From NCBI RefSeq assembly GCF_008329965.1, contig NZ_CP036150.1, positions 1,984,001 through 2,048,000 on the forward strand: DNA of 64,000 nucleotides, given 5' to 3'. A program made the position numbers and the translations under genes. This document shows positions 1-64,000 of the stretch, in pieces. Origin of the DNA: Oceanispirochaeta crateris (GTDB lineage Bacteria > Spirochaetota > Spirochaetia > DSM-2461). The notes under the pieces were generated by a model, which had not been told where the DNA came from, ran no database searches, and worked only from the letters and a program-made list of their open reading frames with translations. The first letter of the stretch is position 1. The number at the start of each line of letters is the position of its first letter.

Positions 1-233
1 TCTTTAACTGATTTCTGTACCCACCAGTTTACGCGGCCCATATAACCATGTGTTGCCGTAGGCAGTGAGACCCCAATCTTACCGCTATAGCTTTTTTCCA
101 TAACCGGAGCAGCCTCAGCTGCAGGAGCCGGTGCTGCAGCAGCCATAGGGGCTTCCTCTTTAGCACAGCCGGTGATCATAAATGCCCCGGCAAACAGCAT
201 GAGAACCATCGTTACAGACAAGATCCTTTTCAT
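1..233 (-). CDS. Sugar ABC transporter substrate-binding lipoprotein (5' part only; runs off the window)
   Basis: Only the first 77 or so codons are present; the 3' part lies beyond base 1. The start ATG (231-233) follows a strong GGAGG ribosome site. The product opens with a lipoprotein signal: a basic MKR start, a hydrophobic stretch and the lipobox ITGC. An Ala/Pro-rich linker follows, then KIGVSLPTATHGYMGRVNWW, which matches the start of the mature domain of periplasmic binding protein family 4/1 (ribose/xylose type). It should be membrane-anchored and deliver a sugar to the ABC permease encoded upstream in the same operon. It is the last gene of the LacI-controlled operon visible here, 66 bp after the dehydrogenase. 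Confidence 0.8.
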   Translation of the reverse strand, partial: MKRILSVTMVLMLFAGAFMITGCAKEEAPMAAAAPAPAAEAAPVMEKSYSGKIGVSLPTATHGYMGRVNWWVQKSVK

Positions 234-299
234 ACTTTCCTCCAAATTTTTCTTATATCTCCAACAGCTGTCACACAGCTGCCAAATCCTGAATAAGGG

Positions 300-1319
300 T
301 TATCCTGCGGGCTTGCTGGCAAAACTCTTGACTGTTTCCCATTGTGCCCTCTGCATCCTCACTGGGGGTAATCCCCGAAGTATCAAGTCCATATCATCAA
401 GAACCATCCTTCCGATAAGACTAAAAGCCTGAGGTATTCCTCCTGCTCTATGAGCAGACAGCAGAAGATGATCGTTGTTCCGGGCAGGATGGGACACAGC
501 CAGAGGCTCTATTGGAAAAACATCCGTTGCAGCTGTAAAGGCACCCTGTGCTGTAAGTTCACATAGAGCTTCAAAATCAACCACAGCTGCACGGCTCATC
601 AAAAGAAAAAAGGCATCCTTATGGATCATTTCCAGCTTTTTCCGGTTTAAGAAGCCTTGATTTTCCTTCGTTACTCCCGCAAAGACAAAGATAAAACGAG
701 TCGTTTTCAAGACCTCATCCAGTGTAGCGGGAATACAGCCCGCCTCCTCTATGATGCTATCTGGAATCCAGGGATCAAAAATTTTTACGGAACAATGAAA
801 AGGTTCCAGCAATTTCACCATAGCCCGGCCCAGATTTCCGAAGCCAATAAACCCGACCTCGGAGCCGGATAACAACAGCGAATCCCGGCATCCATCGGCC
901 AAATAAACCTCCTGACCTTCCCGGAACCGCCGATCTTCCCGTGTGATCCCGCGGCATAAGTCAAGAGCCATCCCCAGAGACATCTCAGCAACCGCTTGTG
1001 AGTAGGCACCACCGCAGTTGAGTACGTGAATATTCTTTTTAAAGCAGTAGTCATAATCAATGTTCTGATAAAAATTCCCTTCCACATTGAAAATAGCTTT
1101 AAGATCTGGAGCCTTCTTCAAACGTTCTGCAGGCAGATCCATCTGGCCGATTAGCGCGACAGCCCCATCTAGATGTTCATCAAGACGTTGATAATCCACT
1201 GGACCGTCACCGAGGAACTCTAACTGAACCATCTTTTTGAGTTGTGCCATCAACTTCCCCGGAAAAATAAGATCTAACCTTTGAGGATGGGGAGCTGCCA
1301 CGACTTTCTTCTTATCCAT
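300..1319 (-). CDS. D-isomer-specific 2-hydroxyacid dehydrogenase family protein
   Basis: A 339-residue NAD(P)-dependent dehydrogenase of the phosphoglycerate/2-hydroxyacid dehydrogenase family. The Rossmann motif GFIGFGNLGRAM is near residue 155. The expected catalytic trio is visible in order: Arg in LMSRAAVVD, Glu in DVFPIEPL and His in LLSAHRAGG. Family members reversibly oxidise 2-hydroxyacids or reduce 2-ketoacids; the substrate cannot be read from the sequence. The ATG is preceded by AGAGGA. It sits 27 bp after the sugar permease and before the binding protein, so it probably acts on a product of the imported sugar or sugar acid. The N-terminal domain is only distantly like classical SerA. 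Confidence 0.8.
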   Translation of the reverse strand: MDKKKVVAAPHPQRLDLIFPGKLMAQLKKMVQLEFLGDGPVDYQRLDEHLDGAVALIGQMDLPAERLKKAPDLKAIFNVEGNFYQNIDYDYCFKKNIHVLNCGGAYSQAVAEMSLGMALDLCRGITREDRRFREGQEVYLADGCRDSLLLSGSEVGFIGFGNLGRAMVKLLEPFHCSVKIFDPWIPDSIIEEAGCIPATLDEVLKTTRFIFVFAGVTKENQGFLNRKKLEMIHKDAFFLLMSRAAVVDFEALCELTAQGAFTAATDVFPIEPLAVSHPARNNDHLLLSAHRAGGIPQAFSLIGRMVLDDMDLILRGLPPVRMQRAQWETVKSFASKPAG

Positions 1320-1346
1320 GATATTCCTCTGAAAACGAATATTTCA

Positions 1347-2345
1347 TTACTGCTTTTGCTTTTGGACGTAGACCGCAGCAATAATCACAATACCTTTCAC
1401 GGTTCCCTGCAAATAGGGAGAGACGCCAACCATGTTGAGCATGTTGTTGATGATCCCCAGAATCAGGGCACCAAAGATGGTACCCCAAATGGTTCCACGC
1501 CCTCCTGCCATAGCTGTTCCGCCGATGATAACCGCCGCAATAGCATCCAATTCAAAAGCCAATCCCATATTAGAAGTACTCACGGCATTAAACCTGGACC
1601 CCAACAGAATGGCCGATATACCAACCAGAACACCTATCAATGTGTAGGCTATGAATTTTGTTTTATCCACGTTGATGGCTGAAAATAGAGCCACCTTCTG
1701 ATTAGATCCCACTGCACAAAGATAACGGCCGTAACGGGTATTATTCAAAACAAGATTTAAAACGGCTGCCAACCCCAGCAGGAAAAAAACTGGAACAGGG
1801 ACGAACATGAATGTACCCATACCAAACTCTCCATAAAGGGAGTTATGTGATTGAATTTCTCCAGCATTTCCTATGTAGAGACTCATGGATCTAAAAATGG
1901 CCATTGAACCTAAGGTAGCAATAAAGGGAGCAATTTTCCCTCTTGTAATCATAAAACCGTTAAAGGCTCCAGCAGCTCCTCCCACAAGGATACCGGTGAT
2001 AAAACCAATGAGGATAACAATCACTTCATTGTCTACTACCTTGAGAGCCGCATTCATTGTCAAGATTACAACTGCCCCGGTGAAGGCAGTGAGAGACCCT
2101 ACTGAAAGGTCAATACCAGCGGTGATAATCACAAAAGTCATCCCCAGGCCGATAATTCCTGTATAGGAAACCTGCCGCATGATATTGATCAAATTCTGAG
2201 GTTTCAGAAAGTAAGGACTTAAAAAAGAAGACAAAACAATAAGAAACACCAGAGCTATGAACGAAGCATACCTCTGCCAGTTAAAATGTTTTAACTGACT
2301 CCATAAAGATTGTTTATCCATTTCTTCAGAATTGACTGATTCCAT
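1347..2345 (-). CDS. Ribose-type sugar ABC transporter permease (RbsC family)
   Basis: About 332 residues with roughly eight to ten hydrophobic segments, of the branched-chain amino-acid/ribose permease superfamily. Family signatures include GLGMTFVIITAGIDLSVGS in the N-terminal half and AAVIIGGTAMAGGRG near the end. The frame is open further upstream. I chose ATG 2343-2345 because it follows the ATPase stop by one base (TGAT ATG) and has GAGGGGGAAG as ribosome site inside the end of the ATPase gene, which indicates translational coupling. It should form the inner-membrane channel for the sugar bound by the lipoprotein at 1-233. Confidence 0.88.
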   Translation of the reverse strand: MESVNSEEMDKQSLWSQLKHFNWQRYASFIALVFLIVLSSFLSPYFLKPQNLINIMRQVSYTGIIGLGMTFVIITAGIDLSVGSLTAFTGAVVILTMNAALKVVDNEVIVILIGFITGILVGGAAGAFNGFMITRGKIAPFIATLGSMAIFRSMSLYIGNAGEIQSHNSLYGEFGMGTFMFVPVPVFFLLGLAAVLNLVLNNTRYGRYLCAVGSNQKVALFSAINVDKTKFIAYTLIGVLVGISAILLGSRFNAVSTSNMGLAFELDAIAAVIIGGTAMAGGRGTIWGTIFGALILGIINNMLNMVGVSPYLQGTVKGIVIIAAVYVQKQKQ

Positions 2346-2346
2346 A

Positions 2347-3855
2347 TCAGGCTTCCCCCTCGATAATTCCTGTTGCATATAACATGATTGATTCTTCTGA
2401 AATCTTCTCACCTTCCAAAACACCCGTAACTTCACCATCTTTCATAACCACAACCCTGTGGCACATACCGATAAGCTCTTCCATCTCGGAAGAAATAAAG
2501 ATACAGGAGATCCCCTCCTTAACAAGGTTGTTAATGAAATAATAGATTTCCTGTTTGGCAGACACATCGATCCCTCTCGTGGGTTCATCGACGATCAGAA
2601 CGAGAGGCTCCGTATCAATACTCTTGGACATGGAAACTTTCTGCTGATTTCCGCCACTCAGAAATTCAAGAGCCGTATGCAGACTCGTTGTTTTAAGATT
2701 GAATAGATTTTTGTATTTTTCACTGGATTTTAGCTCTCGGGCCTTATCAATCCAACGAAGAGAATTATTAGAATACCGGGGTAAAGAAACTAAAGTGGTA
2801 TTTCTGGCAACCGAAAAAGATGTAATGATTCCACTCCCCTGCCTATCTTCCGATAAATATCCCAAACCGGCCTTAACAGCATCTTCGGGGTGCCTTATCT
2901 GCAGAGTTTCTCCATTCAGCACAACTTTCCCCTCTGACATTTTTCGAAGCCCCATAATTGCTTCTGATACTTCAGTGCGCCCTGCTCCTACAAGTCCTCC
3001 CAGTCCGAGGATTTCACCTTTACGCAGGTCAAAACTCACCCCGCGGACTAATCCATCAACACAAATATTCTCCACTTTAAAAACAACCTCACTTTCAGGC
3101 TGAACCTTCGGCGGAAAAATCTGAGAGAGTTCTCGTCCGACCATGCTCTGTGCCATTTCTTCAGGACTAATGCTTTCAATATTTGCATCCAGAACAAAGT
3201 TTCCATCTCTTAATACAAGAACCCGATCACAGATCTCTTTGACCTCTTTTAATTTGTGAGAGATGTATACAATTGTCAGCCCCTTTTCCTTCAACTTTTT
3301 CATCAGTTTGAATAGGATATTAATCTCATGACTCGTCAAAACAGAGGTCGGTTCATCCATGATCAACACCTTGGATTCAAAGGCTAGTGCCTTGCTGATC
3401 TCTACCATCTGCTTCTCTGCACCACTAAGATTCTCAATTTTTTCATCAGGAGAAATTTCAACTTCCAATGATTTCAAGAGAACACCAGTTTTCTTTTTCA
3501 TGGCATCCTTATCTAGAAATCCACTTTTTTTACGAATCTCGGAGCCCAAAAAAACATTATCCGAAACTGTTAAATCATTGATAAGATTAAATTCTTGCGG
3601 AATGATGCTGATTCCAATTTTTTTGGCAGATGCAGTATTACCGACAACAATAGGTTTGCCTTCAAAATAAATATCTCCCGTCGTGGGTTCGTAAATGCCG
3701 CTTAGAATCTTCATCATCGTAGATTTACCCGCTCCATTTTCACCAATGAGCCCCAGGACTTCTCCCCTATTGATACCGAAAGAGACATTATGAAGAACTT
3801 CTACTGTAGAAAAGCTTTTACAAATATTCTCAACCCTTAAAATCTCATCACTCAT
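2347..3855 (-). CDS. Sugar ABC transporter ATP-binding protein with two ABC domains (RbsA/MglA family)
   Basis: About 502 residues with two nucleotide-binding domains. The first has Walker A GENGAGKST, signature LSGAEKQ and Walker B VLIMDEPTS. The second has the degenerate Walker A GLVGAGRTE and a normal signature LSGGNQQK, typical of RbsA/MglA/XylG proteins. The longer frame (from 3942) would overlap the promoter and operator, so the start is taken as ATG 3853-3855 (MSDEILRVENI), preceded by GGAG. It is the first gene of the operon and energises import with the permease directly downstream. Confidence 0.88.
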   Translation of the reverse strand: MSDEILRVENICKSFSTVEVLHNVSFGINRGEVLGLIGENGAGKSTMMKILSGIYEPTTGDIYFEGKPIVVGNTASAKKIGISIIPQEFNLINDLTVSDNVFLGSEIRKKSGFLDKDAMKKKTGVLLKSLEVEISPDEKIENLSGAEKQMVEISKALAFESKVLIMDEPTSVLTSHEINILFKLMKKLKEKGLTIVYISHKLKEVKEICDRVLVLRDGNFVLDANIESISPEEMAQSMVGRELSQIFPPKVQPESEVVFKVENICVDGLVRGVSFDLRKGEILGLGGLVGAGRTEVSEAIMGLRKMSEGKVVLNGETLQIRHPEDAVKAGLGYLSEDRQGSGIITSFSVARNTTLVSLPRYSNNSLRWIDKARELKSSEKYKNLFNLKTTSLHTALEFLSGGNQQKVSMSKSIDTEPLVLIVDEPTRGIDVSAKQEIYYFINNLVKEGISCIFISSEMEELIGMCHRVVVMKDGEVTGVLEGEKISEESIMLYATGIIEGEA

Positions 3856-3883
3856 CGAGGATAGCACTCCAATTGTGTTTAAA

Positions 3884-3899
3884 TTGTAACCGGTTCCAA
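3884..3899. promoter_or_regulatory. LacI-type operator O1 at the ABC operon promoter
   Basis: TTGTAACCGGTTCCAA is a near-perfect palindrome around AACC|GGTT, the usual symmetry of LacI/GalR operators with a central CG. It abuts the -10 box of the minus-strand promoter, a position where bound repressor would block RNA polymerase. A second copy of the same 14-base core lies at 4043-4056, beside the divergent lacI-type gene. Confidence 0.75.
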
Positions 3900-3927
3900 T
3901 TCTACCATGGCGAAAATAGGGTGTCAA
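3899..3927 (-). promoter_or_regulatory. Sigma70-like promoter of the sugar ABC operon
   Basis: On the minus strand TTGACA (3922-3927) and TAGAAT (3899-3904) are separated by 17 bases. This is a near-consensus promoter about 45 bases upstream of the ATPase start and immediately followed by operator O1. Confidence 0.75.
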
Positions 3928-4042
3928 CTTTTTTATTATCATCCCTATTTTAATTGATTTATAGAGAATATTTATAGATAAACAAACAGAATTTATAGAA
4001 ATATAAACAAAACATATCTCATGATAAAACTGCCCCTTTTCA

Positions 4043-4056
4043 GGAACCGGTTACAA
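4043..4056. promoter_or_regulatory. LacI-type operator O2 upstream of the regulator gene
   Basis: GGAACCGGTTACAA is identical, read in the opposite orientation, to the core of operator O1. It lies just upstream of the -35 box of the regulator promoter. The two operator centres are about 158 bp apart, compatible with looping and with autoregulation (inference). Confidence 0.7.
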
Positions 4057-4063
4057 AATATAT

Positions 4064-4091
4064 TTGACTGTTTTGGTAAATCCATTATAAT
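4064..4091 (+). promoter_or_regulatory. Promoter of the LacI-family regulator gene
   Basis: TTGACT (4064-4069) and TATAAT (4086-4091) with a 16-base spacer. Because the -10 box overlaps the in-frame ATG at 4090, this promoter argues for the downstream GTG start at 4123. Confidence 0.65.
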
Positions 4092-4122
4092 GGATGAGGC
4101 ATTCTCCAAAGGGAAGATTTTA

Positions 4123-5124
4123 GTGAATATAAACGATATTGCCCGCCTAGCTGGCGTCTCAAAGGCAACCATATCCAGAGTGCTATCCCGTTCTCCTCAT
4201 GTAAATGAATCCACAAGAAAGAGAATACAGAAGATCATAGATGATAATGGATTTGAACCCAGCCATCTGGCGCGGAACCTCTCTCGCCGAAAAAGTCAGA
4301 CCATTGGAATTGTCATTGAAGATATTGCCAACCCCTTTTTCATCAGTATCAGCAGTGAAATTGAGAAGATCCTATATGAAAAGAAATACAACATGATGAT
4401 CAGCAGCTCCCAATGGAACCGAGATAAAGAGTTAGAAATAGTCCAATCCATGATCCGTAGCAGTGTCGATGGTTTTATAATTGCACCAATTTCACCAGAT
4501 TCTGAAGCAGTGGCTTTGTTAAAAAGAACAGGCCGGCCTTTTATCCTAATGAACACATTCTCTGAAGATCCAGATGTCAATTACGTATCCACAGATGATA
4601 TAGAAGGGGGAAAGCTGGCAGCAAGACACATGTACAGCCGGCTCAGGAAGGATGAGAAAATCATCCTGGTAACAGGTTATGAACACCAGAATCTTAGCAG
4701 GAGAATGGAAGGTTTTTTTCTGTATATGGAAAGCAAAGGCATAGAAAGAGATCAAATTACCCATTACAGGAACATCAATACATACAACGACGGTCTGGCC
4801 ATAGTTCCCACTATCTTGATGCGCAGCAAGTTAAAATCAAATAAAGCCAGCATATTTATAACAAGTGATGATATCGCCATGGCTTTGCAGGAAGGTCTGC
4901 TCCAGAATGGCCGAACCTTACCCGAGGATATAAGGATTATTGGCTATGACAATATCGAATTTTCCCGCCGATGCCGTATCCCTCTGACTACGGTAGAACA
5001 GTCTCAAAAAGACATAGGAATCATTGCGGCTATGGAGCTTCTGGAGCTGATAAACAACCCTTTAAAAGAGGTAAAACAATACCTTTTACCTCCCCGTTTG
5101 ATCCTTAGAGATTCCAACCCCTAA
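4123..5124 (+). CDS. LacI/GalR-family transcriptional regulator of the divergent sugar ABC operon
   Basis: About 333 residues. The N-terminal helix-turn-helix DIARLAGVSKATISRVLS is the LacI signature, with the hinge helix region about 40 residues later. The remainder is a periplasmic-binding-protein-like sugar sensor (IGIVIEDIANPFF, DGFIIAPISPD, IGYDNIEFSR). GTG at 4123 is chosen because it has GGGAAG six bases upstream and lies downstream of a good promoter (4064-4091); the in-frame ATGs at 4021 and 4090 fall in or before promoter elements. It probably represses the ABC operon and itself through the two AACCGGTT operators, with a sugar-derived inducer. Confidence 0.85.
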   Translation: MNINDIARLAGVSKATISRVLSRSPHVNESTRKRIQKIIDDNGFEPSHLARNLSRRKSQTIGIVIEDIANPFFISISSEIEKILYEKKYNMMISSSQWNRDKELEIVQSMIRSSVDGFIIAPISPDSEAVALLKRTGRPFILMNTFSEDPDVNYVSTDDIEGGKLAARHMYSRLRKDEKIILVTGYEHQNLSRRMEGFFLYMESKGIERDQITHYRNINTYNDGLAIVPTILMRSKLKSNKASIFITSDDIAMALQEGLLQNGRTLPEDIRIIGYDNIEFSRRCRIPLTTVEQSQKDIGIIAAMELLELINNPLKEVKQYLLPPRLILRDSNP

Positions 5125-5145
5125 AACTCCTCAGTCCAAAAAAAT

Positions 5146-6180
5146 CTAATAATCCTTTGATTCCTGAGCCAGTTTTTCTTTAGTGGAAAGCAGACCGCAG
5201 GCAGCAAAGATATCCTCTCCCCGGCTCTTTCTTATGGTTGTGTAGTAGCCCTTCCCTTTCAAAATTGTCTGAAAGGTTTCCATCCGGGACCGTGAGCTGC
5301 CCGTTAGTGGAGAATCGGGAATCGGATGAAAATGAATTAGATTAACCCGGGCTTTGATCCCTCCCAGCAATCGCGCCAAAGCCCTGGCATGATCCTCTGA
5401 ATCATTGACTCCGTCAAAGCAGATGTATTCAAAACTCAGACGGCGTTGTCCTGACCAGTCGTACCCTTTGAGTAATTCGATGATGTCGGCAATGGGATAA
5501 ACCTGCTGAATAGGCATCAGACTCTTACGTTCTTCCTCATAGGGGCTGTGTATACTGATGGCCAGGTGTACACCCGTTGTATCCAGAAACTTTTTCATTC
5601 CCGGAATGATCCCGATGGTAGACAGAGTGATCCTTTTTGAACTCATCCCATAGCCCCAGGAAGATGTTAAAATCTCCAGGCTGTCCAAGACAGAATCCAG
5701 ATTATCCAAAGGTTCCCCCATGCCCATATAGACTATGTTTGTGATATTTTTAACCTCCGGCAGGCTATGAAATTGGTTCAATATTTCTCCTGCACTCAGA
5801 TGGTACTGAAACCCTTGCTTCCCAGTCATACAAAAGAGACAACCCATTTTACAGCCTACCTGACTGGAGACGCAAAGAGTGGCTCTGTCTCCATCTGGAA
5901 TATAAGCCGCTTCTACATATTGATGTCCTTTGATGTGATAAAGATATTTTTTTGTTCCATCCACCGAGACATCCACTTTCTGGTGAGCCATGAGGCCCAG
6001 CTGATATTTTTCTTTTAATCCCTGCCTGGCTTCCAGAGAAAGATTGGTCATTTCATCGATAGATGTGATTTTCTGTTGATAAAGCCAATTGGCGATCTGT
6101 TTTCCCACGAAGGGTTTTAATCCCTGGGACACAGCAAGGTCCTGCAATTGAGAGAGCGTTTTTCCAAATAATGCGTCCAT
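5146..6180 (-). CDS. rlmN: Dual-specificity 23S rRNA/tRNA adenine C2-methyltransferase RlmN (radical SAM)
   Basis: 344 residues, the usual length for RlmN, which methylates A2503 of 23S rRNA (and A37 of some tRNAs) at C2. The radical-SAM cluster cysteines are Cys110-x3-Cys114-x2-Cys117 in GCKMGCLFCMTG. Other family signatures are YMGMGEPLDN and FHPIPDS. The second catalytic cysteine is Cys328 in DIFAACGLL near the C terminus. It is a cytoplasmic housekeeping enzyme and is followed upstream on the same strand by a small flavin reductase with an 8-bp gap, probably co-transcribed. Confidence 0.95.
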   Translation of the reverse strand: MDALFGKTLSQLQDLAVSQGLKPFVGKQIANWLYQQKITSIDEMTNLSLEARQGLKEKYQLGLMAHQKVDVSVDGTKKYLYHIKGHQYVEAAYIPDGDRATLCVSSQVGCKMGCLFCMTGKQGFQYHLSAGEILNQFHSLPEVKNITNIVYMGMGEPLDNLDSVLDSLEILTSSWGYGMSSKRITLSTIGIIPGMKKFLDTTGVHLAISIHSPYEEERKSLMPIQQVYPIADIIELLKGYDWSGQRRLSFEYICFDGVNDSEDHARALARLLGGIKARVNLIHFHPIPDSPLTGSSRSRMETFQTILKGKGYYTTIRKSRGEDIFAACGLLSTKEKLAQESKDY

Positions 6181-6188
6181 TTGAATCC

Positions 6189-6863
6189 TTAAAAGTATAT
6201 TTCACATATTATTTTATCAAATTCTACCCCTTTTGAAAGGAGTAGATCCCGAATATCCACGATCATTGAGGATGAACCGCACAGATAGAAACAGGTTTCC
6301 TCAGGACACTGAGCAAAGGAAAAATCCTCTTTCAGATATTTCGACAACCTCCCGGAGTAAAAACCATGCTGTTCCAAAAGAGAAGAACAGGCAATATACC
6401 TCCGATCCATAATCTTTAAAAAGTTCTCATAGAAATAAAAGTCCTTTTTCTGCCGTGCACCATGCACCAAAATAGTATCTTCTAAAGCCTTGCCCGATTG
6501 AACCATAGAGTGAAATGGAGCAATGCCTGTACCAGTGGCAATCCAGACCATAGGCGCTTTCACAGATAGAAAATCACCAAAAGGGAGGCTCGTATAGAGG
6601 CTGTCACCCTTTCTCAATCCGCTCAGCCGGGGTGTCAGTCCGCCATCAGAGACCCGATTGTATAGGATACCCCAGAAATCTTCACAATTTCCCGAGGCGA
6701 TACTGTAATACCGGACAGTAGATCCAGGTGTATACGACAAGGCTAGAAGCTGTCCCGGGATAAAAGTTCCGGAGACTCCTTTAGGATGTTCCAGCTTGAT
6801 GTAGAAGACATCTTCTGCAATCTCTTCCTGTTCCAAAATTTGGATTTTATATACAGGCTCCAT
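6189..6863 (-). CDS. FAD/NAD(P)-binding ferredoxin-reductase-type oxidoreductase
   Basis: 224 residues, the size of a minimal ferredoxin/flavodoxin-NADP reductase. The FAD site is RYYSIAS near residue 57. The nucleotide-binding loop is WIATGTGIAPFHSM near residue 110. CGSSSMIVDI and the C-terminal CEIYF fit the NAD(P)-binding domain end of the Fpr/Hmp-like family. There are no iron-sulfur cysteines, so electrons must pass to a separate partner, which cannot be identified here. It probably shares a transcript with rlmN downstream. Confidence 0.8.
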   Translation of the reverse strand: MEPVYKIQILEQEEIAEDVFYIKLEHPKGVSGTFIPGQLLALSYTPGSTVRYYSIASGNCEDFWGILYNRVSDGGLTPRLSGLRKGDSLYTSLPFGDFLSVKAPMVWIATGTGIAPFHSMVQSGKALEDTILVHGARQKKDFYFYENFLKIMDRRYIACSSLLEQHGFYSGRLSKYLKEDFSFAQCPEETCFYLCGSSSMIVDIRDLLLSKGVEFDKIICEIYF

Positions 6864-6937
6864 ACTCCCCCAAAAGGCACATAATCTCCTTAAATATAGG
6901 ATGTTTTGTCCTCTCTTGCCTGAATAAAATAAAAGAT

Positions 6938-6969
6938 TTGACAGCTCTTTGGTACAGACGTATCGTACC
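6938..6969 (+). promoter_or_regulatory. Candidate promoter with overlapping GGTAC inverted repeat before the sugar kinase
   Basis: TTGACA (6938-6943) is followed after 17 bases by the weak -10 TATCGT. The arms GGTAC (6951-6955) and GTACC (6965-6969), nine bases apart, straddle this -10 and could be a repressor site. The -35 is good and the rest is suggestive. Confidence 0.45.
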
Positions 6970-7024
6970 AGTTAAGGTGTTAAAACTTTAACAGTCAAAC
7001 CGGATAGGCTAAAAAAGGAGAATC

Positions 7025-8398
7025 ATGAAAATGAGTTTGATTGGTTTGGATATTGGAACAACAACCATCTGCGGAGTTCTCTTTTCCCTGAAAGAGAAAA
7101 GAGCTATCAAGACACTGAGCCTCAATAATCATTTTATAGAGAGTGAAATTCCAGGAGAATATATTCAGGATCCACAGCGGATTTACCTGGACATAAAAGC
7201 CATTTTGGATGAGCTGATTGATTTTTCAGAGCAAAAAATTGAAGCACTGTCTCTCTCGGCTCAGATGCACGGGATTCTCTACGTGAATGATGAGGGAGAT
7301 CCCGTCTCCCCCTTTTACACTTGGCAGAACCAAAGGGGATTAAGACAGAAGCAGGGACAGATGCTGAATGAAATTGTCTCGGAAAAACTGGGATACCAGG
7401 TACACTCAGGATACGGTATTGTGACCCACTATTCCCTTTTACAAGATGATGAGGTTCCAAAAGGAGCCGCAAAATTCTGCAACATAGGAGACTATATCGG
7501 CATGCGCCTGGCAGGGGCTTCAACTCCCGTCACAGACATAAGCCTGGGAGGCAGCATGGGCCTGGTGGATCTCCAGCAGGGAACCCTGGCAGGGACACTC
7601 AAAAATCTGCCTCTCCTGGACGAAGAAATTCTCCCTGCCCTTGTATCATCGACGGAGTTATTGGGACATTATAAGGGGATTCCAGTCATCCAGGCTTTAG
7701 GTGATAATCAGGCCAGTTTTCTCGGTTCCGTAATTGAGAAGGAGACCAGCCTTCTTCTCAATTACGGAACTTCCGGCCAAGTCTCATTTTACAGAAAGGA
7801 ATTTGCCCAATACCCTCACTTCGAAACAAGAGCTCTGGGCAATGAAGGATACATTCATGTGGCCTTCTCTCTCTGCGGAGGGCACTCCTATAAGATTCTA
7901 GCCGGTTTTTTTAACTCCGTGACAGAACTCTTCTCCGCAGGTAAACCTCAGAATATTTTAAAAATCATGGATGATCTCGACCTCGATTTCACCACAAAAG
8001 ACATGGACTGTCTGCCCCTGTTCCTTGGAGAACGGGGTGAGGAAAAGCAACTGGCATACTTTAAAAATATAAGAGATATTAATTTTACACCAGCCAATAT
8101 GATTAAGGCTCTGGTTCAGGGGATGATCCAGGAACTCTTCCGCTTTTATGATGAACTTCCTATGGATGTAAAATCTGGCATGAAGACCCTGGTGGGAGCT
8201 GGAAATGGAATCAGAAAAAACAGACATCTGATAAAGGCCGCCGAATGGACATATAAAAAACCACTTGTCCTTCTGAAAAACAGCGAAGAAAGCTGTCTGG
8301 GAGCCCTTATAAATGCCGGTAAAGCGGTCGGAATCTTCAAAGATTATTCGGAAGGCGCACGCGCCATCGTTGAATACATGAGTCAGGGGCTATCCTAA
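7025..8398 (+). CDS. FGGY-family carbohydrate kinase, sedoheptulokinase-like
   Basis: 457 residues. The N-terminal phosphate loop DIGTTTICGVLF, the sugar-contact LSAQMHGILY, TWQNQRG, LGDNQASFLGS and NYGTSGQVSF follow the order of FGGY kinases. The closest resemblance I can recall is to sedoheptulokinases, which share MHG, TWQ and a GYG/GFG segment, but the substrate is uncertain. It would phosphorylate a ketose in the cytoplasm using ATP. The ATG has AAAAAGGAG upstream; an alternative start is the Met two codons later. It appears monocistronic, with a weak hairpin after the stop. Confidence 0.75.
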   Translation: MKMSLIGLDIGTTTICGVLFSLKEKRAIKTLSLNNHFIESEIPGEYIQDPQRIYLDIKAILDELIDFSEQKIEALSLSAQMHGILYVNDEGDPVSPFYTWQNQRGLRQKQGQMLNEIVSEKLGYQVHSGYGIVTHYSLLQDDEVPKGAAKFCNIGDYIGMRLAGASTPVTDISLGGSMGLVDLQQGTLAGTLKNLPLLDEEILPALVSSTELLGHYKGIPVIQALGDNQASFLGSVIEKETSLLLNYGTSGQVSFYRKEFAQYPHFETRALGNEGYIHVAFSLCGGHSYKILAGFFNSVTELFSAGKPQNILKIMDDLDLDFTTKDMDCLPLFLGERGEEKQLAYFKNIRDINFTPANMIKALVQGMIQELFRFYDELPMDVKSGMKTLVGAGNGIRKNRHLIKAAEWTYKKPLVLLKNSEESCLGALINAGKAVGIFKDYSEGARAIVEYMSQGLS

Positions 8399-8452
8399 CA
8401 ATGGGGATGTACCACTCCTTGTATGAAGAGTAAGAATTTAAGCTAAGATCTC

Positions 8453-8474
8453 AAGAGAATAAAGATATTCTCTT
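8453..8474 (+). terminator. Weak intrinsic terminator after the FGGY kinase gene
   Basis: AAGAGAAT (8453-8460) and ATTCTCTT (8467-8474) form an 8-bp stem with a 6-base loop, followed by the pyrimidine-rich TCTTCC. The T-run is poor. Confidence 0.45.
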
Positions 8475-8515
8475 TCTTCCTGCTGTCAAAGCCCCATACA
8501 GCCGATGTTGAAGTT

Positions 8516-9709
8516 ATGAAATACCAGATGAAACACCCCATACCCTGGCTTATTCTGATTCTTGGAACTCTTGCCTCTCCCCTTTGGGCGGAGGAAGTAA
8601 AACTTGAATTTATTCATAGGGAAGGGCAGATCTTCCATGCTGATTCCCTTGTTGACGAAACTGTATATGTTGACGGTCTATTCAGCCACCAGGCGGAGAT
8701 TGATGAATTTTCAGTTTCAGCTATCAAGCATGTGGGAGAGGACGGCAGAGCTGTCATCGATTCAAGCTTCAGAACTGTAGAGCGTATAGATGTCCTGCCG
8801 GGAGTCCTGGAATGGATGAACGAAGAAACGGTCCGCCTGGAAAGAGAAATGACAGGAGAATTATTCGTCCCCCTGGAAGCGTCACGTCCGGTTCTCAGAA
8901 ACGTGCCTCGCTTTCCTGAGACCCCTGTTAAGCCGGGAGATACCTGGAGCCTGCCGGCAGAAGAAGTTCATGTATTCAGAATCGGAGGCATCATCTATGG
9001 CCCCTACCGCGGAGACGTGCAGGTTCTCTACACATACGTAGAGAATCAAACCCTGGATGACAGGCATTTCGCCCTGATCTCCATGGAATACAGCATTTAT
9101 CTCCCTGTCAGGAGCGGAACAGAACCGATCCGCCTGATTAGCGGTCATTCTTCGCAACAGTTGTTATGGGATATAGAAAAAGGTCAGCAGGTCCACAAAC
9201 GTGAGGACTTTGAATTCCTCATGATGATGTCTAACGGACGAACTCAGGAATTTATGGGTATTGGTGAGACAAATTATAGAATCACAGCTTCCATAGACCG
9301 TGAAGAAGCGGTCAAGTCTCTGGAGACCGAGTTGGAATCTATTCCGGGAGTAACCATCAAGCCAACAGAAAAGGGGATTCTCCTTTCAGTGAATGAAACA
9401 GACAGGATTCTCTTTCAGCCTGACTCTTCAATTGTATCGGATGATCAGAAATACCGACTGGAAGAACTGGCACGAAGTCTCCATGCTTACCCTCAAAGAG
9501 ATATTCTCATCACAGGACATACTGCGGATTATGGAACACTGGAAGGCCGCAAGAAACTATCCAGAGACAGAGCGGCAGCAGTAGCGGACATCCTGTTCCC
9601 TCAGGGACGAACAGGACCCGGTCGTCTATTTCTAAGAGGTGCGGGAAATTCAGAACCCCTCGGGTCTGATATGGAAGACCGCCGGGTAGAAATCCTCATT
9701 CTGGATTGA
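8516..9709 (+). CDS. Exported protein with C-terminal OmpA-like peptidoglycan-binding domain
   Basis: 397 residues. A signal peptide (MKHPIPWLILILGTLASPLW then AEE) is followed by about 270 residues of beta-rich sequence that I do not recognise. Residues about 300-397 form an OmpA/MotB-type domain: ILFQPDSSIVSDDQ, LITGHTADYG, LSRDRAAAVADIL and GAGNSEPLGS with DRRVEI at the end. It should tether the outer membrane or a periplasmic complex to peptidoglycan. The Shine-Dalgarno is weak; Met5 is an alternative start. It lies 30 bp before the YyaL-like gene on the same strand. Confidence 0.75.
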   Translation: MKYQMKHPIPWLILILGTLASPLWAEEVKLEFIHREGQIFHADSLVDETVYVDGLFSHQAEIDEFSVSAIKHVGEDGRAVIDSSFRTVERIDVLPGVLEWMNEETVRLEREMTGELFVPLEASRPVLRNVPRFPETPVKPGDTWSLPAEEVHVFRIGGIIYGPYRGDVQVLYTYVENQTLDDRHFALISMEYSIYLPVRSGTEPIRLISGHSSQQLLWDIEKGQQVHKREDFEFLMMMSNGRTQEFMGIGETNYRITASIDREEAVKSLETELESIPGVTIKPTEKGILLSVNETDRILFQPDSSIVSDDQKYRLEELARSLHAYPQRDILITGHTADYGTLEGRKKLSRDRAAAVADILFPQGRTGPGRLFLRGAGNSEPLGSDMEDRRVEILILD

Positions 9710-9739
9710 CCGGAAGTCCATTTCTCAGGGAGAAAATAA

Positions 9740-11734
9740 ATGAAGTACAATAATAGACTCATCCACGAGCAGAGCCCCTACCTCCGGCAGCATGCCCACA
9801 ACCCTGTTAACTGGTATCCCTGGGGAGAGGAAGCCTTCAGCCAAGCGAAAGAGGAAGAGAAACCCTTGCTTATCAGCATAGGATATTCTTCCTGTCACTG
9901 GTGTCATGTGATGGAAAAGGAATCTTTTGAAAACGAAAGGGTTGCCCGCCTCATGAACGATCATTTTATATGCATCAAGGTAGACAGAGAAGAACGTCCT
10001 GATATAGACAGCCACTATATGAATGCCCTCCAGATGTTAACAGGCCGGGGGGGATGGCCGCTGAACATGTTTGCCCTGAGCGATGGAAGGCCTTTCTATG
10101 GTGGTTCTTATTTTCCAAGAGAACAATGGATGGAGATACTCTCTCTTCTGGCCGGAGAATTTACTTCCAATCAGGAAAAATTTGTCACAGCAGCGATATC
10201 CATTGAACAGGGTATCCGGGATCACACACTGACTCTGCTGAATTCAAAAGAGTCTGATTTTTCAATCGCAGAGCTGGGGTCCTCTCTTTCAGAATCTTCC
10301 AGGCGTTTTGACAGAGTTCATGGAGGTCTTCAGGGAGCACCCAAATTTCCCATGCCCGTTCTCTATAAATCTCTTCTGTCTTGGTCCTACTTGATGGAAG
10401 ATGAACAGCTGAAGAAATTTGTTTTTTTGACACTGGATAAAATGGCTTCCGGGGGAATATACGATCAGATTGGCGGAGGATTTTCCCGCTATTCCACAGA
10501 TGAAATCTGGAAAGTACCCCACTTTGAAAAGATGCTCTACGATAACGCCCAACTGGTTTCTCTCTATGCCCAGGCCTATAGCCTGAGCGGCAATAAACGT
10601 TATAAAGAGCTTATAAACCAGACTCTGGAATTTATAGATGAATGGATGACCTCACCCGAAGGCCTTTTCTACTCGGCTCTGGATGCAGACAGTGAGGGGG
10701 AAGAAGGACGCTTCTACATTTGGGAGCAAAAGGAACTACAGAGTCTTTTGGGTAAAGACTACCCTCTGGCAGAATCGTATTATGGTATAAACGCTGAAGC
10801 ACTTTGGGAAAACGAAAAAAACATACTGCTCCTCCCCGGGAGGCAAAGCCCGGTTGCGTTCCCGGAATCCGAGAGGCTGAGAATCAATGGAATTCTTAAA
10901 AATGCCAGAAACCGGAGGATTCCCCCCAGCCTGGATGATAAGTCCCTGACCTCATGGAATGCTCTGATGATCAAAGCCTATACGGATGCCTACAACGCTT
11001 GGGGAGACTCCCGCTTACTGGAAAAAGCCGAAAAGGCAACCTGTTTTATATTGGACCACCTCATGACAGTCCATGGAGGACTGTTTCACGCCTTCAGAGA
11101 GAGCAAGAGTTATATCAATGGATTTCTGGAAGACTATGCCCATTTGATCAGTGCTCTGATTTCCCTCTTTGAATCAAGCGGCAAAGAGAACTATCTTCAG
11201 AAAGGGGAAGAATTGACGCAAAAAGCAATACTGGATTTCTATAGAGAAGAGGAGAAGATTTTTTTCAGCACCACCGGTCAGGATCGAATTTTAAGTCCTT
11301 GTGTAGATCAGACCGATATGGTCCTACCCTCCTCCAATGCCGTGATGGCTCACAACCTATTTCGTCTATCAAAACTGACAGGAAAGACCTCTTATAATCA
11401 AAGAGCTCGGGAAATGACAAACCGGATGGCTAAACGTGTAGGAGAAAATTGTCTTTATTATTCTCACTGGGTAGAACTGATGCTTTACCAAACAATGCCT
11501 AGTTATGAAGTGGTTGTTGTGGGGGATAAGGCAGATGAATTGAGCCGTGAGATCAGAAAAAATTACCTGCCACAGTTTGTGTGTGCGTTTTCAACTGTTC
11601 CAAGAGAGGATCTGCCTCTGTTCCAAGGGCGCTATAAAGAAGGAGAAACTCTAATCTACCTCTGCCGGGACAACAGCTGTGGCCTCCCGGTCAGAACAGT
11701 AGAAGAGATGCTTCGGCAGATCCGCAATAATTGA
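9740..11734 (+). CDS. YyaL/SSP411 family protein (thioredoxin-like domain plus (alpha/alpha)6 barrel)
   Basis: 664 residues, normal length for the family (human homologue SPATA20). The N-terminal DUF255 thioredoxin-like domain shows [18 protein letters not shown], the CxxC-type [11 protein letters not shown] and [11 protein letters not shown]. The rest resembles the N-acylglucosamine 2-epimerase-type barrel ([46 protein letters not shown]). The family is widespread but its bacterial function is not established. The start follows GGGAG. It probably shares a transcript with the OmpA-like gene. Confidence 0.88.
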
Positions 11735-11750
11735 TAAGAGAAACGACCTT

Positions 11751-12740
11751 CTAATCGATCATAACTTCCCGGCCTTCCGTGGCAGACTTCACTAAAGCAT
11801 CAATGACCTTCACATCTCTCACAACTGTTTCCTGATTAATAACCAGAGGAGACAGGCCCGTAACAGCCGAGTAAAAGTCTTTCCACTCTTCAGTAAAGGA
11901 ATCTTCTTCTTCAAGAGGATAGGACAGACTCGTCCCATCGGATTTTAGGAGAAGAATGCTATCTTCCTTCAATATTAGGGAACCTTCTGTTCCAAAAACC
12001 TTTAAGCATTCTTCCTGGTCACTGTGCTGCCATCCCATATTAAGAGAACTGATGGCTCCTGAATGGTGGGTCAGCAGGGCAAACCCCATATCCATGGTTC
12101 CCAGCTTGGAATTAATACTCTTTGTTTTTGCCACAACTGAGTCAATAGAACCGGCGATCATCTGCAGGGCATGAACAAAATGAACACCCCCATCCATCAC
12201 ATACCCCCCTGGGTATTCATTCTGATTACGCCATTGAGTCTGATTGTATTGATTGTCTACAGCCAGAAACTGGAGAACATTCCAATGAAGAGAGTGCACT
12301 TTGCCGATGAGCCCTTCCTGACAGAGCAGGCTGGCTTTCTTAAAACTAGGATAGTATTGAAAGTTTTCCGCCGTCATAAACAAAGGACCGTCTTTCTGAG
12401 TCAGTTCCAAGGTCAATGCTGCTTCTTTGGCATCTACCCCGGCAGGCTTTTCACAAATAACATGCAGCCCAGCCTCGATACACTGACGGCTCACTGGATA
12501 GTTCATGGGGATGGGAAGAGACACAAGAACAGCCTCCAAATCCGTTTCTTTCCGGATCATCTCCTGCCAATCTTTGTAAATGGGTAAGGCGGAATTCCCC
12601 AAAAGTTCCGCGGTCTTCCTTGCCTTGGGTTCTGAATGATTACAAAGAGAGATGACCTCAATTTTATCCTTCAATTTCAACAAGGCTGGGAGGTGTGCTA
12701 TCTGAGTGATAATTCCGCAGCCAATGATTCCAATTTTCAA
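11751..12740 (-). CDS. Gfo/Idh/MocA family NAD(P)-dependent oxidoreductase
   Basis: About 329 residues. The N-terminal Rossmann motif GIIGCGIITQIAHLP and the family motif CEKPAG are clear; the C-terminal domain has GGVHFVHALQM, with the His expected near the substrate. Family members oxidise or reduce sugars, inositols or sugar nucleotides; the substrate is unknown. The start is taken as TTG at 12738-12740, with AAAAGGAG six bases upstream, because an upstream in-frame TTG has no ribosome site. It lies 50 bp downstream of a diguanylate cyclase on the same strand. Confidence 0.82.
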   Translation of the reverse strand: MKIGIIGCGIITQIAHLPALLKLKDKIEVISLCNHSEPKARKTAELLGNSALPIYKDWQEMIRKETDLEAVLVSLPIPMNYPVSRQCIEAGLHVICEKPAGVDAKEAALTLELTQKDGPLFMTAENFQYYPSFKKASLLCQEGLIGKVHSLHWNVLQFLAVDNQYNQTQWRNQNEYPGGYVMDGGVHFVHALQMIAGSIDSVVAKTKSINSKLGTMDMGFALLTHHSGAISSLNMGWQHSDQEECLKVFGTEGSLILKEDSILLLKSDGTSLSYPLEEEDSFTEEWKDFYSAVTGLSPLVINQETVVRDVKVIDALVKSATEGREVMID

Positions 12741-12790
12741 AATGTACTCCTTTTCATTCAAATATTATGTAAGTATATAACAAGCGCCAA

Positions 12791-14482
12791 TTAAGAAAAT
12801 GCAGTTTCAGTGCGATTTCTACCCAAATGCTTAGCCTGATATAGGGCAATATCTGTCCTCTTGATAAAATCTTCGACCCTCTCTGTTTTATCTCCGGTCG
12901 TGGCAATTCCCAGGCTGATGGTATGAGGAATGAGAATGTCTTCATAGGGCGTGCTGTTTACTTCAACGCTGCGCCGAAATCGTTCTGCCGCAACCCACCC
13001 CAGGTCTTCAGAAGATTCGGGAAGCAGGATTGCAAATTCTTCCCCTCCAATTCGAAATTGAAGATCGGTGGTGCGAAAACAGTCTCTTGATAAAGCGGCT
13101 AGATGACGGAGGACAGCATCTCCGGCAGGATGACCATATTGATCATTAATTCTTTTAAAGAAATCCACGTCAAAGACAATGAGAGTTAAAGGGTGTCCGT
13201 ATCGTTCCGCCCGGAGGAATTCTTTCTCCATACAGTCCTGATAATGTCTTCTATTGTAAAATCCAGTCATAGAATCGGTCACCGAAAGAGAATACAGTTT
13301 CTCTTCGGCTTTCTTTCTCAAACTCACATCCACAATCGTAACAAGATACCCTTCTTCTATGGATGTAAATGTCGTTTCTGTGAAATGAATGGTTCCGTCT
13401 TTCGCGGGGATCTGAATCTCGACTGGGCCGTAACAGCCCGGCTCGGCAGGAGGTGGCAAAAGAGTCTCTAACTGACTTCGAAGAGATGCTTCTGCTGCAA
13501 CATCAAGATGGCAGAAGAGCGTCTCCAAAACCCCCACTCCCTTTAAATCATTCCGGTCGTATTCAAAACTATCCTCAACCATCTGATTGATATAGCTTAT
13601 GTTCAGAGCCTTATCCAAAAGAACAATACTAACAGGAGAGTATTCCAGAATTCTTGAAAAATACTGTTCTCCTTCACGGATCTTCTGAGTCCTGTTTTCA
13701 AGTTCTTCTTCAAGCATTTCCTGCTGTTCCAAAAGGCTCTTCATAAATTGATCCCGTTCGACCGTTGTTTTATCCAACTGCGACTTTATCAGAGTGAGGG
13801 CATCAAAAATGGGTAATAAAGGATGGTTGGATTCAATTCTGTAGGAGCTTGGTCTGGGTTTCCTGGAAGTCCAGTCTATGCTGTTGAGGTACTCCAGTAA
13901 ATCGAGGATGGGCTGATTGAAGGCTCTATCTCTCCTGTATTTGCCCCAGGATCTTAATTTTTGCAGCAATGAATCTCTTACCTCCGGCAATTGACCCAGC
14001 TGTTCAAAGCGGGCGGCCATTAAGGCAGCCTCCGTATAGGTATTACAGATTCGTATGTCCGTATTCAGAATTTTCATTTTTTTAGCCAGAAGAACGCTCA
14101 TTTCCTGACGCGGAGTAGCGTTGCAAAAAATGATACCGGCCAGGGCAGCATCGTTTACTATGTTTTTCATGAAGTAATTACGAGCTCTCCATGAAGCATT
14201 CTTAAAATCTTTCCAATCCTGAATAATCAGACATTCAGGAGGAGAATTCATATAGGTTTTAACGATATTGATACCGTATTCGACAGACGCCACCTCGGCA
14301 GAAAAATTGGCAAATCCGCGACCTTCGATGACAAGGGTCTTCGTTCCTATGATTTTGAAACCACTGCTAAAAGAAGGGCCCATGGCAACATCCTTCCACT
14401 CCTCCAGTTGTCTGAGAGCGAGACCAGTAACAGAACATGTTACATTTGGAAATGTATTTGTCTCAACCATAGGGCTTGCCAT
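12791..14482 (-). CDS. Diguanylate cyclase: novel N-terminal domain, coiled coil, PAS and GGDEF
   Basis: 563 residues. The GGDEF domain carries the active motif GGEEF at residues 479-483, with the inhibitory I-site RTTD five residues before it, so it should make cyclic di-GMP and be product-inhibited. Before it lies a PAS domain (about 275-390: ILEYSPVSIVLLDKALNISY) and a short coiled coil (EQQEMLEEELENRTQ). The first 180 residues have no signal peptide or membrane segment and resemble a STAS- or SpoIIAA-like fold (KIIGTKTLVIEGRGFANF), but I cannot name it. The ATG has AAAGGA only two bases upstream; Met5 is an alternative. Confidence 0.85.
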   Translation of the reverse strand: MASPMVETNTFPNVTCSVTGLALRQLEEWKDVAMGPSFSSGFKIIGTKTLVIEGRGFANFSAEVASVEYGINIVKTYMNSPPECLIIQDWKDFKNASWRARNYFMKNIVNDAALAGIIFCNATPRQEMSVLLAKKMKILNTDIRICNTYTEAALMAARFEQLGQLPEVRDSLLQKLRSWGKYRRDRAFNQPILDLLEYLNSIDWTSRKPRPSSYRIESNHPLLPIFDALTLIKSQLDKTTVERDQFMKSLLEQQEMLEEELENRTQKIREGEQYFSRILEYSPVSIVLLDKALNISYINQMVEDSFEYDRNDLKGVGVLETLFCHLDVAAEASLRSQLETLLPPPAEPGCYGPVEIQIPAKDGTIHFTETTFTSIEEGYLVTIVDVSLRKKAEEKLYSLSVTDSMTGFYNRRHYQDCMEKEFLRAERYGHPLTLIVFDVDFFKRINDQYGHPAGDAVLRHLAALSRDCFRTTDLQFRIGGEEFAILLPESSEDLGWVAAERFRRSVEVNSTPYEDILIPHTISLGIATTGDKTERVEDFIKRTDIALYQAKHLGRNRTETAFS

Positions 14483-14692
14483 GATCCTTTCGGTGGTCTA
14501 TTGAGGCGAATTGGACAAAATATCATCCTGCCTTTATACAATTTTTATTATGACATAAATTCTACTAAACTGAAACATCCATATAGGAGTGCTCAAAAAT
14601 CCATATCTGGACGGATTTATTGGTCGTACAATGGAATCCGATCCTAGGTGTTTATGAAAAGCTCCTGGAAGAAGAAGCAAAAGGAGAACAAA

Positions 14693-17284
14693 ATGTTAAA
14701 AATCAGCCCCATAAAATGTGAGAACCTTAAAAACCCGATAGGGCTGGATTCTGAAATTCCCCGGTTTTCCTGGGTAATAGAAAGCAGTCATAAGAACGTC
14801 ATCCAGAAATCATATGAACTGGAGACATCCACAGATGAAGAATTTCAGAATAAAATATGGAAGAGTGGCGTTGTAGAGAGCTCTCAGTCCCAATACGTCG
14901 ACTATAAGGGCCCTCAGTTATCAGCTGTGACAAGATACTGGGTACGTGTCAGAATCACTGATACTGCTGGTCGTACCAGCTCATGGAGTCCTACGGCATT
15001 TTTTGAAACATCTCTTATGAATCACGGTGTCTGGAAGGCCCCGTTTATCTCCTCTGGAGAAGACAAAGACCCTGCAAAATCCTCCGGTTGGCTCTTTAAA
15101 AAAACTGTAAGCGTAAAAGAAGGTCTTGCTTCGGCCCGTCTTTATGCCACAGCCCTGGGTGTCTATGAAGCCTCTGTCAATGGAAATCGGATCGGAGATC
15201 AGCAGATGGCCCCAGGCTGGACAAATTATTCTAAACGTCTTCTTTATCAATGCTACGACATCACAGAGACCCTTCAGGAAGGAGAAAACCAGATCGTGGC
15301 TCATGTTGGAGCAGGTTGGTACAAGGGAGACCTGGCAGGATGGGTCGGAAAAAGATGCATTTATGGTAATAGGAATGCCATAACCATGCAAATACTCCTT
15401 GTTTACAAAGACAAAAGCCAGGAATGGATTATGACGGATGAATCCTGGAAAACTGCTAAGTCCCCGGTCATCAGTTCAGAAATATACCATGGAGAAGAGT
15501 ACGATGCCCGCAGAGAAGGACATGCCTCCTGGACCATGGCAGAAAGGGTCCCCACAGCTGAATCGATACAAATCACAGCTCAGGATGGACCGTTGACACT
15601 TCCACAGGAAATATTAAAACCCAAAGAAATACTCGTAGATAAAAAGGGTCGTTCCATCCTGGATTTTGGGCAGAATATGACAGGGGTTGTCCGTTTTAAA
15701 GTCAGAGGAAAAGCAGGAGACAGAGTCAAGCTGAAGCATGCCGAGATTCTGAGCCCTCCGGGAGAATTCTACACAGAGAACCTCCGGTCTGCCCGACAGG
15801 AGATCCTTTATACCCTCAAGGGAGAAGGGACAGAAAGCTATCAACCCCGTTTCAGCTTTCAAGGCTTCCGGTATGTTCTGGTAGAAGAATATCCGGGACA
15901 GATTCAGGCAGACAATTTTGAAGCCATAGTTCTCCACAGCCAGATGAAAAAATCAGGAGAGTTTGAATGTTCCCATCCACTCCTGAATCAACTCCACCAC
16001 AACATCCTTTGGGGAATGAAGGGTAACTTTTTTGATATACCCACCGACTGTCCCCAGCGGGATGAAAGACTGGGCTGGACAGGGGATGCCCAGGTTTTTA
16101 TCAGTACCGCATGTACTCTGATGGATACCTCTGGGTTCTTTACCAAATGGCTGAGAGATATGAGGAGTGAGCAGAATGAGAAGGGAGGCATCCCCCATGT
16201 TATTCCAGATGTGCTCCAGAACGCATCCTCCCAGGACGATCTCCTCAAAGGGGACCATTCTGCTACAGGATGGGCTGATGCCATGACCATCTGTCCCTGG
16301 GAAATATACTCACAATACGGGGACAGACGGATACTGGAAGAAAACTATGACGCCATGAAGTCCTGGGTTTCTTACATGCGCCGTGAAGCCAGAGATGAAG
16401 TGATTTGGGACAGCGGATTCCACTTCGGAGACTGGGTAGCCTTAGATGCCAAAGAAGGCAGTTACTTTGGGGCCACTCCCAATGATCTGACAGCCACTGT
16501 GTTCTATGCCAATTCGGTCCATATCATGATCAAGACTGCAAAAGTTCTTGGATTTGAGGATGATCTCAAAGAATACTCAGCTCTTTATAAACGCATTGTC
16601 ACAGCATTTCAGAATGAGTTTTTCACGAACACAGGCCGCCTAGCCGTGAATACTCAAACAGCTCATGTTCTGGCACTGTATTTTAATTTAGCACCCAAAC
16701 CATTCATTAGACGGACAGTAGATACCCTGGTAAGACTCCTGGAAGCTGAGGATGATCATCTTCTCACAGGATTCCTGGGTACACCCTATCTCTGTGCCGC
16801 CTTAAGCCGTAACGGCCGGTTGGATAAGGCCTATAAACTCCTTCTTCAAGAGGATTACCCCTCCTGGCTATATCAGGTCAAACAGGGAGCAACCACCATA
16901 TGGGAACATTGGGATGGTTTAAAGCCTGACGGTAGCCTCTGGAGTCCTGATATGAATTCCTTTAATCACTATGCCTATGGCTCTGTGGGATACTGGATGT
17001 ATACTGCCGTCGCGGGACTCTCCCTGGATGAGGATGATCCTGGGTATAAGACGATCCTGTTCAAGCCGCAACCCGGAGGAGGACTAACTCGGGCGCAAGC
17101 CAGTCAGATGACGCCCTATGGAAAAGCCTCTATCTCCTGGGAAATCAAGGTTAAAACATACATATGTACCTTGGTGATTCCTGCAAACGCGAAAGGTCGT
17201 CTTCTTCTCCCGGGTCAGGAGGAATGGAAAGAGCTGGGATCAGGGGAGTACACCTTCCAATTGGATTTACCCTCCTCATTTTAA
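14693..17284 (+). CDS. GH78 alpha-L-rhamnosidase
   Basis: About 863 residues, typical of bacterial GH78 enzymes that release terminal alpha-L-rhamnose. N-terminal beta domains (NPIGLDSEIPRFSWVIES) are followed by the (alpha/alpha)6 catalytic domain with the hallmark DCPQRDERLGWTGDAQVF, which contains the acid residues, and TTIWEHWDG with a conserved Glu. No signal peptide is seen, so it acts in the cytoplasm on imported oligosaccharides. The start is ATG 14693 with AAAAGGAG six bases upstream; the upstream GTG at 14648 has no such site. It heads an operon with a YesMN-type system and an ABC importer. Confidence 0.93.
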   Translation: MLKISPIKCENLKNPIGLDSEIPRFSWVIESSHKNVIQKSYELETSTDEEFQNKIWKSGVVESSQSQYVDYKGPQLSAVTRYWVRVRITDTAGRTSSWSPTAFFETSLMNHGVWKAPFISSGEDKDPAKSSGWLFKKTVSVKEGLASARLYATALGVYEASVNGNRIGDQQMAPGWTNYSKRLLYQCYDITETLQEGENQIVAHVGAGWYKGDLAGWVGKRCIYGNRNAITMQILLVYKDKSQEWIMTDESWKTAKSPVISSEIYHGEEYDARREGHASWTMAERVPTAESIQITAQDGPLTLPQEILKPKEILVDKKGRSILDFGQNMTGVVRFKVRGKAGDRVKLKHAEILSPPGEFYTENLRSARQEILYTLKGEGTESYQPRFSFQGFRYVLVEEYPGQIQADNFEAIVLHSQMKKSGEFECSHPLLNQLHHNILWGMKGNFFDIPTDCPQRDERLGWTGDAQVFISTACTLMDTSGFFTKWLRDMRSEQNEKGGIPHVIPDVLQNASSQDDLLKGDHSATGWADAMTICPWEIYSQYGDRRILEENYDAMKSWVSYMRREARDEVIWDSGFHFGDWVALDAKEGSYFGATPNDLTATVFYANSVHIMIKTAKVLGFEDDLKEYSALYKRIVTAFQNEFFTNTGRLAVNTQTAHVLALYFNLAPKPFIRRTVDTLVRLLEAEDDHLLTGFLGTPYLCAALSRNGRLDKAYKLLLQEDYPSWLYQVKQGATTIWEHWDGLKPDGSLWSPDMNSFNHYAYGSVGYWMYTAVAGLSLDEDDPGYKTILFKPQPGGGLTRAQASQMTPYGKASISWEIKVKTYICTLVIPANAKGRLLLPGQEEWKELGSGEYTFQLDLPSSF

Positions 17285-17308
17285 GAATAGGTGTATAATC
17301 TTTAGACT

Positions 17309-19054
17309 ATGGCAACCATTAGTTTCCAGAAACGACTCATTCTGGTTTACTCATTCTTTGTGACCATCCTGGTTGTGATGATCAGTTCATTCTACTTTCT
17401 CTATTCCTTCTCGGAAAGAGAAAAACAGATTAAGGATGATCTGATCAACCGGGGTGAACAGATGGCGAGCCAACTGGACACGGTTCTATCCACCATGGAC
17501 TTTGTAACCATTGATCTAATGTCCCAATGGGATTTCATGCCTGCCCTGGCAACCCTTTCTATTTTTGACAGAGAGAACCCCGACAACAGACAAGCCCTCG
17601 TGGACGCCCTGCTCACCGTGGAGAAATCCCTGTACCGCTATTCCATAATGAGAGACTTTCATAGAGTGGCGGTCTACACTCCCAAGGGTGATTTTTTTTC
17701 CAATAACTTTATACCCCGTCCAGCTTCGGATATAATAAAAAGTTGGATAAATGATAATCCAATCCTGAAAGAAGTTGAAAGAAGGAAGGGAAAGATCCTA
17801 ATTCTCTCACCTTATCCCGATCATTGGCAGAAAGAAAATAAGATTCAGGTGTTTGGTCTCATGCGGGCAATAATAGGACAAAAAGTAAGCGATATTCATG
17901 GCTATATTGAGGTGCAAAACCCTTACTCTCTCATCGAGGAAATTTTTACCCTCCCGGAAGATATGGGGATCAGTGTTGATGTCAGGACCGATGAAGGAAT
18001 GATTTTATATCAGAGCGGTCAAAAATGGGCCTCTCAAAAGGGATTTTCCTTTGCAACCCAACTGGAATATTCTCATATAAAAATAAAGCTCAACCGATCC
18101 AGAAAAGAAAGTCTCTCTTCCCTGTATTCATTTATATTCCTATATATAATTGCCGTATTATGCATTCTTATTCTGTCACTGGTATTTGTCCGGTATTTTA
18201 CACTCGAATTGACAAAACCCCTGGAAAAACTGACCCGCCATATCAATTCGATTGATCTTGGTACCCTGCCCCGTCCTGTGGATCTAAAAAGTTCACACAA
18301 TGAAATTGAATCTCTAAACTATGCGTTCACCCTTCTCCAAAATCGTCTGAATGAATCAATAAAGAGAGAAATTGTCTCCCATTCTCTGCAAGTCCAGGCT
18401 AATTTTGATTCACTTCAGGCCCAGGTGAATCCTCATTTTCTCTTCAATATCCTCAATGTGATCTCCAGTATGGGCCTTGAAAGTGATACTCTTGAGATAT
18501 GTGAAATGTGCGACCATATTGCATCCATGTTGCGTTACTCCACCTCAACCCAACAGAGAGATTCATCCATCAGGCATGAAATTGAACATGTAACCGATTT
18601 TCTTGTTCTTTTAAAGAAAAGATATGAACATAAATTAACCTACTCTTTTCATGTGAATGAAGCGATTTTAGACCTCAAAATTCCAAAGATCATCCTTCAG
18701 CCTTTAGTTGAAAATAGTGTAGATCATAATTTTCAAAGCGGCAGACAGTCGATTCATATAGAGATTAGTGGCGGACCTCTCAAATCTCCAGGAGGCTGGT
18801 ATCTGGAAATACAGGATGACGGATGCGGTATCCAGAGGGAGAAACTAAAAAATCTTAAAGAAGAAATGAAAACAGTCAGAGAACAAATCACCATCAAAAA
18901 AGAGATCGTAGAGTTGAATCTAGGAGGACTGGGATTGGTGAATACCTACATCCGGCTCCTCCTGTATTTTGATAAACGACTTTCCTTTGAGATTGAGAAC
19001 AGGACATCCTCAGGAGTCAGGATAAGAATTTCGGCCCAAGGGGAGGATTCATGA
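17309..19054 (+). CDS. YesM-type sensor histidine kinase
   Basis: 581 residues. A membrane segment near residues 10-30, an extracytoplasmic sensor of about 230 residues, a second membrane segment (FIFLYIIAVLCILILSLVF) and a HAMP-like linker precede a His_kinase (LytS/YesM type) domain. The phosphorylated His is His376 in QVNPHFLFNILN. The ATPase parts are LVENSVDHNFQ, DDGCGI and GGLGLVNTYIRL. It lies 22 bp after the rhamnosidase and overlaps the regulator gene by four bases. By family precedent it senses an extracellular or periplasmic sugar. Its ribosome site is poor, suggesting coupled translation. Confidence 0.9.
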   Translation: MATISFQKRLILVYSFFVTILVVMISSFYFLYSFSEREKQIKDDLINRGEQMASQLDTVLSTMDFVTIDLMSQWDFMPALATLSIFDRENPDNRQALVDALLTVEKSLYRYSIMRDFHRVAVYTPKGDFFSNNFIPRPASDIIKSWINDNPILKEVERRKGKILILSPYPDHWQKENKIQVFGLMRAIIGQKVSDIHGYIEVQNPYSLIEEIFTLPEDMGISVDVRTDEGMILYQSGQKWASQKGFSFATQLEYSHIKIKLNRSRKESLSSLYSFIFLYIIAVLCILILSLVFVRYFTLELTKPLEKLTRHINSIDLGTLPRPVDLKSSHNEIESLNYAFTLLQNRLNESIKREIVSHSLQVQANFDSLQAQVNPHFLFNILNVISSMGLESDTLEICEMCDHIASMLRYSTSTQQRDSSIRHEIEHVTDFLVLLKKRYEHKLTYSFHVNEAILDLKIPKIILQPLVENSVDHNFQSGRQSIHIEISGGPLKSPGGWYLEIQDDGCGIQREKLKNLKEEMKTVREQITIKKEIVELNLGGLGLVNTYIRLLLYFDKRLSFEIENRTSSGVRIRISAQGEDS

Positions 19055-20565
19055 TATTCTCTGTCCTCATCGTAGAAGATGAACCGGCGGCCATGAGGCA
19101 TCTCAAAATGATCGTTGAAAAAAGATGTCCTGGATTTTCAGTGACAAATACAGCAGAAAACGGACTTGAGGCTCTCGAGATTCTCCAGTCTCACCATCCC
19201 GATCTACTCATAACAGACATAAGGATGCCCCATTGCGACGGACTGCAACTCACCCAAAAGGTCAAACAGCTGTATCCGGATATACAGACCATCATCCTCA
19301 GCGGATATCAGGAATTTGAATACGCACGGAAGGCCATACAGTATGAGGTAGTGGAATACCTGTTGAAACCCATTAATATACAGGCTTTTGAGGCATTATT
19401 AGCGGGAATTCATATACGGTTGAGCCAAAAATCATATTGGAAAACCCACAAGAATATACAGCATATTCTTTCCTCCAAAATAATTGAAAACAGCATTAAA
19501 ACAGACAAATCCAGTTATAGAATGGCTGTTGTCAGAATAAATGGCCTTCATCCAAAGTTCCACAAGAAAGTCTGTTATAATCCTTCAGAATCCATCCGGT
19601 CACTCCTCATGAACCCTCTTCCCGAAAACGAAAAGATGAATCTATACCTCTTTACCGGAAGAGATAACAATGAGTATTACATCCTCTGCCCTGTGGATGA
19701 AATCCATTATAGTCGATTCAGAACGATTATCGAAGAATTCAGCCTCAATATTCCCGCTTGCCAATACTATACAGCCGCCCTGTCTCTCGACTTCTCCATC
19801 ACAAAAATTACGGATGTCCTGGATGTTCTATACAGCCTCCTGAGAGAAAAGACTCTTCTAGGGATATCGCAGATTTTATATGATCAAGGTAGGGAAAAAC
19901 TCCAGAGAAACTATGTTGAATTAGGTTCTGTTTTTCTCAGAAATACAGAATTTCTGGTCAAAAAGAAGGCCCTGAATCAGTTAAGAGATCCTCTTAAAAA
20001 CTGGCTACACGAATGCCGGTCTAACAAGGTGAGTCTCCTCCAGATAGAGATGGAATTCAGCCTCTTTTTAAACCACCTGCTCGGATTCTGCAGTGATAAG
20101 AACAGACTCCGGATTGAAACAGGAATCATGATGGACAAAGTCTCACAAGACGTAGGAGATTATGACACTCTCCTTAATAATTTTATGTCTATCATCCTGC
20201 ATATTCAGGAAGACACAAGAAAAGCCCCTCCGGTTATGGGTTGCAGAGAGTCCTTCCAGATGATCACAGAATATGTAGAACAGCATATGGCAGAAGACCT
20301 ATCTATTCCTCTCCTCTGTGAGGAATTCTGCATTTCACAGTCCTATTTGAATAAGCTTTTTCATAGATATGAAAAAATGAGTGTAATTGAATACATACGG
20401 ATGCGCCGTGTTACGATCAGCATAGAGCTAATGAAGAAGTCACCCCACATCCCTATCAAGGAGATATCCAGAATTGTAGGGTATGAGGATTCGTCCTATT
20501 TCAGTAGAGTATTCAAATGTCAAACTGGATTTTCTCCCAGGCAATACCTGGCTCAGAAAGATTGA
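19051..20565 (+). CDS. YesN-type response regulator with AraC-type DNA-binding domain
   Basis: 504 residues. The receiver domain (1-125) has acidic residues Glu9/Asp10, the phosphoacceptor Asp56 in LLITDIRMP, Ser84 and Lys106 in YLLKPIN. A long central region follows. The last 100 residues form two AraC helix-turn-helix units (LSIPLLCEEFCISQSYLNKL and IKEISRIVGYEDSSYFSRVF, ending GFSPRQYL). It is the partner of the kinase encoded just upstream (ATGA overlap). It probably activates the rhamnosidase/ABC operon. Confidence 0.92.
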   Translation: MIFSVLIVEDEPAAMRHLKMIVEKRCPGFSVTNTAENGLEALEILQSHHPDLLITDIRMPHCDGLQLTQKVKQLYPDIQTIILSGYQEFEYARKAIQYEVVEYLLKPINIQAFEALLAGIHIRLSQKSYWKTHKNIQHILSSKIIENSIKTDKSSYRMAVVRINGLHPKFHKKVCYNPSESIRSLLMNPLPENEKMNLYLFTGRDNNEYYILCPVDEIHYSRFRTIIEEFSLNIPACQYYTAALSLDFSITKITDVLDVLYSLLREKTLLGISQILYDQGREKLQRNYVELGSVFLRNTEFLVKKKALNQLRDPLKNWLHECRSNKVSLLQIEMEFSLFLNHLLGFCSDKNRLRIETGIMMDKVSQDVGDYDTLLNNFMSIILHIQEDTRKAPPVMGCRESFQMITEYVEQHMAEDLSIPLLCEEFCISQSYLNKLFHRYEKMSVIEYIRMRRVTISIELMKKSPHIPIKEISRIVGYEDSSYFSRVFKCQTGFSPRQYLAQKD

Positions 20566-20677
20566 ATAGTCCAATCCTTAGTACTCGATCGTCCATATAC
20601 AAGTCACATAAACAGCTCTAATCTGAATATAAACTAAAAAAGGAAAAGTAGTTTTACTTTAAACAAGAGGAGTGTTT

Positions 20678-21973
20678 ATGAAACGTAACGTACTGGTATT
20701 TTTACTGGTGGTTCTTATTGGAACCTTTGCTGTAGCTTCGGGCCAGCAAAGTTCTGATGCAAAGATGGCAGAGGAAGAGAGAGTTCTGACCCTATTGGTA
20801 GACAACGCCACATCCCTAACGGGTATGATAGCAGTTGCCGACGCTTTTGAGGTTAAAACCGGTGTCAAAACAGAAATAGAACTGCGTCCTGGCAGTGCAG
20901 AAGGTGAAAACCTGCTCAAGACTAGACTGGCCACAGGTGAAATGTCAGATCTAATCTATTTCAACTCAGGATCACTCCTTCCTGCTCTAAACCCTGAACG
21001 TAACTTTATTGATTTAACAGACAAACCCTATATGGATAATATTTCCCCGGCCTACAAGCAGACAGTAACTGTGAACGGCAAAATCTTTGGAATTCCAGCC
21101 AGTTCTTCTGCAGCAGGAGGAATCCTCTACAACAAAAGAGTATACAAAGAACTGGGCCTGAAAGTACCCACGACCTGGGATCAGTTCATGGCAAATAGTG
21201 AAGTCATTAAACAAGCAGGAAAAACGGCTATCATTGGTTCTTATAAAGACGACTGGACCTCGCAGCTTATTCTTCTTTCCGACTTTTACTATGTTCAGCA
21301 GCAGGTCCCGGATTTTGCAGAACGTTTTACAAAAAATCAGGCTAAATATTCTACAGAACCAGCGGCTCTGCAGGCCTTCTATAAATATGAAGAAATACAA
21401 AAAAAAGGGTATATGAATAAGGATTACCTTGCTACAACATACGATGAAGCACTGCGCATGCTTGCCTCTGGTGACGGTGTTCAGTATCCTATGCTCACCT
21501 TTGCCTTTGCGGCCTTGAATGATAACTATCCCGATCAAATCGATGATATTGGATTCTTTGCCCAGCCCGACAACAAACCCGGTTTGAATGGAGCGACCGT
21601 GTGGCTTCCCAACTCCATTTACCTCTACAAAAATGGAGAAAATACTGACCTTGCCCAGGAGTGGGCCGAATTCTATGTTTCACCAGAAGGACTGGAAATC
21701 TATTCCAAAACAAATAAAGCCGATGGCCCCTATGTAGTCAAAGGAGTAGAACTTCCTTCTGACACACCCAAGGGAATCCTGGACCTCATGAAATACTTTG
21801 ATGAAGACAGAACAGCACCGGCCCTTGAGTTCATTACCCCCGTCAAGGCTCCCAACTCTCCCCAGATTTGTGTAGAAGTCGGCTCTGGAATTTCCAGCCC
21901 AGTAGATGCTGCTGCCAAATATGACAGAGATACGGAAAAACAGGCAAAACAGCTGAATCTTCCCGGTTGGTGA
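20678..21973 (+). CDS. Family 1 extracellular solute-binding protein of a sugar ABC importer
   Basis: About 431 residues with a cleavable signal peptide (MKRNVLVFLLVVLIGTFAVA, SGQQ) and no lipobox Cys. The mature sequence is of the MalE/UgpB type: TGVKTEIELRPGSAEGENLL, GIPASSSAAGGILYNKRVYK, WAEFYVSPEGLEIYSKTN. The start is ATG 20678, five bases after AGAGGAG, rather than the GTG at 20672 inside that site. It should capture the oligosaccharide, probably rhamnose-containing given the operon, for the two permeases downstream. No ATPase gene is present, so a shared MsmK/UgpC-type ATPase elsewhere is likely (inference). Confidence 0.9.
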   Translation: MKRNVLVFLLVVLIGTFAVASGQQSSDAKMAEEERVLTLLVDNATSLTGMIAVADAFEVKTGVKTEIELRPGSAEGENLLKTRLATGEMSDLIYFNSGSLLPALNPERNFIDLTDKPYMDNISPAYKQTVTVNGKIFGIPASSSAAGGILYNKRVYKELGLKVPTTWDQFMANSEVIKQAGKTAIIGSYKDDWTSQLILLSDFYYVQQQVPDFAERFTKNQAKYSTEPAALQAFYKYEEIQKKGYMNKDYLATTYDEALRMLASGDGVQYPMLTFAFAALNDNYPDQIDDIGFFAQPDNKPGLNGATVWLPNSIYLYKNGENTDLAQEWAEFYVSPEGLEIYSKTNKADGPYVVKGVELPSDTPKGILDLMKYFDEDRTAPALEFITPVKAPNSPQICVEVGSGISSPVDAAAKYDRDTEKQAKQLNLPGW

Positions 21974-21998
21974 TACCTACTGGTAGTTTTTAAATAAT

Positions 21999-22035
21999 AA
22001 AAAGGCAATTTTCGATACCGGGAATTGCCTTTTTT
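21999..22035 (+). terminator. Terminator/attenuator between binding-protein and permease genes
   Basis: AAAAAGGCAATT (21999-22010) pairs with AATTGCCTTTTT (22023-22034), and a T-run is included. Placed inside the operon, it should make most transcripts stop after the binding protein, giving excess binding protein over membrane components, as is known for many sugar ABC operons. Confidence 0.8.
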
Positions 22036-22050
22036 ATCAGGATGTACTTT

Positions 22051-22917
22051 ATGGCAAAAAAACAGAATCATCATTACAGTTATCTTTTTTTACTCCCAGC
22101 AGGACTCATCTTTTTCATTTTTTTCCTGTTGCCGGCTCTGAGTTCTTTCTTTTTTAGTCTGACCAGATGGAACCTCACAGATTGGACCTTTATCGGACTG
22201 GAAAACTTCCAGATGTTCTTCAAAGAAGACTCCTTAAGCATCGGGTTTAAAAATACATTCATCTATGCCTTTCTCACCTGCGGTCTGAAAGTAGTTTTTG
22301 GTTTGGCCCTGGCGGTCTATCTATGTTCCCCCATCAGAACAAGAAACTTTATGAGAGCCATTGTCTTTTTTCCTAACCTCATCAGTACTATTGCTGTTGG
22401 TATCACCTTCAACAGCCTGATGCATCCCACCAGAGGAATTATTAATACCTTCATCAATACCCTGGGGCTAAATGGACCAGACTGGCTTGGAAATGTAAAA
22501 ATTGCCCTTCTATCAATCATAGCCGTTGATGTATGGAAAGGTGTGGGAGTAGCCACTGTTATTTTTATTGCCGGAATCATGTCCATTCCGGAACAGTATT
22601 ATGAAGCCTTGCAAATAGATGGTGGTGGTTCAATGGACAGATTTCTGCATATTACGCTCCCCTTAAGCAGACCTGCCATAAATTCCGTTATAATTCTGGC
22701 ACTGATTGGTGGCCTTAGAACATTTGACCTTGTATGGAGCATGACCAGAGGAGGCCCTGGGTTTACAACAGACTTACTGTCATCCATCATTTATAAGCAG
22801 TACAGTAGTGGTTTTTTCGGACTATCAACTGCGGGGAATGTCATCCTCTTTATCATGGTATCGGCCATCGCTTTTCCGGTATATAAATTTTTAAACTCAA
22901 AGGAGGTAGACCTGTGA
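22051..22917 (+). CDS. Sugar ABC transporter permease (MalF/UgpA type)
   Basis: About 288 residues with six predicted membrane helices, of the family-1 sugar permease type. The cytoplasmic EAA-like loop is EQYYEALQIDGGGSMDRFLH followed by ITLPLSRPAI. Met4 of the frame (22051) is chosen because AGGA lies eight bases upstream, whereas the ATG at 22042 directly touches it. It follows the attenuator hairpin and overlaps the next permease by four bases. With its partner it forms the inner-membrane channel. Confidence 0.9.
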   Translation: MAKKQNHHYSYLFLLPAGLIFFIFFLLPALSSFFFSLTRWNLTDWTFIGLENFQMFFKEDSLSIGFKNTFIYAFLTCGLKVVFGLALAVYLCSPIRTRNFMRAIVFFPNLISTIAVGITFNSLMHPTRGIINTFINTLGLNGPDWLGNVKIALLSIIAVDVWKGVGVATVIFIAGIMSIPEQYYEALQIDGGGSMDRFLHITLPLSRPAINSVIILALIGGLRTFDLVWSMTRGGPGFTTDLLSSIIYKQYSSGFFGLSTAGNVILFIMVSAIAFPVYKFLNSKEVDL

Positions 22918-23744
22918 TCTCAAAATCAAAAAGACTGATATCAGAATTGACAGGAGTCTTCCTTGCTGCAGTACTGTTCGGAATTCCCTTCTATTTTGTA
23001 ATAAATAATGCATCTAAAAATGCCCAGGAAGCCTCTTTGATGAACATCAAGGCACCTGCAGAATTTCTTCTTTTCAATAATATTTCTGAAGTGCTCGCCA
23101 CGAACAAAGGAATTGTGATCACGGCCTTTAAGAATAGTTTTCTCATAACTATATTCTCTATTATGGTTCTCATTCTAAGTTGCTCCATGGCTGGATTTGT
23201 TTCCCAAAGAAGAACCGACAAAGCCACCCCGGTGATTAACTTTATGATATTAGCTGGTTTGATCATCCCTCCGGCGATCGTCCCCACAATATGGCTTTTG
23301 ATGTCCTTAAACATCTTTAAAACCATGTTCAGCATGGTTATGATCGAGGCAGCCCTGACAATGTCCTTCTCAACCCTCCTCTACAAAGGATTCACGGCCA
23401 CAATACCCAGGCAGATTGATGAGGCAGCCATTGTTGATGGAGCAGGACCTCTGCGCCTGTTTTTTCAAATTATTTTTCCGTTGCTCAAACCCACAACCGC
23501 GACGGTGATAGTTCTCTCATCTGTGAATATTTTTAATGATTTTGTTAACCCTCTATACTTTTTTCCTGGAGGGAAAAATGCGACAGTACAGCTGACTTTG
23601 TATAATTTTATGAGTAAATATCACAGCTCATGGCATCTTCTGTTCACCGATGTCCTGATCATTTCTATTCCGCCTCTTATCCTCTTTATATTCTTTAATA
23701 GAAAGATCATAGCCGGAATGTCAGCTGGAGCTATCAAGGGATAA
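22914..23744 (+). CDS. Sugar ABC transporter permease (MalG/UgpE type)
   Basis: 276 residues, six helices. The EAA loop is IDEAAIVDGAGPLRLFFQII followed by FPLLKPT. The GTG start overlaps the upstream stop (GTGA) with AAAGGAGG eight bases before, which shows translational coupling with the MalF-type gene. The C terminus (MSAGAIKG) matches the usual MalG end. Its last bases overlap the end of the convergent DTW gene by 11 bp. Confidence 0.9.
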   Translation: MISKSKRLISELTGVFLAAVLFGIPFYFVINNASKNAQEASLMNIKAPAEFLLFNNISEVLATNKGIVITAFKNSFLITIFSIMVLILSCSMAGFVSQRRTDKATPVINFMILAGLIIPPAIVPTIWLLMSLNIFKTMFSMVMIEAALTMSFSTLLYKGFTATIPRQIDEAAIVDGAGPLRLFFQIIFPLLKPTTATVIVLSSVNIFNDFVNPLYFFPGGKNATVQLTLYNFMSKYHSSWHLLFTDVLIISIPPLILFIFFNRKIIAGMSAGAIKG

Positions 23745-24228
23745 CGCGGCTGACCATGCGATTCATCAGGTCTTTGAATGCAGAAGTCACAGAGGCGGCT
23801 TTGACAACTTCTCCCTGTATTTTTAAGACTTCGATGACGCATTCTGCCGTACAGAAACCGCCATCTTTCTGATTCCGCCTGATGTTGTATTCTGATTTTT
23901 TGTCACTTCGAATGCTAAAAATCTTCATGTTTTTCAGATAAGGACTGCGGTTATACATTTTTCTGGCTTCCTGCCATGTTCCATCCAGCAGAATCATATG
24001 CTCTATCCCCTTAAAATTGTGGCAGATCCTCTCTTCTGAAACAAGGAATTCTGGATATACAAGAAGAGCTTTTCCGGAAGCTATATGAGAAAGAAGCTCT
24101 TGATCCGGAGAGACACGTTCCCAAAGGACCTGTCTTGCATCGGCAGATCCCAAAGCCTGAACAACAACAGCACCTGTATTGCTGGGCCGCTTGAACTCTT
24201 TTTTGTGGGTCAGTAAGTGGAATTTCAA
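23734..24228 (-). CDS. DTW-domain protein (tRNA uridine aminocarboxypropyltransferase-like)
   Basis: 164 residues. HKKEFKRPSNTGAVV matches the family's HPxExxRxxNTG motif, LLDGTWQEARKMY is the DTW motif and CTAECVIEVL is near the C terminus. DTW proteins (TapT/TuaA type) transfer a 3-amino-3-carboxypropyl group to tRNA uridine. The usual N-terminal zinc-type cysteines are absent, so this is a short form or is missing its N terminus. The apparent TTG start overlaps the fliB-like stop (TTGA), implying coupling; GAAGAG is upstream. Confidence 0.75.
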   Translation of the reverse strand: MKFHLLTHKKEFKRPSNTGAVVVQALGSADARQVLWERVSPDQELLSHIASGKALLVYPEFLVSEERICHNFKGIEHMILLDGTWQEARKMYNRSPYLKNMKIFSIRSDKKSEYNIRRNQKDGGFCTAECVIEVLKIQGEVVKAASVTSAFKDLMNRMVSRVIP

Positions 24229-25406
24229 TGGCTCTTCAGCAAGGCTGCGGCAAATTCTAAAGGATTATATTTGCTGGTTTTTATCTTATCCAGAAGATCG
24301 AGGATGAAGGTCTTATGATGCTCTATGGTTTTTGTAAATACCTGAATTAACTGAACGACATCTTCATCACCGATTTTCACACCGGAAGAAGCCATTCCTG
24401 AGAGGTAAAACCTGATAAAGGAATAACGAACTACGAGCATAACATATCCGTCTAGAATGTTCTGGTTCTCTGTAAAAGGGAAATGACTTTGATACATAAA
24501 ATTGACTAGATAATGCTCCAAGAAATAGCCCTTCTCTATAAAAAAAGGTTCTACAGCCTCGCACAATGCTTTTTCGTACAACGGAACCTTTTGGGCTAAA
24601 GGCAGTTTTTCCTTTAATTTGAACCCTTTTTGAAGCTTTTGAGTCATGGAGACAAAAACAGGACTGTCAATCTCATCTGTGACATGAAGGGAATCAATGG
24701 CCTTACTGAAAAAATCAAATTGAAAGAAAAGAGGATTGTCCAAGACCTGACTTTTATTCTGAGGTCTGGATTTGGTAGAGCCTTTTATTGACAGCTCATG
24801 CCCCAGCCTGAGAAGCCTTTCTGATAGAAGATATTTCCGATCCTGTATCATCTCTATGGACATCTGCCGCAATAATTTTAGCTGCCGAACATCCGAATGG
24901 TTCCATCGGCTTTCACTGGTATCAATACAACTATGGATAATATACTTATCTAGAACCATCTCTTCTTCTATAAAAGAGATAGGCTCTTTGCTGGCAAGGA
25001 GCTTCCGGATTGCTTCGGGACAGGACAAAAAAAGTGACAGTTCATAGGCACCATCAAGAACATTATAAACTCTGGGATAGGAAGAACAAACATTTGAGAG
25101 ATAATCCTCTCCTAGGATACTGTAAATTCTGCAGAGTTTTTTATCATCCAGAAACGGACAGTATTTTGACTCATTGATGCGAACCCGGCCGTAATCGACG
25201 TCATCACTCTGGGAATCTTCATTACGATAGACATGTTTCACAAACTCTTTTTTCATATTCATATCTTTTGTACGAAAGTACTTACGATACGTGAGTTTAT
25301 CAATATCAATATCCCAACCAATGCAGCAGCTGTCTTCACAATCTCCACCGATACATTTGAATCCGTTTACATAGGAGGGAATAGTAATCTTTATAGATTG
25401 TCTCAT
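24225..25406 (-). CDS. fliB: FliB-like flagellin lysine N-methylase
   Basis: About 393 residues. The N terminus shows the cysteine-rich signature of the FliB/YkgJ group: FKCIGGDCEDSCCIGWDIDI, then YCPFLDDKKLCRIYSILGED and NVCSSYPR, a likely metal-cluster site. FliB methylates surface lysines of flagellin in Salmonella; in a spirochaete the substrate could be a periplasmic flagellar filament protein (inference). The start is ATG 25404-25406, preceded by GGAGGA about ten bases upstream. It is followed with overlap by the DTW gene. Confidence 0.8.
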   Translation of the reverse strand: MRQSIKITIPSYVNGFKCIGGDCEDSCCIGWDIDIDKLTYRKYFRTKDMNMKKEFVKHVYRNEDSQSDDVDYGRVRINESKYCPFLDDKKLCRIYSILGEDYLSNVCSSYPRVYNVLDGAYELSLFLSCPEAIRKLLASKEPISFIEEEMVLDKYIIHSCIDTSESRWNHSDVRQLKLLRQMSIEMIQDRKYLLSERLLRLGHELSIKGSTKSRPQNKSQVLDNPLFFQFDFFSKAIDSLHVTDEIDSPVFVSMTQKLQKGFKLKEKLPLAQKVPLYEKALCEAVEPFFIEKGYFLEHYLVNFMYQSHFPFTENQNILDGYVMLVVRYSFIRFYLSGMASSGVKIGDEDVVQLIQVFTKTIEHHKTFILDLLDKIKTSKYNPLEFAAALLKSH

Positions 25407-25497
25407 GGCAGAGAGGTCCTCCACAAATCATCTGGTCATGATCTATTAGGCTCACTCCAGTTCCCCTAGAGGATGACTTGAAGTGAACCTTACAAAT

Positions 25498-26667
25498 CTA
25501 TTTTTTTCTTGTTTTCTTAACCTTATCTTTTAAAAGATCTGCAAAGGGATTATATGTATCAGATTCTGGTTCCAGATACTTCTTCACCGATTCGTCTTCC
25601 TGAAAAGCAGAGACCTGCCTCAGAGAGATTCTTTGTTTTTCTATATCAATGTCATTGATCTGTACGGTCACTGACTGTCCCATTTTCAAGATATCACCGG
25701 GATGACTATCTCTGGAATCCGATTTCATATCTGAAATATGAATGAGGCCGTCCAGCCCTGGTTCCAAAGAAACAAAGGCACCAAAATCCGTTATTCTGAC
25801 AACAGTCCCCTGATGTTTTGAATCTTTTTTGTACTTCTTTTTTGCCAGGTCCCAGGGATCAGCAAGGAGAGCCTTCATACTCAGAGTGATCCGCTCATTC
25901 TTCCAATCCAATTTTATGATGGCCGCTTCCACTTCCTGACCAATTGTGAATAATTTATGGATATCATCAACCCGGCTTCTGCTAACTTCAGAGATGGGAA
26001 GAAGCGCCTGAACACCCTCCAGATCTACGAAAACACCAAAATCCTGAACCAGTTTGACAGTTCCCTTAACAACCATATCAACATGCAGTTTCTTTTTGAG
26101 GACTTCTATCTGTTTTTTCTTTTCTTCTTCCAGAATGGCTCTGTTTGAGACGAGAATATTGCGACCATTTTCATTATGTTCCAGGATTTTGAATGTGAGC
26201 TGTTGTCCTATATATGACTCAGGGTTTTCAATCCGTTTCTGCCCCATTTGTGAGTAGGGACAGAAAGCACGGCTATCCCCTATCTTGACTTCAAATCCAC
26301 CTTTGATCTCTTTTTCAACGGTTCCTTCAACGGGAATTCCACTTTCAAATGCATTTTCAAGAATAGCTTTACCAACTTTATCACCACTGATCTTGGTTGT
26401 GAAAAGCATTTCTCCATTCTTAGAAGAAAGAAAAAAAGCCTTGATAGTATCGCCCTCTTCAACTGTGACATTCCCTTCCTTATCGGTCACTTCCTCAATA
26501 TCCAGCAAACCTTCACTCTTCCCGCTCAATTGCAGAAAAATATAGCCTCCGGAAATCGAAATAATTTCTGTTTCGATGACTTGACCCGGTTCCATTTTTT
26601 GGATATCAGAAAAACTATCTTCAAAAAGAGCTGCAAAACTCTCTTCGTTATTATCAGGTGTACTCAT
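25498..26667 (-). CDS. S1 RNA-binding domain protein with four S1 repeats
   Basis: 389 residues with four S1 (OB-fold) domains. Domains 3 and 4 are clearest: GTVKLVQDFGVFVDLEGVQA and GTVVRITDFGAFVSLEPGLD. The first two are more diverged (GYIFLQLSGKSEGLL and GGFEVKIGDSRAFCPYSQMG). It resembles ribosomal protein S1-like proteins but is shorter than the six-domain E. coli S1. It probably binds mRNA or supports translation initiation. The ATG follows AAGGAG. The C terminus is Lys/Arg-rich (KDKVKKTRKK). Confidence 0.88.
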   Translation of the reverse strand: MSTPDNNEESFAALFEDSFSDIQKMEPGQVIETEIISISGGYIFLQLSGKSEGLLDIEEVTDKEGNVTVEEGDTIKAFFLSSKNGEMLFTTKISGDKVGKAILENAFESGIPVEGTVEKEIKGGFEVKIGDSRAFCPYSQMGQKRIENPESYIGQQLTFKILEHNENGRNILVSNRAILEEEKKKQIEVLKKKLHVDMVVKGTVKLVQDFGVFVDLEGVQALLPISEVSRSRVDDIHKLFTIGQEVEAAIIKLDWKNERITLSMKALLADPWDLAKKKYKKDSKHQGTVVRITDFGAFVSLEPGLDGLIHISDMKSDSRDSHPGDILKMGQSVTVQINDIDIEKQRISLRQVSAFQEDESVKKYLEPESDTYNPFADLLKDKVKKTRKK

Positions 26668-27027
26668 ATATTCACTCCTTATATTCTTGATTAGTTCAGT
26701 TAAAAAATATAATAATAAAACTAGAAGTGTAGAATGGATTGATCAAAAGATTCTAACGCACTTCATTCTATTATATCCCGATTCTGAAGTTCTCCGCTAC
26801 AGCCCCAACTCTGGTTTCAAACTCAGTATTTGGAATAAAAGAGAAATCCTCCGAAGATCCATCAGAAACACAGCGATTTTCTTTCAAAGTCCAACTGAAC
26901 ATCTCTTATACAGTGAAAAATGAAAAAGGCTGATGCCGGGAGAATATTTTATAATAATTTTGGAATTAGGAACAGGGATCGGCAAGGGCTAGTAAGGAGA
27001 CTACTGCCGATCCCTGGGAGTATAAGA
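26668..27027. other. Intergenic region without a supported gene
   Basis: AT-rich leader of the S1-type gene. The only long plus-strand frame (from TTG 26687, 78 codons) lacks a ribosome site and recognisable motifs. The right-hand part holds a 12-bp inverted repeat (26973-27016), described separately. Confidence 0.6.
26973..27016 (-). terminator. Strong stem-loop downstream of the dehydrogenase gene (no T-run)
   Basis: CAGGGATCGGCA (26973-26984) and TGCCGATCCCTG (27005-27016) are perfect inverted 12-mers; the loop may pair further (TAGT/ACTA). It lies just after the stop of the minus-strand cluster at 27028. Neither side has a U-tract, so it is either a factor-dependent terminator or an RNA-stabilising 3' end. 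Confidence 0.6.
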
Positions 27028-27984
27028 CTAGTTTACTTTATTCTTAATATCACCATTTAAAAAAGCTTTGACATTATCAACTGCGATATTCATCAATCTG
27101 GAACGGGATTCCAGAGGAGCCCAGGCGATATGAGGTGTGATAATACAGTTTTTAGCTTTTAGTAAAACATTATCACTCTGTATTGGTTCGGTTGAAACAA
27201 CATCCAGACCGGCGGCTCTGACTTTTCCACTGTTTAGAGCGTCCGCAAGATCCTGTTCAACAATCAGTGGGCCACGTGAAGTGTTAATGATGACCACACC
27301 ATCTTTCATTTTTGAAATATTATCTTTATTAATGATTCCCTTTGTTGACTCGAAGAGAGGACAATGGAGTGAAATAACATCAGAATTTTCAAGCAATTCG
27401 TCCAGGGATGCATATTTCATGGTGTCACATTCCAATTCTTTGTTCTGATAAGCATCAAAAGCCAGAACTTTCATGCCGAATGCCTGGGCAATCTTTCCTG
27501 TATTCTGACCGATACGGCCATAACCGAGGATTCCCATGGTTTTCCCAGCCAGTTCGGATAAAGGGAAATTCCAGTAGCTAAAATCAGGACAATTGGTCCA
27601 ATCACCGTTATGCACCGAATCAGAATGTTCCTGTACGTGGTGATAGATGTTCAAAATCAGGGCGAAAGCAAACTGTGCTACCGCAGTGGTTCCATATGTT
27701 GGAATATTACAAACAGGAATATTCTTAGAGGTCGCGGCTTCCACATCGACAACATTATACCCTGTTGCCAGGACCCCGATATATTGAATACGGGGACAAG
27801 CAGCCAGAATGTCTGCAGTCAACTCAGTCTTATTTGTGATTACAATCTCTGCATCAGCAATTCGTTTTACAGTTTCTTCGGGCTCAGTTCTATCATAGCA
27901 AGTAAAATCTCCAAGTGCTTTAAAACCATCCCAGTTGAGATCTCCGGGATTGAGAGTATAACCATCAAGTACGACTATTTTCAT
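27028..27984 (-). CDS. D-2-hydroxyacid dehydrogenase, glycerate dehydrogenase/hydroxypyruvate reductase-like
   Basis: 318 residues. The Rossmann motif is ILGYGRIGQNTGKIAQAFGM. The catalytic Arg is in INTSRGPLI, the Glu in DVVSTEPI and the His in ITPHIAWAP. This layout and length fit HprA-type glycerate dehydrogenases, which interconvert hydroxypyruvate and D-glycerate with NAD(P)H; glyoxylate and other ketoacids are alternatives. It is the last gene of the cluster led by the promoter at 35394-35423, 16 bp after the transketolase C subunit. Hydroxypyruvate is also a donor for transketolase, so the two enzymes may share this metabolite (inference). Confidence 0.82.
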   Translation of the reverse strand: MKIVVLDGYTLNPGDLNWDGFKALGDFTCYDRTEPEETVKRIADAEIVITNKTELTADILAACPRIQYIGVLATGYNVVDVEAATSKNIPVCNIPTYGTTAVAQFAFALILNIYHHVQEHSDSVHNGDWTNCPDFSYWNFPLSELAGKTMGILGYGRIGQNTGKIAQAFGMKVLAFDAYQNKELECDTMKYASLDELLENSDVISLHCPLFESTKGIINKDNISKMKDGVVIINTSRGPLIVEQDLADALNSGKVRAAGLDVVSTEPIQSDNVLLKAKNCIITPHIAWAPLESRSRLMNIAVDNVKAFLNGDIKNKVN

Positions 27985-28000
27985 TATGTATCCTTTTCTT

Positions 28001-28930
28001 CTAATGTATCAGATCTTTAGCAGATGCTACAATATTCTTAACAGAAATACCATTTTTTTCCAATAGATATTCATAGGGTGCAGATTCACCGAACTGATCT
28101 TGAATCCCAATACGCTTCACACGTCCTGATCCCATTTCTGCCACGACTTCACATACGGCGCTTCCCAATCCATTGAGGATATTATGATCTTCGACAGTGA
28201 CAATAAAGCCTATCTCATCTATACATTTTTTGACTGCTTCTACATCCAAAGGTTTAATGGTATGCATATCCAGGAGTCTAACAGAAATGCCCTCTGCTTC
28301 CAGTTCTTCTGCTGCAGCTACAGCACGGGACAATATATCACCATTAGCAATAATGGCAACATCCTTCCCTTCTTTTAATTGAACCGCTTTCCCAATCTTA
28401 AAGGAAGCATTTTCATCATAAATATAGGGAATGGCATCTCTGGTAAAACGAAGATAAACAGGACCATTAAATTCGGCAGCGGCCCGTATCAGTTTTTTTG
28501 CTGAAAAGTAATCGCCGGGCATGATAACTGTCATATTAGGAATAGTCCTGAGTATGCCCATGTCCTCAATAGCCTGATGACTGGCACCGTCGTTTGCTGG
28601 AGTCAATCCACCATGAGAACAGGCAATCTTCACATTCAGTTTTGGATAACAGACTTCCTGACGAATCTGCTCACTCATGCGCATAGAACCGAAAATCGCA
28701 TAGGTCGTAACGAAGGGGATTTTCCCGCATGTTGCTAGACCGGCAGCAACACCACAGGCATTTTGCTCAGCGATTCCCACATTCACATGCTGCTTAGGTA
28801 ATACTTCAGCAAACTCAACTGTCTTGCAGGATTTACCGATGTCTGCATCAATTACATAGATATTTGGATTTTCTTTTCCTAAAGCCAGGATTTCTTCGCC
28901 ATAGGCTTCTCTTGTTGCTCGTCCTTTCAT
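28001..28930 (-). CDS. Transketolase, C-terminal subunit
   Basis: 309 residues covering the pyrimidine-binding and C-terminal domains of a split transketolase. The conserved Glu that activates thiamine diphosphate is in NVGIAEQNACG. SHGGLTPANDGASHQAIED carries the conserved phosphate/substrate loop. GMPGDYF-type sequence (VIMPGDYFSAKK) and the end domain TVEDHNILNGLG follow. Its ATG overlaps the stop of the N-terminal subunit (TAATG), so the two are coupled at equal amounts. See the N-subunit entry for function. Confidence 0.92.
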   Translation of the reverse strand: MKGRATREAYGEEILALGKENPNIYVIDADIGKSCKTVEFAEVLPKQHVNVGIAEQNACGVAAGLATCGKIPFVTTYAIFGSMRMSEQIRQEVCYPKLNVKIACSHGGLTPANDGASHQAIEDMGILRTIPNMTVIMPGDYFSAKKLIRAAAEFNGPVYLRFTRDAIPYIYDENASFKIGKAVQLKEGKDVAIIANGDILSRAVAAAEELEAEGISVRLLDMHTIKPLDVEAVKKCIDEIGFIVTVEDHNILNGLGSAVCEVVAEMGSGRVKRIGIQDQFGESAPYEYLLEKNGISVKNIVASAKDLIH

Positions 28931-29763
28931 TATACCATTGCCTCCACTTCGGTCAGAGCCTGTTTAAACTGTTCATCATTGGGTGCCATGCCGTGCCACA
29001 TCACCACATTTTCCATAAAGGAAACTCCTTTTCCTTTCACACACTTTCCAACAATCACCTTGGGTATTCCATTTTTGCTATTCCGGACTTTGTCAAAAGC
29101 ATCGACAATCTCTTCCATAGCGTGTCCGTCGATCCCCATGGCCTCACAACCAAAAGCTTCAAATTTCTTTTTCAAGTCACCTGTAGGCATGACCACATCA
29201 CAGGTATTATCATTCTGCAAGTTGTTATTATCCACAATGAGAATTAAATTATCCAACTTATATTTGACAGCGGTCATAACGGCTTCCCATATCTGACCTT
29301 CATCACACTCTCCATCTCCAACTAGACAAAAAACTCGATAATCACGCCCATCCCGTTTAGCTGCAATAGCCATTCCAACAGCTGTAGAAAATCCTTGTCC
29401 TAGAGATCCGGTTGAGATATCCACACCGGGACATACTTTCATATCCGGATGTCCCTGCAGAATAGACCCCTGTTTTCTTAAAGTAAAAATCGTCTCATAG
29501 GGAAAATACTCTCTCAGAGCCAGAGCAGAGTAAAGAATGGGACAAACATGCCCTTTAGAAAGGACAAAACGATCTCTGTCAATCCAACGAGGCTCCTCTG
29601 GCCTGATATTTAATTCATCAAAATAAAGGGCTGCCATGAAATCGGCTGCTGACAGTGAACCACCAGGATGACCAGATTGGGCACCATGAATCATGGTTAA
29701 TGCAGTTTTCCTTAATTCTTTGGCTTTCTCTTTTAGGAAGACCACTTTTTCTTTTTTATTCAT
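28930..29763 (-). CDS. Transketolase, N-terminal subunit
   Basis: 277 residues forming the thiamine diphosphate-binding half. SGHPGGSLSAADF, DRFVLSKGHVCPILY, GSLGQGFSTAVGMA and GDGECDEGQIWEA with VDNNNLQ 20-odd residues later are the TPP/metal-binding motifs. With the C subunit it would transfer a two-carbon ketol unit between sugars. Split transketolases are common in dedicated catabolic clusters rather than in the central pentose phosphate pathway. Here it is linked to a tripartite transporter, two TIM-barrel isomerases and a hydroxypyruvate-type reductase. A paralogous pair lies at 51633-53374. Confidence 0.92.
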   Translation of the reverse strand: MNKKEKVVFLKEKAKELRKTALTMIHGAQSGHPGGSLSAADFMAALYFDELNIRPEEPRWIDRDRFVLSKGHVCPILYSALALREYFPYETIFTLRKQGSILQGHPDMKVCPGVDISTGSLGQGFSTAVGMAIAAKRDGRDYRVFCLVGDGECDEGQIWEAVMTAVKYKLDNLILIVDNNNLQNDNTCDVVMPTGDLKKKFEAFGCEAMGIDGHAMEEIVDAFDKVRNSKNGIPKVIVGKCVKGKGVSFMENVVMWHGMAPNDEQFKQALTEVEAMV

Positions 29764-29883
29764 TTAATCCTTCTCCTAACAATCCGTAAATGAATTGTCT
29801 TTTTTAATACAATGATCGATACAGAGCTTTCTATCTTTTTTTATTGCTCCCCCTTATCTGAAGGAGCTAGGTAAGGTTGAAAC

Positions 29884-31434
29884 TCAGGACTGGGCGTTCC
29901 TATTATTCTTTTTAAAATGTGAAATAAATTGCTCTTTTACAGTCTTTTGAAACCTCTGAAAGGCGGGAATCTGCCCAAGGATCAACAGAACAATCACAAT
30001 AAAAAGAACCAAAGAAACGGGTCTTGTCAGGACGGGTAGAAAGCTTCCTTTTGAAACCATCAACGCTCTTCTGAGGTTTGAATCGCACATATCTCCCAGG
30101 ATGACACCTATGATAAGAGGGGCAATCGGATACTTCATCTCCGTGAGGAAGTAGGCAATAATGCCGATGGGAAGCATAAGAAATAGATTAAAAACTCTTG
30201 TTCCCAAAGCATAAGAACCAATGATGCACAATACGGCGATGACAGGCATAAACAAGGATGTGGGAATCCTCAAAACCTTAACAACCTGCTTTGCCAGGAG
30301 GATACCGCAAATCCACATAGCTACCGAAGCAAGTAACAAAATTGCCGTAATATCCAAAATAAATGTTGGATTATCGATATTTAACATGGGACCAGGCTGT
30401 ATACCATGGAGCATCAAGGCACCCAGAAGCATAGCCGCAGGAGGACTTCCGGGGATTCCAAGATTCAGTAAAGGAATCATGGCTCCACCGATACAGGCAT
30501 TATTCGCTGTCTCAGTTGAAATTACGGCTTCAACAGAACCTTTTCCATACTCTTCAGGGTGTTTACTAACCTTTTTAGCCGTACCGTAAGAAACCCACCC
30601 GGCAATGTCTTCACCAATTCCAGGAACAGCTCCAATCCCGACCCCGATGAGAGATGATCGTATGATCGTAGGAATGTTTTGCCCGATGGTTTTAAAATCC
30701 GGCAGTATTTTCTTGAATTTCTGTGTCTCTCCAATCTTAAAATTATCCCGAAGAGACTGGATAATTTGAGGGATTCCAAAGGCTCCTATTAAAACTGGCA
30801 CCAGGTCCAATCCGCCTTCCAAATCACTCATTCCAAAGGTATAGCGTGGAAAGAACTGCAGCTTATCCCGGCCGATAGTAGCAAGGAAAAGACCGATGAA
30901 ACCGGCGATCCAACCCTTATAGACCAAATCCTGACTGGTCAGGGTTCCACTTATAATAATTCCAAACATGGCCAAAAGGAAAAACTCAAAGGAGGTAAAC
31001 TCCAAAGCCAGTGCAGATATGATAGGTGAAAGCAACACTACAAAAATCATACCTATGAATGTTCCGATGGCCGAAGATGTCGTGGTCAATCCCAAGGCTC
31101 TGCCCGCCTGGCCCTTACAGGCTAGAGGATAACCATCTAAAGCAGTGGCTGCAGAGGCGGCAGTCCCGGGAATATTGACAAGAATCGAAGTGTAGCTTCC
31201 ACCATAAACACCTCCGACATAAATCCCCATCAATGCCACCATGGCCGTTGAATGATCCATTCCATAGGTCAAAGTTGTTAACAGAGCAACTCCTAAAGTG
31301 GCTGTAAGTCCAGGAGTCGCACCGAATATGATACCCATGATAACCGAGCCGAAAAGGATCAACATAGTCATAGGGTTTAGCATCATAGCGCCTATATTAG
31401 TAAAAAATATTTGTAATGGTTCCAGAAAACCCAT
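29884..31434 (-). CDS. tctA: Tripartite tricarboxylate transporter large permease TctA
   Basis: 516 residues, about 11-12 membrane helices. TctA family signatures: GSVIMGIIFGATPGLTATLG near the start, YVGGVYGGSYTSILVNIPGT, GIGAVPGIGEDIAGWVSYG and GIPGSPPAAMLLGALMLHGI. With TctB it forms the proton- or sodium-driven channel for organic acids delivered by TctC. The ATG follows AAGGAAG. It lies 12 bp after tctB. The 120-bp gap to the transketolase gene has no clear terminator. Confidence 0.95.
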   Translation of the reverse strand: MGFLEPLQIFFTNIGAMMLNPMTMLILFGSVIMGIIFGATPGLTATLGVALLTTLTYGMDHSTAMVALMGIYVGGVYGGSYTSILVNIPGTAASAATALDGYPLACKGQAGRALGLTTTSSAIGTFIGMIFVVLLSPIISALALEFTSFEFFLLAMFGIIISGTLTSQDLVYKGWIAGFIGLFLATIGRDKLQFFPRYTFGMSDLEGGLDLVPVLIGAFGIPQIIQSLRDNFKIGETQKFKKILPDFKTIGQNIPTIIRSSLIGVGIGAVPGIGEDIAGWVSYGTAKKVSKHPEEYGKGSVEAVISTETANNACIGGAMIPLLNLGIPGSPPAAMLLGALMLHGIQPGPMLNIDNPTFILDITAILLLASVAMWICGILLAKQVVKVLRIPTSLFMPVIAVLCIIGSYALGTRVFNLFLMLPIGIIAYFLTEMKYPIAPLIIGVILGDMCDSNLRRALMVSKGSFLPVLTRPVSLVLFIVIVLLILGQIPAFQRFQKTVKEQFISHFKKNNRNAQS

Positions 31435-31446
31435 AATTTATCTTCC

Positions 31447-32193
31447 TTATCGAATGGTGTAGTAGATGAGGTTCATCAGTTTAATAATTCCGCCTTCCAC
31501 AGGAAGGGGAACCAGCAGAAAATACCGGAACAAGGGGCATAGTGCCAGAGGTACAAAAACTGAAACAAGAGTAACTTGGCGGAATATTTTTGAAGGGATT
31601 TCCAGTTTTTTTCCGATGACCCGGCTTAAGATATTTAAATAAACCAGGAATAGAAGTATGAGGATATCCATATTGTATTTAAGGATTCCCTTCAAGACAG
31701 CATCCAGACCTGTGGCGATCAGAACTATAAAAATCAGACACACAACTAAATAGTGCCTAGTGATTTTTTTTCTGATGACTTCATTATCTGCATAAAAAGC
31801 CGAACAGACAAAGAACAGAAAAAGGGCCAGACTTAAATAAAAATCAATTCGAGGAATATACAGATAGATGAGTGAAGCAAAGCCCAGCACAATAGTGAAA
31901 ATCCTTTTGGTTTTTTCACTTACTTGAATGCTTTTGGTATGTTTTACACCCTCAATAAATGAAGAAGCTCCTCCGGTTTTAACTGAATTGATCAGAAGAA
32001 TCATTCCTAAAAAAAGGATTCCCCCTCCAATGAACAGTGGCAGAAGAGCCGGTGAAACATACCAGGTGCTCTGAACTCCCCCATAGGACTCTTTCATAGG
32101 CATTTTAAAGGCTTCAGTCAACTCCCACAGCCCAAACAGCAGCAAAATGATGCTTGTAATAAAATCGTATTGACGAAGCTTCTTTTCTTCCAT
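31447..32193 (-). CDS. tctB: Tripartite tricarboxylate transporter small subunit, TctB family
   Basis: About 248 residues, larger than most TctB proteins (150-170), with around six hydrophobic segments (ITSIILLLFGLWELTEAFKM at the N terminus). The start is ATG 32191-32193 with AAAGGAAATG upstream; the frame is open further but without a ribosome site. Identification rests on position between tctC and tctA plus the hydropathy pattern; sequence conservation in TctB is low. The gap to tctC holds a 42-nt tandem hairpin repeat. Confidence 0.8.
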   Translation of the reverse strand: MEEKKLRQYDFITSIILLLFGLWELTEAFKMPMKESYGGVQSTWYVSPALLPLFIGGGILFLGMILLINSVKTGGASSFIEGVKHTKSIQVSEKTKRIFTIVLGFASLIYLYIPRIDFYLSLALFLFFVCSAFYADNEVIRKKITRHYLVVCLIFIVLIATGLDAVLKGILKYNMDILILLFLVYLNILSRVIGKKLEIPSKIFRQVTLVSVFVPLALCPLFRYFLLVPLPVEGGIIKLMNLIYYTIR

Positions 32194-32243
32194 TATTACA
32201 TTTCCTTTTAACAATAACGTACACATACAATGTGGGAACAATC

Positions 32244-32409
32244 ACCGGGACTGGATGACAGCCCCGGTTGCATGGGCGAGCAGCAAACGAAGTTTGCGAC
32301 CAGCCCCGGACGCATGGGCGAGCAGCAAACGAAGTTTGCGACCAACCCCGGACGCATGGGCGAGCAGCAGAGTCATCTGCGGCCAGCCCCGGTTTTGGAT
32401 CAAAGATCC
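32244..32409 (-). repeat. Tandem 42-nt hairpin repeat array between tctC and tctB
   Basis: Three head-to-tail units (32261-32302, 32303-32344, 32345-32385) plus partial ends. Units 1 and 2 contain GCAAAC-GAA-GTTTGC. Unit 3 has GCAGA-GTCA-TCTGC at the same place, where an A-T pair became G-C, preserving the stem. Extra stems are ACCGGG/CCCGGT (32244-32249, 32263-32268) and GGATC-AAA-GATCC (32397-32409). In the tctC-tctB mRNA this would be a series of hairpins just after the binding-protein gene. They would plausibly protect tctC mRNA or limit read-through. The unit length of 42 bases keeps a false reading frame open on the plus strand. Confidence 0.85.
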
Positions 32410-32421
32410 CCTTTAACTAAA

Positions 32422-33426
32422 TTACAGTTTTTCGATTCCCAAGGATGCAGGATCTACTTTGGCAGCACCCAGTTCTTTCAGGGTCCAACCAAAATTGGAT
32501 TCAAGATTATCGAATACTTTGTTTGCTTTTTCGCCGTAAGCACCAGACAGAATGTAAAAGTTTTCTTTACCAAAGTTAATCACGGCATCAGAGTTCATTG
32601 CCACAGTAAAAGCATTTCTCAATTTGATTTTGATTGATTCATCAGCGGTTTTCTTGATTGCAAAACCGATAGCCTGAGAAATAGGCAGATATTCACTTAA
32701 AGAAGGAAAGGCTGTAAATGCTGTTGGAATTGTTTTTCCAGCCAGTGTGAAATCATCGGGAACGAGCATTCCTAGCGGTTTTAATTTTCCACCACGAATC
32801 AACTGTGCCTGTTCTGCTGCAGAAGTTACAACTACAGAGATTTCTCCAGTCATGGCAGCATTCTGTGCAGGAGCAGATCCATCATAAGGAATATAGTTAA
32901 ACTTGGCTCCTGTACCATTCATAAGGGCTAATAGGTTCAGGTGGTGAATAGATCCAGCTCCACTTGCACCAGCACGGATTGATCCAGGATTGGCCTTTGC
33001 AGCTGAAATTAATTCTTCTATCGTATTGTAGGGTGCATCGGGTGTAACTGATACGATATCAGGAGATCCACCAATGATAAAAAAGTCCCAAACATTCATT
33101 CTTTCAGGAAATCCGCCCATAACTGCAGAGGTTACACAAGATTCAGAAAGACCACAGATTGTATAACCATCGTCTTCTTTACTGAATGCATCGCTCATAC
33201 CTACAGAACCGGCAACTCCACCAGGTTTGTTAACAACATTGATATTAACACCAAGCTCTTTTGCCATTTCTGCCATTACAACCCGGTTACATGTATCGGT
33301 ACCACCACCGGCTCCCCATACCAGAATGTTTGTAATATCTCTTTCAGGATATTCCCCCTGACCCTCTGCAAAGACCAATCCGGACAGTGCAGCAAGACAA
33401 AGAACCAGTACAAATAGTTTCTTCAT
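32422..33426 (-). CDS. tctC: Tripartite tricarboxylate transporter periplasmic binding protein TctC
   Basis: 334 residues. The signal peptide is MKKLFVLVLCLAALSGLVFA. The mature protein starts EGQGEYPERDITNILVWGAG, with GGTDT followed later by NVVNKPGG-type sequence (NVNVVNKPGGVAGSVG reads as NVVNKPGG in this protein) and GASGAGSIHHLNLLALM, typical of the Bug/TctC family. These proteins clamp carboxylated ligands such as citrate, glutarate or sugar acids. The ligand is unknown. An intercistronic hairpin (33449-33468) lies just upstream of its ribosome site and a hairpin array just downstream. Confidence 0.92.
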   Translation of the reverse strand: MKKLFVLVLCLAALSGLVFAEGQGEYPERDITNILVWGAGGGTDTCNRVVMAEMAKELGVNINVVNKPGGVAGSVGMSDAFSKEDDGYTICGLSESCVTSAVMGGFPERMNVWDFFIIGGSPDIVSVTPDAPYNTIEELISAAKANPGSIRAGASGAGSIHHLNLLALMNGTGAKFNYIPYDGSAPAQNAAMTGEISVVVTSAAEQAQLIRGGKLKPLGMLVPDDFTLAGKTIPTAFTAFPSLSEYLPISQAIGFAIKKTADESIKIKLRNAFTVAMNSDAVINFGKENFYILSGAYGEKANKVFDNLESNFGWTLKELGAAKVDPASLGIEKL

Positions 33427-33448
33427 TTAAAACTCCTTTCATATATTC

Positions 33449-33468
33449 ACAGACCCATACGGGTCTGT
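33449..33468 (-). other. Hairpin in the leader of tctC
   Basis: ACAGACCC (33449-33456) and GGGTCTGT (33461-33468) form an 8-bp stem with a 4-base loop, between the isomerase stop and the tctC ribosome site. No T-run follows. It may be an mRNA processing or stabilising structure. Confidence 0.6.
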
Positions 33469-33517
33469 AGATTGCTTTTTGATTTGATCCCCTGCCTTCA
33501 TGGCAGAAGATCCAACT

Positions 33518-34492
33518 TTATTTTTTAAAGAACACCTCATTTTCGAGGAATTTCCAGTTTTTAACAAAATCACTCTGATTCAAAAGTTTTGTTAATTCTT
33601 GCAGATCAAGAGTATCAAGGAGGTCCCACATTTTTGTCGTCCATCTGGCGTTGGCTTCAAAGCACTCCTTGATATCAACTCTGGTTGGAGATGTATCAGA
33701 AGTTAAATAATCACTGTAACCATATCGTTTTACATAATACACAAACTCCAGATATTCCTGAAAATGTCGTGTTCCAGCCATATAATCCCAGTCCCAACGA
33801 CCATCATTATCATTGATATGTATGTAGTATGGAAAGGGGCTGTCTGCTACCAGACACAAAGCCTCAGCCGGTGTTTCTCCACCGTAAATGGAGTGTCCAA
33901 AATCCAGAGTAACCCCAACGTTCTTATTCCCAATATCATTCAAGAGGCAAAGAGCTTTCGCAGAATTATCAATAAAACAGCGTCCCCGGATCTCATTGGG
34001 TTTGTACTCAATAAACAGTGGTATCTCAGGTTTATAGGCACCGGCTTCTTCCAAACAGGCCACCATCCTCTTCCAAGAAGTTGAGTAATCAGATTGAAAA
34101 CTATATTCATAACCATCCCCCAGAGGACAGCATTGAACTTTGTCTGCTCCAACTTCAGCAGCAAAATCTTTGGCTTCCTTGATAAATCGTACAGCTTTAT
34201 CACGAACGGCCTTATCCGGATGAGAAATACTGCCATTTATGAAGTCATCATCTTTTTTAATATTCACATTCACAGCAGCCATATTAAGACTGTATTTTCC
34301 AAGAAGGCTTTTTACCATGGAAGGGTCATTGACCTCATATGGATATACCAACTCTACTCCATCAACATCCTCTAAAGAGTTCATCATCTTAAATTTTTCT
34401 TCCAGAGTTCTTGGGGCATTGTATGACCTGAATCGATCCTGACTTTCCCCGAGAAATCCGGTGATAACGGCATATTTAGGTTTTAGGCTCAT
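33518..34492 (-). CDS. Sugar phosphate isomerase/epimerase family protein (TIM barrel, AP-endonuclease 2 fold)
   Basis: 324 residues. VDGVELVYPYEV, PLFIEYKPNEIR, VGVTLDFGHSIYGGETPAEA and YYIHINDNDG place the metal-binding Glu, Asp/His and His residues expected in xylose-isomerase-like TIM barrels. Such enzymes isomerise or epimerise free sugars, sugar acids or phosphates, usually with a divalent metal. The substrate is unknown. It is the second gene of the Tct/transketolase cluster, 36 bp after a second, shorter member of the same superfamily. Confidence 0.82.
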   Translation of the reverse strand: MSLKPKYAVITGFLGESQDRFRSYNAPRTLEEKFKMMNSLEDVDGVELVYPYEVNDPSMVKSLLGKYSLNMAAVNVNIKKDDDFINGSISHPDKAVRDKAVRFIKEAKDFAAEVGADKVQCCPLGDGYEYSFQSDYSTSWKRMVACLEEAGAYKPEIPLFIEYKPNEIRGRCFIDNSAKALCLLNDIGNKNVGVTLDFGHSIYGGETPAEALCLVADSPFPYYIHINDNDGRWDWDYMAGTRHFQEYLEFVYYVKRYGYSDYLTSDTSPTRVDIKECFEANARWTTKMWDLLDTLDLQELTKLLNQSDFVKNWKFLENEVFFKK

Positions 34493-34528
34493 AAAATTAT
34501 TCTCTCCTTATATCCCTGAAGCAATTCT

Positions 34529-35359
34529 TCATGCAGGGCTGTTTTCATTTACAAAATCCATATTTTTCTTTAGAAATAAAAGGCCTTCTTTATAGGTCTT
34601 TTCTACATTCTCTGGAGGACAAATAATTTCAATGTCCAAAGAGTTCCGATATCCGGCCTCCTCTAATTGTCCAATCAGCCCACCCCATCGGTTTTTCTCA
34701 TAAGTACCTGGGCTGAGGGATAGATTTTCTGTCCCATCATTCTCACACAAATGGGTAGACATCACTCTTGAGAAAATGGACCGATCCAAAGAAAAAGGAT
34801 CGAGACCACTGCATTGGAGATGGCCGGGATCTAGATTTAAACCAACTTGTGGAATCCTTTTTAAGAAGGCAAGATCAGCTCCAAGACTCAAAGGTTGTGG
34901 TTCAAATGCCAGTTTAAGATTATGAGAAGATAAGATTTCCCAGAATCTTATTACTTTCTCATCCAATTGTTTCTGATGAACCTCATCTTCAGCATGGCCA
35001 GCGAATGACGGCAGAGGAATAGTCACAACCGATGTAAGTTCATGCCTTCTGAGTTTTTCACTGATTTCAGCAGCCTCATTTAAACCTGAGTCGGAATAAA
35101 GAGAGCTGGGAGAATCAAAGGAGGACATCAAAAAATGAGCTACAAACTGACTAAAAGTGATTCCCGTCTTTAAAGAATGCTCTTTTAGCTTTAGGCATGC
35201 ATCATCGGTCCATGCAATCAGTTGCTCCGGATGAAAAATTTCCAGCTGCATGGTATCGAAGCCCCAATCTGCCAAGAAGCCCATACTCTCCAATAAATTT
35301 TCAATCTCAAAGTGTGTCCCATATTTGGAAAGATAAAATGCCGGCGATACCCCGATCAA
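34529..35359 (-). CDS. Sugar phosphate isomerase/epimerase family protein (TIM barrel)
   Basis: 276 residues of the same fold as the gene downstream but not a close copy. DTMQLEIFHPEQ, LAFEPQPLSLGAD, VGLNLDPGHLQCSG and MSTHLCENDG supply the metal-site pattern (Glu, Asp-x-x-His, His). The start is TTG 35357-35359 with GGAG six bases upstream; no ATG is available. It is the first gene behind the GntR-type promoter. Two such enzymes in tandem suggest successive isomerisation or epimerisation steps on the imported compound (inference). Confidence 0.78.
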   Translation of the reverse strand: MIGVSPAFYLSKYGTHFEIENLLESMGFLADWGFDTMQLEIFHPEQLIAWTDDACLKLKEHSLKTGITFSQFVAHFLMSSFDSPSSLYSDSGLNEAAEISEKLRRHELTSVVTIPLPSFAGHAEDEVHQKQLDEKVIRFWEILSSHNLKLAFEPQPLSLGADLAFLKRIPQVGLNLDPGHLQCSGLDPFSLDRSIFSRVMSTHLCENDGTENLSLSPGTYEKNRWGGLIGQLEEAGYRNSLDIEIICPPENVEKTYKEGLLFLKKNMDFVNENSPA

Positions 35360-35383
35360 TGTCTACTCCTACCTTCATTATTT

Positions 35384-35391
35384 TGTATACA
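35384..35391. promoter_or_regulatory. GntR-like operator, promoter-proximal copy
   Basis: The core TGTATACA lies within TATTTTGTATACATT (35379-35393), directly downstream of the -10 box. An identical 15-base copy occurs 72 bp upstream (35451-35465). The TTGT-AT-ACA symmetry is typical of GntR/FCD-family sites. Confidence 0.7.
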
Positions 35392-35393
35392 TT

Positions 35394-35423
35394 ATTTTAC
35401 ACACACTATCAAAATACTGTCAA
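35394..35423 (-). promoter_or_regulatory. Promoter of the isomerase/tct/transketolase cluster
   Basis: On the minus strand TTGACA (35418-35423) and TAAAAT (35394-35399) with an 18-base spacer, flanked on both sides by the same operator. It should drive all genes from 35359 down to 27028. Confidence 0.7.
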
Positions 35424-35455
35424 TCTTTATTTTTAAGTTTTTGTTCTATATATTT

Positions 35456-35463
35456 TGTATACA
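35456..35463. promoter_or_regulatory. GntR-like operator, upstream copy
   Basis: Second TATTTTGTATACATT (35451-35465). About seven helical turns separate the two copies, so they face the same side of the DNA. Between here and 35729 I see no gene. Confidence 0.65.
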
Positions 35464-35729
35464 TTGTCATGGGTATTAATAAGTCGTGACTTAGCCAGAT
35501 AGAAAAGGGATTCATAAATGATCGGTTTGTGATTTCCCATATAGTACCGGCAAGATTCCTTAAGCTAGAACAAAGCTTAAATATCAACTTATTGAGTGGG
35601 TATCCCGGATGACCTTTTTCTAGAATACAGGATCACTGTCTACTGGGAGAAATCATATGTTTTGAAAAAGAAGCGTTAAGATAAACTGAATCAATCAAAA
35701 TGAAGCAATTTGAATCGTCATATGAATCA

Positions 35730-36266
35730 TCATAAATCACGGCACATGTCTGCCAGTTTTCTTGTTGTATTCACATTTCGAGTCGTCATTTTACGGTAAG
35801 AACTATGGCTTACAAGTTTAGTAATCCGACTCTTATTGTAATTTTCCTTTTTTATATTCCAGATGAGAACCTCATGAACATGCTTTATTTCTAAATATTG
35901 TTTTTTAATAGGTAAATCATCAAGGAAATTCTCATTGGCAATATCTTCAAACAGGAAGGCAACATATGTCTGCTGAGTTTTATCATTTCGCCAATCATCG
36001 GGTATCGCTTTGGCTATACTCAACATTTCTGGAGCGGTCTTAATAAGGATAGGTATTCTTTGTTTGCATTTTTGATAAATTGTATCTTCAATCAATTGAA
36101 TAAGATCTATTTTGACCGATTCGGATTCGAACAGGGCATTCCCTGAATTAAGATAGGTCTCTACATTTGAAAGCCCCAATTCTTCCAACCAGGTTTTGAG
36201 TTCTTTCATTGAGATCCTAATGGATGTCCCGACATTGATTCCCCGCAATAAAAGAACATATTTCAT
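35730..36266 (-). CDS. DUF1697 family protein
   Basis: 178 residues. The start YVLLLRGINVGTSIRISMKE and GLSNVETYLNSGNALFES are the standard opening of DUF1697 proteins, and the family's usual length matches. No function is established. It appears to be a single gene; the promoter was not identified. Confidence 0.88.
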   Translation of the reverse strand: MKYVLLLRGINVGTSIRISMKELKTWLEELGLSNVETYLNSGNALFESESVKIDLIQLIEDTIYQKCKQRIPILIKTAPEMLSIAKAIPDDWRNDKTQQTYVAFLFEDIANENFLDDLPIKKQYLEIKHVHEVLIWNIKKENYNKSRITKLVSHSSYRKMTTRNVNTTRKLADMCRDL

Positions 36267-36350
36267 TTTGAACCCTCATTTCCTGTCCTTTGAAATTTGA
36301 CTTTTCGAAAGGATCAATGACCTATAATTTTGATCATGCAGAACTGTTTC

Positions 36351-37001
36351 TCACACAATCATTCCAACGGCTCGAACAGGAGAGCCATCTGCATTTTCAA
36401 TTTTCAAGGGGAAGCAGGAAAACTGAATAAAAGATCCAACCAATGAGCGTAAGTGACACAGATTTTCTATGATGATCATATTGTAACTAAAAATCATTTT
36501 GTGATTCTTCATTTTTGTATCTCCCACTTCATCCACAGAAATACAATCGAAACCTAGTCCTTTTAAATTCAATGAGCACAAATATTTTGCGGCCTCAACA
36601 GTCAACACTGGAAAATCTTCAAAATATCCGGGGCTTCCCCATCGCTCATCCCAACCAGTATAGAATAGGACAAATTCAGCCTTTTTTATCTCATCTTCAA
36701 ATTGTGCAATAAAGCTCTGTTCTATGGTTTTTCCCTCCAAATGTGAAACATTGATCACAAAGGCATTTCCTCTGTATGTATCAATATCAAGCTGATCTAA
36801 GGTACTCTTTTCCTTCAGCATATGAGCTGGAGAATCAACATGAGTCCCCGTATGGGAATACATCGTTATTTTCTTTTCAGCAAACCCGTCATCATCGATT
36901 GTATTACTTTTCACAAAAATTGGTGGTTCTGTTCCTGGATACACTGGCATAGATGGCTTCAGTGTCTGAGTCAAGTCAATTAATTTCAAAGACATCTCCA
37001 T
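36351..37001 (-). CDS. Cyclase family protein (kynurenine formamidase/KynB-like)
   Basis: 216 residues. The zinc-site motif HTGTHVDSPAHM (HxGTHxDxPxH) is intact. The N terminus IDLTQTLKPSMPVYPGTEPP and LGFDCISVDEV also fit family PF04199. Members hydrolyse N-formylkynurenine or related amides and esters, or isatin. There are no tryptophan-pathway neighbours here, so the substrate is open. The ribosome site is weak (AAGAAG). Confidence 0.85.
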   Translation of the reverse strand: MEMSLKLIDLTQTLKPSMPVYPGTEPPIFVKSNTIDDDGFAEKKITMYSHTGTHVDSPAHMLKEKSTLDQLDIDTYRGNAFVINVSHLEGKTIEQSFIAQFEDEIKKAEFVLFYTGWDERWGSPGYFEDFPVLTVEAAKYLCSLNLKGLGFDCISVDEVGDTKMKNHKMIFSYNMIIIENLCHLRSLVGSFIQFSCFPLKIENADGSPVRAVGMIV

Positions 37002-37057
37002 AATTTTAATTTTCTTCTTTTTGATTTTTTAAATTTCAGCTTAGATCTCTAAGCTGT

Positions 37058-37801
37058 CTAAAAAGTAAACTGGATTCCCGCTGTTAAATAATGAAACAAG
37101 GCAAATGTATATACATCTCCTCCACCATCTGATCCTCCCTCGAGGATTCGGTATCCCACGCGAAAAACAGTTTCGGGAGAATACTGATATAAGAGTGCCA
37201 GATTAACGTCCTCTGCCCTTCCATAGGGTGAGGCGAGAGCATCTCCATCCAGGAGAACTCCAAGATTGTCATCAAAAAACCATTCAGCACGGAAGTTTAT
37301 TAGAGGAACGACACCGAGATTATCTCGATGAGCATAACCGGAATCACTCATAAGAGCGATATCTGCACTTCGGATCTTAGCGGTTAACCCGATTCCCAGG
37401 TTTAGACTGTCTCTTTTTAGAAACGTCCAGCGGTAAGTCATTCTGTAAGAATCAAACCTATACGTAGAAGAAACATCAGACCCCTCTAAGAAGGTTTTAT
37501 CCTGGAATGTCACATCTTTTCCTATTTTACCCGACCCCTGTACCGTCAGAGGCGCAATTAAAATTGAAACAGTATGTCGATCTAAAAATGTATACCCGCC
37601 ACGAATACGAAGAACAGAAATCAGTGACGATGGTGTTTCCTCGGAAAGGGAAAAAGCCGTGCCAATATCCGAGGGGATACGAACATCATTATAACCGGCA
37701 AAAGCGACTCCTCCTTCAACATCCAGAAACGCTTGAGCTCCCAGGGGAAAGACAACTAAAAGAAGGGTCAGAAGAATAAAACATTTCCGTATAGTTTTCA
37801 T
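37058..37801 (-). CDS. Predicted outer-membrane beta-barrel protein
   Basis: About 247 residues. The signal peptide is KCFILLTLLLVVFPLGAQA. The mature part alternates polar and hydrophobic residues as in beta strands and ends in AGIQFTF, a C-terminal Phe typical of barrel proteins recognised by BamA. I recognise no family. The start is ATG 37799-37801, six bases after GGAG; an in-frame ATG overlaps that site. It lies upstream of the cyclase gene on the same strand, 56 bp apart. Confidence 0.65.
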   Translation of the reverse strand: MKTIRKCFILLTLLLVVFPLGAQAFLDVEGGVAFAGYNDVRIPSDIGTAFSLSEETPSSLISVLRIRGGYTFLDRHTVSILIAPLTVQGSGKIGKDVTFQDKTFLEGSDVSSTYRFDSYRMTYRWTFLKRDSLNLGIGLTAKIRSADIALMSDSGYAHRDNLGVVPLINFRAEWFFDDNLGVLLDGDALASPYGRAEDVNLALLYQYSPETVFRVGYRILEGGSDGGGDVYTFALFHYLTAGIQFTF

Positions 37802-37874
37802 ATAAATCTCCATCTGATTCCTTAAAGATTACTTGTTGATAAAACCAAAAACAAGGAAAATAAATCTAATGAAT

Positions 37875-38831
37875 TTAGGAGCTCGTAACCTGATGATGAA
37901 ATTTTTTCTGCAATAAAGAAAAGACACCACCAGCAGAGAGCTGTTGCAGAAAAATACAAATAATAACCGGCAAAGCCACTTCGGCTCCAAAATATTGTAA
38001 GGCAATCACAACGCCCGCAGCATTATTTCTCATACCGGAAGTGAAAATGATAGAAGGTAGATCCTTACTATCTTTTCCAAGAGTCAGCCAACACAGCACA
38101 AAGGCTACGGAATAATTAAGAACGAGGTGTAGTCCTACAATTAAGAACATCCTGATAATATGCCAATCGATAGAATCGATATAAGGATTTACCGCCGCTC
38201 CATTTACGGAGAGAATAATCATCATTATAATCTTGTTCAACAAATTGGCACCGGGAGAGACCTTCTCAACCATGGCCGGGGCCTTATACCTCATAAAAAT
38301 GCCTGCTATAACGGGTAGAACTATCATTTTAAATAAGTTCAACATCATGGCAATTGCATCAAATTCAACAACTTCTCCCATAAACAAAGAAATTTGAAGA
38401 GGAATCATAAATCCGCTGAAAATTGTGACAACAAAAATAAGTGCTAAAGACAAAACCAAATTACCACCGATAAAACCAGTCCAGATCATGGACGTAATTG
38501 CCACGGGTGTAACGGCCAGTAGAAAATGCCCCAAAGCATATTCTGGAGAACTTGAATAGAATACTTTACCAATTGCAAAGCCGATAAATGGGATAAATAT
38601 ATACAAAATAATTAAACCGACAATGAAGCCCTTTGGTTTTCTTACAACATCTGTGAGACTCTGAAGACTGCAGGAAGTCCCTAATACAAAAACCATAAAC
38701 ATAAGAAAGTAGGGTAAATAGTCGGAGAATGGGATTAAAGTTTCGGAGAAATAAAAACCACCGATGAGAGAGGCGAGGATGAAAAGAAGAAGATACTTAG
38801 TAAAAAAATTATTAATTTTGGTTAACAGCAT
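37875..38831 (-). CDS. BASS-type (bile acid:sodium symporter) family transporter
   Basis: 318 residues, about ten membrane helices. FMVFVLGTSCSLQSLTDVVR, FLLAVTPVAITSMIWTGFIG and FTSGMRNNAAGVVIALQYFG match the BASS/ACR3-like fold with its crossed discontinuous helices. Substrates in this superfamily include bile acids, pantoate, 2-ketoacids and arsenite. Arsenite-type Cys motifs are not evident, so organic-anion:sodium symport is more likely. It is followed upstream by a region of decayed genes. Confidence 0.78.
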   Translation of the reverse strand: MLLTKINNFFTKYLLLFILASLIGGFYFSETLIPFSDYLPYFLMFMVFVLGTSCSLQSLTDVVRKPKGFIVGLIILYIFIPFIGFAIGKVFYSSSPEYALGHFLLAVTPVAITSMIWTGFIGGNLVLSLALIFVVTIFSGFMIPLQISLFMGEVVEFDAIAMMLNLFKMIVLPVIAGIFMRYKAPAMVEKVSPGANLLNKIIMMIILSVNGAAVNPYIDSIDWHIIRMFLIVGLHLVLNYSVAFVLCWLTLGKDSKDLPSIIFTSGMRNNAAGVVIALQYFGAEVALPVIICIFLQQLSAGGVFSLLQKKFHHQVTSS

Positions 38832-39109
38832 ATTGCGTACAAACTCCTAGTGTACTGATTGTATATTATTTAAAATAACAATCCAATATTGCTGAGGAAT
38901 TTACAGGCTAAAGGATTCTTACTCATTGATTTTAGAAATATGTGGAGCGTTCAGGAACCCATTCTCATGATATTGAATCATTCAGGAAGGTACTGTCTTT
39001 TCACACCTACTATAATTGAGAGTTGTGTTCCATTAGATTCTCAATTGCCTACAATCTTTGGCAATCTTATCTGATAAAACCTATAAACAGAAATACTTTC
39101 TTCTCCATT

Positions 39110-39490
39110 TTATGCTTTCCTGGGCAACATCTCTTCATATTTCTTTAGTACAGCTAAAGAATTTAAATCAAAACCATTCTTACGATTTTCATCCAATGGA
39201 ACAATTTTCATTGTATATCAGGCGGTCATTCCACCAGGAATTGTCCTCTCAAATTTCGAGAATCCAGGTACAATGTTTTTGCCTTCAACCATAAATCAGG
39301 ATGTCGAGGATCCAAGACCATGTTTTACCCTAGTCCTACCATGTCAATAATACAATTTATCAGGATATCATTAACATATTGACTGTTTTTTAAAGCCACC
39401 AGTCAACATGAGGGGAAGAGCTGTTGCTTCTTGAGCTAAGCGGACAAAATTGAGAAAAATATGGACCACAATTCGAACCTTCAGAATTGG
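39110..39490 (-). pseudogene. Remnant of an NADH:flavin oxidoreductase (old yellow enzyme family)
   Basis: Pieces of the C-terminal half of an OYE-type barrel can be read in shifted frames: VRLAQEATALPLMLTGGF, then IDMVGLG, VLDPRHPDLWLKAK and IPGGMTA, a TGA (39218-39220) where the family has Trp, then YTMKIVPL and LKKYEEMLPRKA ending at TAA 39110-39112. At least two frameshifts and one nonsense codon are present and the N-terminal half is missing. Family members reduce enones or release dienoyl substrates with flavin. From 38832 to 39109 I see nothing recognisable. Confidence 0.7.
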
Positions 39491-39603
39491 CTTTCTCTCC
39501 ACCAAGATCTATTTCATACCTCCCTGTTGCAATGTAACTGATCTGCTTATGAGGATGGCAATGGGGGGGCGACGGTCCCTTTATCAAAAACTATTTGTAT
39601 ATA
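39490..39603 (-). pseudogene. Remnant of a cupin-domain protein (KdgF-like)
   Basis: FDKGTVAP in one frame and HCHPHKQISYIATGRYEIDL followed by GGE in the next correspond to the first cupin motif, with metal-binding histidines. A run of seven C (39563-39569 as G on the plus strand) carries the frameshift. The second cupin motif is missing; sequence passes directly into the OYE remnant. It begins immediately after the stop of the lipoprotein gene. It resembles KdgF-type sugar-acid cupins. Confidence 0.6.
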
Positions 39604-40353
39604 TTATTTTCTGTAAGCTTTACTTAAATCCACAGAAAAAACTTGTCCATCATAAATTGAATTCAACTGACTCGCCATACAAGGAATAGACCTAGTAAAA
39701 TCTTTTTTATTCAAATTTGTGTGTGCAGTCCCATAGATTCCCATTATGTGTTCATGATCAACTGAATGTAATTCTCTAATAAAATTTTCAACCATTTTAT
39801 TTTCTCTATATATATCATTATTGGAATTGTAGTATTGGGAACCCTGATCAATGACATGTTTAGTTATTTTGTAGTTTTCTGATTCAGATAAGCCATTTTT
39901 TTCTAAGTAGTTTAAATACCGCAATCCAGTAGAAAAATACTGATGTCCCACATCTGTTCCATGAAAAATTGTTTCCGGGCAGGTTTTCTTAATCCTTTTA
40001 TAGAAATTCAAAATATATGGATTATGCGATGCAGTACCTTCCCAGTCTGAATAGACTTCATATAATCTAACATCCTCTTCATCTCCCATCCATAAGTTCA
40101 AATATTCTGCAGTAAAATAAGCTGTTTCGATGAATAAATGCCTCATCCCACTTTCATAATGTTCATTCCAGATAGTAAACTCTTCATTTATGGTTTTTTT
40201 CACCCCGTGCTTTTCACCATAAAGATATATTTTCCCATTATAGGGTGTTACTATAAAATCATTACTTTCCACGTATACAAAGTTGTCTTTTGTGGCACAC
40301 GAGCATAGGAGTAAAAGGACTCCTGATAAGAGAGATGTGATGCTTTTATGCAT
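39604..40353 (-). CDS. Lipoprotein with GExHG motif (TraB/ChaN/EreA-like fold suspected)
   Basis: 249 residues. The signal SLLSGVLLLLCSC gives a lipobox with Cys19 or so. YLYGEKHGVKKT contains the GExHG motif and MRHLFIETAYF a conserved Glu, followed near the end by GIYGTAHTNL with a His. This trio resembles the metal or haem site of the erythromycin-esterase/ChaN/TraB superfamily; the family assignment is tentative and the function unknown. It is intact despite lying among pseudogenes on both sides. Confidence 0.5.
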   Translation of the reverse strand: MHKSITSLLSGVLLLLCSCATKDNFVYVESNDFIVTPYNGKIYLYGEKHGVKKTINEEFTIWNEHYESGMRHLFIETAYFTAEYLNLWMGDEEDVRLYEVYSDWEGTASHNPYILNFYKRIKKTCPETIFHGTDVGHQYFSTGLRYLNYLEKNGLSESENYKITKHVIDQGSQYYNSNNDIYRENKMVENFIRELHSVDHEHIMGIYGTAHTNLNKKDFTRSIPCMASQLNSIYDGQVFSVDLSKAYRK

Positions 40354-40812
40354 TGTTCAGCCTTCATAAATAATAATTAGATTTTACCTTCGATCGATAA
40401 TGAAAATCATAGCTGGTTTCTGCAACCAAGTATACATATGTTCTGCTCGTGTCTATCTATAGTTTACTTTTAATCAAGATTTAAATGCTTGGTCCATCAC
40501 CTGCCACCATCCTATCAAAGGTTTCAATCATTCGTGCTATCAAAATAATACTATTAAGAATTCAAATAAGATCGTTGGTGATTATACATAACGATGATCC
40601 GATAGACTCAGATTTTTTTAAAAAAAGTGTGCTTTATCATTATTCACGAATTGGTGACAACTCCATTATTGAAAAATTCTGTATCCAAGTAATGAACTGT
40701 TGATTTTTTCATGATGAAGTCAACAAAAAACCTGTCTATTTTACACGGTGCCCTTTCAATTATTTGAAATTTGATTTGGAAAAGAGCACCTGAACTTTCA
40801 GGATTTCAAAAA
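40354..40812. other. Intergenic region with no intact gene; possible racemase relic
   Basis: AT-rich and full of stops. The plus-strand frame 40485-40703 reads LGPSPATILSK, then IIRAIKI and IIHNDDPID. This faintly recalls the LGGxxPxAT and NxPxIPDR motifs of aspartate/glutamate racemases, in damaged form. The resemblance is weak and may be chance. Confidence 0.25.
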
Positions 40813-41315
40813 TCAAACTAGCTGTCTATGCGCTTCTTCCACAAAGGTAAGAATATTTTCTAGGGAAACATCCCCTTCCACTGCGTGAGAAGGAGAAAAA
40901 ATATATCCTCCGTCCTTTCCCAGCTCCAATAGATGCTGAGATTCCTTTAGCACATCCTCTTTTGTCCCAAATGGCAAGGTCTTTTGTGTAGACAACCCAC
41001 CCCAGAAAGCTAAACGGCCTCGATACATACTGACAAGTTCATCCGTATCCATAACTTCCGGTTGAAAAGGATTAAAACAATCCGATATCGATTAAATCTG
41101 GAAAGACTTCATCCACATCACCACAAGAGTGGATCAGAATATACTTTCCATAATCCTTGACGGCTTTATACATCCTCTTTAAATGAGGAAAAATCATCTC
41201 TCGCCAGTAATCAGGGCCCATAATCAGTCCATGCTGCTGCCCCCAGTCATCCCCGAAATAGATGGCATCGATATCATATTTTACAGCATTCTCTATGAGT
41301 CCAATATTGAAATGG
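40813..41315 (-). pseudogene. Remnant of a uroporphyrinogen decarboxylase (URO-D)-family protein
   Basis: The C-terminal half reads NIGLIENAVKYDIDAIYFGD, DWGQQHGLIMGPDYWREMIF, HSCGDVDEVFPDLIDIGL, then a frameshift near 41078 (stop TAA in the first frame) and CFNPFQPEVMDTDELVSMYR and SPSHAVEGDVSLENIL. The N-terminal half is lost: homology stops abruptly near 41315, where an ABC-permease remnant on the other strand begins. Such URO-D relatives in sugar clusters are often corrinoid methyltransferase-like proteins and not haem enzymes. Confidence 0.85.
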
Positions 41316-41527
41316 ATATTATTACAGCCGTTGTTCTGGGTGGAGTCAGTATCGCCGGTGGTTCTGGTTAGATTACAGGAGTTATTTTCGGGGTTCTTCT
41401 GATGGGAGTTCTAACCAACGGCATGATATTGATGAATGTTGATGAATACACACAGTGGATTATCAAAGGAGTGGTTCTTCTAGGAGCGGTCAGCCTCGAT
41501 GAGATTTCTAGTAGAAAGAAAAACTGA
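41305..41527 (+). pseudogene. Remnant of a ribose-type ABC permease (C-terminal 70 residues)
   Basis: ITAVVLGGVSIAGGSG, a TAG stop (41369-41371), then ITGVIFGVLLMGVLTNGM and IIKGVVLLGAVSLDEI up to TGA 41525-41527. This is the conserved C-terminal end of RbsC/RhaP-like permeases. The 5' portion is missing. The 5' edge coincides with the truncated edge of the URO-D remnant, marking a deletion or rearrangement junction. Confidence 0.85.
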
Positions 41528-41549
41528 CCGACTTATTATATTTACAATC

Positions 41550-41582
41550 GAAGCTCCTGAAAGAATCCTTTTTAGGAGCTTC
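41550..41582 (+). terminator. Hairpin after the permease remnant
   Basis: GAAGCTCCT (41550-41558) and AGGAGCTTC (41574-41582), followed by TCCTTT. Probably the surviving terminator of the lost ABC operon. Confidence 0.6.
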
Positions 41583-41707
41583 TCCTTTAAATATATTTAA
41601 AACCGGTTTTCCATAATAAACAGATTCTATATTCTATCTTCATTAGATTTAAATGGATCTATCACAGTGAATTGAAGAACTTGTATATGACGATCAAGGA
41701 TTAAACA

Positions 41708-42682
41708 ATGTTCTTCTGTTCATCTACAATACAGAGTGTTAAAATAGAGAAAATGAAATATAAAATATTCATTCTCTTTTGCATAATTCATTGCCTCACT
41801 AGCTGTATTAAAACTAAGAAAGATTTACCACTTATAATTGTAGGGTATACACTTCAAGATCTGAAAAATCCTTACTTCCAAGCCCTTGCAAATGGTTGCC
41901 GGGACAGAGCAAGAGAACTGGGAATCGAAATCATTATAAAAGACGGAGCTAGTTCAGCAGAGATTCAGGCTAAACAAATCAGAGAGTTTATCCAAATGAA
42001 TGTAGATGCTGTTATCTGCAGTCCTGTTGAATCTAATTCAATGATAAAATTAATCAATGAGTGCCACGATAAAGGTATACCATTCATCAATCCCAATCAG
42101 AAAATTGAAGGAGCTGATGCTCAAATTGCCCTAAACGAATACGATTTTGGCGTAGCAGGAGGAAGCATTGCAGGTCGTTTCATTAGAGATGTTCTACAAG
42201 GAAAGGCAGATGTTCTTGTTCTTTCCTACTTACCAGAAACAAATCTCTTACAGAATAGAGAGAAAGGACTGATTGACGGCATTCACAACTATGCACCACA
42301 AGCTCAAATTATTGCCCGTGTTCCCGCTCATACTCCTGAATTAGGAATGGTAGAGACAGAAAAAGCTCTTATAAATAATCCGACAATCAAAATAATCGTG
42401 GCAATCAATGATAGCGGAGCTATAGGAGCCTATGAGGCTGTTAAGACCCTGGGACTGGATGGACCTGATTTTTGTGTTGTTGGCTTAGATGCGACATCGC
42501 AAGCCATTGAAAAAATGAAACATCCGGACTCAATCTATAGAGGTACCGTTGATATAGATCCTTATGGCTCTGGAAAATTGATCATGGATGTTACTTGGAA
42601 CGTATTGAAGAACGGTCCTCTTAATCAAACAATGCAGTTTCCAATGACATCTGTGACAAAAGAAAATCTTGTACTATATTGA
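41708..42682 (+). CDS. Orphan ribose-type sugar-binding lipoprotein
   Basis: 324 residues from ATG 41708 (AAGGA seven bases upstream) or 309 from ATG 41753, which would give a more usual lipoprotein signal (FILFCIIHCLTSC). The mature domain is a family-4 periplasmic binding protein: GYTLQDLKNPYFQALANGCR, DAVICSPVESNSM, VAINDSGAIGAYEA, VVGLDATSQAI. It should bind a pentose or hexose, but the adjacent permease is a pseudogene and no ATPase is nearby. It must work with a distant transporter, act as a chemoreceptor ligand-binding protein, or be a survivor of a decayed operon. Confidence 0.82.
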   Translation: MFFCSSTIQSVKIEKMKYKIFILFCIIHCLTSCIKTKKDLPLIIVGYTLQDLKNPYFQALANGCRDRARELGIEIIIKDGASSAEIQAKQIREFIQMNVDAVICSPVESNSMIKLINECHDKGIPFINPNQKIEGADAQIALNEYDFGVAGGSIAGRFIRDVLQGKADVLVLSYLPETNLLQNREKGLIDGIHNYAPQAQIIARVPAHTPELGMVETEKALINNPTIKIIVAINDSGAIGAYEAVKTLGLDGPDFCVVGLDATSQAIEKMKHPDSIYRGTVDIDPYGSGKLIMDVTWNVLKNGPLNQTMQFPMTSVTKENLVLY

Positions 42683-42822
42683 CAGATCTAGGGATTGTAC
42701 AGTACGTGACTGGGTAAAAAATCATGGCTTAAGTTTTTTTTGATAAAGAACCTTCAATCTATGAGTGAAGGATATAAGACCATGAGTGAATCACCTTAAA
42801 ATTCCTGTAATGTATTCCAAAA

Positions 42823-42850
42823 AAAATCCACCATAAATATGGTGGATTTT
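42823..42850 (-). terminator. Intrinsic terminator of cstA
   Basis: AAAATCCACCAT (42823-42834), loop AAAT, ATGGTGGATTTT (42839-42850): a perfect 12-bp stem. On the minus strand it is followed by a T8 run, seven bases after the cstA stop codon. Confidence 0.88.
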
Positions 42851-42856
42851 ATTTTA

Positions 42857-44470
42857 TCAGGCAGGTTCCTGTATCAATTGTTCTCTCTTACCAAAGAGAA
42901 TATGGTAGGACTCCTTAATCAATACAATAGCAAGTACAAACAGTACGACTGCAAAGAAAACAAGCAGATAGTTTCCTGAAGCAATATTATTCTTAGCCAG
43001 GATAACAAGAGCGGTTAATGTGACCAAAAACATAAAAACCATGGGAATTTTCACCATTTTATTTTCACGTCCGGTCTGAGCCAGCCAGGCTCCGATTGCA
43101 AGAAGAGCAATCGCAGACAATAACTGATTAGCAGAACCAAAAATAGGCCAGATTGTTTTCCAGTCCGTAAAACCAACGATACCACCGATAACAACGGAGA
43201 TACTCGTGGCGACATACATATTTGAAAGAGTGGCAGCAACCTTGCTTTTTTCCTCATTGGCAGCTTCCATGAAAAATTCCTGAAAGACAAAACGGGCAAG
43301 TCTTGTGGCTGTATCCAAACTAGTAAGAGCAAAGGCGGAGATAGCCAGGGCTACAAATGGGACACCCACTTCCATGGGGATACCGATCTTGCTCATAAAA
43401 GTTCCTACTCCAATGGAGAATGTAGGAATGGCTCCCCCCTTCTGCATGCCAACGGCACCAATGGCTACCAGAGCAATAACAGCCAAGACACCTTCAATCA
43501 GCATTCCACCATATCCGACAACCTTTGCATCCTGTTCTTTATCAATCATTTTAGAAGTGGTCCCGGACCCAACGAGGGAGTGAAATCCTGAGATGGCACC
43601 ACAGGCTACTGTCACAAATAGGATGGGAAACATAAGGGAACCATTGATATTAAAAGCAGTAAAGGCAGGGACTTCTGTCATCCTTGGTACGGCAATGAAC
43701 ATCCCTAATAAAGCTCCGCCAATCATGGCATAAAGGAGGAATGAGTTCAAATAGTCTCTGGGCTGTAGCAGTATCCATACGGGTGTCACTGAAGCAAGAA
43801 AAATATATGCTAAAAGAATAAACATCCAAGTCTTTACTGTGAGAACCAGGGGAAACATCATTCCCACCCAAATACAAACACCTAAAAGGGCAATGCCGAC
43901 GACACTACTGATGATGAGATTCATCTTTCTTCTATAAACAGAAAAGCCGAATACCACAGCAACAACCATAAACAGCAGAGACGCTGTGGCTGCCTGCGGG
44001 GTTGCGGCGAATGTTGAAGCAACGATATTCAAAAAGGCGGCGACAACAAGAATGAGGGTCAACCATGCAAAAATTCCAAAGAGTTTCTTTCCTCTTCGGC
44101 CGATATTCTTTTCTATGATTTCTCCTATGGAGTTTCCATTATGTCTTAGGGAAGCTATGAGAGCACCAAAATCATGAACTCCTCCGAAAAAGATACTTCC
44201 GATAATTATCCATAACAGGACAGGGACCCATCCAAACATAGCGGCGGCTATGGGACCTGTAATAGGTCCGGCACCGGCAATGGATGCAAAGTGATGACCG
44301 AGCACGACACCCTTTGATGCCGGTACATAATCAATACCATCCTCTTTGGTATGCGAGGGTGTCTCTCTTTTGGGATCAATACCCCATTTTTTACAAAGCC
44401 AACCACCGTAAAAAATATAGGCGATTACAAAGATGGCAATTGCAAAAAGGATGATGAAAAGTGAATTCAT
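42857..44470 (-). CDS. cstA: Carbon starvation protein CstA family transporter
   Basis: About 537 residues, many membrane helices, shorter than E. coli CstA (about 700). KGVVLGHHFASIAGAGPITG, VLLWIIIGSIFFGGVHDFGA and FHSLVGSGTTSKMIDKEQDA are family motifs. Family members import pyruvate (BtsT) or peptides. The start is ATG 44468-44470 with AGGAGG upstream. The gene begins 10 bp after a 171-residue protein of unknown function and ends at a strong terminator. Confidence 0.92.
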   Translation of the reverse strand: MNSLFIILFAIAIFVIAYIFYGGWLCKKWGIDPKRETPSHTKEDGIDYVPASKGVVLGHHFASIAGAGPITGPIAAAMFGWVPVLLWIIIGSIFFGGVHDFGALIASLRHNGNSIGEIIEKNIGRRGKKLFGIFAWLTLILVVAAFLNIVASTFAATPQAATASLLFMVVAVVFGFSVYRRKMNLIISSVVGIALLGVCIWVGMMFPLVLTVKTWMFILLAYIFLASVTPVWILLQPRDYLNSFLLYAMIGGALLGMFIAVPRMTEVPAFTAFNINGSLMFPILFVTVACGAISGFHSLVGSGTTSKMIDKEQDAKVVGYGGMLIEGVLAVIALVAIGAVGMQKGGAIPTFSIGVGTFMSKIGIPMEVGVPFVALAISAFALTSLDTATRLARFVFQEFFMEAANEEKSKVAATLSNMYVATSISVVIGGIVGFTDWKTIWPIFGSANQLLSAIALLAIGAWLAQTGRENKMVKIPMVFMFLVTLTALVILAKNNIASGNYLLVFFAVVLFVLAIVLIKESYHILFGKREQLIQEPA

Positions 44471-44480
44471 AGAAATCCTC

Positions 44481-44993
44481 CTATAGGACAACAGCTTCTG
44501 GATTAAAAAAGGCAGCTGTCTTTTTATTTTTTTTATGCGAAATCACTCGTTCTTCTGAAAGAGCAATAACAATTACGTTTAAATCGGCCCAGCCTTTAAA
44601 GCCAAGGGCATAACTTTTTTGACGGAAAAATTTCCTGATAAACTTTTCCGTCTTTTCGGGTATGGGTGTCTGAGTAATCAAGACCAGAAAAACTTCTGAT
44701 GACATGTGTTCTTTAGCAGGAGGTGCAATCTCTTTTAACTTACTCTTTAAATAGCTGAGCTCTTCTTTAAGATCATAGAGATTTAAGCCATCACTCTTGC
44801 GGACTAAAAAGTATTCATTATTTTCAAAGCCGTATAACTTGATCTCCGGAAGAAAAACAAATTTTTCATTTCTGATGTTGAGATCGGCTCTGAAATCGTA
44901 GCTATATTTTTCCAGATTATACTGTTCTGAAATATCAAAATTCTTATGTAATTTCTGAATCAGACTGTTAGTATAGCTTTCATAGGTAGTCAT
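44481..44993 (-). CDS. Hypothetical protein encoded directly upstream of cstA
   Basis: About 171 residues, no signal peptide or membrane helix, charged and lysine-rich. I do not recognise a family. The pattern (FRADLNIRNEKFVFLPEIKL and VFLVLITQTPIPEKTEKFIR) suggests a soluble alpha/beta protein. Its stop lies 10 bp before the cstA start, so the pair is translated from one mRNA. The start is unclear: ATG 44991-44993 has no ribosome site, and a GTG at 45011 is an alternative. It could be a cytoplasmic regulator or accessory of the transporter (inference). Confidence 0.6.
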   Translation of the reverse strand: MTTYESYTNSLIQKLHKNFDISEQYNLEKYSYDFRADLNIRNEKFVFLPEIKLYGFENNEYFLVRKSDGLNLYDLKEELSYLKSKLKEIAPPAKEHMSSEVFLVLITQTPIPEKTEKFIRKFFRQKSYALGFKGWADLNVIVIALSEERVISHKKNKKTAAFFNPEAVVL

Positions 44994-45011
44994 CAAAAAG
45001 CATAGTAACAC

Positions 45012-45382
45012 GATGCTTTTTTACAAATCAAATTATTTTAAGACGACCTATAATAATCACACATATATTTATTAACGTATTAAAAAAATGTTGAATCAAG
45101 TAAATCTAAAAGTGACCTAAAAGTAACAAAAGTGTGAAATGTTATAAACATGCTTTGATATTTTACGGGGAAGAGCTCGTTATTTTAGAAAAAAAAGAAT
45201 CTAAAAAAATGCATAAAAAACAAATATTCCATAGTTTTAAGAAAAAACAATTTTTTTTAATTTTTTTATTGATATAGGCTTTGTTCACTATTTATTATAT
45301 GAATGAGGGATTAATTAGAATGAAAAATGAAGAGAACGAGCCGAAACTCTCTTGTTGATAAAAAATGTTTCTTGAAAATCAC
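45012..45382. other. AT-rich intergenic region with a candidate promoter and a very short reading frame
   Basis: TTGATA (45269-45274) and TATTAT (45293-45298), 18 bases apart on the plus strand, precede a 19-codon frame starting at ATG 45299 with an inner ATG after GAGGG. It could express a small RNA or peptide towards the convergent MFS-HEAT gene. No further support is visible. Confidence 0.3.
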
Positions 45383-47632
45383 TTATTCGGGTCGCTGGGA
45401 TGACTTGATTCTCTGTATCTGACTGGAATACTCACGATTCAGCTGGAAGCTAAAGTACAGCCCCGCCAGAGCCAAACTAGCACTGATGCTCCGCTTACGA
45501 AAACCTCTGATCTCCTGCCTGAGGAATTCATGGGGCTCCAATAGTTTTATATCCTTACACTTTGACCTGCTGAAAGACCAGATGCCATAAAAATCTTCCA
45601 CCTTACAGAGCTTTTCAAGCTCCTCATACTCGGCGTCACTAATACCAAAATCCATAAGGTCCTCAATAAGAGATTGAAACCCCGCCTGTACACCCAAATT
45701 CAGTTCGAAGAAATAATCCTCAATGGATGGTTTAAAACCTGCCCGGGTAGAACCAATGACCAGCAGACTCTGCTGAAAACGGTAGGAGGGAATCTCCTTC
45801 AATAGCCTGAAGATTTTGGACCAGTAGGCGCCGTTTTGCTCCATCATGCTCAGGGCTATGATAAAATTTAGTGAACTCCTCACTTCCAAAGCCCCACTGT
45901 CCAACAGTTCATGAATCTGTTCAAGACATGAAAAATCGCCCACCCTTGCCATAGACTTAGCGGCAACAGATTTAATATAAGGATTTGAATCCCTGAAAAT
46001 TCGCCTCAAAGTATTTTTAGTTTGCTGGCCACCATAGGCACCCAGTGCAAAGATGGCACTCTGCCTCCACCAGGAATAAGGGTCTAAAGCTTCAGAAATA
46101 AGATCCTCTTCCAACTCTGGACGTGGATTTGAAAAGAGCGATCGGAGAATCATCTCCTTATCCCTCAAACCGGGTTGTTTCATCCTGGTCTGTATCTCCC
46201 TTGTTGCCAAATGAGTCGGGTCAGCTTCAAGCTCGATGAGGATCATTTCTGTTTGAGTAGAACTATTGCTTTTTTTGAGTTTTTCAAGTCTCTGAATGGT
46301 CTTCAACTTATCGGGATGTATAAAAAGATCCAGAAACTGTGTGGCAGGGAGGCTGCCCTTCTCTTTCAAAAGAACCGCAAAGACGACATTGGCAAGAGAG
46401 GCCAGGGCCATGAGAAGAAATGTCAGGCTGTACTCATGAATGACTTCTGTTTTCAACAAAGAGGAAAGATCTGCTAAATATCCTCCGGCCATACCAATAA
46501 ACAGGGAATAAAAAGAAAATATAACGGCCAGGGCACCAGTAAAACCAATCCTGTCATCTCCGGGAATAGAATTGATTATGAGTCTGTCCAAAAGAAGACG
46601 GTTCAATCCTAAAAATGCCATAGAAAAGACACCTAAAACAAAAAAGAGAAGAACCGGAAGACTTGTAGGAGCAATCACCCAGAAAAGAGAAAGAAGGAGG
46701 ATGACCAGATTGCAGAGTATAAGCAAGGGTTTACTGCCAAAGCGGTCCAGATAAGGACGGATAAAGCGACTTGATATTATGACACCAGCAAAATTTAGAG
46801 TCGTAAAGATGAAAATAAGGTTCGATGGAACTCCCAGTATCCGCCTCAGAAAAGGTACGGTAAAACCGAAGAGAACAAGGAGAGACATACCGGAACAGTA
46901 CAGTAGAATCAAGGTCCTGTGCTGAGGATCTGTGAGGTACCCACGGAAGGAGGCGAAAGCCTCTTTGAAGCTCTTACCCTGAATAGTCTGCCGAACTGGA
47001 ATCCTGGTGATGGACAGGGAAGCGGCCGTATTGAGGAGGATTCCCAAAATCAGCAGACAAAAGATACCTTCTAACTCACGGGAGCCAAACCAGGTCAGAG
47101 TAGAAAAACTAAAAAGCCTGGAAAGGGTCATGGAGGCGTAAAGTATGGTTATAACCTGAGATGAAAAACGTCCCCGCTCCGAGGGTTTAGTGATATACCC
47201 CTGAAGGACATGGTTCATGGGATAGGCCATATTACGAAGAAGACAGTAGAAGGTATAAATTCCTATAATAAGCCAAACGGCCCCTTCTCCACCGATGAGA
47301 GGTGCAAAGCCATAGGCAAGGCTGACAGCACCCCTAAGAAGCCAGGCAATGAAAAAAAGCTTGATGATTTTCAAATTTCGAAATAGAAGAGGTACGAAGA
47401 AGACAATGAGACCGGTTAGATAGACGGCAGATGAAATATATCCCAACTGCATATTGCCTGCGCCGTAATTCATGGCCAGTAAATATATGATGGTTTCAGC
47501 TAAAAAGCTGTAGCCTAAGCCGTTTACAAATGTATAAAGGAGATAACTTCTGCGTCCCTTCTCCTTCTCTCTACGTGAAAGAAAATCCATTGACTGCCCT
47601 ACCAGATCCTTTGCGGAATTTTTACACGTCAT
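45383..47632 (-). CDS. MFS transporter fused to a C-terminal HEAT-repeat domain
   Basis: About 749 residues. Residues roughly 35-420 are a 12-helix major facilitator domain (NGLGYSFLAETIIYLLAMNY opening). Residues about 440-700 are soluble and alpha-helical with HEAT-like repeats: PYSWWRQSAIFALGAYGGQQ, NPYIKSVAAKSMARVGDFSC, ALEVRSSLNFIIALSMMEQN. Such repeats usually bind proteins. The transported substrate is unknown. The start is ATG 47630-47632 with AGGGA about 12 bases upstream; a later in-frame Met is possible. Confidence 0.82.
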   Translation of the reverse strand: MTCKNSAKDLVGQSMDFLSRREKEKGRRSYLLYTFVNGLGYSFLAETIIYLLAMNYGAGNMQLGYISSAVYLTGLIVFFVPLLFRNLKIIKLFFIAWLLRGAVSLAYGFAPLIGGEGAVWLIIGIYTFYCLLRNMAYPMNHVLQGYITKPSERGRFSSQVITILYASMTLSRLFSFSTLTWFGSRELEGIFCLLILGILLNTAASLSITRIPVRQTIQGKSFKEAFASFRGYLTDPQHRTLILLYCSGMSLLVLFGFTVPFLRRILGVPSNLIFIFTTLNFAGVIISSRFIRPYLDRFGSKPLLILCNLVILLLSLFWVIAPTSLPVLLFFVLGVFSMAFLGLNRLLLDRLIINSIPGDDRIGFTGALAVIFSFYSLFIGMAGGYLADLSSLLKTEVIHEYSLTFLLMALASLANVVFAVLLKEKGSLPATQFLDLFIHPDKLKTIQRLEKLKKSNSSTQTEMILIELEADPTHLATREIQTRMKQPGLRDKEMILRSLFSNPRPELEEDLISEALDPYSWWRQSAIFALGAYGGQQTKNTLRRIFRDSNPYIKSVAAKSMARVGDFSCLEQIHELLDSGALEVRSSLNFIIALSMMEQNGAYWSKIFRLLKEIPSYRFQQSLLVIGSTRAGFKPSIEDYFFELNLGVQAGFQSLIEDLMDFGISDAEYEELEKLCKVEDFYGIWSFSRSKCKDIKLLEPHEFLRQEIRGFRKRSISASLALAGLYFSFQLNREYSSQIQRIKSSQRPE

Positions 47633-47960
47633 TGTGTTGCATTCCCTAAGTAATGACAAGATAAAAGATGAAATTATCAAACACGGAAGAACTTAAGCGA
47701 CTGCCAATGGGTTATGATCCGGCCCCGCTAAAGTGATCTCATTTCTCATTACTAAGCTGTCGTCAGAGAGTGCTCTTTTTGTCATCCATGCTGATTTTTT
47801 GTGTACATAATGCACCCCAGCTAAGATTTTAAGGCTCTCAAGCAGTTTTCCTACAATTCAACTAAAACTACAGTAATAAAGTTTTACTTCATAAATTGGA
47901 CATTTTTAAACCTCTTTTGTTTGGTCTTTAGTTAGACAAAAAAGATATAGTAATTAATTG

Positions 47961-47990
47961 TTGACTTATGGGATATTGGGGGTTTAGAAT
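47961..47990 (+). promoter_or_regulatory. Promoter of the TRAP/GntR/transketolase operon
   Basis: TTGACT (47961-47966) and TAGAAT (47985-47990) with an 18-base spacer, about 55 bases before the dctP start. The region 47633-47960 shows no gene. Confidence 0.7.
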
Positions 47991-47991
47991 A

Positions 47992-48004
47992 ATTGTCAAA
48001 CAAT
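47992..48004. promoter_or_regulatory. GntR-like operator at the TRAP operon promoter
   Basis: ATTGTCAAACAAT, arms ATTGT and ACAAT around CAA, immediately after the -10 box. The GT-N3-AC layout fits FCD-type GntR regulators such as the one encoded at 50907-51611 in this operon. Confidence 0.65.
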
Positions 48005-48044
48005 CTGGCAATAAAAGCTAGATGTACTTTTAAAGGAGAAGAAT

Positions 48045-49055
48045 ATGAAAAAAGGGTTATTAATCATCGCATTAGTTTCTTTGGTTTTGGTTGTGTTGCC
48101 TGCTCAGGGTGGTACTGAGAAAGATGGTGTTATAGAATTTAAAATTGTGGGTAACAACGCTTCTACATTAGTAACTGAGGCTGCTAAAAAGATGGCAAAA
48201 GAAATTGAAGAAAAATCAAATGGTCAATTAAAACCTATTTTATATCTAGAAGGTCAGTTAGGTGATAATGATGAAGATCTTTGTACCGGATTATCTGATG
48301 GAAACTATGAAATGTTAATTAATCCAGAGATGCTATTTAACTGGGCTGTTCCAGAATGGATGGAATTATTTAATATGGCATTCATTTTTGATAGCCAAGA
48401 TCATTTACAAGCTTTTTGGAAAAGCGATGTGGGTGCACAATTAGCTCAGGATTTACTCAATAAATTTGATGTAAAAGCTTATATCAATACGATCGCATTA
48501 CGTGGACCTCGATATCTTACAGCTAATGTTCCTGTAAAAAACGTTGCTGACATGGCTGGAATGAAACTTCGAACTCCTAACAATGCTGGCGTTATTGCTT
48601 CTTGGAAAGCTACTGGTGCAAATGTTACACCTGTTGCTTGGGGTGAATTATATGGAGCTTTACAAAACGGTATTGTAAGTGCTCAAGAAAACCCACTTGC
48701 CAACATCGACCAAGCAGGTATGTACCAAGTACAAGACTACTTGATGCAGACAGAACACCAGTATACTAACTATTTTGTCTATATGTCCAATGGTTGGTGG
48801 TCAACATTAAATGCAGACCAACAGCAAATTATTGGGACTGCGATCGATAATGCTTTTACATGGCACAACGAACAAGTGAATGCTGAAGATAAGAAATTAC
48901 TTGCAAAATTTATCGAAAAAGGGATGAATTTTATTCCTAAAAATGAAATTGATATCCAATCATTCAAAGATGCAATAATCCCAGTTCTACTTGAGAAAAA
49001 TAAAGATTTATATCCAGAGGGTGCATACGAGAAGATTAGTCAACTAAGTAAATAA
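48045..49055 (+). CDS. dctP: TRAP transporter substrate-binding protein (DctP family)
   Basis: 336 residues. The signal peptide is LLIIALVSLVLVVLPAQGG. The mature part shows KKMAKEIEEKSNGQLKPILY, the family LRTPNNAGVIASWKATGANV segment with the carboxylate-binding Arg, VTPVAWGELYGALQNGIVSA and QENPL. It binds an organic or sugar acid in the periplasm. The ATG follows AAAGGAGAAG. Codons are strongly A/T-ending, unlike the genes to the left. Confidence 0.93.
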   Translation: MKKGLLIIALVSLVLVVLPAQGGTEKDGVIEFKIVGNNASTLVTEAAKKMAKEIEEKSNGQLKPILYLEGQLGDNDEDLCTGLSDGNYEMLINPEMLFNWAVPEWMELFNMAFIFDSQDHLQAFWKSDVGAQLAQDLLNKFDVKAYINTIALRGPRYLTANVPVKNVADMAGMKLRTPNNAGVIASWKATGANVTPVAWGELYGALQNGIVSAQENPLANIDQAGMYQVQDYLMQTEHQYTNYFVYMSNGWWSTLNADQQQIIGTAIDNAFTWHNEQVNAEDKKLLAKFIEKGMNFIPKNEIDIQSFKDAIIPVLLEKNKDLYPEGAYEKISQLSK

Positions 49056-49087
49056 TCAAGAATCAGAAGGTTAAGGGAGGGGGAGAG

Positions 49088-49615
49088 TTGTTTAATACAT
49101 TGACATCCATTATTTCAAACTTAGCAAATGTGCTAGAAAAAATAGTTAAATATATTGCGATGACAGTAGTGATAATTCTTTTGTGTACTATTTTTTTTCA
49201 GGTAGCACGAAGAGTCATCACAGGGAAATCTTATACGGAAATAGAAGAGTTCTCAATTGTTATGGCAGCATGGTTAGGCTTTTTCGCTATTGCCTATGCA
49301 ACAAGGAAAAAAGTTCATGTTAGAATTGATGTATTTTCAAAGAAACTCTCCTTTTTTTCTCAAAAAGTATTAAGTATAGTTATTAATGCTGTCACACTAT
49401 ATGCCTCAATCGATTTGGTCGGTTTCGGATGGAAATTGATGCTAAAGAAAGCACAAATTCCCCTTGCAATTCTCCCAACGAATGCTGGCTGGTGGTATCT
49501 CGCATTCCCTCTAGGTATGGCCTGTACAAGTTTTTTCTTATTAGATCAGTTTTTACAAGAGATACAGAACTTTAAAGAACCAAAAAGTAAAATAGAAGAT
49601 AGAGGGCAAGCATAA
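49088..49615 (+). CDS. dctQ: TRAP transporter small permease (DctQ family)
   Basis: 175 residues with four membrane helices. EEFSIVMAAWLGFFAIAYAT and VHVRIDVF are typical of DctQ. The start is TTG 49088, four bases after GGAGGGGG; no ATG fits. Its stop overlaps the dctM start (TAATG). It holds the large permease and docks the binding protein. Confidence 0.9.
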   Translation: MFNTLTSIISNLANVLEKIVKYIAMTVVIILLCTIFFQVARRVITGKSYTEIEEFSIVMAAWLGFFAIAYATRKKVHVRIDVFSKKLSFFSQKVLSIVINAVTLYASIDLVGFGWKLMLKKAQIPLAILPTNAGWWYLAFPLGMACTSFFLLDQFLQEIQNFKEPKSKIEDRGQA

Positions 49616-50895
49616 TGTGGGTTGTTATTTGTTTCTTAGTGATGATTGCAATTGGAGTACCTGTAGGGTATTCAATGATTTTGACAGCATTCATCTTTGT
49701 AAAAATTACAGGGGCAGTGACAATGTCTTTTGTTCCTACTGCAATGATAAGTGGAGTTTCATCGTATACAATGCTCGCGATTCCTTTTTTCATGCTAGTT
49801 GGTGAATTGATGAATAATAGTGGTATTACGAAAAGGATTTTTTCCTTTGCAGATGCTTCAGTTGGTCATATAACAGGTGGCTTAGGACATGTAAATGTAT
49901 TATCTAGTATGATTTTTTCTGGCATGTCAGGGGCAGCTGTTGCAGATGTAGCTGGGTTAGGTGCAATTGAAATTAAAGCTATGAAGGATCAAGGTTTTGA
50001 TGCTGAGTTTGCTGTTGGAATAACAGCAGCTTCGTCAATTATAGGGCCGATAATTCCACCTAGCAGTCCTATGGTTCTCTTTGGAATTGCAGCTGGAATT
50101 TCAATAGGTGGTCTATTCATGGGGGGCATCACTGTTGGTGTTATCATGGGACTACTTATGATGCTAACAGTATTCTTGATTGCCCGCAAAAGAAATTATC
50201 CGAAACATGAAAGATATCCACTTAACACCCGATTTAGATCATTCATTGTGGCATTACCTGCTTTATTAGCGCCAGTTATTCTCATAGGGGGAATATTTTC
50301 AGGGTACTTTACTCCAACAGAAGCAGCTTCTGTTGCTGCATTCTACTCTCTTCTTATTGGGATTTTTGTTTATAAAGATTTTAAGATAAAAAACTTACCT
50401 AAAGTATTACTCGCCAGTATCGAAAACTTGGGAATGGTAATGTTACTGATGGCTTCTGGTAAACTATTTGCCTGGGTATTGGGAATGGAAAAAATAGCAG
50501 AATTAGCTGCTAGTGGTATATTTACCCTCACGAACAACCCTTATGTAATTTTACTTTTAATGAACTTGATATTGTTATTTATGGGTACTTTTATGGAGAC
50601 GAATGCGAGCATCTTTATTCTGACACCAATTCTATTGCCAATAGCTAATTCGATTGGAATTCACCCAATTCAGTTTGGAGTTATTTTCATTTTTTCTTTA
50701 ATGATTGGTCTACTTACCCCTCCAATGGCAATTTGTCTATTTTTAACATCAAAGATTGGAGGTATATCATTTAATAGTGCTTTTAAAGCTGTTAAACCTT
50801 ATTATATAGGATTATTAATAGTTTTAGCCTTAATAAATATCTTCCCAGAGATTACTTTATTCGTTCCTAAGCTATTATTAGGGAGTTCTTTCTAA
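49615..50895 (+). CDS. dctM: TRAP transporter large permease (DctM family)
   Basis: 426 residues, about 12 helices. VPTAMISGVSSYTMLAIPFF, GMSGAAVADVAGLGAIEIKA, IGPIIPPSSPMVLFGIAAG and GLLTPPMAICLFLTSKIGG are DctM signatures. It is the sodium-coupled translocation subunit. The start overlaps the dctQ stop by one base. Confidence 0.95.
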   Translation: MWVVICFLVMIAIGVPVGYSMILTAFIFVKITGAVTMSFVPTAMISGVSSYTMLAIPFFMLVGELMNNSGITKRIFSFADASVGHITGGLGHVNVLSSMIFSGMSGAAVADVAGLGAIEIKAMKDQGFDAEFAVGITAASSIIGPIIPPSSPMVLFGIAAGISIGGLFMGGITVGVIMGLLMMLTVFLIARKRNYPKHERYPLNTRFRSFIVALPALLAPVILIGGIFSGYFTPTEAASVAAFYSLLIGIFVYKDFKIKNLPKVLLASIENLGMVMLLMASGKLFAWVLGMEKIAELAASGIFTLTNNPYVILLLMNLILLFMGTFMETNASIFILTPILLPIANSIGIHPIQFGVIFIFSLMIGLLTPPMAICLFLTSKIGGISFNSAFKAVKPYYIGLLIVLALINIFPEITLFVPKLLLGSSF

Positions 50896-50906
50896 GGGGA
50901 AAAAAT

Positions 50907-51611
50907 ATGAAAAAAGTGCAAAGACAATCTGTCGTTGATATGGCATCTGAACAGATTAAAGAATTTCTTGGTGGTGAATCAATCCAAATTGGAGATAAAT
51001 TACCAACAGAGTATGATATGTGTAACAGATTAAATGTAAGTCGCCCAACACTACGTGAAGTGTATCGTAAATTACAATCACAAGGTTTTCTTGAACTGAA
51101 AAATGGTTATGGTGCTTATGTAAAAAACAAAACAGAAGATATTATTCAACAAACAACTAACTGGTTTCGAGCTCATGATGCACAGATGCACAACTACTTG
51201 GAGGTTCGTTTATATTTGGATCCTCTCGCTGCAAAACTTGCTGCAAAAAATCGGACAGAGACAGATGTACTTCTTTTAAAAAAACTATTACAGGATTTTG
51301 AAGAGAGCTATCGGGTAAATGATAATAAAAATATGGCAGAATATGATGCAAAATTTCATAAGGCTATTGTTGATATAACTGATAATGATCTTCTTGTCAC
51401 ATTAGTAACTATTGTAAATTATTATTTTGAACAATTACGAACAACAAGTTTTTCTCTACAAAAGAATGCTGAAAATGCCTTAGAGCCACATAGAAAAATA
51501 ATTGAAGCTATTGAGAAAGGTGATTTACAACTTGCTGAAGATGAAAGCATTAGACATATATGTAAAGCAATTAAAGATTTATGTGGGGAAGACTCCTCTC
51601 TATTTATCTAA
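50907..51611 (+). CDS. GntR-family regulator, FCD (FadR C-terminal) type
   Basis: 234 residues. The winged helix is QIGDKLPTEYDMCNRLNVSR followed by PTLREVYRKLQSQGFLELKN and GYGAYV. The FCD domain follows, with Asp/His metal residues in AEYDAKFHKAIVDI, LEPHRKIIEAI and SIRHICKAI. FCD regulators sense organic or sugar acids. Embedded between dctM and the transketolase genes, it most likely represses the operon through the operator at 47992-48004; the related TTGT/ACA half-sites at 35384 and 35456 may also be targets. Confidence 0.9.
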   Translation: MKKVQRQSVVDMASEQIKEFLGGESIQIGDKLPTEYDMCNRLNVSRPTLREVYRKLQSQGFLELKNGYGAYVKNKTEDIIQQTTNWFRAHDAQMHNYLEVRLYLDPLAAKLAAKNRTETDVLLLKKLLQDFEESYRVNDNKNMAEYDAKFHKAIVDITDNDLLVTLVTIVNYYFEQLRTTSFSLQKNAENALEPHRKIIEAIEKGDLQLAEDESIRHICKAIKDLCGEDSSLFI

Positions 51612-51632
51612 AATACAAAGGAATATTATAAT

Positions 51633-52442
51633 ATGATATCTCTAAACAAGAAGTGTACAGACATTAGGGTAGAAGTTCTTCGCATGCTTAATGAATCAAA
51701 AAGTGGTCACTCTGGTGGTTCTTTATCTGCGGTTGAATTAATAGCCGGAGCTTACTATCAGGCTCTGACGATAACAGTAGAGAATTGCACCGATGCCAAT
51801 CGAGATCGCTTTGTTCTCAGTAAGGGACATGCCGCACCAGTTCTCTATTCAATACTTGCAGACAAAGGGTTTTTTCCAAAAGAGGAGCTATATACTCTTC
51901 GAAAACTACATAGCAGACTGCAAGGGCATCCAGATTCAAAGAAACTTCCCGGAATTGAAGCTGCTACAGGTTCATTAGGTCAGGGATGTTCAATTGCAGT
52001 TGGAATGGCAATGGCCGCTAAATCTCAAAAGAAAAGTTTAAAGGTTTTTACTCTGCTTGGTGATGGAGAGCTTCAAGAGGGCGTTGTATGGGAAGCGTGC
52101 ATGGCAGCTTCAGCATATAAATTAGATAATTTAACCTTAATCGTTGATGTAAATGGGCTACAGCTTGATGGTCCTTGTGATCAAATTCTTCCTATGGGAA
52201 ATTTAGCTGATAAATTTAGTTCATTCGGTTTTAATGTGATTGAAGTAGAAGATGGAAATAATATCAAACAGGTCTTAGCCGCATATGCACAACCACCAGT
52301 TATGGGAATACCCACATGTATTCTTGCACATACGATTAAGGGTAAAGGAGTCTCTTTTATTGAGAATCAAGTTGGTTGGCACGGTAAAGTTCCTAATGAC
52401 AAAGAGTTAGAGCTAGCTATTATTGAATTGCAGGAGAATTAA
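51633..52442 (+). CDS. Transketolase, N-terminal subunit (second copy)
   Basis: 269 residues. SGHSGGSLSAVELIAG, DRFVLSKGHAAPVLYSIL, GSLGQGCSIAVGMAMAAK and GDGELQEGVVWEACM with VDVNGLQ form the TPP-binding half. It is a clear relative of the subunit at 28930-29763 but considerably diverged and with A/T-rich codons. It is co-transcribed with the TRAP transporter and GntR regulator, which ties two-carbon transfer to catabolism of the imported acid. ATG with AAGGA nine bases upstream. Confidence 0.92.
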   Translation: MISLNKKCTDIRVEVLRMLNESKSGHSGGSLSAVELIAGAYYQALTITVENCTDANRDRFVLSKGHAAPVLYSILADKGFFPKEELYTLRKLHSRLQGHPDSKKLPGIEAATGSLGQGCSIAVGMAMAAKSQKKSLKVFTLLGDGELQEGVVWEACMAASAYKLDNLTLIVDVNGLQLDGPCDQILPMGNLADKFSSFGFNVIEVEDGNNIKQVLAAYAQPPVMGIPTCILAHTIKGKGVSFIENQVGWHGKVPNDKELELAIIELQEN

Positions 52443-52444
52443 AA

Positions 52445-53374
52445 ATGAAAGATAAAAAAATGATAAGAGCAGCATATGGGGAAGCGTTGGTAAAATTAGG
52501 GCAAATGAACAAAAACGTTGTTGTTTTAGATGCGGACTTATCTCATGCAACAATGACAAATAAGTTCGCTGAGAAATTTCCTGAAAGATTTTTCAATATA
52601 GGGATTGCTGAAGCCAATATGATGAATATTTCAGCAGGTATGTCTACTATGGGATATATTCCATTTTGCAGTACTTTTGCACTATTTGGTACTGGCCGGG
52701 CATATGAACAAATTCGAAATAGCATAGCTTATCCAAATTTTAATGTAAAAATATGTTGTACTCACGCTGGAGTTAGTGTTGGTGAAGATGGAGGAAGCCA
52801 TCAAGCGATTGAAGATATTGCTTTGATGAGAGTTATTCCAAATATGACTATTGTCGTTCCTTGTGACGCCAATGAAACAAAAAAAGCAGTCAATGCGATA
52901 TCAGAGTGTCATGGACCAACTTACTTACGACTTGCTAGATCCCCAAGTACAGTTTTTGATCAAGAGAGACCTTTCACATTAGGAAAAGCAAATGTGATGA
53001 AAGAGGGTACAGACATAGTACTGTTTGCATGCGGAATCATGGTTGATGTAGCGTTAGATTGTGCCAATGAACTTAAAAAATCTTTAGGTAAATCGATTGC
53101 AGTCATTAACATTCATACTATCAAACCAATAGATGCTGAATGTGTTCTTTTATATGCCAAAATGTGTAAAAAAGTTGTTACATTAGAAGAACATAGTGTT
53201 ATTGGTGGGCTAGGAGCTGCAGTTGCAGAAGTTCTAATTGGTAAGGGGGATTTCTCATTTAAAAGAATTGGAATCCAAGATAGATTTGGACAATCTGGAA
53301 CACCTGAAGAGTTATTAGCTGAATATGGATTAGACTTAGAGTCCGTTAAAGCTGAAGTAGAAGAGATGCTCTAA
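52445..53374 (+). CDS. Transketolase, C-terminal subunit (second copy)
   Basis: 309 residues, the same length as its paralogue at 28001-28930. The activating Glu is in NIGIAEANMMNISAG. THAGVSVGEDGGSHQAIEDI and TLEEHSVIGGLGAAVAEVLI are conserved blocks. AGGAG precedes the ATG two bases after the partner's stop. No kinase, isomerase or dehydrogenase follows in this operon, so the remaining steps must be encoded elsewhere, possibly in the 27028-35359 cluster. Confidence 0.92.
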   Translation: MKDKKMIRAAYGEALVKLGQMNKNVVVLDADLSHATMTNKFAEKFPERFFNIGIAEANMMNISAGMSTMGYIPFCSTFALFGTGRAYEQIRNSIAYPNFNVKICCTHAGVSVGEDGGSHQAIEDIALMRVIPNMTIVVPCDANETKKAVNAISECHGPTYLRLARSPSTVFDQERPFTLGKANVMKEGTDIVLFACGIMVDVALDCANELKKSLGKSIAVINIHTIKPIDAECVLLYAKMCKKVVTLEEHSVIGGLGAAVAEVLIGKGDFSFKRIGIQDRFGQSGTPEELLAEYGLDLESVKAEVEEML

Positions 53375-53465
53375 GGTTTTTACTGTGAAGGCCATTCTTG
53401 TTCACAACAACTCCTTAAACAAGTTTAATTACAGTATATCTGCGTTTCCTGTACATAAAGACAGA

Positions 53466-53492
53466 CTTTCCCCGCGTAACAGGGAAAGTCCC
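53466..53492 (+). terminator. Hairpin terminator after the transketolase genes
   Basis: GACTTTCCC (53466-53474) and GGGAAAGTC (53484-53492), then CCCTTTAAT. The stem is good and the T-run weak. Confidence 0.6.
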
Positions 53493-53520
53493 TTTAATAG
53501 AATCTCAAACCATGTTTTAT

Positions 53521-53552
53521 GAGCCTGTAAAATTTCCTGTGTAAATGCCTAA
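53521..53552 (+). repeat. Left terminal inverted repeat of the IS256 element
   Basis: GAGCCTGTAAA, then CTGTGTAA and TGCCTAA at matching spacing with the right repeat; about 25 of 32 positions match. Confidence 0.8.
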
Positions 53553-53553
53553 C

Positions 53554-54779
53554 TTATTCATCTGTAAATCGATCTCCATATTCCAACTGAAATCGATTCA
53601 TGGCAGGTTTCCATGCTCTTAGTGGCATAGTCCATTTTTTGGAGGCCTGCTGTATAGCCAAGTATACGATCTTAAATGCAGATTTGTCATTGAAAAAGAT
53701 CTTCCGATTCTTGATCGCTTTTCGAATGACACTGTTCAAAGATTCTATTGCATTAGTGGTATAGATGATTTTCCGGATTTCATCTGGGTAATCATAAATT
53801 GCTATCAGATTTTCCCAATGTCTTTTCCACATTTTACTAATAGAGCCATACTGGCTATCCCACTTTTCAGCAAAATTATTAAGCTCTCTTTCTGCTTCAT
53901 CCAGAGTGATTGATGAGTAGATTGCCTTCAAATCTCTAGCAGCTTCCTTTCGATCCTTGTATGAAACATATTTCAAGGAGTTCTTGACCATATGTACAAT
54001 ACAGAGCTGAATCTTTGTTTTAGGATAGACGGTATTGATAGCTTCAGGAAATCCAGTTAGTCCATCGACACACGCTATAAAGATATCCTGAACACCCCGG
54101 TTCTGGAGCTCTGTCAGCACAGAAAGCCAGAATTTGGCTCCTTCGTTCTCAGAGATCCAGAGCCCCAATAATTCCTTTATACCTTCAGTAGTGATCCCTA
54201 GAGCCAGGTAAACAGCCTTTTTGATGACCCGATTGTCCTGATGTACTTTGACTACGATGCAATCCAGATAAATGATGGGATATAAGCTGTCCAAGGGGCG
54301 GTTCTGCCACTGTTCCACTTCTTCAAGAACAGAATCTGTTACCTGAGAAATAAGGGTATGAGAGACATCTACACCATATAAATCTTTAAGTGTCTCAGCG
54401 ATATCTCTGGTTGTCTGGCCTTTGGCGTAAAGGGTGAGAATCTTCTGATCAAAACCTAGAAGTCTTCTTTGACCTTTCTTAACCATTTGAGGTTCAAACT
54501 CTGAGTCTCTATCCCGAGGTGTTTCTATTTCAAGTTCCCCTGAATCAGTTTTTACTTTCTTTGAATTGTAGCCATTACGGCTATTTTTTTTTTGTGCCCT
54601 TTCCGAGAATGCTTTTCATAACCATGATGATTATCCATTTCAGCATTTAGAGCTTTTTCAATTGTCAGCTTCATCAGCTGGCCAAGAGGATCAGCCAAGT
54701 CTGCCTCGGTCTTAACCCCTTTAGCCAATTCTGTGGCTAACTCATCCAAACGATCTTTGTCTATCATGATACTATTCAT
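53554..54779 (-). pseudogene. IS256-family transposase, frame broken at an A10 run
   Basis: Joined, the two frames make about 408 residues, full family length. Part one (54779-54552) has PLGQLMKLTIEKALNAEMDN and HHGYEKHSRKGHKKK. Part two continues NGYNSKKVKTDSGELEIETP and contains the DDE residues: Asp in YPIIYLDCIVVKVHQ, Asp in IACVDGLTGFPEAI and Glu in NAIESLNSVIRK. The break is at ten T on the plus strand (54584-54593); one extra A, or a -1 slip, restores the frame. It is either inactivated or expressed by slippage. Everything else looks intact. Confidence 0.85.
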
Positions 54780-54814
54780 CCTAACTCCTATTGCCCTTTT
54801 TGGGCTATTCAGAA

Positions 54815-54846
54815 TTAGGCAGTTACACAGTTTTATTTACAGGGTC
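54815..54846 (-). repeat. Right terminal inverted repeat of the IS256 element
   Basis: Read inward on the minus strand it gives GACCCTGTAAA, CTGTGTAA and TGCCTAA, mirroring 53521-53552. Confidence 0.8.
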
Positions 54847-54901
54847 CCATACTGATATTCATCAACATAAAATAGAACCAGCCTGGAAGATGTTGCCTTC
54901 T

Positions 54902-57094
54902 TTATTTATCACCGGCGAGAAGGACATTCAATCTTTTTGACTCTTCGACTGATTCTCCGGCAATTTTCTCAATTTCCTGGATTAGCTGGACGAGTTCACT
55001 GTTGCCACCAACACTTCTCTCGATAGAACCTCGTAGTTCCTGAGAAAGCTGGACCAGCTCATCAAGTCCCGACTTCACTTCCAGGCCGGATTCTGTTTGA
55101 CTTTGGGTGAGACCACCAATTTCGGCTGAGAATTCGGTCAGAGAATTCATGGCAGAAATGATGCGACTTCCTGCTTCTTTTTCATTTTGAGTAGCTCCAT
55201 AGATACTGGAGACCTGATGAAGAGCCGACTCGGTGTTATCTTTGATAGAAGAGAGGGCCTGCTTCACCCCGTCATTTGACTCCACTCCCGATTGTATGAG
55301 GTTACTGATATCCTCAATTGTATGTATGACATCAGACGCTCTGGAAGCAGAATTGGCTGCTAATTTTTTAATCTCCTGTGCAACAACAGCAAATCCATCA
55401 CCTGCATTTCCTGCATGAGCCGCTTCTATAGACGCATTGATTGCCAATAAATTGGTCTGGGAGGCTATATCATTCATCGCATCAATCAGTTGAGTAATGT
55501 CTTTTGATTTTGTCTGAATGTCTCCAATGATCCGTGTTGACTCTACCAGACGCATCTCTGCGGAACCTGTCTCATCCCTCAGCAATTCAACAAACTCCGT
55601 AGTCCTTTTCAAGTCATTCACCGTATTTTCAAAGGTTTTAAGCATATCAATGGTAATTTGGGATGTATCACGGATATTACCATCCTGAGTCTCAAGCTTG
55701 GTCCTGACAGAATTAAAATTTTCAAGAACACTATTGATGGCGTCACTGTTTACCTGTACATGTTTAAACTGATCATCTACAGAAAGTGCAATGGAATCAT
55801 TCTCCTTTTTGAGTAAATCCGTTCTTTTTGAGGCATTGATCACATGTTCGCTCAATCCTCTATTCATTTGAGCCAAGACTTCAGAGACCTTACCCATTTC
55901 ATGAAGAAAATTCTGCAATTTTTCTGTCTTGGCCAGATTGTCCCGGGATGTTCTATCAAGGTTCCTGGCAACTTGCAGACTTTCATATGCCAAGCTCATA
56001 AACATGGCTATATCAAACAACAAGATCCCGAACCCCTGGGCATAGAACAAGGGGTCGATTCCCCTCACAACATAAGAAATATCAACGGCCGCAGTAATAA
56101 TGCCGGCAAAGACACCCAGCAGGATAGGTATGGCGAGACGATTTCCTTTGATAACTGAATTCGTGGCAATCCAGGACATGAGTAGCAATTCCAGTGCCCC
56201 GGGTAGTAGTGTCAGATTAAAAAGGCCTCCCACAGCGATTGATGTGTTACCAAAAACCAAAATACTCAATGAACTGAGGAAGGATATTCCTATGATAACA
56301 ACCCTTAAAACCAGAGAATTGAACTTGTTAAAATATTCCAGGAAGAAAAGAGTCAGAGATCCAAAAAAGATGGGTAAAAAGGCCTTTGAAAGTTTATAAA
56401 ACAACTGATGGCTTATGCTGGGAAAGGTTGCCCCCATTTCAAGAAAGTAAATAGAAAGAGCCAAGTTTGCAATTGCAAAATAGAGACTGGAACGGTCTTC
56501 CCTGTTCATAAAAAAACGCATGAGATAATAGATAAAAATAAAGCAGGAGACCAGAAAAAACGCGGCGTATATATGGATATTTACAAAGTCAGAAAGTTGA
56601 GCCAGGGGATAAAGGGTTTCATAGGTATTCAGGCCTGGGTTTTTCAGGGTGAAGTGTCCACCATCACTGAATAGTATAATGGTGAATACATTGTTTCCGT
56701 CAAAGTTGACAAGTTCTTCAGGAAGCAATGCAAATTTTAATGTCTTTAGTGAAGGAGTATGACTATCATATAAAAGCCCTTCCTGGGAGATATGAACACC
56801 ATTGAGGTAGAGCCTCCACCCTTCTTCATAGCGGCCTAATTCAAATACGACCTGCTGTCCTTTGAGTGATGATGGAATGACCATATTTGTCCGGAAGGCT
56901 GCTAATGTTGTCTGTCCCTTGAATGTACCGGGGAATATTTGCGGGGTCCATCCTGACTCTGGAAAGGAAGCCATGCTGTCTAAAGAAACAGCTTCCCACT
57001 CACTAATAGGCAGGAGTTCAGAGGCGGTGGCAGAAAACACAAAAATATTGAAAAAGATTCCTAGTAAAAGAAGCCGATGCAATGTCTTAATCAT
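54902..57094 (-). CDS. Methyl-accepting chemotaxis protein with 7TMR-DISM sensor
   Basis: 730 residues. Signal peptide, then an extracellular beta-sandwich (FELGRYEEGWRLYLNGVHIS, a DISM/sugar-binding-like fold), seven membrane helices (about 180-375) and a cytoplasmic signalling domain. The hairpin tip resembles that of chemoreceptors: IASQTNLLAINASIEAAHAG then GDGFAVVAQEIKKLA. Receptors with DISM modules probably sense carbohydrates or related ligands. The ribosome site is weak. It follows the IS256 element, transcribed towards it. Confidence 0.9.
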   Translation of the reverse strand: MIKTLHRLLLLGIFFNIFVFSATASELLPISEWEAVSLDSMASFPESGWTPQIFPGTFKGQTTLAAFRTNMVIPSSLKGQQVVFELGRYEEGWRLYLNGVHISQEGLLYDSHTPSLKTLKFALLPEELVNFDGNNVFTIILFSDGGHFTLKNPGLNTYETLYPLAQLSDFVNIHIYAAFFLVSCFIFIYYLMRFFMNREDRSSLYFAIANLALSIYFLEMGATFPSISHQLFYKLSKAFLPIFFGSLTLFFLEYFNKFNSLVLRVVIIGISFLSSLSILVFGNTSIAVGGLFNLTLLPGALELLLMSWIATNSVIKGNRLAIPILLGVFAGIITAAVDISYVVRGIDPLFYAQGFGILLFDIAMFMSLAYESLQVARNLDRTSRDNLAKTEKLQNFLHEMGKVSEVLAQMNRGLSEHVINASKRTDLLKKENDSIALSVDDQFKHVQVNSDAINSVLENFNSVRTKLETQDGNIRDTSQITIDMLKTFENTVNDLKRTTEFVELLRDETGSAEMRLVESTRIIGDIQTKSKDITQLIDAMNDIASQTNLLAINASIEAAHAGNAGDGFAVVAQEIKKLAANSASRASDVIHTIEDISNLIQSGVESNDGVKQALSSIKDNTESALHQVSSIYGATQNEKEAGSRIISAMNSLTEFSAEIGGLTQSQTESGLEVKSGLDELVQLSQELRGSIERSVGGNSELVQLIQEIEKIAGESVEESKRLNVLLAGDK

Positions 57095-57330
57095 TTCAAG
57101 AGTATAATCTGTGTATCATCTTGGGAACAACTACATCTTTATTTTTTTTCAGTTTTATAAGGAATGAGAGTCCCACATGAACTAAGGTCAAACCACTGTT
57201 GATACGAAAGGATTACTAAAAGAGGAGAGTGTTAGCCACGGATTTTTCAAAGTGATTCTGTTGTGATCATGAGAAATACTATGATAAAGTGACCCATCAT
57301 AAAAAACATCATAATAGGGGTTCATTGAAG

Positions 57331-57543
57331 ATGGGGAAAGATACAAAATCAGAGAAACAAATCACTGCAGAAAAATACCTGCACTTGGTTTCCGATTCTA
57401 TTGCCAAGACACCAAAATCCAGAGGACTGTCAAAGTGTCCCTGCCCTAACGTAAAGACCTGTGGTCTCTATGGCAACTGTGTGCTTTGTACAGCCTTTCA
57501 CGTTGGACAAGGACAGCTTCCATTCTGTGAGAGAGGACTCTAA
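57331..57543 (+). CDS. Small cysteine-rich protein of unknown function
   Basis: About 70 residues. The C-terminal half has six cysteines: SKCPCPNVKTCGLYGNCVLC and then LPFCERGL, a pattern resembling small CxC...C...GNC..C...LPxCER proteins seen in Firmicutes and spirochaetes; probable metal binding. ATG 57331 follows AGGGG about 11 bases upstream; an upstream in-frame start at 57289 adds a His-rich stretch without a ribosome site. A strong hairpin follows. Function unknown. Confidence 0.65.
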   Translation: MGKDTKSEKQITAEKYLHLVSDSIAKTPKSRGLSKCPCPNVKTCGLYGNCVLCTAFHVGQGQLPFCERGL

Positions 57544-57602
57544 GAAGGCTCCTGGAGTTAACCACGAGTTTTCAAAAACAAAAAAGATTCCGATTACTAA
57601 TA

Positions 57603-57647
57603 AAATAAAGCTCCTAATCTTTGATGAAAAGATATAGGAGCTTTATT
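57603..57647. terminator. Bidirectional terminator between the small cysteine-rich gene and tctA
   Basis: AAATAAAGCTCCTA (57603-57616) pairs with TAGGAGCTTTATTT (57634-57647); an inner ATCTTT/AAAGAT extends the stem. T-runs occur on both sides, so it can serve both convergent genes. Confidence 0.85.
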
Positions 57648-57687
57648 TTTAAACAGTTGATTGACAATAGAAGCCTATCTTAAACTC

Positions 57688-59208
57688 TTAGATTCTGACA
57701 TCTTCCGTAGTCTCATCTTCACAGGCAGCCTTTGGTCTCCTGATTGTCTTCAGTAAGAAAGGACCTGCTAAAATCAGAACAACCAGAATAAGGAAAAACA
57801 AACTGATTGGTCTGGATACAAATGTAGACCAGTTTCCTTCTGAGAGCATTAGGGATCTTCTCAAGTTCGTCTCAAACAGAGGACCTAAAATCATACCAAG
57901 AATAATTGGGGCAACTGAAAAATTGATTTGTTTCAGCATAAAGCCGCCAAATCCTGCAATCAGAAGAATCCAAACATCAAACATAGAGTTGTTTATTGCA
58001 TAAGATCCAACAAGACAGAAAATGAAGACTGAAGGTATGAGGAAATTCTTCCGGACTGTGATCAAACGACTAAACCCTCTTGCTCCTGCCAGACCAATGA
58101 CAAGCATAAAGACAACAGAAAGAAGAAGACTGATAAAAATGGATGAAACAAAGGGCATCTGCTGCTGGAATAGAATGGGTCCAGGGCGTAGGCCCTGAAT
58201 AATAAGACCACCCATAAGAACAGCGGTCATTGGATCTCCAGGAATACCGAGGGTCATCATAGGAATGAGTGCACCACCAGTACTGGCATTATTTGCCGCT
58301 TCAGGAGCTGCAACACCGTCAATGATACCAGTCCCTAAGAGCTCTTTATTCTTACCGAATTTTTTCTCCTGACCATACGCTACGAGTGAGGCAATAGATC
58401 CCCCTGCAGCAGGAATAGCACCAATCACTGTTCCGATGAGAGAAGATCGGAAGATAGTAGGCACAAGGCGCTTGATATCATGAAAACTTGGTAATATTTT
58501 ATCCAGCTTCTGGGCTATAACATTATGGTGATTGTTCTTCACAATCTGATTAAACATCTCTGCAACACCATAAACACCGATCATGACCGGAATACTGTCA
58601 ATCCCGTCAAGAAGTTCTGCCTGACCAAAGACCATCCTGGGGAAACTTGTAATGGGGTCCAGTCCAAAAGTACCCAGAATTAACCCAAGAACTCCACCGA
58701 TCAATCCCTTAACAGTTGATCCTGGACTGATAATAGCAATGACGCTCAATCCAATAAGAGTGATACCGACATATTCTTCAGCACTGAACTTCAAAGCGAT
58801 GCTCGCTATCAACGGAGCAGCAACACAAAGAACTAAAACACTGAAAAATCCGCCCATAGCTGATGAAATGGTTGAGATACCGATGGCTTCACCTGCACGT
58901 CCCTGCTGACAAAGAGGAAAACCATCAAAACCGGTTGCAATTGAGGAAGGAGTCCCTGGAATATTGATGAGAATTGCAGAAATGGAACCCCCATACACGG
59001 CACCTGTATAAAGCCCCAATAAGAATGCAAAGGACACAACTGGATCCAAACCAAAGGTAAAAGGTATGAACACCGCAATTGTCATAGTTGCTGTCAATCC
59101 AGGTAGTGAACCAAAAACAATCCCCACTAAAACACCAAGAAAAGATGTGACGAACATCATGGGATTCGCAAAATAATGGAGTCCCTGTAAGTATAAATCG
59201 AATGACAT
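57688..59208 (-). CDS. tctA: Tripartite tricarboxylate transporter large permease TctA (second operon)
   Basis: 506 residues, about 11-12 helices. GIVFGSLPGLTATMTIAVFI, GAVYGGSISAILINIPGTPS, IGAIPAAGGSIASLVAYGQE and GIPGDPMTAVLMGGLIIQGL are the family signatures. It is the translocation subunit of the second Tct system. The ATG has TAGGAG upstream and lies 9 bp after tctB. It is clearly paralogous to, not a duplicate of, the TctA at 29884-31434. Confidence 0.95.
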   Translation of the reverse strand: MSFDLYLQGLHYFANPMMFVTSFLGVLVGIVFGSLPGLTATMTIAVFIPFTFGLDPVVSFAFLLGLYTGAVYGGSISAILINIPGTPSSIATGFDGFPLCQQGRAGEAIGISTISSAMGGFFSVLVLCVAAPLIASIALKFSAEEYVGITLIGLSVIAIISPGSTVKGLIGGVLGLILGTFGLDPITSFPRMVFGQAELLDGIDSIPVMIGVYGVAEMFNQIVKNNHHNVIAQKLDKILPSFHDIKRLVPTIFRSSLIGTVIGAIPAAGGSIASLVAYGQEKKFGKNKELLGTGIIDGVAAPEAANNASTGGALIPMMTLGIPGDPMTAVLMGGLIIQGLRPGPILFQQQMPFVSSIFISLLLSVVFMLVIGLAGARGFSRLITVRKNFLIPSVFIFCLVGSYAINNSMFDVWILLIAGFGGFMLKQINFSVAPIILGMILGPLFETNLRRSLMLSEGNWSTFVSRPISLFFLILVVLILAGPFLLKTIRRPKAACEDETTEDVRI

Positions 59209-59217
59209 AATAAACTC

Positions 59218-59703
59218 CTAGATAAGGATTCCCTGGGGGAATGGAATACGAAGAAAGACTTTGAAAATAAAATACATAACGACAGTCAGCACTAATGAGA
59301 CTAAAAGTATGGAAGGTATTTTTTTTCTAACATCTCCTGTTAGGACAATGATCAGAGTTAAAATGAAAACAAAAGCCGCCGAAGCAAATCCTAGCCCCTG
59401 AAGAAGAAAGGGATAGCAGATAAGCATAACAATGGTGAGAAGAAGGTTAAATCCACCTCTGCTTTTATAGAATGGAGTTGTATTTGGAACCGGACAATCC
59501 TCCGGTGCTTCTTTCTTTTTTAAAGATTCTACCATAAGTAAAATAGACAAGAGTCCAAGGATGGCAGAAATAAATCTGGGATAAAATCCAGCATTCATGG
59601 CAAGTACGGTCCCTTCTTTAATAGGAAAAGAAGATGCATAGGTATATACGCTCACAGCGATTACGAGAAAGACTGCACTAGCGATCAAATCTTTTTTATT
59701 CAT
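59218..59703 (-). CDS. tctB: Tripartite tricarboxylate transporter small subunit TctB (second operon)
   Basis: 161 residues, standard TctB length, with four hydrophobic segments: IASAVFLVIAVSVYTYASSF at the N terminus and a C-terminal ILLVSLVLTVVMYFIFKVFL. It stabilises the TctA channel. The ATG follows AGGAGAG. The gap to tctC holds a 10-bp hairpin. Confidence 0.9.
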   Translation of the reverse strand: MNKKDLIASAVFLVIAVSVYTYASSFPIKEGTVLAMNAGFYPRFISAILGLLSILLMVESLKKKEAPEDCPVPNTTPFYKSRGGFNLLLTIVMLICYPFLLQGLGFASAAFVFILTLIIVLTGDVRKKIPSILLVSLVLTVVMYFIFKVFLRIPFPQGILI

Positions 59704-59754
59704 AGATTTAATCTCTCCTAATTATAATATTTTTGAACTGAATGAAATGAAATA

Positions 59755-59789
59755 TATCCGGAAAATCAAGAATAAGGACTTTCCGGATA
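59755..59789 (-). other. Intercistronic hairpin between tctC and tctB (second operon)
   Basis: TATCCGGAAA (59755-59764) and TTTCCGGATA (59780-59789) form a perfect 10-bp stem just after the tctC stop, without a following T-run on the minus strand. Like the repeat array at 32244-32409 it separates binding-protein mRNA from permease mRNA. Confidence 0.75.
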
Positions 59790-59796
59790 CAATATA

Positions 59797-60768
59797 TTAA
59801 TCGTCTACGAATTCTACACCAAGATCATTTACAAGATATTCTAACTGTGCTTCAGCGCTATTTACAACATCAGCAAATTCCATTCGGTCACTGTAAAGTG
59901 GTTGATAACCGGCACCGAGCAGGAAGCTCTGGATTTCAGGATCAGCAAGACATCTGCCAATGGCTTCATCAAGAATCTTGATCTGTTCAGGGTCCATGCC
60001 TTTAGGGGCAACAAATCCTGAGTAATTACCCAGAACAATATCAAATCCCTTTTCTTTTAGAGTAGGCACATCTGGATAATCAGGATGTCTTTCTGCAGAG
60101 GCAATGGCCAACAATCTTAAATCACCAGACTCAATATGCTGTGCAACATCGGGAAGAGGAATATTAGTTGAGTCTACATGACCACCGAGAAGAGCAGTAA
60201 CACCTTCTGCGTATCCGGGATAAGGAATATGATTCAACTCAATACCAGCTTCTGCGGCAAAGATTTCTGCATAAATATGTGCACTAGCACCATTACCGGA
60301 GTTGGAGTTCTTAACTTTTCCGGGGTTGGCTTTAGCATAAGCAACATATTCTTCAATGGTATTCCAGGGACTATCAGCCTTAACTGTAACAGTCGCAGGA
60401 ATTGTAATAACCTGAGAAATAAGTTCTACATTATCTATGTCAGGATAAACAGGAGAGATATACTTCGCTGAAATTGTTGACATTGAAGTTGTTCCGATGG
60501 TGTATCCATCAGTGGGACTGTTTTCAATTAACAAAGAACCAACGACTCCTCCTCCACCAGGTTTATTTTCAACAATAAAATTGACACCCAGATCATCTTC
60601 TAACCAAGAAGTGATAGGTCTAGTGAGTACATCGGTCATTCCACCAACGGACCAGGGAATAATTACTTTTACATCTTTAGATGGGTAAACACCTTCTTCC
60701 TGAGCACCTTCGGCAATCAGTGGAAAGGTCAGTGCAACAAAGCACAAAACCAGTAAAATTTTTTTCAT
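59797..60768 (-). CDS. tctC: Tripartite tricarboxylate transporter binding protein TctC (second operon)
   Basis: About 323 residues. The signal peptide is KKILLVLCFVALTFPLIAEG. KVIIPWSVGGMTDVLTRPIT, NFIVENKPGGGGVVGSLLIE and NSNSGNGASAHIYAEIFAAE match the Bug/TctC family. It binds an unidentified carboxylate. The start is ATG 60766-60768, five bases after GGAGG. The gene is led by a promoter with a perfect palindromic operator. Confidence 0.93.
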   Translation of the reverse strand: MKKILLVLCFVALTFPLIAEGAQEEGVYPSKDVKVIIPWSVGGMTDVLTRPITSWLEDDLGVNFIVENKPGGGGVVGSLLIENSPTDGYTIGTTSMSTISAKYISPVYPDIDNVELISQVITIPATVTVKADSPWNTIEEYVAYAKANPGKVKNSNSGNGASAHIYAEIFAAEAGIELNHIPYPGYAEGVTALLGGHVDSTNIPLPDVAQHIESGDLRLLAIASAERHPDYPDVPTLKEKGFDIVLGNYSGFVAPKGMDPEQIKILDEAIGRCLADPEIQSFLLGAGYQPLYSDRMEFADVVNSAEAQLEYLVNDLGVEFVDD

Positions 60769-60789
60769 AGAAACCTCCATTAAGTCGTG

Positions 60790-60805
60790 TTATTGCATGC
60801 AATAA
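60790..60805. promoter_or_regulatory. Palindromic operator of the second tctCBA operon
   Basis: TTATTGCATGCAATAA is a perfect 16-bp palindrome about 5-20 bases downstream of the expected transcription start. The TTGC-AT-GCAA core resembles GntR-family sites. Confidence 0.7.
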
Positions 60806-60816
60806 TTTTTGACAGT

Positions 60817-60846
60817 ATTGTACTCTCATTGTTTCCAAGATGTCAA
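60817..60846 (-). promoter_or_regulatory. Promoter of the second tctCBA operon
   Basis: On the minus strand TTGACA (60841-60846) and TACAAT (60817-60822) with an 18-base spacer. Confidence 0.7.
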
Positions 60847-60895
60847 CAAAGAATTATCAAAAGCGAAATAATGCAGGCTACAAAAGAAAATATAA

Positions 60896-61438
60896 TTAAA
60901 AGGATATTTTCATATTTTTATTATATATCATAGCAAATCTTTCAAATATCACAGGAATCTGTTTGGAGAAATCCATCCCTTTCTCAGCATATTCAAGACG
61001 AAAGAAGCCTTCGTGCACCTCTTTCCAGGACTCCAGCGATAAGTCGCCTTCGCCCTCTAACCTCGCTTCTTCACTAGTTATGTCTTTGAATTTCTTCCAT
61101 CTAATTCATTGTGTTTGTATGATGCAACCCGGTAATCCATTCCCACTCGTTATTATGGAGAGCTCTCCTACTTCTGGAACCTTCTCATCCATGTCGTACA
61201 ACTCTAAAGCTGAAGAAGTTCCTGTTTTCTTTCCCTCTCGAACAAAGGCTAATAATGTGTTGGCAAGGTTTTCAGTCTGGCCAAGAGATCAAACTGTATA
61301 ATCTCTGTATTGCTTTTCTTTTGATACAGAAATGACTTTATCAATCAGATTTGTTCCAATTTTCCTGTTTTGGTATTCCTGGTTCACGGCGATGCAAACA
61401 ATTTCTGTGGAGTTTGGAATAAGCTTAGTTTTGAGCAT
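60896..61438 (-). pseudogene. Decayed frame: GNAT acetyltransferase end joined to ASCH-domain protein
   Basis: One frame, interrupted by two TGA codons (61289-61291 and 61106-61108), encodes first a GNAT acetyl-CoA segment (EIVCIAVNQEYQNRKIGTNL) and then an ASCH/DUF984 protein: LANTLLAFVREGKKTGTSSA, EVGELSIITSGNGLPGCII and EGEGDLSLESWKEVHEGFFR. The first TGA stands where ASCH proteins have a conserved Trp. The GNAT part lacks its N-terminal half, and the ASCH part its leader. Its start overlaps the end of the membrane-protein gene upstream. It is probably a deletion-fused relic. Confidence 0.75.
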
Positions 61439-61922
61439 TGCCATCGCTTTCAGAACTCATATAAACGCTGAATATCTTAAATAGTTCATTTTTAGACTTT
61501 TTGACCTCATACCAAAATGGAAGGGTACACAATAATATTCCAAATATGAGCATAATAATTGGCACAAAGAAAAATGGCTTCCAAGGGCTGAGGAAAAAAG
61601 ACATGCAGGCTGAGATTAGTCCTGAGAACCATAAAGTCATGAATGCAATAACAAAGGGATGCAATTTCATGGATACATCAATGATCGTCTTATTTTCTTT
61701 TTGAGTCATCCTTCCCTTAATTTGAGGAAGGAATGAGTTACGATAAGAAATTTGTCGATATATTTTGAAATGGTCCTGATGGACCTGTCCATGAAAGACC
61801 TTATTCCCGACACCAATTTTAAAGAGTTTTAGGGGTTCTGTATAATCATTAAGTTTTGATACAACGTCTTCCATTTTCAAATCACAAGTGAAACGAAACG
61901 TCTCATATGGAATGAACCTCAT
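61425..61922 (-). CDS. Hypothetical membrane protein with two central helices
   Basis: About 165 residues. A soluble N-terminal part (FRFTCDLKMEDVVSKLNDYT) precedes two membrane helices (FVIAFMTLWFSGLISACMSF and FFFVPIIMLIFGILLCTLPF) and a short charged tail. I recognise no family. The start is taken as ATG 61920-61922 with GGGGG eight bases upstream; an ATG at 61937 is possible. Its 3' end overlaps the start of the GNAT/ASCH relic. Confidence 0.55.
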   Translation of the reverse strand: MRFIPYETFRFTCDLKMEDVVSKLNDYTEPLKLFKIGVGNKVFHGQVHQDHFKIYRQISYRNSFLPQIKGRMTQKENKTIIDVSMKLHPFVIAFMTLWFSGLISACMSFFLSPWKPFFFVPIIMLIFGILLCTLPFWYEVKKSKNELFKIFSVYMSSESDGNAQN

Positions 61923-61969
61923 GACTAAAACCCCCATTTACACTTAAAAAGATTTCATTGGGTCAATGA

Positions 61970-62746
61970 TCAATAAAAAAAGGAGACAATGGATAAGAGA
62001 ATAACCACGATCATCAGGCAAATCTGAATCTCCCGTTTTTGAAAAGTTCTAATGAAGCGGCCAAACCGTTCAGACTCAAGGCCCGATTCAATTGAAGGCT
62101 TCCTTAAAATTTGTAATGCTCCAGCTGTGGTCAAACTGGTAGCACGGGTAAGGACCCATAGGCCAGGCAGTCCTATACTGAAACTGATGATCAGCGGCGT
62201 AGACAGAATGGCGATATGGTATAAACTGACTGAAGAGCTGAATTCTCCTGTAACAAAATTGAAATTCCAAAGGGTATAAGCAAGAATCCAGAAGACGATA
62301 GCCTTATGAGTTATTATGTAATAGCCAATTTGAATCACTGAGCCACTCTCTGAAATGCTTATCCATGAGGAAGTAAACAAAAGATGGGTCGTTGCTAAGA
62401 CTGCCGCACCGGCAATAGCATTTTCCCATCTTTTTTTCTTGGCATCTGCCAGTATCGCTTCAGTGATATTGATATACATAAGCAGGGCTACAATCACAAG
62501 CAACCAGTTTTCAGGAAATAAATATACCGCTGTAAGGGCTGTAAGAATTCTTCCTCCAAGGAGGGTTGTTAGTTTAATTTTTTCAAATGAAACCATCTCT
62601 TTTGTAAGTAAAACGATAATTGGAAAAATAACAGCCAATACCATATTCCCCCATAATGGAAAAAAACTTGAAAGACAGCTCATTATAAGGATGATCAACA
62701 GATATCCGAAAAACTGAAGTATCACCGCTTTGTTTTTAATTGCCAC
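61970..62746 (-). CDS. Hypothetical polytopic membrane protein
   Basis: 258 residues, about seven or eight membrane helices (for example ILQFFGYLLIILIMSCLSSF and WLLVIVALLMYINITEAIL). A charged stretch near residue 220 (ESGLESERFGRFIRTFQKRE) precedes the last helix. No family recognised. The GTG start has CAGGAGG five bases upstream, so expression is well supported. It lies 30 bp after the chemoreceptor gene on the same strand, implying one transcript. Confidence 0.65.
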   Translation of the reverse strand: MAIKNKAVILQFFGYLLIILIMSCLSSFFPLWGNMVLAVIFPIIVLLTKEMVSFEKIKLTTLLGGRILTALTAVYLFPENWLLVIVALLMYINITEAILADAKKKRWENAIAGAAVLATTHLLFTSSWISISESGSVIQIGYYIITHKAIVFWILAYTLWNFNFVTGEFSSSVSLYHIAILSTPLIISFSIGLPGLWVLTRATSLTTAGALQILRKPSIESGLESERFGRFIRTFQKREIQICLMIVVILLSIVSFFY

Positions 62747-62776
62747 ATTTGCCTCCTGAGATTGAAATCGGACCTT

Positions 62777-64000
62777 CTAATTTTTCAGAGAATTATCAAG
62801 TTTCTGGCTTTGCTCCATTAAGTCTCCGGCTCTTAGATATATCCTCTGGGTGGCTTCCTTGATAGCCGCCAGATCTGAAACGACCCGTTCTGACTCTTGG
62901 GTCAATTCCTTTGAGATTCCCGCGACAGAACTGGAATCATTAACCAGGATTTCTTGAGCCCCCCGAGCTGCACGGACCTGTTCATCCAGATGCCCGGTAG
63001 ATTCATTGAGGTGATCATTGGCCAAAAGTATCTCCTTAACCGCAATATCCAATTCCTGAGTATTCCGGCTGATTTCTTCTATACTTAAGGAAACATTCTT
63101 GACTTCTTCAGATATGGACTGGAAACTGCTTCCTGATTCCTCCATATTGCTCTCCACATCTCCTATGGAAGCGACCAGGGATTTGGTAGTGTCATCAATC
63201 TGACGGGCACTGATGGCACTGGATTCTGCGAGTTTACGTATCTCCGAAGCAACCACAGAGAACCCCTTTCCCGCTTCACCTGCATGAGCAGCTTCAATGG
63301 CGGCATTCATGGCCAGCAGATTTGTCTGATCGGCAATACCTGAAATGAGAAGGGTCATTTCTCCAATGCGGTCGAGAAGTGAAGTGACCTGTTTGAAGGA
63401 AAGAACTGTTTTTTTGATTACCCCTTCTCCCTCATGGGAGGTTTGTAAAAGGTTGTGTACCGTTTCGGTCCTTTGATGTATCACTTTGTTTACATGAGTA
63501 ATTGATGCAGCCATTTCTTCAATAGATGCACTGGATTCTGAAACATGAGACGATTGGTCATCGGAGACCTTCTTCAGAACACCAAGACCATCCTGGACCT
63601 GACCCAGAGCCACTACGGAACTGTCAATTCGATCATCCAGATTCTTAATCCTATTCATAATGGAGTGCATATTTTTTTCAATTTCCGCAGTGACTGTTGA
63701 AGTTTCACGACAATCTGCCAACAAGGTATCGGCTTTGTCCATCTGAGATTTTGATTCCTGCATCAAGGATCTGACTTTATCACCATAGGCCCGGACTTCA
63801 TTTAGTGTACCCAGAGTCTCGCTTAGAATCTGATTAAAGACTCTGCGGGTGGTGGTCAGGCCAATAAAGACAGCGGCCACTGCCACTCCAGGAAAAATAA
63901 TACCGGTTACCGAAGGGGCACCATAGGCGGTTTGAGGTCCGAAGTAGATCCCCCGGGCCGTCATGGCGCAAAAAGCCAGAGAATAAAGGACCAGCAATGA
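62777..64000 (-). CDS. Methyl-accepting chemotaxis protein (5' part outside the window)
   Basis: At least 407 residues; the frame is open to the right end, so the true start lies beyond base 64000. What is visible begins with the end of a membrane region (TGIIFPGVAVAAVFIGLTTT), then a long coiled-coil signalling domain with the tip IADQTNLLAMNAAIEAAHAG followed by EAGKGFSVVASEIRKLAES. It couples to CheA/CheW. No ligand-binding domain is visible in this part. Confidence 0.92.
   Translation of the reverse strand, partial: SLLVLYSLAFCAMTARGIYFGPQTAYGAPSVTGIIFPGVAVAAVFIGLTTTRRVFNQILSETLGTLNEVRAYGDKVRSLMQESKSQMDKADTLLADCRETSTVTAEIEKNMHSIMNRIKNLDDRIDSSVVALGQVQDGLGVLKKVSDDQSSHVSESSASIEEMAASITHVNKVIHQRTETVHNLLQTSHEGEGVIKKTVLSFKQVTSLLDRIGEMTLLISGIADQTNLLAMNAAIEAAHAGEAGKGFSVVASEIRKLAESSAISARQIDDTTKSLVASIGDVESNMEESGSSFQSISEEVKNVSLSIEEISRNTQELDIAVKEILLANDHLNESTGHLDEQVRAARGAQEILVNDSSSVAGISKELTQESERVVSDLAAIKEATQRIYLRAGDLMEQSQKLDNSLKN

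Follow-up and report, generated by a model that had tools for sequence, protein, structure and literature searches.

A tandem array of a REP-like, probably mobile hairpin repeat between tctC and tctB of Oceanispirochaeta crateris

Introduction

The BOX elements of pneumococcus are non-autonomous repeats of small size in which a module is multiplied in tandem. REP/BIME sequences and their RAYT (TnpA-REP) transposases fall into GTAG- and CGTC-tagged classes (PMC3733652, PMC2817692, PMC6006769); the known REP sequences are mostly confined to narrow groups, and the GTAG class has its own transposase. In IS200/IS605 elements and REP systems, the two cleavage sites are both paired by a guide sequence that lies 5' of the hairpin foot (PMC6006769). 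In malEFG, potD and artI, differential mRNA decay is known to favour the binding protein (PMC5927463).

Here we describe a hairpin array in the gap between tctC and tctB of Oceanispirochaeta crateris, analysed computationally in a 64-kb window (the whole stretch of DNA that was studied). The array is best explained as a ~43-nt non-autonomous mobile palindrome of REP-like character that was triplicated in tandem at this site. For the whole reading, a mobile REP-like element with an intercistronic mRNA role at tctC-tctB, we estimate a probability of roughly 0.7.

Results

Three hairpin units lie between tctC and tctB

Pfam searches identified TctC, TctB and TctA in operon order on the minus strand, with a tctC-tctB gap running from 32421 to 32194 of the window. 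The start of tctB was set at the ATG giving MEEKKLRQYD, following the N-termini of its orthologues.

32422..33426, minus strand: tctC, solute-binding protein of a tripartite tricarboxylate transporter (Pfam PF03401, E 1.3e-26)
31447..32193, minus strand: tctB, small membrane subunit (ORF 31447-32241; Pfam PF07331, E 2.2e-7)
29884..31434, minus strand: tctA, large membrane subunit (Pfam PF01970, E 1.6e-138)

Two xylose-isomerase-like TIM-barrel genes occupy window positions 33518-35359; they share the strand of tctC and lie upstream of it. They give a hint that this tripartite tricarboxylate transporter (TTT) system may transport a sugar-acid-like substrate.

The gap contains three head-to-tail hairpin units of 42-43 nt each and two shorter hairpins. 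All three units lie on the minus strand, the one that encodes tctC, tctB and tctA.

32397..32409, no strand assigned: perfect palindrome GGATCAAAGATCC, just past the tctC stop codon; not a unit copy; paired in the centroid fold
32350..32391, minus strand: hairpin unit nearest tctC, stem GCAGA/TCTGC (covariance model R1, 46.7 bits, E 6e-10)
32308..32350, minus strand: middle hairpin unit, stem GCAAAC/GTTTGC (R1, 58.6 bits, E 4.0e-11 in a whole-genome search)
32266..32308, minus strand: hairpin unit nearest tctB, stem GCAAAC/GTTTGC (R1, 69.5 bits, E 1.2e-15)
32244..32268, no strand assigned: hairpin ACCGGG(g)CUG..CAG(u)CCCGGU on the tctB side; not a unit copy; paired in the MFE and centroid folds

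The original prediction of a three-unit tandem hairpin array at this site was borne out. TRF reported a 42-nt array at 32259-32369 with 95% matches and a score of 201, the motif GCATGGGCGAGCAGCAAAC occurred 3 times in the window (with up to 3 mismatches) compared to 0 times in 100 shuffles, and the covariance model recovered each unit. The outer bounds given at that time, 32244 and 32409, include the two short hairpins. The hairpin at 32244-32268 may be the older of the intercistronic structures, next to which the unit was inserted.

The apical stem-loop nearest tctC reads GCAGA-TGAC-TCTGC while the other two read GCAAAC-TTC-GTTTGC. The compensated change that had been described is present in the former: an A-T pair has become G-C, so that pairing is preserved, and the loop is different.

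The unit belongs to a widely dispersed repeat family

Read from tctC to tctB, the unit has the form GG-CTGGTC-(apical stem-loop)-TGCTCG-(triplet)-ATGCANCC-NGG. The hexamers CTGGTC and TGCTCG and the tail ATGCANCC are near-invariant; both stems vary freely but covary. Among 178 distinct units we counted 53 different 5-mers in the apical arms, and the inner stem was Watson-Crick paired in 95% of positions compared to 49% when arms were shuffled among units. In the alignment, the covariation score was 0.42 compared to 0.12 after shuffling, and it was lost on sliding the partner. The retention of stem pairing, thinly documented by three units, is thus strong over the family.

Outside GG-unit-NGG, conservation was ~0.0-0.1 bit (205 solo units). 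Variable but paired arms and unconserved flanks mean that the stems are free, and that the conserved sequence resides chiefly in the internal loop and the tail. The hexamers were invariant in the 30-row alignment, including would-be G.U and U.G positions; this is partly a selection effect, because units were in part collected by their hexamers; it does not extend to the stem covariation or to the borders of tail and flank. The covariance model was built from 30 diverse units, and the one row of alignment A1 with a one-base shift in its 5' flank has a negligible influence on it.

The array was found once in the O. crateris genome, and a DNA search detected similar units in 27 of 98 relatives. 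Searches with the covariance model revealed a fourth O. crateris copy (C1:3038416-3038458, L319), which immediately precedes a tRNA-Met(CAT) gene on its 5' side; among the 98 relatives, 37 had copies, covering 21 of 55 genera. Copy numbers of at least 57 to 65 were obtained for G071, G084 and G067, and of at least 144, 138 and 92 for G098, G114 and G107; for repeat-rich genomes the numbers are minimum values, with 65, 21 or 150 candidates scored per genome. These data support the suggestion that the array is made of a repeat element, and the model is ready for annotating spirochaete and clostridial genomes.

The repeat is not specific to spirochaetes, which had been one suggestion. The exact pattern matched at least 120 stretches in GTDB genomes, with Spirochaetia, several Clostridia, Paenibacillus and Cohnella among the matches listed. 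In an even draw of the phylum, 10 of 295 genomes were positive at a stricter threshold, so the distribution is patchy yet dense in the O. crateris family. Six IMG/VR phage contigs matched the strict pattern, several with the unit directly before a phage gene; the plasmid and phage collections gave no convincing match. A match in a Methylobacterium MAG was discarded as chance, as it had no stem and the covariance model was negative in that genome.

No unit matched an Rfam family at the gathering score; the only such match was a group II intron elsewhere in L095, and a “Vax2os1_2” match was noise. The conserved 13-14 mers occurred in no paper of the literature collection that was searched, which is weak evidence of novelty. 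The hairpin apparently represents an undescribed family of small mobile repeats in spirochaetes, Bacillota and some phages.

Units occupy unrelated sites and multiply in place

The flanks of units are unrelated between sites, and the unit is scattered over so many unrelated positions that a dedicated regulatory array, as originally envisaged, is unlikely. One empty site was seen: G020 has an array between a stop codon and AGGAGGG, and the orthologous junction of G016 lacks it, with GGAGGG right after the stop codon. The same pair of genes overlaps in G007 and G012. Phage L339 carries a unit ahead of the start codon of a tail-type gene, and the relatives L340 and L354-L356 have no unit. We consider it very probable that the repeat is a mobile REP-like element.

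Insertion occurs 3' of GG. Within 32 nt before a start codon we found units at 15 loci in the sense orientation compared to 4 in the control orientation, and several units directly adjoin tRNA genes that begin with GG(G) at their 5' end. A test for target-site duplication gave weak flank similarity that is confounded by the GG preference.

Neighboring units have an identical stem-loop in 28 of 37 pairs, and successive linkers, 4-5 nt long, are identical in 13 of 13 cases. As stem-loops and linkers are shared, most arrays arose by duplication after landing and not by repeated landing. The lack of unique spacers also agrees with the earlier statement that the array is not CRISPR.

Several other arrangements were observed. 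Units lie directly 5' of tRNA genes at L009, L014 and L016 (tRNA-Met CAT and tRNA-Lys TTT occur among L319 and these loci), and at L009 they are repeated inside a tRNA-Glu/tRNA-Lys cluster. In G071, ten near-identical group II intron copies (L320-L329) contain a single unit apiece, placed immediately ahead of the gene for the intron-encoded reverse transcriptase, which indicates that the repeat hitch-hiked with the intron. In several species of Paenibacillus/Cohnella (L095, L096, L105, L125, L158 and L184) the unit is part of a ~280-bp MITE-like composite with inverted ends GTTCAAAAAGTC. A second hairpin family of the same design, GTCGTACC-(free stem)-GGAACGA, occurs at L014, L019, L020, L028, L030, L031 and L036. 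This GTCGTACC family adjoins or nests with the unit in several spirochaete genomes and may share its mobilising enzyme.

A variable triplet covaries with both ends of the element

The triplet 3' of the hairpin is CCC, CCT, GCT or GCC. It was complementary to the 5' flank in 127 of 197 left-terminal units compared to 95 expected, and it matched the right end, 1-2 bases past the tail, in 75 of 170 right-terminal units compared to 56 expected; both expectations come from shuffling, against which the signal was significant, and are uncorrected for relatedness. The right-end signal was absent at offsets 0, 3 and 4. The AGG beside CCT units could partly reflect Shine-Dalgarno sequences. At L138, L337 and L338 the outer triplet is a GCT variant and the flanks turn to AGC in step.

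On the complementary strand the triplet sits 5' of the hairpin foot. Its complementarity to the 5' flank and the right end is suggestive of single-strand transposition: the element would move as single-stranded DNA through a trans-acting, hairpin-recognising nuclease.

One candidate for this enzyme is a RAYT, a Y1 HUH transposase, either acting from elsewhere or no longer present in the O. crateris genome after loss. A palindrome with free stems and high copy number would fit a RAYT-moved REP element, as would a triplet that covaries with both ends like the IS200/IS605 guide pairing (PMC6006769), and one RAYT-like gene lies ~0.5 kb from a unit (L073/L405). However, the GT[AG]G tag is missing, and three kinds of test revealed no link between the repeat and Y1 genes. 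Y1_Tnp (PF01797) is absent from the O. crateris genome, and among the 98 genomes Y1 was equally common in repeat-positive and repeat-negative relatives (8 of 27 and 19 of 71). A unit was near only 1 of 59 Y1 loci, and Y1 is absent from the copy-rich G071 (a single contig), G098, G105 and G115. Clustering of neighbor proteins produced no recurrent transposase, just ABC transporters, response regulators and spurious GC-rich ORFs. We consider a RAYT rather unlikely as the mover.

It could be speculated instead that the repeat represents a so far undescribed, cross-phylum class of single-stranded-DNA mobile palindromes, in which a variable guide triplet pairs with both ends and sets the target, an enzyme other than RAYT/IS200 does the moving, and operons are reshaped by landing at Shine-Dalgarno sequences and tRNA leaders. 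If this tentative idea were true, an altered triplet would mean an altered insertion site (GGG, AGG, AGC or GGC).

A DNA-level palindrome fits the family at least as well as selection on RNA

The compensated change had been taken as a sign of selection on RNA structure, which the family does not support. Inner-stem mismatches comprised 18 A.C and 12 G.T, and the orientation of units to flanking genes was about even (28 and 32, indicative counts from a crude gene call). With mismatches balanced and orientation neutral, a DNA-level palindrome fits at least as well as RNA selection. The crude ORF calls over-call in GC-rich DNA, and we do not trust their placement of 40 of 160 loci inside ORFs of at least 150 codons.

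Another possibility is that the unit is a regulatory RNA motif with a protein-binding internal loop, which spreads by usefulness, for instance as a translation enhancer or barrier before Shine-Dalgarno sequences. The excess of sense units before start codons and the invariance of the internal loop, G.U and U.G positions included, are in keeping with this. On the other hand, there is no strand bias over all contexts, the two mismatch types are balanced, Rfam has no match, and the GG insertion preference alone could explain the nearness to Shine-Dalgarno sequences and tRNA 5' ends. We regard such a motif as improbable.

The array may form an mRNA barrier in the tctCBA transcript

The site had been singled out as the point where expression of binding protein and permease must diverge. 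Relatives also keep a hairpin there: a stable hairpin of unrelated sequence was found in 14 of 15 gaps after orthologous tctC genes. In this count L041 was assigned by reading, as the automatic start call had shortened its gap, and in some cases the next gene was recognisable as tctB solely from its N-terminus. Because these orthologous gaps hold unrelated hairpins, the likeliest role of the array is that of an intercistronic mRNA barrier favouring tctC, for which we see about an even chance.

We propose that a mobile palindrome landed between tctC and tctB and was then multiplied by tandem duplication. In the tctCBA transcript the resulting stem-loops would block 3'-5' decay, which would leave more tctC than tctB/tctA message. 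The tctC-tctB spacer would be the conserved site of a decay barrier that the mobile array supplies in O. crateris. Since the family overall has no sign of RNA-strand selection, this role would at best be a local exaptation.

The array might instead be a neutral passenger, a repeat in a permissive gap that was multiplied by slippage and has no effect; the tctC/tctB ratio would then be set by the two short flanking palindromes, or by nothing. The spread of the family over many unrelated sites, in both orientations to genes, and the separate hairpin at 32244-32268 would agree with this. However, the 230-nt intergenic RNA has a very stable fold (-88.6 kcal/mol, z = -3.6 compared to shuffles) of which the array contributes most, and a hairpin is present in 14 of 15 orthologous gaps. 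We find a passenger less probable than a barrier.

A cluster of intrinsic terminators between tctC and tctB was also considered. The gap has strong GC-rich hairpins, and in some orthologous gaps, such as L043 and L059, a hairpin is followed by a T-run; by inspection, however, no hairpin in the O. crateris tctC-tctB gap is followed by one. Termination is accordingly very unlikely, and an mRNA barrier remains our preferred role for the array.

Comparison with known systems

The unit resembles REP/BIME sequences in most respects. These are imperfect palindromes of 20-65 nt with many copies per genome, their stems differ with pairing kept, a short conserved tag lies beside the hairpin, they occur singly or in clusters, and they are able to act as mRNA stabilisers. 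The unit is likewise short, imperfect and present in many copies, with stems that vary while pairing is retained. In contrast to the REP tags, its own tag, read on the complementary strand, consists of GGNTGCAT and a guide-like triplet that varies. The GT[AG]G tetranucleotide is absent at the hairpin foot, where the invariant flanks are GG-CTGGTC and TGCTCG-NNN-ATGCANCC, and the unpaired CGTC tag (class definition in PMC3733652) is absent from the unit ends. No cognate RAYT flanked by copies was found in the O. crateris genome, the 98 genomes or the 59 Y1 loci. As the tests for tag (GTAG/CGTC) and cognate RAYT both failed, the unit appears to be a new variant of the REP kind and not a member of the known classes.

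Further differences from REP sequences are the conserved, mismatch-containing hexamers and the single consensus in two phyla; head-to-tail arrays, which the unit forms, are rare among GTAG REPs. Free stems, the lack of a resident transposase and one consensus shared by Spirochaetota, Bacillota and phages together pose the question of what moves the family.

Like the subterminal hairpins of IS200/IS605 (PMC6006769), the unit has on its complementary strand a few nucleotides ahead of the hairpin foot that may serve as a guide complementary to both cleavage-site-like ends. Unlike them, it has a triplet and not a tetranucleotide, one hairpin per element, and no transposase gene inside or nearby. 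The triplet covariation offers a cheap prediction on target choice. Compared to BOX elements, no separate end modules were seen around the unit.

Finally, the array is placed like the malE-malF type of stabiliser, with hairpins between a binding-protein gene and the genes for membrane subunits (PMC5927463), and the position is one at which 14 of 15 orthologous gaps have an intercistronic hairpin. It differs in belonging to another transporter class (TTT) and in having an unrelated repeat sequence and a putative mRNA effect. The locus would therefore provide an example of an operon that exchanged its intercistronic hairpin for a mobile one.
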